IMG/VR virus record: IMGVR_UViG_3300028857_000014
Span: 1 to 40,724 of that record
Length of the DNA stretch: 40,724 nt
Reading direction: 5' to 3' (one strand)
From: a virus
Notes under the pieces: model-generated
Database searches by the model: none
Seen by the model: the letters and a program-made list of their open reading frames with translations, nothing else
What the model was told of the DNA's origin: nothing
Program-made: the position numbers and the translations under genes
Shown: piece by piece, positions 1 to 40,724 of the stretch
How positions within the stretch are numbered: position 1 is the first letter of the stretch
Layout: each line of letters begins with the position of its first letter

Positions 1-38
1 GGTCTGCGACGGCGTAGCAGTCAATGGGATGGTAAGCA

Positions 39-668
39 TCAAGCGAACCCGCTTACATCAATGGCGGGGTCATCAACCGTCTGAACTTGGCCTTGCGCTT
101 GCGGGTCGGAAGCACTAATACTCTTGGCTTGAGAATACTTCGCCGCCTTCTTCTGGCGGATTTCCACAAAAGTAAGGGATGCCTTAATCATGCCGGCTCC
201 ATTCGTAGTTTCTCGCACGTAATCAAATGCCTCAATGTTCGCGTTTTCGTAGGTGGCTTCCGGCGTGACAATCGTAAACAGATCAAGCGAGTCAGTTGCA
301 GATTCCAGTTTATCAATGAACTCTTGGCGCTGAGTTTCCGTACCTGTACGCACGCCAATTACGCGGGCATCAAACGGGTTCGCAACCTTATTGTACGATT
401 TGAAGCTACCATTCTCAACTGGGTAGTTTGAAATCCGGGAACTGTTGCGCATATCCACAGATATGATGGAATCAAAATCTGCAACTGGATCACCATCTTT
501 ATTTAGGATTGTCCAACGTACAGGCTCTTGCCCTAGAATATTTCCGATACCCAGCACGCCAAGCGTCAACGTGTCCAGAATTTGAGCAGAGTTACGCAGC
601 AACGCAGGAACGCCGGCCACGTTCGGCACAAGCGGGTATAGGCTTTTAGGGATTATTGGCAGAGGCAT
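39..668 (-). CDS. Dit-like baseplate-proximal tail protein
   Basis: A 209-residue protein encoded directly after the tape measure gene (TAATG overlap), the place where the distal-tail/baseplate hub begins in contractile and siphovirus tails. The central segment resembles the N-terminal domain of Dit-like tail proteins: the phrase SSRISNYPVENG, then a beta-rich stretch ending near residue 175, then a low-complexity Ala/Ser/Gln tail. Dit-like proteins form the ring joining tube to baseplate; this role is inferred from family resemblance and position. The remaining baseplate genes would lie left of the window edge. Confidence 0.7.
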   Translation of the reverse strand: MPLPIIPKSLYPLVPNVAGVPALLRNSAQILDTLTLGVLGIGNILGQEPVRWTILNKDGDPVADFDSIISVDMRNSSRISNYPVENGSFKSYNKVANPFDARVIGVRTGTETQRQEFIDKLESATDSLDLFTIVTPEATYENANIEAFDYVRETTNGAGMIKASLTFVEIRQKKAAKYSQAKSISASDPQAQGQVQTVDDPAIDVSGFA

Positions 669-2545
669 TATTGCATCCCGCTATTGGCTTGGTCAGAGAA
701 CCTGAATTTAGCACGTAAAGCATTAGCTGCATCAGCAGCCATGCCCTGCGCGTCCGTCGCCTGAGTCTGCACGTTGACAGTTCCAATTTTCACGTCTGAT
801 GTGCTAGTCGATGTGCTGTTATTTCCGCGCTGCGCCGCATTGCTGGCGCCCATGCGGCCCATAACGCTTCCGATATAGTCCCGCGTCTCCTTTGGCGCAG
901 CGCCCATGCCTTGACGCGCCAAATTGCCGCTTCCCCAGTTATAACTAGCCAATGCGCCAGGAAGATTCCCGCCATTCGATTTCAATAAATCGCGGTACAT
1001 ACGCGCTGCAGCGTCGCTTGACTCTGCCAAGTCATTCGGGTCTTTCAGTCCATAAGCCGCCGCAGTCTTTGGCATGAACCCGAAATGACCTTGCGCGCCT
1101 TTCGGTGACAGCATATTTTTCCCGCGTGAGGACTCTTGCTGCCAAACGGAATCCAGCAAGCCAGATGGAAGGCCATATTTCTTCTCAAGAGCAGAGAAAT
1201 TCCCGCCGCCAGATGACGATGCTTTACCTGCGCCAAACTCATCTACGCCGGTACTATCACGAATGAATTCTTTGGCCTCTTTATCTCCGAATCGCGCAGC
1301 CATACGCTGAGTAAAATAATCAAACCAACTATATTGACTTGGTTTTCCTGCTTTTTTGTTCGCATTGTCTTTAGCCACCTCTTCCGGGCTATACCGCTGT
1401 TTCATTGCGGCAGCATGCTCCCCCTTTGGATCAATAGTGTTTTTAGACCACGTCCCAATTTTTCCAGTTTCGCCCTTCTTCCCAATCCATTCATTCCACA
1501 GGTCTATCACTTTGCTCAGAGCATCAGCAATCTTGACGATTGCATCGCCTACCAGCTTGAGCCGATTAGCCGCGCCTTCCCAATCCAAATCAGCAAGGAA
1601 CTTGCCAATTTTTTGCATTACTGGAATCGCCTTCGTTACGAAATCAGCTACCCATGCTCCGATCAAATCCTTGTTGTCCGTCACCCAGCCGGCAACAGTC
1701 TGCAGCCAGTTCATGAGCTGCGAGAATGCCGGTATCAGCGCCACGAGAATCTTTGTCCCTGTAGCTGTCATAGCCTGGCTAAAATCGAGCCATTTGTTTT
1801 TTAGCTCAAGAGCGCCTTCCGCATCTTTGGCACTGATCACAGAGTTCTTCATCTGTGCATCTGTCAACCGTTTGATAGCATCTGGCCCCTGCTTAATCAG
1901 ATTGAACTGGTCTTCGCTGATACCCATCTGCTTTGAGATGAGCATCGCCCGCTGTGGATCACGGTTGAACATTTCGGAAATGATCTTGCTGCGCGCCATC
2001 AGGTACGTATTGCCGTCCTTTAGGTCATCGCTTGACCCGCCCATGCGAAAGAACCATTGCATGCCTTCGTTCGGGCCAAGGCCAGAGCGTAATGCAGCCA
2101 GCGAATCAGCCGACTCGCGCAGTTGCGCGAAAGCGCCCTCAGTCGTGCCGCCAGCGCGCTCTGCTGCGCGTCCGTAGGCTTGCAGCGATTCAATGCTTGT
2201 TTTGAGATTCTGAGATAGATAGCCAAGCTGGACAGCGCTTTCTACCGTGTTGGCGATGAAGTTCTTGATGCCCACGCCAGCCGTAAAGAGAGCGAACAGA
2301 GACAGCGCCTCATTGCGCACTTTTCGGAAGCCATCGGCCATAGCCTTTGCGCGAGCATCTGCCTCTTTTCCGCGCTTCGCTTGTTCTGCCGCTAGCTTCT
2401 TTTCGCGTGCGGATGTCTCCGCATCCTGGCGTCTATTCGTATCCCCGAGTGTATTGCGCGCTCGCGTTGCATCGGCCGTGCCGCGCCGGAAGTTGGTAGC
2501 GTCAAGGCCAAGCGTGACAATCAGGGACTCGATTACTATAGCCAC
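668..2545 (-). CDS. Tape measure protein with C-terminal lytic transglycosylase domain
   Basis: 625 residues; starts with GTG, with AAGGAA a few bases upstream, right after the frameshift chaperone product ends. Residues ~30-100 are charged and coiled-coil-like, followed by hydrophobic segments around 80-100 and 260-310, as usual in tape measures that set tail length and pass through the tube. From about residue 450 there is an SLT (soluble lytic transglycosylase) fold: the probable catalytic Glu ~471 in WQQESS, then GHFGFMP and ALASYNWG. This would cut peptidoglycan during DNA injection. It is short for a myovirus tape measure, so the tail is probably short to medium. It is the only muralytic domain visible in the window. 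Confidence 0.9.
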   Translation of the reverse strand: MAIVIESLIVTLGLDATNFRRGTADATRARNTLGDTNRRQDAETSAREKKLAAEQAKRGKEADARAKAMADGFRKVRNEALSLFALFTAGVGIKNFIANTVESAVQLGYLSQNLKTSIESLQAYGRAAERAGGTTEGAFAQLRESADSLAALRSGLGPNEGMQWFFRMGGSSDDLKDGNTYLMARSKIISEMFNRDPQRAMLISKQMGISEDQFNLIKQGPDAIKRLTDAQMKNSVISAKDAEGALELKNKWLDFSQAMTATGTKILVALIPAFSQLMNWLQTVAGWVTDNKDLIGAWVADFVTKAIPVMQKIGKFLADLDWEGAANRLKLVGDAIVKIADALSKVIDLWNEWIGKKGETGKIGTWSKNTIDPKGEHAAAMKQRYSPEEVAKDNANKKAGKPSQYSWFDYFTQRMAARFGDKEAKEFIRDSTGVDEFGAGKASSSGGGNFSALEKKYGLPSGLLDSVWQQESSRGKNMLSPKGAQGHFGFMPKTAAAYGLKDPNDLAESSDAAARMYRDLLKSNGGNLPGALASYNWGSGNLARQGMGAAPKETRDYIGSVMGRMGASNAAQRGNNSTSTSTSDVKIGTVNVQTQATDAQGMAADAANALRAKFRFSDQANSGMQ

Positions 2546-2546
2546 G

Positions 2547-3154
2547 CTATTCCTTTTGATTCAAAAGATTCTTATTGTGATTGTCGATAGCTATAATTTC
2601 CAGCATATCGAACACGTCCTCAAGGCCATACACAGTATCAAGCTCATGCAGGGAGGCCATCCCTGCCGATACCACCGTAGCAATGTATGGCGGTATATTC
2701 GTGTACTCTAGCAGCCGGGCATTACCGGCCCCGTCGCTTACTCCAAAATCGACTGAGCGACGGGAATCGAAAAACCCGTGTGCAGGCGCAGCACTTCAAA
2801 TTGAAGCTTGAAGATTGTCGCCGCTTCTTCCACATCCGATTCCCAATCAGCGCGCAACAGGCCTGGCTTGGATGGATCGGGCATGACCTGTACGCACGTC
2901 AACAATTCATCCAGCAATGGGCCACCGATTTCAGGCCGCACATTACCCAATGCTTTGATGCCCACTTGCGCCAAGCCAGCGAAGCCACCATTCAGAACAT
3001 CGTCATCAATGTCCACGCCGCCATTCATGACGGCGAACAATGCTCGTGTGGCCCATTTGTGGCCATCACGAGGCGACATTTCAGTTAGAATGAAAACCTT
3101 GTTCTTGTCGCGGTTCTCGTCGGTTACTTTATAGGTCAGTGTTTTACGTGCCAT
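2547..3154 (-). CDS. Tail assembly chaperone, -1 frameshift (GT-like) product
   Basis: Reading the heptamer G_GGT_TTT (minus strand 2777 to 2771) with a -1 slip continues translation 74 codons past the shift to a TAG at 2549-2547, ending two bases before the tape measure GTG. The result is about 202 residues. The extension has no start codon of its own with a ribosome site, and reads as a real protein; its end (EDVFDMLEIIAI) resembles the T domain of other tail chaperones. This is the lambda G/GT arrangement. The heptamer has the canonical X_XXY_YYZ form in the correct frame, which is seen directly; that slippage occurs is inferred from family behaviour. Confidence 0.85.
2738..3154 (-). CDS. 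Tail assembly chaperone, short (G-like) form
   Basis: 138 residues if started at the ATG at 3154, two bases after the tube gene stop (an in-frame start farther upstream is possible but lies inside the tube gene; GAAGG precedes the chosen ATG). It lies between tail tube and tape measure, the fixed position of the tail assembly chaperone. The protein is a mixed alpha protein with no membrane segment. It binds tape measure protein during tail assembly and is absent from the virion in characterised relatives. A slippery heptamer near its 3' end yields a longer product (separate entry). Confidence 0.8.
   Translation of the reverse strand: MARKTLTYKVTDENRDKNKVFILTEMSPRDGHKWATRALFAVMNGGVDIDDDVLNGGFAGLAQVGIKALGNVRPEIGGPLLDELLTCVQVMPDPSKPGLLRADWESDVEEAATIFKLQFEVLRLHTGFSIPVAQSILE
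2771..2777 (-). promoter_or_regulatory. -1 ribosomal frameshift slippery site GGGTTTT
   Basis: Read on the minus strand, zero-frame codons are ACG GGT TTT TCG; the last G of ACG completes G_GGT_TTT. The zero frame stops 11 codons later at 2740-2738, while the -1 frame is open for 75 codons including its stop. Confidence 0.85.
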
Positions 3155-3156
3155 GA

Positions 3157-3588
3157 TTAAACAGGTGCCTTCGCGCAAGATTCAAATTGGAACCCGAACT
3201 TACGCGGGCCGAGAACTTTACCGCCTTTCGGAATCGCCGTTGCCGTGAGCATTGGGCCATTCGTCAGCGCCCATTTTTCGCCCGTGGCGCGAATGATGAT
3301 GATGACGTTCGTCGGGTACAGATCATTGCCTCGCGTATCCTGGGCGGCTTTGATGTTGTCAAATACCACATTGGACTTGGAGTCAGCCTGCAGCGTGACG
3401 TTAAGCGGCGTCAGGTATGGAACCTTACCGAAAGACGCCCTGCCATCGACGCCCATTTGCGCCTCGCCCATGGTCACGTCATCCGACATGAAAGATTCGT
3501 CAACCGAAAAACCCTCGATGACTTGCGGAACCGGATACAGACCCGGAACCTGAATAGTGAAAATGGCATCTGCTGATGTAATCGACAT
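3157..3588 (-). CDS. Tail tube protein (DUF3277-like)
   Basis: 143 residues, beta-rich, with no signal or membrane segment. It follows the sheath gene (separated only by the inserted HNH gene) and precedes the chaperone gene, matching the sheath-tube-chaperone-tape order of phages whose tube belongs to the DUF3277 type. The N-terminal part (ADAIFTIQVPG) and the FGFQFESC ending fit that family. It stacks into the inner tube through which DNA passes. A good ribosome site (AGGAGCAATAAAA) precedes the ATG, so it may be expressed independently of the inserted gene upstream. Confidence 0.8.
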   Translation of the reverse strand: MSITSADAIFTIQVPGLYPVPQVIEGFSVDESFMSDDVTMGEAQMGVDGRASFGKVPYLTPLNVTLQADSKSNVVFDNIKAAQDTRGNDLYPTNVIIIIRATGEKWALTNGPMLTATAIPKGGKVLGPRKFGFQFESCAKAPV

Positions 3589-3607
3589 TTTTATTGCTCC
3601 TGTGCAG

Positions 3608-4324
3608 TTAAGGCATATCCGGCCAGTACCGGTTTGATTTTTTCAGATTTTCCAGCGCTGGCAAAACTCTTAAATTTGCCTCGCAATGAAGTCCACATAC
3701 ATACTTACTTTTCAAAGGCACTATATGATCAACATGATGAAATTCACCAGTCGCCATACCTAAAAAATTTGCCGCGAAGTAAAAATCTTGCATTTTTTCT
3801 TTGTTTGCCCATGTAGGAGTTGCCTGCATTTTATATGCGTATCTTCTGCGCTTTTTTTCGTTAATTTTATGCTTGTTCTGTGACGCCCAAAGCCTTCTTG
3901 CTGCTGCTGATTTTTCTGGATTGATTGCTCTATATTTGCTGGCGTATTCAGCACATTTATTTTTGTTGTTTTTCTGCCATATTTTTGCAGCAATTGACAA
4001 TTTTTCTGTGTGTGTTTTTTGGTACTTGGCTATGTCTGCATTATCTTTTTCTTTATTTCTTAATCGCCAATTTTTCCGTGTTTCAGATGCCTTTTCTTTG
4101 TTTTCTCGATACCAATCGGATGATTTCGCAGAAAGTTTTTCAGCATTTCTCGCATGGTATTTTCTACATGTTTCTTTTCTTTTTTCTGGATTTTTTTCTA
4201 TGTATGCTTTATTCGCAATTGATGCGCATTCTTTGCACGATGGATTAAAACCAGATTTATTTTGTTTTGTTTTGCCAAAACTGGTGAGTTCTTTTTCAAT
4301 TTTACATTTCGTACATGTTTTCAT
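3608..4324 (-). CDS. Free-standing HNH homing endonuclease
   Basis: 238 residues, much more A+T-rich than the structural genes on both sides and rich in Lys/Asn. The N-terminus carries a four-cysteine zinc ribbon (Cys4, Cys7, Cys30, Cys33). The middle (~40-165) consists of repeated charged helices with recurring Tyr/Trp-Arg/Lys-Asn phrases, a likely DNA-spanning region. The C-terminus holds the HNH nuclease fold (HHVDHIVPL near 196-204, then a CGLHC knuckle and NLRVLP). Such enzymes cut intron- or gene-free alleles and spread their own gene. It lies between sheath and tube genes and starts 25 bases after the U-tract of a terminator-like hairpin. Confidence 0.88.
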   Translation of the reverse strand: MKTCTKCKIEKELTSFGKTKQNKSGFNPSCKECASIANKAYIEKNPEKRKETCRKYHARNAEKLSAKSSDWYRENKEKASETRKNWRLRNKEKDNADIAKYQKTHTEKLSIAAKIWQKNNKNKCAEYASKYRAINPEKSAAARRLWASQNKHKINEKKRRRYAYKMQATPTWANKEKMQDFYFAANFLGMATGEFHHVDHIVPLKSKYVCGLHCEANLRVLPALENLKKSNRYWPDMP

Positions 4325-4348
4325 TACTACCCCTAAAGTAGCCTAGAT

Positions 4349-4402
4349 AAAAATGCGGGAAATCAGCTAGGGACTGACTTTCGGATGCCTCCTATCCCGC
4401 AT
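4349..4402 (-). terminator. Intrinsic terminator after the sheath gene
   Basis: On the minus strand an 8-bp stem (ATGCGGGA with TCCCGCAT; arms 4395-4402 and 4353-4360) encloses 34 bases able to form a 6-bp inner hairpin (AGTCAG with CTGATT), followed by UUUUU. The sheath stop lies 17 bases upstream. The large branched loop is atypical, so it may also be a processing or attenuation site. Confidence 0.6.
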
Positions 4403-4418
4403 GCAGAACTATATCATT

Positions 4419-5894
4419 TTACTGAATGGCAATCGACGCCATCTCAATATGTTGAACGCTGCCCCCATCGCAATAGAAAAATTTAATGGGCGGTGTACCG
4501 CGAGCAGCGCGAACTTGCGCAGTGGCCGGCAGGATTTGCAGATACCAACCACGCGAGGAAAGCACTGTATCAATTTGCACTCCAGCGGCTGCATTCACCA
4601 GCGCTTTTTGTTGCGACGACAGCGGAATATTTGCGCGGATCGAGCCGAAGTTCAACGCCTCGTTAATCGGGTCCATGCACGCAGCTTCGATCAAGCTGTA
4701 GCCTGCATCGGTGTATGGAATCGAAGTCGAGGCGATCAGCAAATTAATCAGCGCCAATTGGAACTGACTGTTCAGGCGAATCTGATTGATGTAGCTGTCG
4801 ATGTAGTCGAAATCGCCCGATACAACGCCATCCATCATGAACTGGAAGCTGTCTGCAGCGGTGGCAACGTAGCCGTAATAATTGTAGCCGTTCGTTTTCA
4901 GGTTCGCTGCGGTAGCGCCATCCGTGACGCTGGCAGGCAGGCCGCCTTGCGACTTGTATGCAAACGTGATGCGGCCATTCGTAGCGGCGAAGTCAATCGA
5001 TGCAGCCGTGCCGCAAACGAAGGCAGCATGCACAGCAGTGCCGTAGAAGGGGCTGGAGCCGGATTGATTGAGCGTGTTGACGATGACGCCGAACGAAGAG
5101 GCATTGCCAGGCTGCGTCGCGGTGATGTCCGTATCCCACTCCGAATACAGGAAGCGCTTGCCTTGTGCATTCGTCCACGTAGCGAAGGCCAGCTTGTCGG
5201 CAATGACAGGCTCCCACATCGTCATGAAGGTTGCCCAGTTCAGCGTGACGGCCGTAATGGCGTCCATGGCTGCGGCTGGCGTGCTTGCAAGGGAGCCTTG
5301 CGAGGTGACTGCGCCCATGACCTGGCTCAAGCGCAGGCTATTGGCCATCGTGCCAGTGACATAGCTGATGGTCGATGTGGCGCCGGTCGTACTGGATGTG
5401 ATGACGAAGGCCTGACGAATCGAATCGTATGTGACGGTGCCGCCCAGCGAAGTAAATGCCGCCTGGATGATCGTTGCAGCGTTCGAAAAGCTAGTCGCAG
5501 CCGTCAGCGTGATAACGCTCGATGTTTTGGTTGTGCCGTCAATCGTGACGATCAGCGTGCCGGTCATGGCCTTCAACTGGTCAAGCGTTACAGCCGCCAG
5601 CGATGCGCCACGGGTATAGGCTGCGACTGGCGCGGTGGCATATTGCGAGAAGTACAGATTGCCAGGCTTCGCCGTGGAATTCTCGTAGCCCGCGAAATAC
5701 ACGTCAGCCAATGCCTTCTCGCTGCTTGATGGGCCGAAGAACGTGCCAACATCATTAGCTGTTGGGAATGGCTGCACAGCACCAATAGGCACGGCAGCGT
5801 TATTTGTCAGCATTACGGCAGTCATCGCCATTGCTGCACCACCCCCGCTAATAACCGCCGGGTTAATCTTTACATAAGCGCTTGCTGGAATCAT
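4419..5894 (-). CDS. Contractile tail sheath protein (DUF3383)
   Basis: 491 residues. The N-terminus (IPASAYVKINPAVISGGG) and Ala/Thr-rich beta domains match the DUF3383 sheath family, which replaces the classical FI-type sheath in many myoviruses. The subunits wrap around the tube and contract to drive it into the host envelope. Family length is typically 450-500, so it is complete. Its start follows the neck-terminator gene stop closely. It identifies the phage as a myovirus. An intrinsic terminator directly follows it. Confidence 0.9.
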   Translation of the reverse strand: MIPASAYVKINPAVISGGGAAMAMTAVMLTNNAAVPIGAVQPFPTANDVGTFFGPSSSEKALADVYFAGYENSTAKPGNLYFSQYATAPVAAYTRGASLAAVTLDQLKAMTGTLIVTIDGTTKTSSVITLTAATSFSNAATIIQAAFTSLGGTVTYDSIRQAFVITSSTTGATSTISYVTGTMANSLRLSQVMGAVTSQGSLASTPAAAMDAITAVTLNWATFMTMWEPVIADKLAFATWTNAQGKRFLYSEWDTDITATQPGNASSFGVIVNTLNQSGSSPFYGTAVHAAFVCGTAASIDFAATNGRITFAYKSQGGLPASVTDGATAANLKTNGYNYYGYVATAADSFQFMMDGVVSGDFDYIDSYINQIRLNSQFQLALINLLIASTSIPYTDAGYSLIEAACMDPINEALNFGSIRANIPLSSQQKALVNAAAGVQIDTVLSSRGWYLQILPATAQVRAARGTPPIKFFYCDGGSVQHIEMASIAIQ

Positions 5895-5900
5895 TTTGAA

Positions 5901-6401
5901 TTACTCCGGTGGATATTCGACATCAACGTTGATCAACTCAACAGTCGCACGGTCAAAAAAATCTTGTGGTACGGTTACAACAGGATTGTATTGCAAAACA
6001 GCGTTTAGCATCCAGCGCTGTTCAAAGTTAGCTTCTCCGTCTACAATCGGGAGTTGCTTTGGGTCATCTGCATAAAGCGGCGCGCAAGTCGGCGCCATTT
6101 TATCCACTGCATAATCGTCGCGCCACGTAGCGCAGATAGTCGCTGCCCAGTCGCTTGACAGCGGGCCATAGCAATCAATCTGGATTGAGTAATCCATGTT
6201 GGTCTGAATGTTCTTGTTAGCTAGGCCATCGTATGAACGCTGATTCGTGGCAAGCCGATTGCTCATGATCGGCGTGAGGCAGATAAACGGCTGCTTGGGC
6301 ATCGGGACACCGTTATCAAGCCCGCGCACCACTTCGCAATCAATCAGGCTCAAGATGTAGGCCCGAACGGCGATAAAGATTGCTTGCTGATTAGGCGTCA
6401 T
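5901..6401 (-). CDS. Neck/tail terminator protein (gp12-like, LIC_12616-type)
   Basis: 166 residues, upstream of the sheath gene. The pattern of N-terminal helix (QAIFIAVRAYILSLI), a central proline-flanked strand (PKQPFICLTP) and a long middle containing DYSIQIDCYGP is that of the phage neck terminator family. These proteins cap the tail tube or sheath and dock to the head connector. It overlaps the preceding gene by 11 bases, suggesting translational coupling. Function is assigned by family resemblance and position. Confidence 0.7.
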   Translation of the reverse strand: MTPNQQAIFIAVRAYILSLIDCEVVRGLDNGVPMPKQPFICLTPIMSNRLATNQRSYDGLANKNIQTNMDYSIQIDCYGPLSSDWAATICATWRDDYAVDKMAPTCAPLYADDPKQLPIVDGEANFEQRWMLNAVLQYNPVVTVPQDFFDRATVELINVDVEYPPE

Positions 6402-6780
6402 TTTGCAGCACCACGAAAACGGCCGACCATTGTGGCCAAGTCTCCATCACATTCGTAATCTTCCACGATTGCACAGGCGCACCAGGGACTTGTGGGAACA
6501 TGAGGAAATCGCCGCCCTTGCCATCAGGACGCACGATGCCTTGCTTATTGCCGTAGTCGTACACCTTTCGCACGACGCCCTGAATGCCGAGATTGTTCAA
6601 TCGCTCGATGTCCTTGCCACTTGCAGCTTGCGCTTGGATGACAACCGGAACTAGGTCATAGCCAGGCGTGCGCGTGCCATCCAGTGCGGTCACGTACAGC
6701 CCCGTGCTGCGCTTCCACGTCGCCGCGATATCAGGATTCACTTGCGGGATATGCCCGCGTACCATCGCGTGCAAATTCAT
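6391..6780 (-). CDS. Conserved neck-region protein, function unknown
   Basis: 129 residues, soluble, predicted beta-rich, with no recognised catalytic motif. It contains WKRSTGLYVTALDG and PGAPVQSWKITNVMETW. It sits between a gp10-like protein and the neck terminator, with overlapping start and stop codons on both sides (4 and 11 bases), so it is an integral part of the connector/tail-completion cluster. A tail-completion or head-tail joining role is inferred from position only. Confidence 0.7.
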   Translation of the reverse strand: MNLHAMVRGHIPQVNPDIAATWKRSTGLYVTALDGTRTPGYDLVPVVIQAQAASGKDIERLNNLGIQGVVRKVYDYGNKQGIVRPDGKGGDFLMFPQVPGAPVQSWKITNVMETWPQWSAVFVVLQNDA

Positions 6781-7226
6781 TCCACATTCCCCACTATGCT
6801 AGTGCAGGTCGCAATCATGTAACCGGTGCGGTTCAATGGCTCATCCGTGAAACCGTCGCGGTGACGCTGGGCCTTTGTGGATTCCGCAAGCTCGGGCGAG
6901 GATACATCGCTGATCGCCTTACGGATATCGCCGGCTGCTTTTTGCCCCACAATTGTAAGAACGTTTTCCGCCGTGGTCGCACCACGCAAAACAGCCTTGA
7001 CGCCCTTTTCGATATCCTCAGTCCATTTTTCTTTTTGAGCATTGAACGTGGGGCGGATGAATGGGCGCGGCGGAATATTCGCGCCAGGCGCGCCAAATTC
7101 TTGAATGATCGCTATTTCTGCGACTTTCTTACCATTGGGATATTCTGCCGATTCAAACCAGCCTACTTTTGCCTGGCGCCCATTGAACCCCTCAAGGCGC
7201 CGCGCAAGTTCCTCTTCCATGCTCAC
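6777..7226 (-). CDS. HK97 gp10-like head-tail joining/tail completion protein
   Basis: 149 residues. The phrases VAEIAIIQEFGAP and IPPRPFIRPTF are the hallmark of the gp10/virion-morphogenesis group: a conserved 'E-[FH]-G ... I-P-x-R-P-F' block near residues 43-62, then an amphipathic helical region. These proteins act at the head-tail junction. It overlaps both neighbours by 4 bases (ATGA type). Family assignment is good; the exact position in the neck cannot be determined from sequence. Confidence 0.75.
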   Translation of the reverse strand: MSMEEELARRLEGFNGRQAKVGWFESAEYPNGKKVAEIAIIQEFGAPGANIPPRPFIRPTFNAQKEKWTEDIEKGVKAVLRGATTAENVLTIVGQKAAGDIRKAISDVSSPELAESTKAQRHRDGFTDEPLNRTGYMIATCTSIVGNVE

Positions 7227-7660
7227 TGGAACACCCCATAGGTGCGACGGAAGCCGGCAGTCTCAGGCAGGCCACCAATGGTGAAGCCACCCACAGTCAG
7301 TGTTTGCAGAAGCGCCCAAAGTTGCATGCCGTAAGGCGTGGATGCCAGCCAGAACTGCCAGCCGCTCTTTGTCGGAGGTGCGGCCATGGAAATGCTCACA
7401 CTTCCCTCCGTAGCGCCTGTGACGATTCCAGGCGCCTGCCCATTCCCAATCATCAGGAAGGATTGCGCCAAGTGCGCCGTGATCAGGTTAAGCGCGAGCT
7501 GCAACGTGTCGCCACAGATCAGACAATTGTCGTAGCTGTATATGTACTGATTCCCCATCGTCCACCACATTTGAATGGACGCGTCAGGGAATTTAGTAGG
7601 ATCGGCAAACGCCGGAAACATGGCCCGGAATGCCGGTAGGTCTAGGGTATGCTGGGCCAT
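7223..7660 (-). CDS. DUF4054 head-completion adaptor
   Basis: 145 residues. The N-terminal motif FRAMFPAFADPTKFPDASI is characteristic of DUF4054 proteins, which adopt the helical adaptor fold (gp6/gp15-like) bound beneath the portal. The helical core with a conserved Cys/Leu-rich centre (~45-80) is followed by GSVSISMAAPP and WQFWLASTPYG, also typical. It sits in the usual slot, after capsid and before gp10-like and terminator genes. Confidence 0.82.
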   Translation of the reverse strand: MAQHTLDLPAFRAMFPAFADPTKFPDASIQMWWTMGNQYIYSYDNCLICGDTLQLALNLITAHLAQSFLMIGNGQAPGIVTGATEGSVSISMAAPPTKSGWQFWLASTPYGMQLWALLQTLTVGGFTIGGLPETAGFRRTYGVFQ

Positions 7661-7669
7661 GTTATCGCC

Positions 7670-8041
7670 TTATTTCTTGCCTTTTGGCACAACGTCCATC
7701 ATGCCGCCTGGCTCGTAATCGGACGGCACGATCTGCGCCGACTTGTCGCGGGTGGACATATCGCTGATGACTTTATCGGCATCGCCTTTTTTCTTGTCGA
7801 ACGTGATGAAACCATTTGCAACGTGTTCCTTGAACATGTTGACGGTCTGCAGGAACTCCAGTTCTTCATCTGTCACTTCGGTGACGACGGCGCCTTGTGG
7901 CGTGACGAAGTTCTTGTTCATCAGACCATGACCGCCCGCGATCTTGACGGTGCGGCGGATAATTTGTTGATCGCCCTGGCCGCTCTTGACGTAATCGGCG
8001 TATTCATTGTCGCAGGTCAGTGCGCTGTAAACGTATGGCAT
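7670..8041 (-). CDS. Conserved structural-module protein, function unknown
   Basis: 123 residues, acidic/basic mixed and soluble, with a lysine-rich C-terminus (VPKGKK). It lies between the capsid gene (now separated by the inserted GIY-YIG gene) and the DUF4054 adaptor, where related phages carry a small protein of similar size. A strong ribosome site (GGAGAAGAAAAG) precedes ATG. A possible extended -10 promoter lies 40 bases upstream. Function is not recognised. Confidence 0.7.
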   Translation of the reverse strand: MPYVYSALTCDNEYADYVKSGQGDQQIIRRTVKIAGGHGLMNKNFVTPQGAVVTEVTDEELEFLQTVNMFKEHVANGFITFDKKKGDADKVISDMSTRDKSAQIVPSDYEPGGMMDVVPKGKK

Positions 8042-8080
8042 CTTTTCTTCTCCGGGTCGGTAATTAGGTAAATAAACCAG

Positions 8081-8089
8081 ATTCTATCA
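8081..8089 (-). promoter_or_regulatory. Putative extended -10 promoter
   Basis: Minus strand reads TGATAGAAT, an extended -10 (TGn-TAGAAT), about 40 bases ahead of the 123-residue gene and overlapping the tandem stops of the GIY-YIG gene. No convincing -35 is seen. It could restart transcription after the terminator that follows the capsid gene. The same TGn-TAGAAT occurs ahead of the tailspike unit (20888-20896). Confidence 0.4.
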
Positions 8090-9022
8090 TTAACAACGAC
8101 TTACTTTTCCATCTTTCACATATCTACTAATTGATGCCTCGCTAACTCCCAGCGCCTTAGCCATCGCTCTCTGAGAATCATAAATTTCACCAGTGTTCTT
8201 GTCTATGACTTTTTTACTGCACTTTTCAGCAGCTAGTTTTGCCATTTTTCGGCATTGTATCTTGTTCGCATCAGATGCGCGCCAAATATCCTGTCCTGCG
8301 CGGGCCGCCGCGAGATTCGCTGGGTTAGATGCAAAGGCTTTATATCCTTTTTTTGTAGACGCCTGCCCTTCTGGCGTGGCGGAATACGCGATTACCTTCT
8401 GCCGTTGCAATTCTTTTCCCTCTGCGCTCCTAGGGTCTTTTCTTCCCGCAAATATTCTTTTTAAGTGATCCGCCCCGCCTTCGGCCATCTGTTTTTTTGT
8501 TGCCGCTGATTTCATTGCTCGGTATTCTGGTCGCCTCCATGCTATCTTGCCCACCTCAGATTTTAATGGGGTTTTACAAAATTCAGCATACCCTTTTTTT
8601 GTTTCATGGGATACCTGCCTACCTTTTAATGCAGCACTTAACTTTGCTCGCCAAGCAGGGTTATCCCATACTCTTTCACGCATTAGAGCATGCATCACTG
8701 GGTTTGTAGCGGAATCTTGGCCTTGCCCTCCTTTGAGGATGTTATAGCCTTTTTTGTTGTTTGTTGAATCACGCAAATCAATCTCGGATATTTCCGCAGA
8801 ACAGCATTCATCGCGGCTATTGTGAGTGCTAATTATATGCATAATAGGCGCTCCGTGTTTTCTCCATGCACAGTAGACGGGGAGTTTTTTACCCGATCTA
8901 GCCGCGTACTTATGACTTTTATATCGAGACTCATAAAGTCCATTGGAATCCGTTTTACTCATTCCAATATAAACTTTTCCATTATTAAAAGTCAGCGCAT
9001 AAACAAAATAAACTACATCCAT
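8090..9022 (-). CDS. Free-standing GIY-YIG homing endonuclease with NUMOD-type tail
   Basis: 310 residues, A+T-richer than its neighbours. The N-terminal GIY-YIG nuclease motif is YFVYAL ... VYIGMS (residues 5-22), followed by RYKSHKYAARSG and HISTHNSRDE-like blocks that complete the domain. The middle (~100-250) has NUMOD3-like repeats; the last ~40 residues (KVIDKNTGEIYDSQRAMAKA, then LGVSEASISRYV) are an intron-endonuclease HTH. The gene ends with three stop codons in a row in frame (TAA TGA TAG). The ATG follows the U-tract of a terminator with no Shine-Dalgarno sequence, suggesting low expression. It lies between the capsid gene and the connector genes. Confidence 0.88.
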   Translation of the reverse strand: MDVVYFVYALTFNNGKVYIGMSKTDSNGLYESRYKSHKYAARSGKKLPVYCAWRKHGAPIMHIISTHNSRDECCSAEISEIDLRDSTNNKKGYNILKGGQGQDSATNPVMHALMRERVWDNPAWRAKLSAALKGRQVSHETKKGYAEFCKTPLKSEVGKIAWRRPEYRAMKSAATKKQMAEGGADHLKRIFAGRKDPRSAEGKELQRQKVIAYSATPEGQASTKKGYKAFASNPANLAAARAGQDIWRASDANKIQCRKMAKLAAEKCSKKVIDKNTGEIYDSQRAMAKALGVSEASISRYVKDGKVSRC

Positions 9023-9053
9023 AAAAAAATCCCCACGGTTTAAGATGGGGATT
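9023..9053 (-). terminator. Intrinsic terminator after the major capsid gene
   Basis: Minus strand: 8-bp stem AATCCCCA/TGGGGATT with a 10-base loop followed by seven U residues. It lies 24 bases after the capsid stop codon, and the GIY-YIG start codon immediately follows the U-tract. Confidence 0.85.
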
Positions 9054-9077
9054 AGTGTAACACTCTTTTCGCTGTCG

Positions 9078-10214
9078 CTACGCGCCCGACCTTCTGATCA
9101 CCGCAAATGGACGTTTAAGCATCACGCCCGCGCTCGCATTGGCGAAGACTTCTTCGTAGCCCTTCGTCAGTTGCTGCGCGCCGATGGTGACGAACTTGGC
9201 CGGAACCATCTGCATGAACACCTTGCCGTCGTCGGTGCTGCCTTCTGGATACGAATCGGCATACACGTAGAACACGTTTGCGCCACCGTTGGCGGCGTCC
9301 AATTCAGGGGCCGATTCAACTCGTACGTTCGGGTAGTTCTTCGACAGCCATTCTTGCACCGAGTAGCCCAGTTGCGTCGGGATCGAGATGTAATCGACCG
9401 ACGATGGACCCATCGCCCAGGTGATAGGCGTTTTCTTCGGATCGATGACGTTACCCGATTGCACACGCAGGGCGTTCAGGGCCGACAGAATATCGGCGAT
9501 GATTTCCAGCGTTGTCTTCGTGGCGAACGTGGACGTACCGGCTGCACCGTTCGGCAGGTTGACGTAGGCAGGCAGCGACGGATCGTTCAGGAAGCCATAC
9601 GTGCGGCCGGCGCCGTTGTTGAAGCCGTAGAAGCCGATGTAGTTACGCTGCACTTCCAAGCCCATGACAGCAGCCACGCGCTTTTCAGCGGCGCTGTTGT
9701 AGTTCATGGCCGATGCGCGCTTTTCTTCCAGGTAGCCGACTTGCAGGCCTTCTTGGTGGCGCACGATGGAGCGGCGTTCCCAGTTGGTGTTCCAGTTGGT
9801 CATCGGGACGTTGTTGCTGTCCTGGTAGATCGACGCGTTACCCGTGCGCTCGCTGAAACCTTGAACGATTTCTTCGTCCTCGATGCGGCCCATGGTAGTC
9901 TCGCCGATCAGGCGGTCAATGGCTCGGTCACGGGTGGTGACGAACACGAAGCCTGGCGCAAAATGCTGCAGGAACTGGATCGGCGTGGTGATCGATGGCG
10001 TGCTCAGTGGCGCGGTCAGGTTGGTATCCATCGCGCTGTTGATCATGTGCGCACCGTCCTTGTACGCAGAGTACATCTGGCCAATGGCCCGCTGCGTGAA
10101 GGTGATGCCGATGTTGTCCAGGGCGGCAACGTCTGCCATGGATTGAACTGGGTAATCGCTCAGTGCGCCCACTTTTCGGGCAGAGCGATGACCACGGATT
10201 TTTGTTTCTTCCAT
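9078..10214 (-). CDS. Major capsid protein (DUF2184)
   Basis: 378 residues. The N-terminal segment with DNIGITFTQRAIGQMYSAY, the conserved IPTQLGYSVQEWL near 290 and the C-terminal KRPFAVIRRSG fit the DUF2184 capsid family, an HK97-fold capsid protein found with DUF2213 and cement proteins. Length is normal for the family. The stop is TAG, followed by an intrinsic terminator, so amber codons do act as stops in this phage. Upstream neighbour is the cement protein, 13 bases away. Confidence 0.92.
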   Translation of the reverse strand: MEETKIRGHRSARKVGALSDYPVQSMADVAALDNIGITFTQRAIGQMYSAYKDGAHMINSAMDTNLTAPLSTPSITTPIQFLQHFAPGFVFVTTRDRAIDRLIGETTMGRIEDEEIVQGFSERTGNASIYQDSNNVPMTNWNTNWERRSIVRHQEGLQVGYLEEKRASAMNYNSAAEKRVAAVMGLEVQRNYIGFYGFNNGAGRTYGFLNDPSLPAYVNLPNGAAGTSTFATKTTLEIIADILSALNALRVQSGNVIDPKKTPITWAMGPSSVDYISIPTQLGYSVQEWLSKNYPNVRVESAPELDAANGGANVFYVYADSYPEGSTDDGKVFMQMVPAKFVTIGAQQLTKGYEEVFANASAGVMLKRPFAVIRRSGA

Positions 10215-10226
10215 TTTTTGCCCCTA

Positions 10227-10730
10227 TTAGCTGTTAAGCAGTTGGATGATTGCCAGCGAATTGGCAGTCGTGATATTGCGCAAGATGAACGATGCGCCAG
10301 GGATCAACGTGTGGCTTGCTGGTGGCGTTCCGCCTGGCGCTGCGGCGATGATGCCGGTAGCATTCGCGTAGGCCACGCCATCGCCGATATTCGCGGTCGT
10401 GGACGTGATGATGAACACGCCTGGAATGGTCGTGGTCGCTTCGACTGGCAGCTCATTAGGCAGCGTCAGGGTAGGCGACAGCGGGCCGGTAGCGCCACCG
10501 AGCGATGCGTATTGCTTGCTGTTGGTCAGGATGCCGGCGAAGACGCCAGTGCCACCAGCGACAGCAACGCCATCGGTAGCAGCAACCATCGTCACAGCGC
10601 GGCCGATGACGTTTTGGGTAGGATCGGTGGTGCGCAGAACAACGTTCTTTGCGCGCACTGGGCCGTCAAGGGCGCGGTCGCCGACGATGCCATCCGCAGG
10701 GAATTGGCGTACAACTGATTGAAATGCCAT
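10227..10730 (-). CDS. Structural cement/head decoration protein (gp24-like)
   Basis: 167 residues, Ala/Gly/Thr-rich and beta-strand-rich, lacking Cys and charged clusters: typical of proteins that sit on the outer capsid surface and lock capsomers. The N-terminus (MAFQSVVRQFPADGIVGD) matches the cement family that regularly precedes DUF2184 capsid genes. Located directly between the DUF2213 scaffold/protease and the capsid gene. Confidence 0.8.
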   Translation of the reverse strand: MAFQSVVRQFPADGIVGDRALDGPVRAKNVVLRTTDPTQNVIGRAVTMVAATDGVAVAGGTGVFAGILTNSKQYASLGGATGPLSPTLTLPNELPVEATTTIPGVFIITSTTANIGDGVAYANATGIIAAAPGGTPPASHTLIPGASFILRNITTANSLAIIQLLNS

Positions 10731-10742
10731 GGTTGCTGCTCC

Positions 10743-12008
10743 TTACTTAACGTGCGTAGCCAGGTAGGCCGCGCCGGTGGATTTTTGAACGTCGATGGAA
10801 TCCATGCCGTATGCCTGCGATGGCGATGGACGGCCGGCCAGGTAGCTTTCGACGCGGATTTCGGCATTGTCTTTCGGCAGCTTCAATTGATCTGCGATAT
10901 ATTCCGCCGTCTGCTTGAGTGTCATCGAGTCATGGGCAAAACTGCCAATGAAATGGCTGGCACGCGAAGCCAAGTCATTCTTTTTGGCGATTTCCACCAT
11001 GATGGCTGCCGAGTCCATTGCTGCAGGCTTGGCTTCCAAAGCTGTGATTTTCGCCGTCAGTTCTTTGACATGCTTCAAGGCCGCGTCCATGGCTTCGGAT
11101 TTTTTGCCGTCTTCTTCTTCTTTAGCTTTCCGTGCGGCTTCTTCCTCGGCCGCTTTCTTTTCGGCCTCGGCATCATCCATGGCCTTTTTATCGGCCTCTT
11201 CCTTCGCTTTCTTTTCGTCTTCGTCCTTGGCCGCTTTTTTCTCGCCCTCGGCTTCGTCCATTGCGCCTTGCATCTTATCGACGGTCGCAGTGAGCGCAGC
11301 GACGGCCTTTACCAGTTCTTCCAGTTCCATTTGTTGCTCCTTACTTTCAAGTTTGAATGTCATGCTGTCCATGACTGACACATCCGGGCCGCTGCGACCC
11401 TTTACAACTAATGCACTGTGATTGCCGCGTATCCGGCGCTGGACGTATTCATACGCCTGGCCATCAAACACTCCGCTTTCTTTTGACCATTTGCAACTAT
11501 AGCCGGCTGAAACCTGTTCTTTGCCAATTTCAATTGAATCGAGCGTTTGTGCGGAATATACACGCAAATTGGCGCGGAGGTATGGGAATTCAAAATATAC
11601 CTTTTCCCCGATTACTCCTTCGACGCGCTTATTGTCTGTTTTGACAAGGGTTCCGATATTGCCTAGCAGGTTCTCGGGATGCTCGTTTATGAATGGCGTG
11701 AGCTTGAATGACTCGATGGTTTCAGGATCATTCAATTCCTCTTGCGGACGAAGCACCATGTAAATCTTGCTTTTGTCATCCGCGCCGATTTGCGAGCCGA
11801 GATAGGGGAATACGCCAACCTTGGAGATTGGATTGTCTTCGATGGTCATCCAGCCGAAGTCATCGAACTTGCGGGCGCTTTCGTCCATGGCCGCGCCAGC
11901 TTCTTTATAAGCAATTGCAGCGGCCTGCTCGGGGCTATGTCCCGCTGCAATCAGCTCCTCTATATTGGCCTGGATAATTTCTTTGGAACTGCCTTTTTTC
12001 AGCGGCAT
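10743..12008 (-). CDS. DUF2213 prohead protease/scaffold protein
   Basis: 421 residues. A short N-terminal helix (SPEQAAAIAYKEAG) precedes a beta-rich domain (~45-215) of DUF2213 type, a group related to prohead serine proteases; residues ~225-310 are a long coiled coil of Glu/Lys/Ala repeats (EEADKKAMDDAEAEKKAAEE), the usual signature of a scaffolding core; the C-terminal ~100 residues are helical and end in a capsid-like segment. It is likely to organise capsid assembly and be cleaved. Catalytic residues cannot be confirmed from sequence alone. Confidence 0.83.
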   Translation of the reverse strand: MPLKKGSSKEIIQANIEELIAAGHSPEQAAAIAYKEAGAAMDESARKFDDFGWMTIEDNPISKVGVFPYLGSQIGADDKSKIYMVLRPQEELNDPETIESFKLTPFINEHPENLLGNIGTLVKTDNKRVEGVIGEKVYFEFPYLRANLRVYSAQTLDSIEIGKEQVSAGYSCKWSKESGVFDGQAYEYVQRRIRGNHSALVVKGRSGPDVSVMDSMTFKLESKEQQMELEELVKAVAALTATVDKMQGAMDEAEGEKKAAKDEDEKKAKEEADKKAMDDAEAEKKAAEEEAARKAKEEEDGKKSEAMDAALKHVKELTAKITALEAKPAAMDSAAIMVEIAKKNDLASRASHFIGSFAHDSMTLKQTAEYIADQLKLPKDNAEIRVESYLAGRPSPSQAYGMDSIDVQKSTGAAYLATHVK

Positions 12009-12009
12009 T

Positions 12010-12165
12010 TTAAACTTTCCATCCGGCTATCTGGTAGCCCATCAGAAACAACATGCGATTACATGGCTTCTCATCCATGTTGATTGTCAGCAGCATGAGA
12101 GCGGGGCCAATCAGTTTCTTGACGGTCAGCGATAAGGTAACGATCATTTCATCTGCGATATTCAT
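12010..12165 (-). CDS. Small late protein, function unknown
   Basis: 51 residues starting MNIADEMIVTLSL, with GAGGG eight bases upstream of ATG and its TAA one base before the DUF2213 start. It has an amphipathic to hydrophobic central segment (KKLIGPALMLLTINM) that may be a weak membrane or packing helix. Not recognised. Good ribosome site and snug fit between neighbours support a real gene. Confidence 0.6.
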   Translation of the reverse strand: MNIADEMIVTLSLTVKKLIGPALMLLTINMDEKPCNRMLFLMGYQIAGWKV

Positions 12166-12183
12166 CTATTGCCCTCACATGCC

Positions 12184-12315
12184 CTAAAAATCAATGCCAA
12201 GAATTTGATATTGACGGCCCGCTTTGCAGAACACCAATCGACCAAAAATCTTCATCACCGAGCATGCGCCAGCTTTGGCATATTCAAATCCAGCAAACTT
12301 GTAATGCTTATACAT
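12184..12315 (-). CDS. Small late protein, function unknown
   Basis: 43 residues (MYKHYKFAGFEYAK...), basic and aromatic, with GAGGG just upstream of ATG. The gene begins 8 bases after the stop of the head morphogenesis gene and ends 18 bases before the next small gene. It has a beta-like pattern including FGRLVFCKAGRQYQILGI. Not recognised. Confidence 0.6.
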   Translation of the reverse strand: MYKHYKFAGFEYAKAGACSVMKIFGRLVFCKAGRQYQILGIDF

Positions 12316-12323
12316 GGCATCCC

Positions 12324-13151
12324 TCACATATCGTCAAAATTAATTACCGGCAGGAAACTACAGCGGCAAAATGGACTTTCACCGGGGATAACATTTTCTC
12401 CCTTGTCCCCAATTGGCGCACCTTCGGATAAAACGAATTCTTTCCCATTATATGCTTTATGCAAAGGACGCGGCTCTTTCGTTCCGCCAGTGTGAATCCA
12501 GATTCCTTTTTTCACGCCGGCCGCTTTTGCCCGTTCAATGTTGACAGTATTGTATGCTTTTCGTGACTGATCCAGAGCGATATTCCGCGACCTACGTTCC
12601 TACATTCCGCCGTATTTCTTAATCTCTTCCTGCAGCGGCCCAATGCCACCAGTTCCAGTAATCGAGCGGTTCACCGCGCCCTTGATGCGATCAAGGTATT
12701 GCGTCGGGATCGACTTAATCAAATCCACGTTTTCGCTGATACTGGCCTCAAACATGTCGCGCATACCCTGCGGCATATCCTCGACTTTGAGTGTTACCTC
12801 GCCAGTCATCTTCTTGAATGAGCGTTTCAGATTCGCTTTGCTCTGCTCGTCAACCTCTCCCAGCATCCTGCGCGCTAGGCGGCTTGCATAGCTCGTGTAC
12901 AGGCGGTCAAAACGCGAGGTAAGCAGATTGAGCATCTGCCGCGCCTGCAGTGCAATGCTGGCATCCTGCGCGAAGAACTCCTTTGCGTCGGGCGTGCGGA
13001 AAAGTTCCTTGACGGCCTCTTGCGTGGCCTTGGTCATTTCCCGCGCCAGCTTGCGCAGCTCCCGCGAGTATCGCTCTTCGATCCCCACGGGGTTATGCAG
13101 CGCCAGGCCGCGCAGTTGCTTAGGCTGTTGCGGTGGCGTCGTCTTGGTCAT
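12324..13151 (-). pseudogene. MuF-like minor head protein interrupted by an in-frame amber codon
   Basis: The first 183 codons encode the helical N-terminal part of a head morphogenesis protein (MuF/SPP1 gp7-like); then TAG at 12602-12600; then 91 codons in the same frame encode the conserved rest of the family (RNIALDQSRKAYNTV, then IWIHTGGTKEPRPLHK, then GESPFCRCSFLPVI). No frameshift is needed: one base change (for example TCG to TAG) explains the break. Termination would leave the protein without its conserved core, so the gene is either inactivated, dependent on amber readthrough, or a sequence error. The start is uncertain: ATG 13151 (MTKTTPPQQP) is chosen, with ATG 13169 possible; both lie inside the portal gene. 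It follows the portal as in related phages. Confidence 0.8.
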
Positions 13152-14634
13152 CGGGTATATCCAGGTCATCAGGCATATCCGCACTCATGCCGGCGAATTC
13201 AGATTGCGCGTCCTTCGTCAGTGCTTCGCGGATATCATTGCCATCTATGGCGCCAGTCTGCTGCAGTGCTGCATACGTGTCGGCCTTGAGCTTGTTGATT
13301 TCCGCGATTTCTTTTTCGGTCGGCTCATCCAGCGGGTTCCATACTGGCTCAATGTGATACTTGCCGTTGAATTCCGAGCGCGACAAGATTTCATAGTGGC
13401 GCTCAAGGAAGGGCGCACCGTCATTCTCTTGCAGGCTGGCCAGCAGTTCGCGGTAGCTCTCGACCTCGTAATCACCCGATGCGCCGAAGCCCTTGGGAGA
13501 CGTGCCAAGCAGTTTCGTAGCCGGCACTTCGGCAATCGCGGCCACAAGCTGATACTGCGTCATGATGACTGAATCAACGTCCGCCAGACTTGTTTCGTGC
13601 TGCTCATACTCTTCTTCCTTCCCGATGATGCGAGTTCCGTAGTTATCACGTAAGGAAACTTGCTCTGCCATGCGCTCCATGAATCGTTGGGGATTTTGAA
13701 AAGCGCTATCAAGATCAAGCTTTACTACATTCATGCGCTTGGTCATCGCCAGTAGCGGCCCTTCATTGGCCGTGCGCTCTGCTGCATAGATGCGCTCGTA
13801 AATCTGTTGCGTAAGCGGCACGCCGCCGTACAGATAGGCAGGCTTGAGAATATCCGGCACCTCGGCATGGCGAACGATAATCAGGTGCGTGCGGTGATAG
13901 CGCTTGCTGCCGATCTGCCACCATGTCGGCTCATAGAAATGGATGCTCGATGCGTCCATGATGGAATCGTCGCCCATGAATGGCGTCATCCAATACGGGT
14001 CTACCTGGCTGATTCCGCGATAGCTGCCAGGCTTGATGCCATCGGGATTATATGGCTTGAGGTAATAGTCGGGATCGTCCGACTCGACAACGAATAGAGC
14101 GATGCGAATGCCGAAGATGCGCTTATTGCGGATCAACTCAACCAGATTGTGATGCACGCGGAATTGCTTATCGAGCTTGCATATTTCCGCGATCAGTTCG
14201 GGTGTCTCTTCGTTTCCGTCGTTGATGGTCGGCTTCCAGCCATTGCGCACGGCGTCCTTGGCCGGCATCGAGCACGCCTTATCAATCAACCACTGCTGCG
14301 CGAAGATGGCGCAGGCTTGGAAGCCGATAAAGCCTTGGCTTGCATACCAGGACATAAGCGAGTCAGGCATGCGCTGCGTAGCCGAAACGAAAGCATTCTT
14401 GCTGGCGTATGGATTACTGCCGGGGTCACAGAAGGCGTCCATGGCGTGCTGCCTGCCATCCTGCGAGCCTTTGAATGTCGGCGCCTTGATCATCGCGTCA
14501 TACATGGCCCCACGGTCAAGAGGCTCCATGGAGATATCCGTACTGAACTGGCCAGGGCGCCCAACGTTATTCACAGCCTCAGCCTCTTGCACTGGCTTGC
14601 CTTCTTTGCCGCGCACCCAATCGAAAAATCCCAT
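13120..14634 (-). CDS. Portal protein (DUF1073)
   Basis: About 504 residues from ATG 14634 (MGFFDWVRGKEG); an in-frame start farther upstream would lie inside the terminase gene. Recognisable blocks are WYASQGFIGFQACAIFAQQW, then QVDPYWMTPF, and TKLLGTSPKGFGASGDYEVES, all typical of the DUF1073 portal group. The acidic C-terminus (DDLDIPDDQDD) is also usual. The dodecameric portal sits at one capsid vertex, docks terminase during packaging and later holds the tail. Starts 7 bases after the large terminase stop. Confidence 0.9.
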   Translation of the reverse strand: MGFFDWVRGKEGKPVQEAEAVNNVGRPGQFSTDISMEPLDRGAMYDAMIKAPTFKGSQDGRQHAMDAFCDPGSNPYASKNAFVSATQRMPDSLMSWYASQGFIGFQACAIFAQQWLIDKACSMPAKDAVRNGWKPTINDGNEETPELIAEICKLDKQFRVHHNLVELIRNKRIFGIRIALFVVESDDPDYYLKPYNPDGIKPGSYRGISQVDPYWMTPFMGDDSIMDASSIHFYEPTWWQIGSKRYHRTHLIIVRHAEVPDILKPAYLYGGVPLTQQIYERIYAAERTANEGPLLAMTKRMNVVKLDLDSAFQNPQRFMERMAEQVSLRDNYGTRIIGKEEEYEQHETSLADVDSVIMTQYQLVAAIAEVPATKLLGTSPKGFGASGDYEVESYRELLASLQENDGAPFLERHYEILSRSEFNGKYHIEPVWNPLDEPTEKEIAEINKLKADTYAALQQTGAIDGNDIREALTKDAQSEFAGMSADMPDDLDIPDDQDDATATA

Positions 14635-14641
14635 ATGTTCC

Positions 14642-16021
14642 TCAATAATCGTAGAAGCTCTTGCCTGCCGAACAAAGTCCTGCGCTGTTTGCAATAACAA
14701 AGCTGTCAGCAATATTTGGAGATGCGACCTCGCGTTTCGCCAAATCTTTTTTTGACTCGACTTTCACCTTGCCGGCATTATCAAAGTCTCGTTTCGGCGT
14801 CGCTAATTCATCCATCAGCTTTTCAAGCAATTTAGAATCGCACTCGCTGGATATGCTAATCATATCATCTGCTGCAAATTCAATCCCTTTCGTGACGGCA
14901 AGATAGGTGTTTCGGAAGCGGTCAGCAATAAGCCACCAAGCCTGCGCTTTGAGGTTGGAGAAGAAATCCTTATTCTTGATCTTCGTTTCCCCGTAATTGG
15001 AATCTGGCTTTGATACGGCCGCACCGGCATTGAATTTGAAGTGGCTTGACCATCCCAGGCTATTGAGCGTCGATCCCGTCCCGGCGCCCACGCCAATAGA
15101 GTCATAGCCTATTCGCTGCGCATCTTGCGTTTTTGCCGTCAACCGCACTCGCTCTGCGGACTCGCGCAATTCATTCTCGCCACCTTTCCATTCATCCAGG
15201 CCAGTAGCGATAGAGCCATCCATGGTCGTAGTGGCGTTCTTATCGGCGCCATCGTCTGCAACGTCATAGCCGACTGTCTTGCCGCCTGACCATGATCCAG
15301 AGGCCGGGATAACCGTCTTGTGCGCATCAATAGCATATTGAATCCAGCTGCGCTTGATGATTACGCTTGCGTCATCGTCTTTTGGCACTCCCAGGTAGAT
15401 ATGGGCAAACTCGTCTGCATCTTCTTCCTTGGCCGCGTTGATGATTTTCAGCATCGTATTAGACAAGAACGGATTCTCATCATAGTTGATTTGACGCACG
15501 ATAGTTTCAGGCGGCGGATTCCGAACGAACCGCTTATACGCAAAATCAGTAGCAAGCTTGGGATTGAATATCACCCAGCATTGCGAATGGTCTTTACGAA
15601 TGGTCGGCTCTAGCGTCTTCCATTGAGCCTCTGTGAGATTGTGCGCTTCCTCGATCCAGAGAATATCCACGGACTCTAGCGACTTAATCTCGTCAATCGA
15701 GCGCCACAGGCCATAGAACATGAACTCCGAACCTGTTGCCGTGTTGTAAATCTTGTCTCGCTGAATATCAAAGCGCGATTGCAGGCCGAAGCGTTCAATC
15801 TGAATCTTGAGCAGGGCATAAACTGATTCGCTGATGCGATTCTGAAATTGTCGAACGCACAACACGCGAAGTTTATATTTGTTCGCCAGGAATGTAACGA
15901 AGCCGGCCGCATCCCATGACTTTGAGCTTGCGCGCCCGCCGATCAATACCCGATTGCGCGCTGGCTTCGTCCAGAATTCCTTTAGGGCAGGATTCAGAGA
16001 TGCTCGACCTTCACTCGCCAT
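14642..16021 (-). CDS. terL: Terminase large subunit (PBSX/Terminase_3 type)
   Basis: 459 residues from ATG 16021, overlapping the small subunit gene by 11 bases. ATPase domain: Walker A GGRASSKS (residues 28-35), Walker B VDILWIEEA (118-126) and a coupling motif near VIFNPK. The C-terminal RNase H-like nuclease domain begins at VGYDVADDGADKN, giving the first acidic metal ligands; a later conserved block is YDSIGVGAG. The motor cleaves concatemeric DNA and pumps it through the portal. Confidence 0.92.
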   Translation of the reverse strand: MASEGRASLNPALKEFWTKPARNRVLIGGRASSKSWDAAGFVTFLANKYKLRVLCVRQFQNRISESVYALLKIQIERFGLQSRFDIQRDKIYNTATGSEFMFYGLWRSIDEIKSLESVDILWIEEAHNLTEAQWKTLEPTIRKDHSQCWVIFNPKLATDFAYKRFVRNPPPETIVRQINYDENPFLSNTMLKIINAAKEEDADEFAHIYLGVPKDDDASVIIKRSWIQYAIDAHKTVIPASGSWSGGKTVGYDVADDGADKNATTTMDGSIATGLDEWKGGENELRESAERVRLTAKTQDAQRIGYDSIGVGAGTGSTLNSLGWSSHFKFNAGAAVSKPDSNYGETKIKNKDFFSNLKAQAWWLIADRFRNTYLAVTKGIEFAADDMISISSECDSKLLEKLMDELATPKRDFDNAGKVKVESKKDLAKREVASPNIADSFVIANSAGLCSAGKSFYDY

Positions 16022-16616
16022 AGAAGTGGCCCAAACCATCAGGAATATTCTCAGGAGCCTTATCCTCATTCATGATGCTATATGCTTCGCGCTCAAGGCC
16101 GACTAGCACGCGCAGAGTATCAGCCAACTGTTTCATGCTGGTGATCCTGCCCGCACTGGATATGACTTTGCTATAAAGATCATTCTTCCTGTCCATCCCG
16201 TTCTTGTCTTCGCTACGGAGCATTTCGCCCAATTCCTCGTACAGGTCGAGATTGGTTGTCTGCTGCTCCATTTCTTCCAGCAGCGACAGGCAGAGGTTAC
16301 GTGATCGCTTAATGTCTCTGCGGTGCGCCATGCGAATATCGGCGATTACCTGCGCATTGGCATCTACAACCCCTTTTTCGGTTTCCAGTCGTTCAGTGGA
16401 AACCAACGTGGAAACCTCCCGCTTGGAAACCAGCGCATCGGCCTTAGCTTGTATCTTTGCTTTTAGGTCGCGCTCCCAGCCTTCCTTCTTGGCGCGCTTG
16501 TTGATCGCCGTGTGAGAGCAGCCGCGAGCCTCTGCTATCTCCCTGATGGAAAGCACGCCGGCCCGGTAATCAAGCTCGATACGCTCCCAATCCGTTGTTG
16601 CCTTATCGTTAATCAT
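16011..16616 (-). CDS. terS: Terminase small subunit
   Basis: 201 residues. The N-terminus (~10-55) is a helix-turn-helix: LSIREIAEARGCSHTAINKR, followed by a basic stretch, then a long helical oligomerisation region and an acidic C-terminus. This is the standard layout of a terminase small subunit, which recognises the packaging site and stimulates the motor. It overlaps the upstream gene by 8 bases and the large subunit by 11 bases. Confidence 0.88.
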   Translation of the reverse strand: MINDKATTDWERIELDYRAGVLSIREIAEARGCSHTAINKRAKKEGWERDLKAKIQAKADALVSKREVSTLVSTERLETEKGVVDANAQVIADIRMAHRRDIKRSRNLCLSLLEEMEQQTTNLDLYEELGEMLRSEDKNGMDRKNDLYSKVISSAGRITSMKQLADTLRVLVGLEREAYSIMNEDKAPENIPDGLGHFYGE

Positions 16617-17217
16617 GATTCAATGTCCCGTTGCGCTGGAAAGGAATGTTGTTCATCGCCAATAGTAACTCAAGGTAGGCGATGTAGTCGGCATCAGGCA
16701 GAGAGTTGCTTTCCCGATAGGCGGAAACGATGCGATCCATGACCATCGCCCATCCCTTTAACTCAGCCCCTAATCCTACTAACTTCAATTTCTTGAGGTC
16801 GCTCTCACTCAGATCGAACCATTCTCCTGAGATGCGCTTGCCATCCATCATCACATGCATCATGCGCTCAAGTTGCAATGCGCCTGGGACGTAGAACGAA
16901 GCGACAGTTTCGATATCAAATGGGATTTTGACATTGAACAGCTTTAGCCTATCGTGCATGTCATTCGCCTTGCCGATCTTCATGCGCTCTACACCTCCAT
17001 GCGTGCCTTTGATGATGTAGACATAGGCCCAGCCCTCATCCCTCTGGATGGCCTGCGCAAGATCCATCATCTCACCCCATGACTCATGCCTGACGCCTTC
17101 GTAAGCTGCATACGCATTGGCTATCATGCCATTGTGGAGGTGCGGTAGATTGATCGCCCACTCCATGCGCTCACCGTTTGCTCCGAAGATCGCTTCGGCA
17201 ATATCTCTTTCGCTCAT
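16609..17217 (-). CDS. MUG113/T5orf172 GIY-YIG-fold protein
   Basis: 202 residues from ATG 17217, chosen because GAGGAAA lies just upstream (a TTG four codons earlier lacks one). Residues ~65-150 contain AYVYIIKGT, then KIGKANDMHDRLK and the conserved Glu in ALQLERMMH followed by GEWFDLS: the MUG113/T5orf172 subset of the GIY-YIG nuclease superfamily. It is the first gene of the terminase operon and overlaps the small subunit by 8 bases. Whether it cuts DNA, aids packaging or is a domesticated homing enzyme is unknown. Confidence 0.8.
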   Translation of the reverse strand: MSERDIAEAIFGANGERMEWAINLPHLHNGMIANAYAAYEGVRHESWGEMMDLAQAIQRDEGWAYVYIIKGTHGGVERMKIGKANDMHDRLKLFNVKIPFDIETVASFYVPGALQLERMMHVMMDGKRISGEWFDLSESDLKKLKLVGLGAELKGWAMVMDRIVSAYRESNSLPDADYIAYLELLLAMNNIPFQRNGTLNHD

Positions 17218-17248
17218 GCTTTTCCTCAAATTTCCCTAAGTTTCCGTT

Positions 17249-17278
17249 ATTTTACACGCGGGATGATGCGGGCAACAA
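17249..17278 (-). promoter_or_regulatory. Putative late promoter for the terminase operon
   Basis: Minus strand TTGTTG, 18 bases, TAAAAT (or TTGCCC with a 15-base spacer), between an intrinsic terminator and the first packaging gene. Moderate match to sigma-70 consensus. Confidence 0.4.
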
Positions 17279-17310
17279 AAAACCCGACAAGCTTGTGGCT
17301 GTGCCGGGTT
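17277..17310 (-). terminator. Intrinsic terminator closing the tailspike-tRNA unit
   Basis: Minus strand AACCCG pairs with CGGGTT, with an additional ACA/TGT pairing, followed by six U residues and UGUUGCC. It separates the tRNA unit upstream from the terminase operon. Confidence 0.75.
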
Positions 17311-17480
17311 CGTTGGCGGGCTAGTCCCTGCTGCCTTGTGCATGGATTGGGAGATTGATCGTCCACCTCACTATGGCGAGGGTATCTAAGCCCATCGCTC
17401 GGCCCCATTCTTTCTCGGGCGCTCCATTCATCAGCTAGATTTTTAACCCAATCTAGCTAGGGGTTCTTTCGCGCCCCGCC
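17311..17480 (-). other. Short intergenic stretch with hairpins and a probable broken small gene
   Basis: Minus strand: a 9-bp perfect hairpin (AGCTAGATT/AATCTAGCT, about 17434-17460) next to GGGG/CCCC, then a possible small gene in two frames. One frame reads LDWVKNLADEWSARERMG; the adjacent one reads RAMGLDTLAIVRWTINL and on to TAG near 17330. Removing one G from the GGGG run near 17403 would join them. No ribosome site is obvious. Confidence 0.35.
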
Positions 17481-17630
17481 CTATCTGGACGGTAGCGCTG
17501 TCGGGTGAATCAAGTTCCAACCCAATTGCCTTCGCACTTCCGATGGCACTGGCGGCGGCGTCCGATCTTCGCGGCGCTGTGCCATCCAATCCCTCACTTG
17601 CTGCTTGTTCGGCTGCACTGTGTTCGTCAT
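17481..17630 (-). CDS. Small phage protein, function unknown
   Basis: 49 residues: MTNTVQPNKQQVRDWMAQR, then a proline run (TPPPVPSEVRRQLGWNLI). AGGAG lies six bases ahead of ATG. The proline-rich helical type 'QVRDWM ... PPP ... EVRRQLGW' is a small protein commonly seen in phages of Burkholderiales; no function is known to me. Reads with the leftward tRNA unit. Confidence 0.65.
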   Translation of the reverse strand: MTNTVQPNKQQVRDWMAQRREDRTPPPVPSEVRRQLGWNLIHPTALPSR

Positions 17631-17963
17631 GGCTGGCTCCTGGTAGGGAACTGCAAATAGGTGGCTACTCGCTGCAATCTCCTGGGGTTATTAATCCCGT
17701 GCGTTCGCCCAATTTAACGGGCCGCTTTGCAGATCATCCGCTTTCGCCGTTGTGATGGCCAGTGCTACACCTGGCGACGCCTAAGGTGGTATTTTGCAGG
17801 GATTTCGCCCCTTTCCACATTTCACCACACAGAGAACGGCTGGCGTGATTTCAAGTCACGTTTGTCTCGGGCCGGAAGGCTGCACGTATGCAGTGATCCT
17901 CGCATGGCTACCGTCTAAACCGTTCCGTGTGTAGCGACTCTTACGTGAGTCATTCGTGAAACT
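17631..17963. other. Non-coding stretch between tRNA cluster and small gene
   Basis: 333 bases. No tRNA T-arm or convincing ORF is found on either strand; only short frames of under 65 codons exist. Minus-strand hairpins include CGTGA-CTTGAAA-TCACG. It may be transcribed as part of the tailspike-tRNA unit. Nothing further can be assigned. Confidence 0.5.
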
Positions 17964-18039
17964 TGGTGCCGCTCAAAGGAATCGAACCCTTGACCCACTG
18001 CTTACGAAGCAGTCGCTCTGCCATCTGAGCTAGAGCGGC
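17964..18039 (-). tRNA. tRNA-Thr (anticodon CGT)
   Basis: 76 bases with full cloverleaf: acceptor GCCGCTC/GAGCGGC, anticodon stem ACTGC/GCAGT with loop TTCGTAA, T-arm GGTTCGATTCC, encoded CCA. Reads ACG. Confidence 0.93.
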
Positions 18040-18047
18040 GAAACTAG

Positions 18048-18120
18048 TTGTCGATGCTGGTATCGAACCAGCGACCTAGCGATTATGAGCCGCTTGCTCT
18101 ACCGTCTGAGCTAATCGACA
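18048..18120 (-). tRNA. tRNA with anticodon CAT, probably Ile2 (AUA) rather than Met
   Basis: 73 bases; acceptor TGTCGAT/ATCGACA, anticodon stem AGCGG/TCGCT with loop CTCATAA. CCA is not encoded (A is followed by CTA), unlike the other tRNAs here. The anticodon arm and variable loop (TCGCT-AGGTC) resemble bacterial tRNA-Ile2, in which C34 becomes lysidine and AUA is read. Elongator Met is the alternative. Confidence 0.88.
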
Positions 18121-18121
18121 A

Positions 18122-18195
18122 TGGAGCGGATATCGGGAATCGAACCCGAGTCGTAAGCTTGGAAGGCTTCTGCTGTGCCAATCAGCTATACCCGC
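18122..18195 (-). tRNA. tRNA-Gly (anticodon TCC)
   Basis: 74 bases; acceptor GCGGGTA/TATCCGC with the discriminator U73 typical of glycine tRNA, loop CTTCCAA, encoded CCA. The outer anticodon-stem pair is weak. Reads GGA. Confidence 0.92.
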
Positions 18196-18203
18196 TTTGA
18201 AAC

Positions 18204-18289
18204 TGGTGCCGGGGGCGGGGTACGATCCCGCAATCCCTAGGGCGGCAGATTTTAAGTCTGCTGTGTATGCCAAATTCCACCACCCCGGC
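18204..18289 (-). tRNA. tRNA-Leu (anticodon TAA)
   Basis: 86 bases with long variable arm, acceptor GCCGGGG/CCCCGGC, anticodon stem GCAGA/TCTGC with loop CTTAAAA, encoded CCA. The T-loop is ATCGTAC, lacking the usual T54 and A58 (A54 and U58 instead). Reads UUA. Confidence 0.88.
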
Positions 18290-18294
18290 AAATC

Positions 18295-18378
18295 TGGTGC
18301 GCAATGAGGGACTTGAACCCCCAATCCTTTCGGCACTGGTTTCTAAGACCAGCGTGTATGCCATTCCACCAATTGCGC
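18295..18378 (-). tRNA. tRNA-Leu (anticodon TAG)
   Basis: 84 bases with long variable arm, acceptor GCGCAAT/ATTGCGC, anticodon stem CTGGT/ACCAG with loop CTTAGAA, normal T-arm GGTTCAAGTCC, encoded CCA. Reads CUA and other CUN codons. Confidence 0.92.
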
Positions 18379-18384
18379 ATTATT

Positions 18385-18471
18385 TGGTGCATCAGGATGG
18401 ATTCGAACCATCGCGCTTTTTACAGAACGGGGTTACAGCCCGTCGCCTTCAACCACTCGGCCACCGATACA
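18385..18471 (-). tRNA. tRNA-Tyr (anticodon GTA)
   Basis: 87 bases, class II long variable arm, acceptor TGTATCG/TGATGCA, anticodon stem ACGGG/CCCGT with loop CTGTAAC, T-arm GGTTCGAATCC, encoded CCA. First tRNA in the direction of transcription. Confidence 0.92.
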
Positions 18472-18523
18472 TTAATCTTAGACCGCGTAAAGCCGGTCAC
18501 TGCTACGATCTATTTGCTCGCCG

Positions 18524-18688
18524 TCAGGAATTATGGCTATCCAAGCGCCCTAGCCTTTTTCGATAGGTTTCGCATTCACGCCCTGCGGATACCTCCGAAG
18601 GGATCAGGAACATACATTCACCCGGATTTAATTCCCAGTACGGTATGCCAGCGCTGTCGGAAGTCTTTACTGCTGCAATTATTTCCAT
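18524..18688 (-). CDS. Small protein, function unknown
   Basis: 54 residues (MEIIAAVKTSDSAGIPYWEL...), overlapping the previous small gene so that its ATG lies within TGGAAATAA. GGGGAG precedes ATG closely. A basic C-terminus follows FLIPSEVSAGRECETYRKR. Between the tailspike unit and the tRNAs, same strand. Not recognised. Confidence 0.55.
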   Translation of the reverse strand: MEIIAAVKTSDSAGIPYWELNPGECMFLIPSEVSAGRECETYRKRLGRLDSHNS

Positions 18689-18804
18689 CGCTCCCCGCTC
18701 TCGTCATCTGCCAAAGCCTCGTGACTACCGTTGATGCGATGTTCTAAGGCTTCATTCTGCACGAAACTTTCAACGATTGCAAGCGATGTGCGCAAATACA
18801 ACAT
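18679..18804 (-). CDS. Small protein, function unknown
   Basis: 41 residues (MLYLRTSLAIVESFVQNEAL...), helical with an acidic end. The ribosome site is weak, and the frame is open a little upstream (SNRATLKDPH), so the true start may be a rare codon. It begins about 40 bases after the tailspike stop and couples to the next small gene. Not recognised. Confidence 0.5.
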   Translation of the reverse strand: MLYLRTSLAIVESFVQNEALEHRINGSHEALADDESGERWK

Positions 18805-18844
18805 ATGCGGGTCTTTTAAAGTCGCCCGATTGCTATAAATTTAA

Positions 18845-20596
18845 TCAATAGCCATCGAATGCGCCAATGGTGGCCGAAGCTGTTACATACGGCTGCCCAT
18901 CGTTATACCGCGACCCGATAGTGGTCAATGTCGTCAAGCCAGGCGCCATAGTTTTAATCGGCCGGTTCGTTGCCTCATTGTATCCAAGCTGAGCACGCTT
19001 CAATGGCGCATTCGATTCTGGTGCGTACAGCAGCGAATTCTGGTCAAGAGCAATGCTGGCTGTCGCCAAAGATGACTGCCACAACGTGAAATAGTAATCA
19101 GACTTGGCGGCGGCCTCCCACGCATAAGACCCCGCACCAGATGGGCAATAGATGTTCTTTTGCCCAATAGGATTCGATTTTGCCGCTCCAATACCGGCGC
19201 GTAACGAGCCACAAATAGGGTAGCGAACATTCACTGAATTCTTAGTGTAGAACAGGTTATTGGAGATATTGCAGAAACCCGTTGCCGCGTTGCCCTCGGT
19301 GAACCAGTAACTAGCACCTTCATACGATAAGCCATTACAGCGGTCGTCATCAAGCACAACAGTATTCTGCGTGAACGAATGACCCGAGCCGCCACTGGCG
19401 GCAAAGCCGCGACGTTGAGGTGCGATGATCAAGTTGAAGCTGGCCTTGTTGTTGGTGTTGACAGTGTTGGCAGTGTCCGTAGACTCAACACCAGCAACCG
19501 TCTTGACATTGGCGAACCAGATGCCACCCAACGCCGAGTTGGTCGCGTAACGGTTGCGCGACAGATCGCCAACGTTGTATTGAATGGTGCAATTGTCATT
19601 GTCCGACCATAGCTCAACGATGCTGTTTCCCGATACGTCCTGACCAATATTCTTGAGCACCTTGCCGCCCGAAGTGAACGAGAACTCAACAACGTTGTTC
19701 GTGATGTCCTGCCCGCGACAACCCTGCACGATGGCGTTCGTTGCACGTTTGCTGGTGGTCGCACCAAATATTTGGAACGCATCGCCCGAACCAGTCACGA
19801 CCAGCCCATCAGTGCCGATATGCGACCCGCTGCAACCGGTGAACATCAGGTCATTGACCGTCGCCACGTTAGTTGTTGATGCTGAACCGATTTGCGCGGC
19901 GCACTCATAGCCGAGCATCGTGTCAAGGCCAGCCACATGCACATATCCTGTCGCAGCGACATCGCTCAACAGAACACGGAATGGCGTCTTGGCCTTGGCC
20001 AGTTCCATCATCCCCAAGCGTGGGTCAGCGCCATCAAACGGGCGGATATACAGCACGCCGGACTGATACGTGGCCGTGCCTGGCGCTGTTAGGCTGACGG
20101 CCGGGCTGGTGTTGTATGCCACTTTGATCAGGCGAACAAGCGACTGAAAGCAGGGGACTTCGGTGGCCATAGCAATCGACCAGATGTTAAGCTGCGCATC
20201 GACGCTTGCCCATCCCAGTTCAACCGTGCCACCTGTGATGATAGGCAGCGTCTGTGCGTCGCCATAGGGGCATACGGTGAAGGGCCGACCATTCGACCCA
20301 TTTGCGGTCATCGTCAAGCCTGCACCCGTCACCCGCGTTGTGGTGCCGCGCTTGATGCCCAGCGTCTCGTTTGACATGTCACCCCGGCAAACGCTTTCAA
20401 GCTGCGCCTGCGTGAAATATGGGTGCTTGAACGTGCCATAGCCAAAGCTAGTCGCAGCGGCGGTTGGGTCAAAGTAAATGGTAGGGCGCAGAATGAACCC
20501 GCCCGCGTACAAGTCGATGCCGTTAAGTGTGTCGGGAAGCCAGAATAAGCCAGGGGGGCTTACGGGAAGCGCAGTAGAGCGATTAGGGTAGCTCAC
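18845..20596 (-). CDS. Right-handed beta-helix tailspike/receptor-binding protein
   Basis: 583 residues from GTG 20596, which overlaps the upstream stop (GTGA); a TTG four codons earlier is possible. After a short N-terminal region (LFWLPDTLNGIDLYAGG) comes a long run of short strands with Asn/Gly/Val/Thr turns (~200-470: IVQGCRGQDITNN, CTIQYNVGDLSRN), the look of a pectate-lyase-like parallel beta helix; the C-terminus is a different domain ending SATIGAFDGY. Such proteins bind and often degrade surface polysaccharide. It lacks an obvious long virion-attachment domain; the 85-residue partner upstream may supply attachment. It lies outside the main tail operon. Confidence 0.75.
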   Translation of the reverse strand: MSYPNRSTALPVSPPGLFWLPDTLNGIDLYAGGFILRPTIYFDPTAAATSFGYGTFKHPYFTQAQLESVCRGDMSNETLGIKRGTTTRVTGAGLTMTANGSNGRPFTVCPYGDAQTLPIITGGTVELGWASVDAQLNIWSIAMATEVPCFQSLVRLIKVAYNTSPAVSLTAPGTATYQSGVLYIRPFDGADPRLGMMELAKAKTPFRVLLSDVAATGYVHVAGLDTMLGYECAAQIGSASTTNVATVNDLMFTGCSGSHIGTDGLVVTGSGDAFQIFGATTSKRATNAIVQGCRGQDITNNVVEFSFTSGGKVLKNIGQDVSGNSIVELWSDNDNCTIQYNVGDLSRNRYATNSALGGIWFANVKTVAGVESTDTANTVNTNNKASFNLIIAPQRRGFAASGGSGHSFTQNTVVLDDDRCNGLSYEGASYWFTEGNAATGFCNISNNLFYTKNSVNVRYPICGSLRAGIGAAKSNPIGQKNIYCPSGAGSYAWEAAAKSDYYFTLWQSSLATASIALDQNSLLYAPESNAPLKRAQLGYNEATNRPIKTMAPGLTTLTTIGSRYNDGQPYVTASATIGAFDGY

Positions 20597-20850
20597 CGAG
20601 CGCTCCAAACGTCACCATTAATGCCAGTAAAGCGAGCATGGCTCACGGGGGCAAAGATGCTAACAGAAATACTTCCAGCGCTGGAGTTATCGTATGTCGG
20701 CGTGAAGTACGTTGCGCCGCCATCGGTTGAAAGCTCAATCAATCGGCCGGCAGCAGAGCTAATCAGCGAGACAGTAGCGGGCCAATTCCATAAGGCAATG
20801 TTTACGGGGAATGGCGTGGAATCCGCCAGGGCTGCGCTTTTGAAAGCCAT
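20593..20850 (-). CDS. Small virion-associated protein preceding the tailspike
   Basis: 85 residues, beta-rich (AGRLIELSTDGGATYFTPTY), no charge clusters, no signal peptide. The DGGATYFTPTYD style is common in phage fibre or adaptor beta domains. It is the first gene of the tailspike unit and overlaps the tailspike start by GTGA. Likely a tail-fibre adaptor or decoration protein; this is inferred from context. Confidence 0.65.
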   Translation of the reverse strand: MAFKSAALADSTPFPVNIALWNWPATVSLISSAAGRLIELSTDGGATYFTPTYDNSSAGSISVSIFAPVSHARFTGINGDVWSAR

Positions 20851-20887
20851 CGCTTGACCTTTTTATGGTAGAGATTTAGATTCCCCA

Positions 20888-20915
20888 ATTCTACCAGCAT
20901 ACCGCGCCAAGCAAA
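20888..20915 (-). promoter_or_regulatory. Putative promoter of the tailspike-tRNA unit
   Basis: Minus strand TTTGCT, 16 bases, TAGAAT, with an extended -10 TGG directly before TAGAAT. It lies between an intrinsic terminator and the 85-residue gene. Confidence 0.5.
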
Positions 20916-20916
20916 C

Positions 20917-20949
20917 AAAAATCCCCGGAACCTTGCAGCTCCGGGGATT
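20917..20949 (-). terminator. Intrinsic terminator upstream of the tailspike unit
   Basis: Minus strand 10-bp perfect stem AATCCCCGGA/TCCGGGGATT with a 10-base loop, followed by UUUUUGUUUG. It ends leftward transcripts coming from the 21-22 kb region. Confidence 0.88.
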
Positions 20950-21059
20950 TCAGTATGCAATCACCGCCAAGGAATCACGCATGGAGGATTTAACGGCTTG
21001 CACTGCGGAAGTTTCCGACTATCCGCTGCGGCGAGTAATCGTCTTGTGCTAATTATGCA
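20950..21059. other. Short non-coding stretch
   Basis: About 110 bases with a small minus-strand hairpin (GCGGA-AGT/ACT-TCCGC, near 21006-21028) and no convincing ORF on either strand. Confidence 0.4.
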
Positions 21060-21167
21060 TCATTTTTTGTATGGCCATGTTGCGTTGCTCGGTGCGCGAG
21101 GCTCGCTAGGCACTGAGCTAGGTCGCTCAACGCTCCACAGAATCATCATCATGGCGAAAAGTGACAT
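21060..21167 (-). CDS. Possible 35-residue protein coupled to the preceding gene
   Basis: The ATG overlaps the upstream stop as TAATG. Product MSLFAMMMILWSVERPSSVP... has a short hydrophobic N-terminus and a proline-rich remainder. No other support; it may be spurious. Confidence 0.3.
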   Translation of the reverse strand: MSLFAMMMILWSVERPSSVPSEPRAPSNATWPYKK

Positions 21168-21418
21168 TATTTAATCTTCCTTGTGATGCTAATCGGCGAT
21201 TTCAGGATGGCATGCGAAGGCATAAAGTAAGCGGCAATACCATGCGCGAAATCGGCCAACATGCACCATGCATGAAGCGCTGGAATCTTTGGTGTAGCCA
21301 TAGCGATTTCACCATCATCATCGCCGTCGAACCAGGCTGGCACGCCGAACAATTTACCCTCATGCGTCAAGCCGGATTCTTTTGCAGTCACGGCCGTAAT
21401 ATAGATAAGGTGCATCAT
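21167..21418 (-). CDS. Hypothetical protein
   Basis: 83 residues starting MMHLIYITAVTAKESG. AGGAGG lies 11 bases upstream of ATG, one of the stronger ribosome sites in this region. The sequence contains an acidic GDDDGE patch and a hydrophobic HAWCMLADFAHGIAAYFM stretch that might be one membrane helix. Not recognised. It lies alone in the accessory region between the tailspike unit and the early genes. Confidence 0.6.
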   Translation of the reverse strand: MMHLIYITAVTAKESGLTHEGKLFGVPAWFDGDDDGEIAMATPKIPALHAWCMLADFAHGIAAYFMPSHAILKSPISITRKIK

Positions 21419-21646
21419 GCCGTTTTTATCCTCCTATTATTTCATTTCAGGTTGAAGCATCAGCGCAAGAATTATTTGTGGCGCGGGCGGTGAATGCCCC
21501 GCTTGAACTATTACGGTGTTAGCTGACACTGCCGAAGCAGGATATTTCGATTTTCACCGTTATTACTGGACAGCCCCATCTTCCGGCTATTTATTCAGCT
21601 TGTCTTCCAACATGGGCTTCTGCTCTATCCATTCGGACTGATTAAG

Positions 21647-21742
21647 TCACTCCCAATCACCACTTGGGACTAGCCACAACCATGATTTTTCCCCACCGTT
21701 CCGCCCATGCACTGCACCAGCATTACCTGTGTGTGTTCTCAT
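21647..21742 (-). CDS. Possible 31-residue protein within an inverted repeat
   Basis: Minus-strand ATG 21742 to TGA: MRTHTGNAGAVHGRNGGEKS and WLWLVPSGDWE. The frame continues 19 codons beyond the TGA to a TAG at 21589-21587 (LNQSEWIEQKPMLEDK). The start codon lies in the loop of a 20-bp perfect inverted repeat, whose downstream arm codes for the EKSWLW part. GAGGA is only two bases from ATG, a poor spacing. Real coding status is uncertain. Confidence 0.35.
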   Translation of the reverse strand: MRTHTGNAGAVHGRNGGEKSWLWLVPSGDWE

Positions 21743-21767
21743 TCCTCGGAAAAATCATGGTTGTGGC
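21673..21767. repeat. Perfect 20-bp inverted repeat with 55-base loop
   Basis: Arms 21673-21692 and 21748-21767 are exactly complementary (GCCACAACCATGATTTTTCC and its reverse complement). A 6-bp hairpin GACTGC/GCAGTC (21768-21784) and a related GACT/AGTC hairpin (21636-21648) flank it. Not terminator-like: no U-tract adjoins either side. Confidence 0.9.
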
Positions 21768-21897
21768 GACTGCTTAAGGCAGTCAATCTAGCACTACTAG
21801 GCTGCGTTTCCGCTATTTGAATGGCCTTTGTGGTGCGCTTTTACTTCTTGCTTTCGCTACCGAACCTCAGTTCGATATCGGCGCCGGCCAGGTTATT

Positions 21898-22236
21898 TTA
21901 TGCGCTCAGGATTTTCGCCTGTCGGCCAGGGTCGATGTGCAGCATCTTGGTTGCCGAGAATCCGGCGCCGGTCGATTCGTTTTTCATGATCAATTTGCTT
22001 TCTCTGGCGACCTGCCAACTTCGTGCGCCCGAGACTTCCAGCGCGGCGCGCACGTTGATGGTTTTCGGTGCCAAGGCGGCGCCGGATTTTTCGACGGTCG
22101 CATGGCTGGCTTGCTCGGTACTAGCGACGATGGCCGGGTACGCTGCGTTCGCCTCGATGGGCGGGGCGGCAATCGAGGCGGCGCTGGCAAATGCCATTGC
22201 TGCAAAGATTGCCAAGGTGCGAAACATGCGCTTCAT
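21898..22236 (-). CDS. Secreted accessory protein (moron-like)
   Basis: 112 residues with a clear Sec signal peptide: MKRM basic start, hydrophobic core LAIFAAMAFASAASIAA, likely cleavage near residue 23. The mature part is Ala-rich with a beta-like C-terminal half (LEVSGARSWQVARESKLIM). It has its own sigma-70-type promoter and AAAGGAG ribosome site. This layout of an isolated, secreted, separately promoted gene in an accessory region suggests a host-modifying or superinfection-related cargo gene; function is not recognised. After the TAA the frame stays open for 18 more codons (NLAGADIELRFGSESKK), so it may be truncated. Confidence 0.7.
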   Translation of the reverse strand: MKRMFRTLAIFAAMAFASAASIAAPPIEANAAYPAIVASTEQASHATVEKSGAALAPKTINVRAALEVSGARSWQVARESKLIMKNESTGAGFSATKMLHIDPGRQAKILSA

Positions 22237-22312
22237 AATGCTCCTTTACATGGTTTAACTACGGGTAAATCTGATCCAGAACTATCTGTTAAGTGAACGA
22301 TTCAAGAACTTC

Positions 22313-22341
22313 ACTTTACCGCAAAAACACTTTTTATTCAA
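22313..22341 (-). promoter_or_regulatory. Promoter of the secreted-protein gene
   Basis: Minus strand TTGAAT, 17 bases, TAAAGT, in an A+T-rich spacer 77 bases ahead of ATG. Confidence 0.6.
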
Positions 22342-22379
22342 CTGCTGCGATTTTTATTTTTATAAGTGTTGCGCCAATG

Positions 22380-22883
22380 TCACACTTGCTCTGCCGCCTC
22401 TTCCTTTGCAAGTTCGGCGCGAACATTGGTCGAATTGATGCGATGCCGGATACGGCGCAGTACTTCATCGGCAGCGCGCTCAATATCAATTGCTCGGACG
22501 TTTGTTACCTGCGCATCATGCGCATCAAGAAATTCATTCAGCAATGCAATTTCATCACCTTTAAGCAAGAATTTCTGGCCTCCTGATTTCATGGCGCGTT
22601 TGCCGCATTCGCATAGCGCATCCCTGGCTGCGATCATTATCTGGCGAAACTCGTCGCCGATGCCCTGCTCACACATGACATTGGCCATATTCACCGCGCC
22701 CACCAATCGGTCCCAGTCATCGCGGGATCCTGTTCCGACCATCATATTTGCCATGGCACCATGGTTTTTGATGCGCAATGCTTGCAGATGTTCGGCATGC
22801 TCGATGCTCATACCGCCAAGGAATGTTGACATAGGATTGACTGCTACATATTTCGGGCGATATTTTTTGCTGCGCTTTTTCAT
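22380..22883 (-). CDS. Conserved phage protein, function unknown
   Basis: 167 residues, basic N-terminus (MKKRSKKYRPKYV) and a helical body with the phrases LRIKNHGAMANM and GDEIALLNEFLDAHDAQV. It resembles small proteins common in phages of Burkholderiales that start with the same Lys/Arg-rich stretch; no function known to me. It is last in the leftward early unit and overlaps the upstream gene by 4 bases. Confidence 0.7.
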   Translation of the reverse strand: MKKRSKKYRPKYVAVNPMSTFLGGMSIEHAEHLQALRIKNHGAMANMMVGTGSRDDWDRLVGAVNMANVMCEQGIGDEFRQIMIAARDALCECGKRAMKSGGQKFLLKGDEIALLNEFLDAHDAQVTNVRAIDIERAADEVLRRIRHRINSTNVRAELAKEEAAEQV

Positions 22884-23194
22884 GCCAATTCCTTTACTCG
22901 GTCAGGCTGCTGATAAAACATAGCCAGCACATCTTCCAGGCCAGTCATGGGCGGCTTGCGGCGACGCAGATTCTTTGGCTCTATTGATGACTCATAGCCA
23001 TCCTGCCATTCAACTCCATACACGGCATCATAAAAGTTTTTGCGTGTTATCATGTTACGTGTTGGTCGAACTTGAAGTCCGATTGCAATTACGCCACTCA
23101 TCCCATTTCTCTCAGGATGATAGACAAACCCATATCCCTCCACCACATCGCCAACTTTAAACGGCCCATAGTCCCATTCGTCGCGGCCGCTCAT
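22880..23194 (-). CDS. Hypothetical protein
   Basis: 104 residues, soluble. The central part (FKVGDVVEGYGFVYHPERNG, then VYGVEWQDGYESS) looks like a small beta-barrel of SH3/KOW style. ATGA overlaps at both ends place it in the same translational chain as its neighbours. Not recognised. Confidence 0.65.
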   Translation of the reverse strand: MSGRDEWDYGPFKVGDVVEGYGFVYHPERNGMSGVIAIGLQVRPTRNMITRKNFYDAVYGVEWQDGYESSIEPKNLRRRKPPMTGLEDVLAMFYQQPDRVKELA

Positions 23195-23532
23195 TTCCCC
23201 ACCTCATCGACTGTATCCCCGAACTTGCTGGCCACGAATGCGCGCATGGCGGCGATAAGAGGCGTGGGGCCGCGACCAGTGCAGCACGTAATGTGCTCTT
23301 CGGCTTGCCATTCGGCATCACTGATTGGATGAAAGCCAATGGCGTATTCTTCCAGCAGCGGCCCTGCCTGCGCCCAGTCTTCGTGCGGTGAGTATACTTC
23401 CGGCGTGATACCGCTATGGCCGCCAGTGATGATGTATTCGCCCTGGTTGCAGTCAGGCCTAAAGTCAGCGCCATCAGCACGGCCCGCCCAAAGCGAAAGC
23501 TCCACGCCTTCCAACTCAGCAACGCGCTTCAT
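23191..23532 (-). CDS. DUF2591/NinX-like protein
   Basis: 113 residues from ATG 23532 (MKRVAELEGVELSLWAGRA), where ATGA overlaps the upstream stop and GAGGTG is correctly placed; an upstream in-frame start lies inside the preceding gene. The 'V-x-x-L-x-G-x-x-L-x-x-W-x-A-x-A' opening, the mid-sequence PEVYSPHEDWAQAGPLLEEY and the LIAAMRAFVASKFGD end match the DUF2591 family (lambda-type NinX). Role unknown in any phage. Confidence 0.75.
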   Translation of the reverse strand: MKRVAELEGVELSLWAGRADGADFRPDCNQGEYIITGGHSGITPEVYSPHEDWAQAGPLLEEYAIGFHPISDAEWQAEEHITCCTGRGPTPLIAAMRAFVASKFGDTVDEVGK

Positions 23533-23834
23533 TTCGCCACCTCGCGGCAGATTTGCTTGCCGTCTGCGCCCATGCGCGGAGTCGGCGCCGTTTGGAATAT
23601 TGACAGGTATTGGCAACCAGTCTCAACGTCGGTGTAGACTTGAAGGCCTGGATTTACGTCCGCCTTCGGCCCTTGCGCGGACCGGTCAATATTGCCGCAC
23701 CCGGCGCACAGCAGCGCCAGCAGAATGAACATAACGGAAGTCACAGCGGCACGTAATTTCCTTGTCTTCGGAGTGCCAAGGAATAAGCAGCATAAAACTG
23801 AACCAATACCGAGCAGAATGATCGATGCCTTCAT
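23529..23834 (-). CDS. Membrane/lipoprotein-like protein with DUF6440-like C-terminus
   Basis: 101 residues. Two hydrophobic segments (~3-20 and ~33-47); the second ends LLCAGC, a lipobox, so translation may also begin at the internal Met (MFILLALLCAGC) to give a small lipoprotein. The C-terminal 35 residues (VYTDVETGCQYLSI ... PRMGADGKQIC) resemble the DUF6440 fold. Overlaps neighbours by 4 bases on each side. Confidence 0.65.
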   Translation of the reverse strand: MKASIILLGIGSVLCCLFLGTPKTRKLRAAVTSVMFILLALLCAGCGNIDRSAQGPKADVNPGLQVYTDVETGCQYLSIFQTAPTPRMGADGKQICREVAK

Positions 23835-24751
23835 TGCGCGCCCTCCTTCGCATCCTCGGAAAAACGATCTTTAGTCATGCCTGCGACTGGCCACACAACA
23901 GTAGCTCCAGTCGGGGAAAGCTTTACAGCGATAGCTTTCAGCGCCCAATTGATATTAACCACTTCCACAGGCTCCTTTCCTCCGCCCCATGTTTTTCTAT
24001 ACACCATGTCGCCTTTCTCGATGCTGAAATCAATCGGCTGCGCATCCTTGGTGCCGGTTACGCTGGCGATGATGGATGGAAGATCAAGCCCAAAAACAAA
24101 ATTCCTTGCCAGTGCAATCTCAGCAACGGCATTATTCACCGCCACAGCAACCGCTAGATCACGTGCAGCGCGGCCTCCGGCTTCATGCTTGTAGGCGATG
24201 GCTTGCCCATCAGCATAAGCCTTTCGCACCGATTCCGCCGACGCGTCAGCCGGCACTACCTGGCCCGCGTCAATGGCGTGGCGCAGGGCAGCGTTGGCGA
24301 CGGCTTTAAGGTCTGTTGCATTTTCAGGGCCGCAGCTGACAAATGCAAGATGAAGGTCATCTTCCCCAATTTGCGTTTCAGGATATGTTGGCGTTGGCGC
24401 GGGCCAACGACAATGACTGAAATTCTTATCGTCCGGCTCTACAAATGTTATTCGTCCAGAAGAAATGCATACCAGCTCATCGCCGACGAATATCGGCTTG
24501 CCATCAATGAAGCCCAGGGGGAGCATTACGAGACGCTGGACAACGGCTGGATGGCCATGATCAGTCGTGCCATCAATGCGAAACGCAGCGGCCTCTTGGT
24601 CGCCATCTACTTCAATAGCGATGATCGGATGGGTTGGATGCTTGCGATCCCATTTTATGACTTGCACGGCCTCGCCGCGCTCACCACTAAACGGCGCGCC
24701 CGCCTTCGCATGCTCCAGGTTAAAAGGCCGGCTGAATTCTGGCTTGCTCAT
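23831..24751 (-). CDS. Conserved phage protein, function unknown
   Basis: 306 residues, soluble. It appears to be made of parts: an N-terminal beta domain (~1-80, FNLEHAKAGAPFSGERGEAV, matching a recurrent phage 'FDLEKAKAG' style module), a middle with a helical alanine-rich segment (~150-235), and a C-terminal beta part (VYRKTWGGGKEPVEVVNINW). Not assigned to a function. Overlaps both neighbours by 4 bases. Confidence 0.65.
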   Translation of the reverse strand: MSKPEFSRPFNLEHAKAGAPFSGERGEAVQVIKWDRKHPTHPIIAIEVDGDQEAAAFRIDGTTDHGHPAVVQRLVMLPLGFIDGKPIFVGDELVCISSGRITFVEPDDKNFSHCRWPAPTPTYPETQIGEDDLHLAFVSCGPENATDLKAVANAALRHAIDAGQVVPADASAESVRKAYADGQAIAYKHEAGGRAARDLAVAVAVNNAVAEIALARNFVFGLDLPSIIASVTGTKDAQPIDFSIEKGDMVYRKTWGGGKEPVEVVNINWALKAIAVKLSPTGATVVWPVAGMTKDRFSEDAKEGAQ

Positions 24752-24924
24752 TTGCTCTCTCCAGTTTTGTCACGATTCTTCCACCACGCAGAGCGGTAGA
24801 CAGTGGTGATGTTGATCTTGAATTTCTTCGCAAGCGTCGGAGCTTCCGTTCCGGGATTCTTGGCAAGGTGCTTTGCTGCGTCGATTGAGGCGGCTGATGG
24901 GCCGCGACGGGTTTTGGTTTGCAT
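24748..24924 (-). CDS. Small helix-turn-helix DNA-binding protein
   Basis: 58 residues from ATG 24924, supported by TAGGAG eight bases upstream. A basic N-terminus (QTKTRRGPSAAS) leads to an HTH: APTLAKKFKINITTVYRS followed by AWWKNRD. Likely a small regulator or DNA-organising protein. The frame extends upstream without a good ribosome site. Confidence 0.65.
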   Translation of the reverse strand: MQTKTRRGPSAASIDAAKHLAKNPGTEAPTLAKKFKINITTVYRSAWWKNRDKTGESK

Positions 24925-24979
24925 TGTTACTCCTATATTATTTCTTATTGGTAAAGCCGCGACATGCGCTGCTTGCGGT

Positions 24980-25732
24980 TTATTCGGGGATAACAACAAT
25001 CACGGTGCTGACGTTTGTTCCTGATGTCTTAAACGAAGCTGCCGGCAGTTCTTCTATATGGCCGCCTCGCGCCGACACAAGATCACGGAACTCGACTGTC
25101 AAGCGGTTTTCGCGGAACGCCACGCCAGCCGCCATGACCGAAACCAAGCGACCGCCCGACTTCAAAAACTTCAGCGCATGCAAAACATGTTTGATATCGG
25201 CCTGCTTTCCAAATGGCGGGTTCATTACCACGCGGTCATAAATTGGCGTCGGCACGATATCGAGAAAATTGCATGGTGCGGCCACGCCGGACAGCGGAAG
25301 ATTCAACTCCGCGAGCGCGTCGCAGTTGGCCGGCATCAAGTCATACATGTCCACCGCTACACCTGATGCGGCCGCTTGGGCCGGTACGGCAAGTGCGCCG
25401 CGTCCCGCGCTAGGCTCCAGGACCATGGCGCCATCACGGATATCTGCAAGGTCAATCACTTGGCGGGCAACGATTTCTGGCGTCGGGAAAAATTCAAATT
25501 CATCCTTCGGCACAACAACGTCACCGGTCAGGATGATTTGTTCGATGCGGTCGGATGCATCGCTGTCGAAAATGTGAGCCTTCTTTGATCGGTTCCATTT
25601 ACCGCCCGCCGCTTCCAGCACCTTGTTTGTGCGCTCGTACAGCTTGCGATCTAATTGACCGACCAAAAACAACGCTTGGCCATCAATGCGGGCATTGCTC
25701 AAAACATTCATTACTTCACGATCAACTTGCAT
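24980..25732 (-). CDS. DNA adenine methyltransferase
   Basis: 250 residues from ATG 25732 (GGAGAAGTG upstream). SAM-binding motif I is LEPSAGRG (105-112), and the catalytic motif IV is NPPF (171-174), which marks N6-adenine methyltransferases. The N-terminal ~75 residues form a separate small domain with no recognised role. FFPTPEIVARQVIDLA precedes motif I as in other phage enzymes of this kind. Probably protects phage DNA from restriction; target sequence unknown. No partner restriction gene is nearby. Confidence 0.82.
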   Translation of the reverse strand: MQVDREVMNVLSNARIDGQALFLVGQLDRKLYERTNKVLEAAGGKWNRSKKAHIFDSDASDRIEQIILTGDVVVPKDEFEFFPTPEIVARQVIDLADIRDGAMVLEPSAGRGALAVPAQAAASGVAVDMYDLMPANCDALAELNLPLSGVAAPCNFLDIVPTPIYDRVVMNPPFGKQADIKHVLHALKFLKSGGRLVSVMAAGVAFRENRLTVEFRDLVSARGGHIEELPAASFKTSGTNVSTVIVVIPE

Positions 25733-25781
25733 TTTCACTTCTCCATTTTCGCCGCGCTGTGTTGCGCTGCCTATGAGTAGA

Positions 25782-25810
25782 ACTATAGCAAACGCCACAT
25801 GCAAATGCAA
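25782..25810 (-). promoter_or_regulatory. Sigma-70 promoter for the methyltransferase unit
   Basis: Minus strand TTGCAT, 17 bases, TATAGT, 50 bases ahead of the methyltransferase ATG. It probably drives the leftward chain from the methyltransferase to 22.4 kb. Confidence 0.7.
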
Positions 25811-25817
25811 GCACAAT

Positions 25818-26165
25818 TTACCCGATGGACTGAATTTTTTCACGAGCTGCCGCAAGTTCAGCGTAAAGCTCTTGCCGATTCCGATCAACCTTGAGCGGCC
25901 GATTGCTGACGAACTTGGTGCTCATGCGTGCCTCCGCTTCAAGTTGCGCCTGAGTCGGCATGTAATACGCCTGCGCCCTGTTTCTAGCCATGCTGGCGCG
26001 AATCCTGCCCGAATGCGCAAGACTTGCCAGCGCCAGGCCCATAGCCGAACGATTCACCTTGAACCGTTTTGCCATTTCGGTGATGTTGTAGAATTTTCCG
26101 GCGTTATCGGAAAGGAGTTGGACGATTTCGCCGGTATGCTCGGCAATTTGGGTATCAGTGTTCAT
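25818..26165 (-). CDS. HTH protein, MarR/winged-helix-like
   Basis: 115 residues from ATG 26165 (GGGGGAATTT upstream). The segment GKFYNITEMAKRFKVNRSAMGLALASLAHSGRIRA (residues ~24-58, in two overlapping helices) is a winged HTH. The C-terminal half is helical and basic. It lies directly upstream of the methyltransferase promoter and may regulate it. Confidence 0.65.
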   Translation of the reverse strand: MNTDTQIAEHTGEIVQLLSDNAGKFYNITEMAKRFKVNRSAMGLALASLAHSGRIRASMARNRAQAYYMPTQAQLEAEARMSTKFVSNRPLKVDRNRQELYAELAAAREKIQSIG

Positions 26166-26389
26166 AAATTCCCCCATGCTTTTGATATTCCGATATCTTC
26201 ACCAATGCGCGAACTTTCATATTTCCCATTAGAGACGCAAAGGTTCATGATGGATATAGCCGATGATAATGGAGTCTCACCAACATATTCCCATCGACTT
26301 CCTCCGTTGTCCTTTACTCCGACAATGATTTTTATTGTTCCTTTAGGCGGATTGCCTTTTGAAATGCTAGCGTTAAATCTTTTTTTCAT
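26162..26389 (-). CDS. Hypothetical protein
   Basis: 75 residues, basic N-terminus (MKKRFNASISKGNPPKG) then beta strands (TIKIIVGVKDNGGSRWEYVG). Ribosome site GGGGG is seven bases ahead of ATG. Overlaps the HTH gene start by 4 bases. Not recognised. Confidence 0.6.
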   Translation of the reverse strand: MKKRFNASISKGNPPKGTIKIIVGVKDNGGSRWEYVGETPLSSAISIMNLCVSNGKYESSRIGEDIGISKAWGNL

Positions 26390-26405
26390 ATTGCCCCCGT
26401 CAATC

Positions 26406-26534
26406 TCAGTTAAATTTCAAATTGGCCAGCATCCACCACAGGCAGAATACCGATCCGCCAAGTGTCGTTATTCCAGCGAGCGCAGCCAGCCAGATCAGCG
26501 GCTTGATGATGCGCATGATTTCTTCGTGGCTCAT
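26406..26534 (-). CDS. Small single-pass membrane protein
   Basis: 42 residues: MSHEEIMRIIKPLIWLAALA followed by GITTLGGSVFCLWWMLANLK. One strong hydrophobic helix spans ~13-37. ATGA overlaps the upstream stop. Function unknown; size fits a phage inner-membrane effector or a very short holin-like protein, with no evidence for lysis here. Confidence 0.65.
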   Translation of the reverse strand: MSHEEIMRIIKPLIWLAALAGITTLGGSVFCLWWMLANLKFN

Positions 26535-26875
26535 GGCATGGCCCTCCCGATTTCGGCGGCAGCTAAGACGATTGCGCGGCGCATATCAGCATAACTGTCT
26601 CCCGACATTTTTACTTCTCCAAGCCGCCCAGCGCCATCCCCTACGGCACAACCTGCCCATCCGCTGCCAATACGTGCAGATGCATTCATACGTAAGCCGA
26701 GTTCAACAGCTAGACGTAAAGCATCGCCATCGTCAGTCAGCGCGTTCCACCATGCTTTTACAGACCCAAATCTTGTTTTCTCAAAACCATATTTTCCTAA
26801 GCATTGAGCATCAAAATCCACATCAAATCCGGCCGCCTTTGCCGCCAGGCGCAGCAGTTCGATATCGGCGCTCAT
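26531..26875 (-). CDS. Hypothetical protein
   Basis: 114 residues. N-terminal ELLRLAAKAAGFDVDF and the following WWNALTDDGDALRLAVELGL resemble the 'phage sulfurtransferase-like/DUF2591-region' small proteins that carry the phrase 'W-N-P-L-x-D-D-G-D-A-x-R-L'; no catalytic role known. Coupled by ATGA overlaps upstream and downstream. Confidence 0.65.
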   Translation of the reverse strand: MSADIELLRLAAKAAGFDVDFDAQCLGKYGFEKTRFGSVKAWWNALTDDGDALRLAVELGLRMNASARIGSGWAGCAVGDGAGRLGEVKMSGDSYADMRRAIVLAAAEIGRAMP

Positions 26876-27180
26876 GCAGCGCCCATTGCGGCTTCAATTC
26901 CTTGATCCCGTCCAACTCGACGCGATGCCATAAAAATTTCCGGCTCAATAAAACACAGCATCGGAACAAGTTTGTTTTCGTAGCAATGAGGCGCATGCGC
27001 TGCGCGAATGTCATCGATGGGCGACTCAAGGGATGCAAGATCAAGAGCAATAGGCGTCTTGATAATCCCTTTCTTGTTGATGCTCACAGTGCCGTCAGTG
27101 AATTTCGACAGCGAATGCAAGTACACGCCAGGTATTGCCATTACCGCATCTGCGGCAATAAAAAGTTCTTCTTTACTCAT
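26872..27180 (-). CDS. Hypothetical protein
   Basis: 102 residues from ATG 27180 (GGGAG seven bases upstream); a nearby in-frame start lies upstream without such a site. Contains an Ala/Ile N-terminal helix (EELFIAADAVMAIPGVYLHS) and HCYENKLVPMLCFIEPEIF. Not recognised. Overlaps its downstream neighbour by 4 bases. Confidence 0.6.
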   Translation of the reverse strand: MSKEELFIAADAVMAIPGVYLHSLSKFTDGTVSINKKGIIKTPIALDLASLESPIDDIRAAHAPHCYENKLVPMLCFIEPEIFMASRRVGRDQGIEAAMGAA

Positions 27181-27181
27181 G

Positions 27182-27385
27182 CTATTTCTCCCTGTCAAAC
27201 TTCAAAGACCACGATACCCGAGCATCCGCTTTCTCGCTAGGCAATTGCTCGTATTTTTTACATGCCGTTGCGCGAGTGCTACAAAACGTCGCGCCCGGTA
27301 AATTCTTGCATCGGCCATAGCCTACCTTTGCGTGTGCGCTGTAGTCGTGCAGGTTTAGGCTGGTGCAGGTTAGGCAGGTGCTCAT
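27182..27385 (-). CDS. Small cysteine-rich protein
   Basis: 67 residues with cysteines in CLTC (4, 7), CKN (26), CSTR (35) and CKK (42), consistent with a zinc-binding knuckle. Similar small 'STCLTC ... C ... C' proteins occur in phages of Burkholderiales; function unknown. ATGA overlap with the gene above. Confidence 0.65.
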   Translation of the reverse strand: MSTCLTCTSLNLHDYSAHAKVGYGRCKNLPGATFCSTRATACKKYEQLPSEKADARVSWSLKFDREK

Positions 27386-28035
27386 GGCTTGGGCGCTTCA
27401 ATCTGCGCTGGGGCAATGAATTCTTGCGCGCATTGCATCTGGATCAATGGGGCGCTTGTGCCACCAGCCATGACAGCTTGCGCCTTCGCCTTGTCGCCAA
27501 TCAGCAACGGCTTGAACATGAAATTAGCCGCCGCCTTGCTGTTGTGCGCGTTCGCCTGGCCGATCAGGATGGGCGCGTAGTCTGGTATCTCGCCGCGCAT
27601 ACGGTATCCCTTGTAACGCGTCTTGAAGTCATTCCCAACGAATGGCCACGCTTTGTCATCCTGCGAACAAAGCCAGATCCAGCCGCCCATATCGGCAAGC
27701 ACGCGGTGAATGATTGCGTCATCGAAAACAACGTCCTGATATGGGCCAGCGCGCCTTACTGCCTCTTCCGCCTTAGACCATGCAATAGCCGACTGGTCGC
27801 CGGTGCTGCCTTGCATCATCTTGACGAACTCGGATACCTTGGGAAGGAATGAGCCTGACGTATCCGGGTTCTGTACGTGCGCCCATGCTGCTTTACGAAT
27901 GTCCGGGAACTCGTACACTTTCAAGCTGTTCCAGTAAACGTCGATCACACCGTCCGATATTTCCTTGCCGTAATAGTCGCTAAGGCTCGTCATCAGCGTG
28001 GCAAACTGAATCTGCTGCTCAGGAGTGTTCTGCAT
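27382..28035 (-). CDS. DUF6475-type protein, likely replication-associated
   Basis: 217 residues. N-terminal FATLMTSLSDYYGKEISDGV resembles the helical fold of phage helicase-loader-like proteins (family DUF6475), followed by KAAWAHVQNPDTSGSFLPKV, then a domain with WIWLCSQDD. It directly follows a gene encoding the end part of a phage replication protein, so a loader/inhibitor role in phage DNA replication is likely but not shown. Confidence 0.65.
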   Translation of the reverse strand: MQNTPEQQIQFATLMTSLSDYYGKEISDGVIDVYWNSLKVYEFPDIRKAAWAHVQNPDTSGSFLPKVSEFVKMMQGSTGDQSAIAWSKAEEAVRRAGPYQDVVFDDAIIHRVLADMGGWIWLCSQDDKAWPFVGNDFKTRYKGYRMRGEIPDYAPILIGQANAHNSKAAANFMFKPLLIGDKAKAQAVMAGGTSAPLIQMQCAQEFIAPAQIEAPKP

Positions 28036-28345
28036 TTTTCATCCTCTCCAGCCACGCCATAGCGTTGTTTGCGGTCGCTTGGCCTACCTTTCCTAAGCGG
28101 CTCATGTTCGGGCCGCTGGCGGGCGCTTGGCGCTTATCCTGACGCACCTGGAAGACGTCCTGCCAGTTGTTCATGGTGGACTGGTCCAGCACGGCGCCGA
28201 TATCCTCACCAGCAGAACGGTAGCCGTCCAGCTTCTTGATAAGCAGCGTGACAGCGCGATCAGTCGGCACCTTCTTGATCTTCTTTCGCATGGCAAGGAA
28301 GCCTTCCCATTCAGGCAGTGGGAGCCAGTCGGGTAGTGGGTTCAT
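28019..28345 (-). CDS. Replication-protein C-terminal-like small protein
   Basis: 108 residues from ATG 28345, five bases after the RtcB stop, with AAGGA upstream. The block LPDWLPLPEWEGFLAMRKKI, then KLDGYRSAGEDIGAVLDQST and NNWQDVF is the conserved end module of many phage replication initiation proteins, here as a separate protein with no HTH or primase part visible. It could bind a partner or DNA. Overlaps the next gene by 17 bases. Confidence 0.65.
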   Translation of the reverse strand: MNPLPDWLPLPEWEGFLAMRKKIKKVPTDRAVTLLIKKLDGYRSAGEDIGAVLDQSTMNNWQDVFQVRQDKRQAPASGPNMSRLGKVGQATANNAMAWLERMKNAEHS

Positions 28346-28347
28346 GC

Positions 28348-29571
28348 TCATCCTTTTACGCATACAACTTGGCGCAAGGTGTGCTCAATGCTGACAAGAT
28401 CGGCTTGCGCAGCCATAACCGCATCAATATCTTTGTAGGCGGCTGGAGTCTCATCGATTACTTCATCGTCCTTGCGGCACTCAATACCAGCCGTAGCGGC
28501 TTCATGGTCGGCTAGCGTAAAACGGCGGCGAGCCTCCGCACGCGACATGGACCGGCCGGCACCATGCGAGCATGAGCAGAAAGAATCGGGATTCCCCTTA
28601 CCTCGCACAATGAATGACTTGGCGCCCATACTGCCGGGGATGATCCCCAGGTCGCCCATGCGCGCTTGGACGGCACCTTTTCGCGTCACTAAAACATTCT
28701 GGCCGAAGTGGTTTTCATGCGATACGTAGTTGTGGTGGCAGTTGACGGCACCACAATCACAGGTAAAAGCCTTCGGCACAGCACGCGACAAGGCGCCCAA
28801 CGCGGCCACCATCATCAATTCTCGATTTGCTTTGGCAAAGTCCTGCGCCCAATGAACGGCTTTCAAATAGTCGTTAAACAGTGCGGAGCCTTCTGGAATA
28901 TAAGCCAGATCCTTATCAGGTAGATTAATGAACCAGCGTTCCATATCCTTCTTAGCCAACTCAATGAAGTGTGACCCAATCTTGTTTCCGACACCGCGTG
29001 AGCCACTGTGCAACATGATCCAAACGCGATCAGATTCATCGAGGCAGATTTCTACAAAGTGATTTCCGCCACCGAGCGTGCCAAGGTGCGCTGCTGAACG
29101 CATGGCCGCTGCGCCAATTGCTGGGTGCTTGTCAATCAGGGGCTGCAATCCTGGCAGCATGCCGCCAAAGATACGCAACTGCTGATCTGGCACATTTGCC
29201 CATGCGCCACGATCACCCGCCATACCATTATTGGTCCTGCCATGCGGAATTACACGCTCCAATTCAGAACGCAGAGCGTGCAGGCTATCGGGAAGATCGC
29301 TAGCAGTAAGTGTCGTGCGCTGAGCCACCATTCCACAACCGATATCCACGCCAACTGCAGCCGGGATGATGGCTCCACGCGTGGCAATGACGCTGCCGAT
29401 GGTAGCGCCCATACCCCAATGAACATCAGGCATGATGGCTATATGCTTATGGATGAATGGCATCGCCGCCATATTATCGAGTTGCTGGCGCGCAGCGTCT
29501 TCCAGTTGTACGCCATTTACCCATGCCTTAATAAGGCCGCCTTTTGATCCTTCGATTGCTTGAAATGACAT
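28348..29571 (-). CDS. rtcB: RtcB-type RNA ligase (tRNA-splicing/repair ligase)
   Basis: 407 residues, standard family length. All active-site blocks are present: MPDVHWG (47-53), VGVDIGCG with metal-binding Cys79, GGGNHFVE (167-174), HSGSRG (188-193), NCHHNYV (277-283) and SHGAGR (335-340), whose His336 matches the guanylylated histidine of E. coli RtcB. It joins 2',3'-cyclic phosphate to 5'-OH RNA ends using GTP and manganese, the ends left by anticodon nucleases. Ribosome site GGAGATAGC. With six tRNA genes in the same phage it most likely repairs tRNAs cut by host defences; that role is inferred. Confidence 0.93.
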   Translation of the reverse strand: MSFQAIEGSKGGLIKAWVNGVQLEDAARQQLDNMAAMPFIHKHIAIMPDVHWGMGATIGSVIATRGAIIPAAVGVDIGCGMVAQRTTLTASDLPDSLHALRSELERVIPHGRTNNGMAGDRGAWANVPDQQLRIFGGMLPGLQPLIDKHPAIGAAAMRSAAHLGTLGGGNHFVEICLDESDRVWIMLHSGSRGVGNKIGSHFIELAKKDMERWFINLPDKDLAYIPEGSALFNDYLKAVHWAQDFAKANRELMMVAALGALSRAVPKAFTCDCGAVNCHHNYVSHENHFGQNVLVTRKGAVQARMGDLGIIPGSMGAKSFIVRGKGNPDSFCSCSHGAGRSMSRAEARRRFTLADHEAATAGIECRKDDEVIDETPAAYKDIDAVMAAQADLVSIEHTLRQVVCVKG

Positions 29572-29607
29572 GCTATCTCCTTGGTTGCATGTGTTGAACT
29601 ACAGAAA

Positions 29608-30285
29608 TTACATTAAGCCTACTGGTGTTGCATATTTGCGCACCAAGAACACTTGGCCGGCGCCAGTAACCATTGTTGTAAAAGTCGGATGCGACACTTC
29701 TTGGCTGTCAACATATGGACGACCTTCAACAACGGTAAAGTACAGTTTGTCAATATATCGCTGATAAGGCATATTGCCTTTCATCAGAATGCCATCATCG
29801 CGCAGGCGCTTGAAAAACTTCGTGCGACCAATCTTAAGCATCTTAGCGACTTTTTCGATATGGCAGACGCCATCAATTGCCCGGATTACTTCGGCAAACT
29901 CCACCTTTGGCTTGTCGGCCTCAATTTTTGCCGCCAGCGCAATATTCTCAGTTTCTGCTTTCAGCGCAAGTTGGATTAACTCCATGCGCGTCAATTCACG
30001 CGAAACTGAATTTTCCAATTCCTGCCAACGATCCACAAGACGCGCCGTGAAGGCCGGCGAAAGTTGCGCAACAATCACATACGAGTCGCGCTTGCAGACT
30101 TGATAGACCTGCTCGACCACGCCATTTGCAGCTTTATTCCCATCCTCAATTTGAGGCTTGGAAATCAGGCCATCATGAAACAGGCTTTCAATCGTACGGC
30201 GCACATTGTCGTGGCGCTTTTCGGTCAGGTCAGCCATTTCCCGGCTGGTCATTGTTTGCGGCTGTCCTGCAATCATCATTTCCAT
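29608..30285 (-). CDS. Rha-family regulator with KilAC/ANT-like C-terminus
   Basis: 225 residues. The first ~95 residues are the Rha domain (TSREMADLTEKRHDNVRRTI, then YVIVAQLSPAFTARLVDRW), and the C-terminal ~100 residues (AIDGVCHIEKVAKMLKIGRT, KFFKRLRDDGILMK) are the phage antirepressor ANT/KilAC domain. Such proteins act as regulators or antirepressors in temperate phages. The lone strand of evidence for lysogeny here is this gene and the Cro/CI-like gene at 36.8 kb. AAGGGGC precedes ATG. Confidence 0.85.
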   Translation of the reverse strand: MEMMIAGQPQTMTSREMADLTEKRHDNVRRTIESLFHDGLISKPQIEDGNKAANGVVEQVYQVCKRDSYVIVAQLSPAFTARLVDRWQELENSVSRELTRMELIQLALKAETENIALAAKIEADKPKVEFAEVIRAIDGVCHIEKVAKMLKIGRTKFFKRLRDDGILMKGNMPYQRYIDKLYFTVVEGRPYVDSQEVSHPTFTTMVTGAGQVFLVRKYATPVGLM

Positions 30286-30482
30286 TTTAGCCCCTTGAAA
30301 GCGTGGTCTTTACGGTCACACATCACACATGTCGGAAGCGTCGATTCTTCTACGACCTCGTAATTACTTTTGTTCAGGCCGCCTGTAGAGTACTGGTGAC
30401 AGACTGTATCTCCTTCCTTCATATCGCCGCCAGGCTTCCACAAGTGCTTAGTCTTAGGTTTGTTTATCCGCACTAGGTACAT
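30276..30482 (-). CDS. Hypothetical small basic protein
   Basis: 68 residues with a possible metal knuckle TCVMCDRKDH (51-60) and a basic end. GGAGAAG precedes ATG 30482; another ATG four bases upstream opens an unrelated 10-codon frame. Overlaps the Rha gene by 10 bases. Not recognised. Confidence 0.55.
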   Translation of the reverse strand: MYLVRINKPKTKHLWKPGGDMKEGDTVCHQYSTGGLNKSNYEVVEESTLPTCVMCDRKDHAFKGLKWK

Positions 30483-30742
30483 TCATGCTTCTCCTTTAAG
30501 TCTTTAGTAGTTGTTTCGTATAATCCGAGAGGCTTGGTAGGCGCACCAGTCCCTAAGCAGAACTGGCCTTTAGATTTGATCTATCCGGTGAGGAAGGTCG
30601 CGTCACACAACAGTCGTTCGCTAGGTCGGCACTATCTTCGCCACCGACATGTGAGGTTTTTCACTAGCTTTCAGCCCCGAGTACCTCTATCAAGCCTATG
30701 CCGCTCAGGGTTTCAGTTCCCCAGCATAAACCGTCAAACAAA
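30483..30742. other. Structured non-coding stretch downstream of the HNH-AP2 gene
   Basis: 260 bases without a credible ORF. Minus strand shows several hairpins in series: TATGC/GCATA enclosing GGG/CCC (near 30700-30740), GAGGT/ACCTC (near 30650-30690), GTCGG/CCGAC (near 30622-30645) and CCAGT/ACTGG (30547-30567). A perfect TATAAT occurs on the plus strand at 30520-30525 with a poor -35. Could be an RNA leader for the small gene at 30482; no split gene that would indicate an intron is visible. Confidence 0.45.
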
Positions 30743-31198
30743 TTACAAATATCCAGCAACTTTCTTAGCAGTCAAGTAAGCCTGATGAGCTTCCTGACTT
30801 GTTTCAAAATATCCAAGATGTTTATTTTTAAATCTTGCCCTCCATTTAAGGAGAGGAATATAAAAATTCACACCTAAAATTCCTGCCTTATTGTTGCTAA
30901 ATGCTTTTTTACGATTATGGTTATTTTCGGACGCACTAACATCACGCAAATTCGAAAATATATTGTTGATCCTATTTCCGTCAATGTGATCTATCGTACT
31001 TTCCGGCCATTTCCCCGTCACATAAAACCACGCAATCCTATGAACTAAATAGGTTTGACTTCTAAGGGATATTTGTAGATACCCTCTTTGGCTTAGATTC
31101 GGGTGACATTTTTTAGGATCATGCCTAGAAAGGATTCCTGTATGCCTGTCATAAAATACTAAACTCAGAAGTTCATCGTGAGTAATTTTATTTCTCAT
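30743..31198 (-). CDS. HNH-AP2 homing endonuclease
   Basis: 151 residues. The central HNH block (STIDHIDGNRINNIFSNLRD, ~66-85, then ENNHNRK) follows YLVHRIAWFYVTGKWPE; the C-terminus (~104-145) is an AP2-like DNA-binding domain (GILGVNFY ... WRARFKNKHLGYFETSQEA). This is a standard free-standing HNH_3/AP2 mobile endonuclease. A+T-rich. The ATG has no clear ribosome site and lies 13 bases after the U-tract of a strong hairpin terminator. Confidence 0.88.
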   Translation of the reverse strand: MRNKITHDELLSLVFYDRHTGILSRHDPKKCHPNLSQRGYLQISLRSQTYLVHRIAWFYVTGKWPESTIDHIDGNRINNIFSNLRDVSASENNHNRKKAFSNNKAGILGVNFYIPLLKWRARFKNKHLGYFETSQEAHQAYLTAKKVAGYL

Positions 31199-31210
31199 AT
31201 AGTACAGACG

Positions 31211-31315
31211 AAAAAAAGCTTCACCTACGCACTCCGGTTCCCCGGTTGGCCGAACGGGTCAGTACCCGCCAGTGCGTATGTGAAGCTTTACTGATTGTGT
31301 GCCGGCCAAGGCGAT
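31211..31315 (-). ncRNA. Candidate small RNA with branched 18-bp stem
   Basis: A promoter at 31322-31350 and a hairpin with seven U residues define a transcript of roughly 105 bases with no ATG inside. The hairpin arms (AAGCTTCAC, one mismatch, TACGCACT and partners; 31218-31235 and 31274-31291) form about 17 pairs closing a junction with at least two inner hairpins, CGGGT-ACTG-ACCCG and CCGG-GGAA-CCGG. The element ends 13 bases before the HNH-AP2 ATG. It may be a stand-alone RNA or an attenuator; exact ends are inferred. Confidence 0.6.
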
Positions 31316-31321
31316 AGAAGG

Positions 31322-31350
31322 ATTATGCTATGTATATAGCCGAACAGCAA
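31322..31350 (-). promoter_or_regulatory. Sigma-70 promoter for the candidate small RNA
   Basis: Minus strand TTGCTG, 17 bases, CATAAT (five of six at -10). No start codon with a ribosome site lies between it and the terminator. Confidence 0.7.
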
Positions 31351-31489
31351 GAACTATTTTGCGCACGATGCAAGATTCCAGATAACTAAACGACAGTTTC
31401 GACATGCGCCAGACGAAGGACGAAGCATCCATGCGGGTTTGCGGCCAGTTTTTCAACTTACCTTAGACGACTATTTGAGATAGTGGGCC

Positions 31490-31513
31490 AAAAAAAAGGC
31501 CGCTCATGCGACC
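31490..31513 (-). terminator. Intrinsic terminator
   Basis: Minus strand GGTCGC-ATGA-GCGGCC hairpin followed by eight U residues, 20 bases after the stop of the 56-residue gene. Confidence 0.85.
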
Positions 31514-31532
31514 TGTTTTCAATGCTATGGCA

Positions 31533-31703
31533 TCAATCTGGCACGCCACATATCAGCCATTCGACCACCAGGGCCGCGCTGTCAACGGAACCATTGATGG
31601 CAAAGCCGCCTTCTATATCGCGCACCTCAAAGCCTGCGGCTTCAAATAGGGCTAGGACGGAATCGCGCAGGGTGGCATCGGCCGGCAACGTGGCAGCGCT
31701 CAT
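31533..31703 (-). CDS. Small protein, function unknown
   Basis: 56 residues (MSAATLPADATLRDSVLALF ... EAAGFEVRDIEGGFAINGS), acidic, alpha/beta. AAAAGG precedes ATG; an 11-codon mini-frame (MSAVKRQKAKP) links it by ATGA overlaps to the gene above. A terminator follows. Not recognised. Confidence 0.65.
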   Translation of the reverse strand: MSAATLPADATLRDSVLALFEAAGFEVRDIEGGFAINGSVDSAALVVEWLICGVPD

Positions 31704-31731
31704 GGTTTGGCCTTTTGGCGCTTGACGGCAC

Positions 31732-31992
31732 TCATGCTACGCGTTCAGGAAGAATTGCATCAAGGCGCGTATTGCCATCACCGCCATATGGAAGGCACTG
31801 ACCGTCCCAGTCTTCGGGAAGGCCAGTCAGTGCCGTTATTTCTGCCAGTACGCCGACAGTGATATGGCGCGGCAACGTATCGTGCGCCACTTCACGGAAT
31901 GATTCTTTCGCCACATGCATTGCATGTTCGGCATCGTCGGCTTGAACCAAGGTTGTGACCATGATGCTTACGTTATATATTTTCTTGCTCAT
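31732..31992 (-). CDS. Hypothetical protein
   Basis: 86 residues. The N-terminal strand-helix unit (YNVSIMVTTLVQADDAEHAMHVAK) looks like the small ferredoxin-like or 'DpnD/PcfM-like' regulatory fold. Overlaps its neighbour by 4 bases. Not assigned further. Confidence 0.6.
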   Translation of the reverse strand: MSKKIYNVSIMVTTLVQADDAEHAMHVAKESFREVAHDTLPRHITVGVLAEITALTGLPEDWDGQCLPYGGDGNTRLDAILPERVA

Positions 31993-32225
31993 TTGACTTG
32001 CTCCAGATAGCGGCCGGCGAGCGTCTGGATTTCTTCCAGCGCCTTATCGGATAGATCGCTGGTGTCGAATTGCGTAGGGTCATCAGCACGAAGACGGAAA
32101 TTTACACACATATCGCAATAATGCATTACACGAGCTGCATCATCGCGGTTAAATTCGCCGCGTGGCATTGCGCATAGCGCCTTCAATTGAGCGCTGCGCA
32201 GGGCGTGGAGTTCGGTAGTGGTCAT
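31989..32225 (-). CDS. Hypothetical protein
   Basis: 78 residues, helical and charged, with a Cys pair in HYCDMCVNFRL (31-41). Overlaps the next gene by 4 bases. Not recognised. Confidence 0.6.
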   Translation of the reverse strand: MTTTELHALRSAQLKALCAMPRGEFNRDDAARVMHYCDMCVNFRLRADDPTQFDTSDLSDKALEEIQTLAGRYLEQVK

Positions 32226-32236
32226 GGCTTATTCCT

Positions 32237-32431
32237 TTAATTAGGGTCTGCGTCAATTCCATGCGCAGCAAGGATTAAGCGGCGCGGGCTACTTGCGCCG
32301 ATAATAAGAGTGGACAATAGCATCCACCATGCCGACCAGTCGTGATAACAAATGAGATAAACAGTTCCTGCGAGAACTGATAAATCAAATATGTACATGC
32401 TGACGCAGAGCAATATTAGTGTGAGTTTCAT
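32237..32431 (-). CDS. Small two-helix membrane protein
   Basis: 64 residues. Two hydrophobic segments (~3-27, LILLCVSMYIFDLSVLAG; ~30-48, YHDWSAWWMLLSTLIIGA) with a basic short turn and tail (SSPRRLI). ACGAGGAA lies eight bases ahead of ATG. Size and layout would fit a holin-like or effector membrane protein; no lysis gene is next to it, so function stays open. Confidence 0.6.
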   Translation of the reverse strand: MKLTLILLCVSMYIFDLSVLAGTVYLICYHDWSAWWMLLSTLIIGASSPRRLILAAHGIDADPN

Positions 32432-32448
32432 AGATTATTCCTCGTGTC

Positions 32449-32472
32449 CTATTGAGAGGGTATCATTTTCAT
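32449..32472 (-). CDS. Seven-codon minigene behind a perfect Shine-Dalgarno
   Basis: ATG AAA ATG ATA CCC TCT CAA TAG. AAGGAGGTG (32479-32487) is six bases from ATG, the best ribosome site in the window. It lies between the MazG-like gene and the membrane-protein gene. It might be a leader peptide or a minigene; no direct evidence of translation. Confidence 0.4.
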   Translation of the reverse strand: MKMIPSQ

Positions 32473-32498
32473 AAATGACACCTCCTTGAGAAAATGGG

Positions 32499-32897
32499 TT
32501 AGTAGGACTTTCCGCCATCAGCGGCGCGGTTTTCTGGCTTGTGATCTGCACGTTTGGCGTTAAATTCCATTTTTTCAACGATGGCCCCGGCCAAGTCCAT
32601 GCCATAGCCGCCAGCCAAATCGAAGATGCGGATAACTGCGTCGGCCAGCTCGACCTCGCGCATGTCACGATGCGGAAATTTATCGTCTTTGAGCTTCTTG
32701 CGGTCGCCTTCCATGGCTTCGCTGATTTCCGAATGGATCAAGCACAGCTTATTGCTGAAATGGAGAGGATTTTCCTTGCTGGTATTTTTGTCGGCATAAT
32801 TCCACCAGCCGGAAGCTATAGCGGCGCCATGGCATTGATGTTGAAGTTCCTCGGCGGCGTTAAGCAAGCTGACTTGGGTTTGAGTGTATTCAGGCAT
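32499..32897 (-). CDS. MazG-like nucleotide pyrophosphohydrolase
   Basis: 132 residues. The all-alpha NTP-PPase pattern is clear: HSEISEAMEGDRKK (56-68) and EVELADAVIRIFDLAG (81-96) supply the acidic metal ligands (Glu57, Glu60, Glu84, Asp87). Family members hydrolyse (d)NTPs; in phages they may lower ppGpp or abnormal nucleotides and affect host starvation signalling. Ribosome site AAGGGATC. It is preceded by a ~160-base leader with a strong promoter and predicted RNA structure. Confidence 0.8.
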   Translation of the reverse strand: MPEYTQTQVSLLNAAEELQHQCHGAAIASGWWNYADKNTSKENPLHFSNKLCLIHSEISEAMEGDRKKLKDDKFPHRDMREVELADAVIRIFDLAGGYGMDLAGAIVEKMEFNAKRADHKPENRAADGGKSY

Positions 32898-32929
32898 GTT
32901 GATCCCTTGGGCCAGCCAACTTAGCGATG

Positions 32930-33035
32930 GTCGTAGCCCAGGTTAGGAAGGCAAGCGCCTTGATTGGGACACCACTAAATTGACTGGCCGAAAGAATAAA
33001 CAGGATTTTGATGACCTAAACCTACCGGCTACGAC
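32930..33035 (-). ncRNA. Structured 5' leader upstream of the MazG-like gene
   Basis: In the leader between promoter and ATG, a 9-bp perfect helix (GTCGTAGCC/GGCTACGAC; 33027-33035 with 32930-32938) stacks on a 7-bp helix with one bulge (GGTTTAGG/CCTAACC; 33015-33022 with 32941-32947) and an adjacent hairpin AAGGC-GCTT-GCCTT (32948-32961). The remaining ~50-base side is A+T-rich. No uninterrupted ORF of note exists. A riboswitch-like or regulatory RNA is possible; no known class is recognised. Confidence 0.5.
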
Positions 33036-33066
33036 ACCGGGAAACGCATAGTTGCGCCACGGAGAA

Positions 33067-33095
33067 ACTATGCCATGCATCGGGAGACTTAGCAA
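33067..33095 (-). promoter_or_regulatory. Promoter upstream of the MazG-like gene
   Basis: Minus strand TTGCTA, 17 bases, CATAGT, with extended -10 TGG just before CATAGT. Start of transcription about 160 bases ahead of ATG 32897. Confidence 0.65.
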
Positions 33096-33114
33096 GGGAT
33101 ATTTTGCAGGGATG

Positions 33115-33139
33115 AAGAAAAGGCCGCGATGTGCGGCCT
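33115..33139 (-). terminator. Intrinsic terminator
   Basis: Minus strand AGGCCGC-ACATC-GCGGCCT, 7-bp perfect stem followed by UUUCUUC, six bases after the stop of the HTH protein gene. Confidence 0.8.
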
Positions 33140-33144
33140 GTGGC

Positions 33145-33579
33145 TTATGCATTCTCCCGCTCGACAGCATCAGGGAAGCGACTAGACGGCTTGTGCTTGG
33201 TGATAGGCGTTGATAGTAAAGCAAGCCATGACGCCGCTTGTATTTTCGGCGCCTTCAAACGGCCATAGTAAGCATCGCGGATTTCAGCGCGACGGCCAGG
33301 ATGCTTCTCGTTAAAGCGCCGCTGATAGTCTGCATCGGTCTGCGGCGGCGGCTTAGGTGCATCGACCGATGATTCACTCACGCGTAGCCGATAAAGCGGC
33401 ACAGGACCGTTACGCAACGAAATCCAGCGACTCACGTATACAAGGCGCTCGACAGCAAGAATAAGCAGCCACTTTCCTACCGTGGAGCGGCTGACGCCCG
33501 AGCGCTTTGCCACTTGGTTGATTGTGCCAGGCAGCGCAGCCAGAACCTTATCACGATGCGATGGGCGGCCAGTTCTCAT
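33145..33579 (-). CDS. Winged-HTH DNA-binding protein
   Basis: 144 residues. Residues ~8-45 hold an HTH (LAALPGTINQVAKRSGVSRS, TVGKWLLILAVERLVY) followed by a beta wing (YVSRWISLRNGPVPLYRL); the rest is proline-rich and basic. Overlaps the methyltransferase gene by 4 bases and is the last gene before a terminator. Likely a transcriptional regulator; targets unknown. Confidence 0.65.
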   Translation of the reverse strand: MRTGRPSHRDKVLAALPGTINQVAKRSGVSRSTVGKWLLILAVERLVYVSRWISLRNGPVPLYRLRVSESSVDAPKPPPQTDADYQRRFNEKHPGRRAEIRDAYYGRLKAPKIQAASWLALLSTPITKHKPSSRFPDAVERENA

Positions 33580-34517
33580 AGAAATGATCCTTGTGCAGTC
33601 AAAAGGTGAGCGTCAGCAATGCGCTCATCTTGCAGCGGCTTATAATCAGTATTGAGTTCGCAGCCGATATATTGGCGTCCATGCTTAATTGCCACAGCAG
33701 CTGTCGTTCCACTCCCCATGAAAGGATCAAGAACCACGTCGCCAGTTCGACTACCGGCCAGAATACACGGCTCAATCAGCGCCGGCGGGAACGTGGCGAA
33801 GTGGGCGCCCTTGTAGGGACGGGTGGCGACGCTCCAGACGCTGCGGCGGTTGCGCGTTTCCGAAATCCCACATGAAGTGAAGCCGTGATTGCCTTGTTTT
33901 TCTTGACCCGTGCCGAGTCCATTTTCTCTAGCCCGTGGGCGCACAATCCCGCTGACACTAGGCTCCTTGATCGCTTCCGAGTCGAAAAAATAGCGCGGCG
34001 ACTTCGACAGCAAGAAAATTTGCTCGTGCGCTTTGGTGCAGCGATCAGTTACGCTTTCCGGCATCGGGTTCGGTTTGTGCCAAATAATTTCTTGACGTAG
34101 ATACCAGCCGTCGGCGCGCAGGGCGAAAGCAAGCATCCAAGGAATGCCGATCAGGTCTTTCGGCTTCATGCCGTCAGGCACAATGGAACCTTTACCGCCA
34201 GCGGCTTGACTACCGCTATGCTTCGGGCCGCCCTTTGTGCTCGGGACTTGGTAGCTGCGGTTCGCGGCGTAACTGTCGCCAATGTTCACCCAGAGCGTAC
34301 CGTCGTCGGCCAGCACGTCGCGCACGTAGCGGAACACCTCGACCAGTTCCGCGATAAATTCGTCGGGCGTCGGCTCCAGGCCAATTTGCCCTGCATGGCC
34401 GTAATCGCGTAGGCCGAAGTACGGCGGGGAAGTGACGCAGGTTTGCACCTTGACGCCAGCAGCAGCCATTGCGCGTAGCGATTCGCGGCAGTCGCCAAAA
34501 TGAATCTGGTTAATCAT
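33576..34517 (-). CDS. Site-specific DNA methyltransferase (SPPY type)
   Basis: 313 residues from ATG 34517, where AAAGG has correct spacing (an ATG six bases upstream does not). Catalytic motif SPPY (30-33) is near the N-terminus and the SAM-binding motif DPFMGSGTT near residue 268, so motif order is that of the beta-type N4-cytosine/N6-adenine enzymes. A variable central stretch (~100-140, ~190-240) would contain target recognition. Probably anti-restriction modification of phage DNA; sequence target unknown. Confidence 0.88.
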   Translation of the reverse strand: MINQIHFGDCRESLRAMAAAGVKVQTCVTSPPYFGLRDYGHAGQIGLEPTPDEFIAELVEVFRYVRDVLADDGTLWVNIGDSYAANRSYQVPSTKGGPKHSGSQAAGGKGSIVPDGMKPKDLIGIPWMLAFALRADGWYLRQEIIWHKPNPMPESVTDRCTKAHEQIFLLSKSPRYFFDSEAIKEPSVSGIVRPRARENGLGTGQEKQGNHGFTSCGISETRNRRSVWSVATRPYKGAHFATFPPALIEPCILAGSRTGDVVLDPFMGSGTTAAVAIKHGRQYIGCELNTDYKPLQDERIADAHLLTAQGSFL

Positions 34518-34519
34518 AT

Positions 34520-34696
34520 TCATCCTTTACTTGTTATGTTGCCATACGTGCGATACGTCACCACATCGCGCACAGTAGAAACAGCTACGCCAAACTGCCG
34601 CGCAAGAGATTCGTATCCAGCGCCGCGCACACCTGGCTTATGGGCTGCGCGTAGGGCGTGGGCTTGTTCGGGCGTCAGGATTCTTTTGCGGGTCAT
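34520..34696 (-). CDS. Small HTH protein
   Basis: 58 residues from ATG 34696. Body is an HTH resembling resolvase/Hin-type DNA-binding tails: RILTPEQAHALRAAHKPG, then YESLARQFGVAVSTVRDVV. A TTG start two codons upstream is possible. It may aid regulation or recombination. Two-base-spaced from DUF1064 gene stop. Confidence 0.65.
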   Translation of the reverse strand: MTRKRILTPEQAHALRAAHKPGVRGAGYESLARQFGVAVSTVRDVVTYRTYGNITSKG

Positions 34697-34698
34697 GA

Positions 34699-35049
34699 TC
34701 AATCAACCTTTTTAATATCCCATCCACCGCCGTCTTTCTTGGCCTTAGCTCGGATTACGAAGAAAGCCAATGGGTACATATCGGCAGCGATCTTTATTTT
34801 TGCGTTGGCATCGTCCATCATGAAGCCCTTGACTTCATGGGCCTCCAGTTCGCCATTGGCAATCATCACGGCAAAATCTGGAGTGAAAAAAGTATTATCG
34901 GCAAGACGGAATTTCAGCCCTTCAAACTTAAACCACAGAACTTCGCCGGCTGATTTGCGCAGCTCAAGCGTTGCCGCATAAGCCGCTTCGGTTTTGTTCA
35001 TGGCGCCAGATTTCAATCGACCTAGCGCTTGCACATGCCTTGGAATCAT
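34699..35049 (-). CDS. DUF1064 nuclease-like protein
   Basis: 116 residues. Conserved core: TPDFAV (56-61) followed by LEAHEVKGF and AKIKIAADMYP, i.e. the PD ... E-x-K pattern of restriction-like nucleases of DUF1064 (VRR-NUC/Holliday-junction-resolvase-like). It may process recombination or replication intermediates. ATG overlaps upstream stop (ATGA). Confidence 0.75.
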   Translation of the reverse strand: MIPRHVQALGRLKSGAMNKTEAAYAATLELRKSAGEVLWFKFEGLKFRLADNTFFTPDFAVMIANGELEAHEVKGFMMDDANAKIKIAADMYPLAFFVIRAKAKKDGGGWDIKKVD

Positions 35050-35471
35050 TCGATCAATCCTTTCTTGCGTAAAATTTCATGAGTTCGATCCACAGCAGCA
35101 TCAAAGCCAGTTTGCAACATTTCGTAGCTGATGCCATCAGGACGCGGCGCGGCGCCATCCAGAACAGCATGGCATGCATGGCAACCGAAGCAGCCGGAAA
35201 TATCTGGCGCTTTCAGGCCCATGCCCTTGCCATCCGATAGGCGATTGCTATGGCAGAGCACAACTGTTTCGGGATTCCCATTGCAGACGCCGGGGATTCG
35301 CAACGTACAGTCCTGGCCCCGTGCCGCCTTTCGTATCGGCGTCATGCGTGGCTCCTTACTTTTCATCTTTGACTTGCGCTGCATTTCCTTGCGCGGCTTT
35401 CCAGCCTTAGCAAAGCCGCCCGACTTCATCGCAGCGCCTTGCTTCATGGGAGTTTTGCGGGATAGGCTCAA
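35046..35471 (-). CDS. DUF1364 (YbcO-type) nuclease-like protein
   Basis: 141 residues from TTG 35471, where TTGA overlaps the upstream stop. The N-terminus (SLSRKTPMKQGAAMKSGG) is the usual Lys/Arg-rich start of this family. The core has CTLRIPGVCNGNPETVVLCH, then GCFGCHACHAVLDG: an HNH-like zinc fold with conserved His and Cys. DUF1364 proteins are linked to phage recombination. Internal ATG 35447 would lose part of the basic start. Confidence 0.8.
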   Translation of the reverse strand: MSLSRKTPMKQGAAMKSGGFAKAGKPRKEMQRKSKMKSKEPRMTPIRKAARGQDCTLRIPGVCNGNPETVVLCHSNRLSDGKGMGLKAPDISGCFGCHACHAVLDGAAPRPDGISYEMLQTGFDAAVDRTHEILRKKGLIE

Positions 35472-35701
35472 GGGGCAACCTCGCCAGCCAAAGCGCGATC
35501 AACGAAGCTTGCTCGGTCATCGGTCGGCACTTTGAAATAGGCCACCGCCAGGCGGGAGAAATGCGCGTCCGTGCGCATCAATTTACCGTTGTAGCGATCC
35601 GAGTCCGCCTCGTTGCGCTCGCCCTGCGCTTGGTAGTACTTCCCTGCGCGTTGACGGGCCATGCCTTCGCCCTCTTCGCCAGCATCAAATTTCGTGGTCA
35701 T
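35468..35701 (-). CDS. Hypothetical protein
   Basis: 77 residues from ATG 35701 (ATGA overlap with the gene above); a longer frame upstream overlaps that gene and looks artificial. Glu/Arg/Ala-rich, helical (EEGEGMARQRAGKYYQAQGE). Not recognised. Confidence 0.6.
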   Translation of the reverse strand: MTTKFDAGEEGEGMARQRAGKYYQAQGERNEADSDRYNGKLMRTDAHFSRLAVAYFKVPTDDRASFVDRALAGEVAP

Positions 35702-35886
35702 TTCGACTCCTGCAGCGCATAGGCTCCAACACGGTGCGCACGGTCGGAAATTCGCTGATGCCGCTCTGCATCTTCGACTTCTTGCGCTTGGCGCTGGCGG
35801 TCGAACTGGGCAAGCCATTGGCGCGATTGCTCGCAGCCACTTGCTGCGCGGGATTCTGCTGTTTTGATTTTTACGATTTCGCTCAT
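35698..35886 (-). CDS. Hypothetical protein, coiled coil
   Basis: 62 residues. Mostly helical with Gln/Arg/Glu heptads (QSRQWLAQFDRQRQAQEVED). Overlaps the next gene start by 4 bases. Not recognised. Confidence 0.6.
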   Translation of the reverse strand: MSEIVKIKTAESRAASGCEQSRQWLAQFDRQRQAQEVEDAERHQRISDRAHRVGAYALQESK

Positions 35887-36236
35887 GCTATTTTTGCTCC
35901 AAATGTTTTAAGCATCGCTTTCAATTCATCGATGCGGGTTTTATCAACAGACACGGAAATATAGGCCGTGGTTTGTGCTTTACGCCAGCGCTTGAAATGC
36001 GTCACAAGTTCGATTGGATCGCGGTCTGCCACAGATTTATAATACGATCCGCACTCCAAGATAACTGAGTCTGCATCATTCAACTTCATATAATCAAAGT
36101 CGAAATTGTCTTCGCCCACTTCTTTTCCGTTGACTAAAAGAACTTCGTCATCCATCCATGCGCCTTCTGGCCAGAATTGTGGATCAGTATCATTTAGATA
36201 GGCTTTGTATTCAGCGCCTGTAGTTTTAACGCTCAT
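35883..36236 (-). CDS. Hypothetical protein
   Basis: 117 residues, acidic, alpha/beta: FDFDYMKLNDADSVILECGS, later THFKRWRKAQTTAYISVSVD. Overlaps its neighbours by 4 bases each side. Not recognised. Confidence 0.6.
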   Translation of the reverse strand: MSVKTTGAEYKAYLNDTDPQFWPEGAWMDDEVLLVNGKEVGEDNFDFDYMKLNDADSVILECGSYYKSVADRDPIELVTHFKRWRKAQTTAYISVSVDKTRIDELKAMLKTFGAKIA

Positions 36237-36445
36237 TCTTTTTCTCCAATGTATGGTTTATTTACGCCGCGTGCCGAAAACCAAGCATCGCGGGCCATCT
36301 CCTCGAACGCTTTAAACATGGCGCAGTTATTTTCCGTCAAGTCTGCGTATTGGAACCCAAGGTAACGGGAACATGATTCCAAATATGCTTGAAATTCCTT
36401 CATTGTCGCAATGCGAAGCGCACGATTGTCTTTTGCCTGCCCCAT
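36233..36445 (-). CDS. Hypothetical protein
   Basis: 70 residues from ATG 36445; GGAGG lies seven bases ahead and the ATG forms TAATG with the previous stop. Helical with aromatic residues (YLESCSRYLGFQYADLTENN). Not recognised. Confidence 0.6.
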   Translation of the reverse strand: MGQAKDNRALRIATMKEFQAYLESCSRYLGFQYADLTENNCAMFKAFEEMARDAWFSARGVNKPYIGEKE

Positions 36446-36834
36446 TATTTCCCCTCCAGCGTATCGCATGCGTCGAGATATTCCGTTATGCGAGACTCCA
36501 ATGTATCGGAACCTTTAGCCCACATTTTCGGCGCTATGCCAAGACTTTTTACCTCGCGCAGCAGCGCACGGGCGGCGTTGAGTTCAAACTGGTAGCCGTT
36601 AGAGCGCTCGCAGATATCAACTAGCGTGGCGCCATTCTCCAACGATTCTGTGTCGATTCCTTCGCAGACGTTCCATGCGGCAGCAAGACGGCGCGCATTT
36701 CCTTCTTCCAAGCCGCCCGCAATCAATAAGACTTCTGAATCATCAGGGCGAATGAAATTATCCCCGATCAATTCCCATTCATTTGTATGCGGCAAGATTG
36801 ATGCGTGAATTTTTCCTTGCGTATGCTTGCTCAT
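36445..36834 (-). CDS. Conserved phage protein, function unknown
   Basis: 129 residues. Starts MSKHTQGKIHASILPH and contains EGNARRLAAAWNVCEGIDTE: the 'H-T-x-G ... A-x-R-x-x-A-A-W-N-x-C-x-G' pattern found in a small phage protein family of unknown role. Overlaps the next gene by 4 bases. Confidence 0.7.
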   Translation of the reverse strand: MSKHTQGKIHASILPHTNEWELIGDNFIRPDDSEVLLIAGGLEEGNARRLAAAWNVCEGIDTESLENGATLVDICERSNGYQFELNAARALLREVKSLGIAPKMWAKGSDTLESRITEYLDACDTLEGK

Positions 36835-37046
36835 CCCGCCACCTTTTCACTCAACTTCTCGATTAGCGAAATCTTCATATCCGTCTTCTTGTGGATGATG
36901 ATGGTCAGCTCGGCGGAGACTTTACCGGCATCGCGGGACTTGCTCACAACTGCAGGCCCAACGCCAAGAAACAGACTCAGGGCGCGATCATTTTTCAGGC
37001 CGCGATCATTGATGATCTTGTCGAACAGTGCGTATGGCTTCTTCAT
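36831..37046 (-). CDS. Cro/CI-like XRE-type regulator
   Basis: 71 residues. ALFDKIINDRGLKNDRALSL then FLGVGPAVVSKSRDAGKVSAEL is an HTH of the XRE/Cro class, with a helical tail. Located at the boundary of the leftward and rightward units, as phage repressor or Cro genes are. AAGGAAAATA precedes ATG. Too short to include a CI dimerisation domain, so it is Cro-like or a minimal repressor. Confidence 0.65.
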   Translation of the reverse strand: MKKPYALFDKIINDRGLKNDRALSLFLGVGPAVVSKSRDAGKVSAELTIIIHKKTDMKISLIEKLSEKVAG

Positions 37047-37081
37047 TATTTTCCTTGGTTATGTGTGGATGTGACAGACAA

Positions 37082-37110
37082 ATTATGGCATGCAAATTTA
37101 CAACAGGCAA
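37082..37110 (-). promoter_or_regulatory. Promoter of the Cro/CI-like gene
   Basis: Minus strand TTGCCT, 17 bases, CATAAT. Nearby is an imperfect dyad AAATT/AATTT around ATGCATGC-like bases (37079-37099), a possible operator. A weak rightward candidate (TTGACT at 37144) lies on the other strand. Confidence 0.6.
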
Positions 37111-37242
37111 GATGATTTTGTGGCGCTGCGAGAATTAAATGTGTTGACTTACTTGATGCCATGGCGCAAACTGGAATTTCTGAATCGAAACAATATAACC
37201 AGTATGGCTGCAACCGCAGCACGTAACCACAAGGAGAGATAG

Positions 37243-37419
37243 ATGCCTACTAAAGCACAAGAAATTTTGCACCAGTTCGGGACTTATGAGCAAAAAAGAA
37301 CATGGGCCGAGGGGAATTGCATCCGTCAAGAGCATGACTCTCAGCGTGGCTTTTCCGCCTTTTATTTTGCTGATGGGAGCAAGATTATTGATCGTAGCGG
37401 AAGGCTGCGCGCAGCATGA
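37243..37419 (+). CDS. Small early protein, function unknown
   Basis: 58 residues (MPTKAQEILHQFGTYEQKRTWAEG...), preceded by AAGGAGAG. First gene of the rightward unit. Beta-strand end FYFADGSKIIDRSGRLRAA. Not recognised. ATGA overlap with the next gene. Confidence 0.7.
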   Translation: MPTKAQEILHQFGTYEQKRTWAEGNCIRQEHDSQRGFSAFYFADGSKIIDRSGRLRAA

Positions 37420-37607
37420 ATACTTCTAACGCCATCCTTCACACACTCCGCGACAGCGGCCCCGCAGACATAACCGAACTGTGCCGCACGCTGGCAGCAA
37501 CTGAGCCAAGCGCGGCAAGGGAGCATGTTTGCCAGGAGCTGCACGGGCTGATTCGGGCGGACAAGGTAGCCGTATCTTGTGGAATCTATAAATTGAAAGG
37601 GGAATGA
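37416..37607 (+). CDS. Small winged-HTH protein
   Basis: 63 residues: ILHTLRDSGPADITELCRTL, then an Arg/Glu helix and ADKVAVSCGIYKLKG, an arrangement of HTH plus beta wing. Likely an early regulator. Start overlaps the previous stop (ATGA). Confidence 0.65.
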   Translation: MNTSNAILHTLRDSGPADITELCRTLAATEPSAAREHVCQELHGLIRADKVAVSCGIYKLKGE

Positions 37608-37608
37608 A

Positions 37609-37836
37609 GTGGCTTCCAAAGAATGGCTGGTACATATCACCACAAAAGATTGGGTTCCGGGAGATCGCCATCTTGGCTATGAGGAAGTCATTGCAGAGAC
37701 TGAGATTGGCGCACGGCATATCGCCGCTAGCCAATTTGCAACGCGCATTCAGTATGAGCCAATAATTCGGCGCAAGTTTGAAGCAAGAAAGCTTACGCAT
37801 GGCGACTGGTGCGCACCAGAAGCAATCGAAATTTAA
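37609..37836 (+). CDS. Hypothetical early protein
   Basis: 75 residues from GTG 37609, with GGGGAA just upstream. Begins with a beta strand (WLVHITTKDWVPGDRHLG) and contains a helix (EIGARHIAASQFATR). Not recognised. Confidence 0.65.
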   Translation: MASKEWLVHITTKDWVPGDRHLGYEEVIAETEIGARHIAASQFATRIQYEPIIRRKFEARKLTHGDWCAPEAIEI

Positions 37837-37842
37837 CCAACA

Positions 37843-37862
37843 GCCGGGCCGCGTGGCTCGGC
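37843..37862 (+). other. 8-bp hairpin with GCGT loop
   Basis: GCCGGGCC-GCGT-GGCTCGGC after the 75-residue gene, with no U-tract; possibly a pause or RNA-processing site ahead of the next ATG (37879). Confidence 0.4.
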
Positions 37863-37878
37863 ATAACGAGGGGGATTT

Positions 37879-38268
37879 ATGAGAAAGTTTGATGAATTGA
37901 AAGTGAAGGCGACAGCCGCAACGCAGTTACTATGGGAAGTAACAGGGCATACCGTCTACGCGCTGGAGCATGATAGATGGCGCAAGGGTGTTGAACAGAT
38001 GCGCAATCGTTTCTCGTTCTCGGTACAGCGCGGCCCCGATACGCCCGAAAGCGAATTGCAGGCTATCGCAGAATTCTGCCAAGCCGCTAACCCTGACGCT
38101 ATCCTTGAACTGCTGGCCATCCAGGCGCAGCTGGTGGCAGCGCTGAAAGGTCTGGATGATTCGTTCTGCTCGATCAACGAATTCAGCAACAAGGAAGAGC
38201 GCCACCAAGCACGCATGAACTTGATCGCCGCCCGCGCCGCCGTTGCTGCAACAGAGGTGAAGCCATGA
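37879..38268 (+). CDS. Hypothetical early protein
   Basis: 129 residues, all-helical: TAATQLLWEVTGHTVYALEH, then AIAEFCQAANPDAILELLAI and NEFSNKEERHQARMNLIAAR. The 'CQAANPDAILELLA' phrase recurs in early phage proteins of the Ea22-like type; function unknown. GAGGGGG precedes ATG. Confidence 0.68.
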   Translation: MRKFDELKVKATAATQLLWEVTGHTVYALEHDRWRKGVEQMRNRFSFSVQRGPDTPESELQAIAEFCQAANPDAILELLAIQAQLVAALKGLDDSFCSINEFSNKEERHQARMNLIAARAAVAATEVKP

Positions 38269-38393
38269 AAATCCGCACGCAATCGCGCTTCAAGCCCCTG
38301 CGCGACTTTATCCGCCAGCCAGCCGTGTTAGCAGCCTTCGCATTTATCGCGGCTCTGGCCATCATCGAATACTTTTCTAAGGCGCCACAATGA
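38265..38393 (+). CDS. Small single-pass membrane protein
   Basis: 42 residues. A basic N-terminus (MKIRTQSRFKPLRDFIRQ) precedes one hydrophobic helix (PAVLAAFAFIAALAIIEYF). ATGA overlaps with both neighbours. Function unknown. Confidence 0.7.
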   Translation: MKIRTQSRFKPLRDFIRQPAVLAAFAFIAALAIIEYFSKAPQ

Positions 38394-39280
38394 GCCATAA
38401 ATGCCAAAATTGCGAAGACACGGGTCATAGCAACCCTGACGTTTTCGACCTTGACTGCACGGATTGCGACGTAGCATCGCAACGCTATGCACTGAACAAG
38501 TTCGCATCGGATGCGCGGCGCAAGTCGCCTGATGTTGGCGATCTGTATTGGGCCATCCATCAGCGGGCGCTTGCCATGGCGCCGAAGCAGGAAGAACTGG
38601 ACGCGATGCGCGAGGCATTGCGCAATGCAAACCATAAATTTTTTGCAGCAAACGAGAAATTGCAATCGCTCGCAGCCCCGGCAGCCGCCAATGGCGCGCT
38701 GCCCGATCTGCCAGAGGTTCAGATGGATCATTTAAATGTACTGGCACAGCACTACACCGCCGACCAGATGCGCGCCTACGGCCAAGCCTGCGCCGCCGCT
38801 GGCCCGGATGCTGCTCTGGTGAAGGCGCTGGAAGCTATGCTTGAGCAGTTCAACTTCAATACAATCACTGGCATCGTTCACGACGAATCGGCAGCGATTG
38901 CGCAGGCACGCGCCGCCTTGCAAGCCGTCCCGGTACAGGATGCTGCGCTTACCGACGCATACCGCGCATTGCAAAATACCTTACTGGTCGTTCCTGATGG
39001 CGATTTCAAGCGGAAAATGGACGATTGGCTGTCGCAACGCTTGGGCGTGATTGACGGCGCGCTCCTTCCAGTTCCGAGCGGCTGGAAGCTGGTGCCAATC
39101 GAACCGACCGACGCGATGGCTGTTGCTGCTATCGAAGTGACGTTGGGAAATCCGGCGATCAACGGCGTGGCTCAATACCGCGCAATGATTGCTGCCTCGC
39201 CAGTAGCGCAACCAGAAGTCCGCAAGCCTATTATGTGGGCTGCGCTGAGCATGGATGGCAAGGCCGTTTGCGCCAATTAA
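38390..39280 (+). CDS. Modular early protein with zinc-ribbon start; probable premature ochre
   Basis: 296 residues to TAA 39278-39280. N-terminal CQNCEDTG ... CTDCDV suggests a four-cysteine zinc knuckle. Middle is helical (38-90) with the phrases YTADQMRAYGQACAA and ALEAMLEQFNFNTITG seen in mosaic phage early proteins; the part from VPSGWKLVPIEPTDAM on is a widespread phage C-terminal module. After the TAA the frame is open for 29 codons to TAG 39368-39370, ending TTIVPLYAGASEPQ, close to the usual 'V-P-L-Y' ending of this module. So the TAA may be a nonsense mutation or readthrough site. Confidence 0.7.
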   Translation: MSHKCQNCEDTGHSNPDVFDLDCTDCDVASQRYALNKFASDARRKSPDVGDLYWAIHQRALAMAPKQEELDAMREALRNANHKFFAANEKLQSLAAPAAANGALPDLPEVQMDHLNVLAQHYTADQMRAYGQACAAAGPDAALVKALEAMLEQFNFNTITGIVHDESAAIAQARAALQAVPVQDAALTDAYRALQNTLLVVPDGDFKRKMDDWLSQRLGVIDGALLPVPSGWKLVPIEPTDAMAVAAIEVTLGNPAINGVAQYRAMIAASPVAQPEVRKPIMWAALSMDGKAVCAN

Positions 39281-39397
39281 GACAAGCAGGCCTGCGACAT
39301 TGAGCGGTTATGTATCAAGACGCCAACAACCATCGTTCCACTGTATGCAGGCGCATCCGAGCCACAGTAGCTGTTGCAAATCCGCCAAAGAGAATCG

Positions 39398-39438
39398 CAG
39401 ACGCATAAATAATTTACTTGCATTATTCAATGCGTCTG
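39398..39438 (+). promoter_or_regulatory. Large dyad operator overlapping the recT promoter
   Basis: Perfect 9-bp arms CAGACGCAT (39398-39406) and ATGCGTCTG (39430-39438), with inner ATAAT/ATTAT also symmetric, covering the -35 and spacer of the promoter at 39418-39445. It would fit a dimeric repressor. Confidence 0.6.
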
Positions 39439-39445
39439 ATATGAT
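39418..39445 (+). promoter_or_regulatory. Promoter for recT and the YqaJ gene
   Basis: TTGCAT, 16 bases, TATGAT, with extended -10 TGA directly ahead of TATGAT, 50 bases before the recT ATG. Confidence 0.75.
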
Positions 39446-39495
39446 TTACCCATTCCCGCAGTGAGCGGAAAACGCAGTTCAACACGGAGAGAAAT

Positions 39496-40617
39496 ATGAG
39501 CGAAGTTACGAATGAAGGCCAAGCCTCGATGCAGTTGGCCCCGATGCCAATGACCAGCACCGCATCGCTGGTTTTGGACGTTGCCAGCATGGAAAGCATC
39601 ATGCGCATGGCCGATGTGATGGCTGGAAGCCGCACGACGATTCCAGCGCACCTCAAGGGTAGCTCGTCCGATTGCGCGGCTGTGATCATGCAAGCGATGC
39701 AATGGAAAATGAACCCTTTCGCAGTTGCTCAGAAAACGCATATCGTCAACGGCACATTGGGCTATGAAGGCCAGTTGGTCAATGCTGCCATCACGGCCAG
39801 CGGTGTGACAAAGGATCGTTTCAACTATGAATGGTTCGGAGCATGGGAGCGCATCATTGGTAAGACTAAGGTTGTCAACGTGCCAGAAAAAGGCACAAGG
39901 GGCAAAGACGATTATAAAAAGGCGTATCAGTTTCACGCATCAGACTATGACCTGAATCTGGAAACTGGCCTTGGCATTCGCATATGGGCAACCTTACGCG
40001 GCGAAACAGAGCCACGCGAATTGACCCTGCTTCTGGCGCAGGCTACCGTGCGTAACTCGCCACTGTGGGCCACCGACCCACGCCAGCAACTCGCATATCT
40101 GGCCGTGAAACGCTGGGCGCGCCTGTACGCTCCAGATGTAATCTTGGGCGTCTATACGCCCGACGAGTTGGAAGAAGGAAATCGTGAAATCCGAGATATC
40201 ACGCCTGTTGGCGCCGACACTACGCAAAGCATCGCCGCCGCGCCAGAAGCATCGGCAGACCTGGTGGCTCAAGCAAAATCCGCCGCAAGCAAAGGCGTTG
40301 CCGCATATCAGCAGTTCTGGAAAGATGCTGGCGCTCAAGGCCGCAAGTCGTTGGCTGCGCATCATGACGGCTGGAAGGCAGACGCAACCGCCGCTGACCA
40401 GTCCCGCACCATTGATGCCGAGCCAGTACTTAATGACAAGAAAACTCTTTCGGCCGACATGCAGACGATGCTGGACGACTTGAAAAATGACGCGGCAGGC
40501 GGCGTGGAAATGCTTGGCGCCATGTGGGAGCGCCTGTCGGATGCCACGAAGGATGCCTTGTCCGATGAGTATCCTAAGCTGATGGCCATTGCCGAGGCTA
40601 CGGGCGGCGTGAAATGA
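39496..40617 (+). CDS. recT: RecT-family ssDNA annealing protein
   Basis: 373 residues. The block PAHLKGSSSDCAAVIMQAMQ, then WKMNPFAVAQKTHIVNGTLG and YEGQLVNAAI is the conserved RecT/RedB-like core (~50-100); YLAVKRWARLYAPDVILGVY (~195-215) completes it; the C-terminus is a variable acidic/helical tail. It anneals single strands in phage recombination together with an exonuclease. ACGGAGAG precedes ATG. Partner YqaJ-type gene overlaps its stop. Confidence 0.9.
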   Translation: MSEVTNEGQASMQLAPMPMTSTASLVLDVASMESIMRMADVMAGSRTTIPAHLKGSSSDCAAVIMQAMQWKMNPFAVAQKTHIVNGTLGYEGQLVNAAITASGVTKDRFNYEWFGAWERIIGKTKVVNVPEKGTRGKDDYKKAYQFHASDYDLNLETGLGIRIWATLRGETEPRELTLLLAQATVRNSPLWATDPRQQLAYLAVKRWARLYAPDVILGVYTPDELEEGNREIRDITPVGADTTQSIAAAPEASADLVAQAKSAASKGVAAYQQFWKDAGAQGRKSLAAHHDGWKADATAADQSRTIDAEPVLNDKKTLSADMQTMLDDLKNDAAGGVEMLGAMWERLSDATKDALSDEYPKLMAIAEATGGVK

Positions 40618-40724
40618 TTATCCTGACTTGCGAGCAAGGAAGTGAATCTTGGCATAAAGCAAGGGCAGGAGTAATAACCGCAAGTATGTTCACTGTAGCT
40701 CGTTCGCGTACTGGCGGCCTGGAT
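40614..40724 (+). CDS. YqaJ-type exonuclease, N-terminal part (cut by window end)
   Basis: 37 codons visible from an ATGA overlap with recT. The opening MIILTCEQGSESWHKARAG followed by VITASMF is the classic YqaJ/lambda-exonuclease-like start (G-S-x-x-W-H-x-A-R-x-G-x-I-T-A-S). With RecT it forms a two-component recombination system acting on double-strand ends. The catalytic region lies beyond the window. Confidence 0.85.
   Translation, partial: MIILTCEQGSESWHKARAGVITASMFTVARSRTGGLD

Follow-up and report, generated by a model that had tools for sequence, protein, structure and literature searches.

The MuF-like head morphogenesis gene of the phage sequence analysed here is interrupted by an in-frame TAG codon, which raises the question of whether the codon is read through, is reassigned to an amino acid, or is a nonsense change in an otherwise ordinary gene. 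The window is the whole of IMGVR_UViG_3300028857_000014, a virus record that is 40,724 b long. Translation of the minus strand from 13151 to 12324 gave a single frame of 183 residues, TAG (12602-12600), 91 sense codons and TGA, in agreement with the original prediction. The TAG is codon 184 of a gene of 275 codons, or 276 with the stop. Amber readthrough yielding two forms, a mutation in a defective prophage and a sequencing error had been offered as explanations.

The interrupted gene and the head module

When translated through the TAG, the frame matched Pfam PF04233 (Phage_Mu_F) at 1.4e-10, above the curated cut-off, with residues 155-266 aligned to positions 2-111 of the 112-position profile. 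The part after the stop also matched PF04233 by itself (2e-07), and the 183 residues before it, searched alone against Pfam, matched no family at E<=0.001, PF04233 included. The amber codon is located approximately 30 residues inside the MuF domain, where it opens the x-RRA...IARDQ segment of MuF-like proteins; the interruption had been predicted to fall at a conserved point, and it does. The invariant positions in an alignment of 17 sequences were I191, G212, W218, R228, H231, C262 and C264. Because every one of these comes after the stop, a truncated product would be without the domain core.

Table 1. Coordinates of the MuF-like gene, its parts and neighbouring head genes in the window
Feature	Position	Strand	Description
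MuF-like head morphogenesis gene	12324..13151	-	PF04233, phrog_324; interrupted at codon 184; intact in sister record
In-frame TAG	12600..12602	-	single base (12601) differs from Ser codon of sister phage
Part before the stop, 183 aa	12603..13151	-	N-terminal region and start of MuF domain; no Pfam family at E<=0.001
Part after the stop, 91 codons and TGA	12324..12599	-	most of MuF domain; holds all invariant positions (17-sequence alignment)
Portal protein gene	13120..14712	-	phrog_4660, phrog_146; directly upstream, overlaps MuF-like gene; intact
Maturation protease gene	10743-12008		downstream of MuF-like gene
Major capsid gene	9078..10214	-	ends in TAG; downstream of MuF-like gene

The gene order is portal, MuF, protease, capsid (Table 1), and the interrupted gene thus has the adjacency to the portal gene within the head module by which a MuF-like gene is recognised. 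The head genes checked (terminase subunits, portal, protease and capsid) have PHROG family matches and look intact; the earlier statement that all other head genes look intact is true of these. The phage is myovirus-like, with tail sheath and baseplate genes present. The major capsid gene is followed directly by a homing endonuclease gene (phrog_314), at 8090-9022 on the minus strand. Elsewhere on the minus strand, two long open frames (18845-20608 and 23831-24751; 587 and 306 aa) matched nothing in PHROG or Pfam at E<=0.001.

A near-identical record and the wider family

An IMG/VR search identified a sister record of the same phage, IMGVR_UViG_3300029989_000020 (62,655 b), which matches the window at 99.99% across its 40,724 b. 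Three single-base differences (12601, 27748 and 40368) and one gap of 1 b separate the two. From position 1 to 27747 of the window, the amber base at 12601 is the sole difference. The difference at 27748 is synonymous and that at 40368 is an Asp/Glu change in a RecT-like gene; the gap, at window position 35311, is 20 bases from the end of the sister record. The ends of the sister record overlap by approximately 147 b (with one 1-b gap) over a stretch matching window positions 35291-35437, although they do not carry an exact repeat. Because of this overlap, the sister record is probably a complete genome of approximately 62.5 kb, of which the window would represent about two thirds. The sister record also contains an RdgC-like exonuclease gene (11587-12837, plus strand; PF04381, 9.6e-103) near RecT-like and YqaJ recombinase genes.

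At the amber position the sister record has a Ser codon, and its protein is an uninterrupted 275 aa that matches PF04233 at 7.4e-11 and phrog_324, annotated head morphogenesis, at 3.6e-66. The frame after the stop is the same in both records, with no decay. When viral contigs were scanned with the exact pattern around the amber site, the sister record was the sole match.

The comparison was extended to 18 intact sequences, comprising the sister, three further relatives from IMG/VR (61-73% identical, one of them present a second time in a fourth record) and fourteen from phage records (46% to approximately 23%), so that identities to the sister ran from 73% down to approximately 23%. Alignment with related MuF-like genes, one of the checks that the original prediction had proposed, placed Ser or Thr in the amber column in 17 of the 18 and Gly in the remaining one; no stop was found there in any of the 18, and no relative shows the gene split. 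Against three of the relatives, dN was much smaller than dS on either side of the amber codon, with downstream dS near or beyond saturation. Until very recently, on this evidence, selection would therefore have acted on both halves as on a single functional protein. Among 84,980 cellular genomes no relative of the MuF-like protein was found, and an exact-pattern search around the amber site also gave no match; there were consequently no prophage copies to compare.

Origin of the amber codon

The TAG is almost certainly a private one-base nonsense change, and the contig would then either carry a base-call or consensus error or have captured a rare null (loss-of-function) variant. The codon has no dedicated function and is neither conserved nor programmed. 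In principle the wrong copy could be that of the sister record, but all of the relatives argue against that. No special mechanism is needed: approximately 3.7% of random coding single-nucleotide variants (SNVs) in these genes create a stop, the probability of at least one among three is approximately 0.11, and one nonsense SNV is therefore unremarkable. The explanations first offered fared unequally, in that mutation or error gained support from the sense codon of the sister, whereas a defective prophage is unsupported, since all of the head genes tested proved intact and the Pfam and PHROG matches of the subset of proteins tested included no integrase.

Between the two forms of a private change, we somewhat favour an error of sequencing or consensus calling in the window contig. 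The difference is a single base, private, nonsense and in a gene under purifying selection. A conserved gene with a private nonsense change is what an error would be expected to give, because selection filters variants and not errors; nonsense changes should be depleted among real polymorphisms but not among errors. The change is, moreover, of the G:C to T:A type that oxidation during library preparation also gives, which is suggestive only; raised G:C>T:A errors have been reported (PMC8748355). However, the other two SNVs, one synonymous and one Asp/Glu, resemble neutral variation, so that some real variation between samples may exist.

That the contig captured a loss-of-function variant which is real and arose recently in the phage population is a serious possibility, if the less probable of the two. 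Three SNVs per 40.7 kb are compatible with true strain divergence, and the identity of the gene after the stop to that of the sister fits a very young mutation. If the change is real, translation would end after residue 183 with most of the MuF domain absent, and the head would be without a functional MuF-like protein, with infectivity probably reduced. The loss of such a protein had been assumed to be costly, an assumption that now appears too strong: SPP1 gp7, one of the well studied MuF-type proteins, is reported to be dispensable for assembly, with approximately 25% of gp7-less virions infectious (PMC6316719). A real null could thus be survivable, since SPP1 phages without the comparable gp7 stay partly infectious. 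Against a real variant, none of the other copies and relatives examined has an interrupted gene, which implies that selection maintains it.

Amber readthrough, programmed or tolerated, would yield a short and a long form with the aid of the phage tRNA-Tyr(GTA), which in the original prediction made readthrough conceivable. The 91 open codons after the stop and the retained domain speak for readthrough, but we consider it very improbable. Readthrough is disfavoured, and mutation or error supported, because the 99.99% identical sister has a sense codon; reads with a sense codon at this site had been named in advance as a refutation, and the sister record comes close to that. A programmed stop would be conserved in close relatives, and the site is sense in the sister and all other relatives examined. 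Moreover, the residue at the site in those relatives is that of a Ser/Thr position and not the Tyr or Gln that readthrough was expected to insert, and the part before the stop, as a short form, matches no family by itself. A literature search on readthrough in minor capsid genes found nothing.

The tRNA genes gave no positive support to the near-cognate argument. The window and the 62.7-kb sister have the same six tRNAs (Thr-CGT, Met-CAT, Gly-TCC, Leu-TAA, Leu-TAG and Tyr-GTA), so the amber-free sister carries the identical set. No suppressor tRNA with a CTA anticodon, which reading of UAG would require, is among them; the 'tag' of tRNA-Leu is its anticodon, which decodes leucine codons. That the amber codon is a real allele maintained in one population, from which near-cognate decoding by tRNA-Tyr or another tRNA would make small amounts of full-length MuF-like protein along with the short form, is given very little credence. 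The six-tRNA array and a gene for an RtcB-type tRNA splicing ligase (phrog_1075, 1.5e-147) lie at 17964-18470 and 28348-29571 on the minus strand, and their co-occurrence may point to tRNA repair or to a defence against host tRNA cleavage.

Reassignment of TAG to a sense codon, as in the code-15 crAss-like phages, was also considered. Among 51 hand-picked window genes, the stops were TGA in 29, TAA in 21 and TAG in one, the major capsid gene, so that TAG is a rare terminator in this set and reassignment has that much in its favour. However, the capsid genes of two relatives stop with TAA at the position homologous to the TAG of the window. Since they end at the same place, TAG is, by this comparison, a normal terminator in this phage, as had been claimed from the capsid gene. 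No other family-matched gene tested is split by TAG, and counts of open frames with each stop codon in turn taken as sense did not single TAG out. Code-15 phages leave TAG unused as a terminator and have many in-frame TAGs; the single in-frame case here is private to one record. With the capsid TAG standing where relatives stop and no suppressor tRNA, recoding was rejected as exceedingly improbable.

A split gene whose C-terminal part has its own start was rejected as equally far-fetched: GTG and TTG codons are present after the stop, but the first common start (GTG, 12515) is internal to the domain, beyond several of its conserved residues, and no ribosome-binding site is recognisable ahead of it. 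The sole ATG is two codons from the gene end, and the gene shows no split in the relatives examined.

Comparison with known systems

The private nonsense change carries a caution, in that a single-base difference in a metagenomic phage contig mimicked recoding or readthrough, and comparison with a single near-identical record sufficed to show that the amber codon is private to this contig. If it is a real null, a natural phage population would be tolerating loss of a MuF-type protein, as laboratory work has reportedly shown for SPP1 gp7.

The locus resembles the TAG-recoded phages (code 15, crAss-like) in having an in-frame TAG in a late structural gene and TAG as a rare terminator. It differs from them in that there is one in-frame TAG, which the sister does not have, the TAG of the capsid gene terminates, and a suppressor tRNA is absent. 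The classical amber mutants of phage head genes are similar in that a one-base change from sense to amber occurs with all else intact; here the sequence comes from a metagenomic contig, and so the change may be a base-call error. The MuF and SPP1 gp7-type proteins share with this gene the order portal, MuF, protease, capsid and a PF04233 domain with conserved W, H and CxC. Among them, the head morphogenesis protein of Pseudomonas phage KLEP17-4 is 46% identical, by alignment, to the intact sister protein. The copy in the window differs from these proteins by the amber at codon 184, whereas the sister and the relatives examined are intact.
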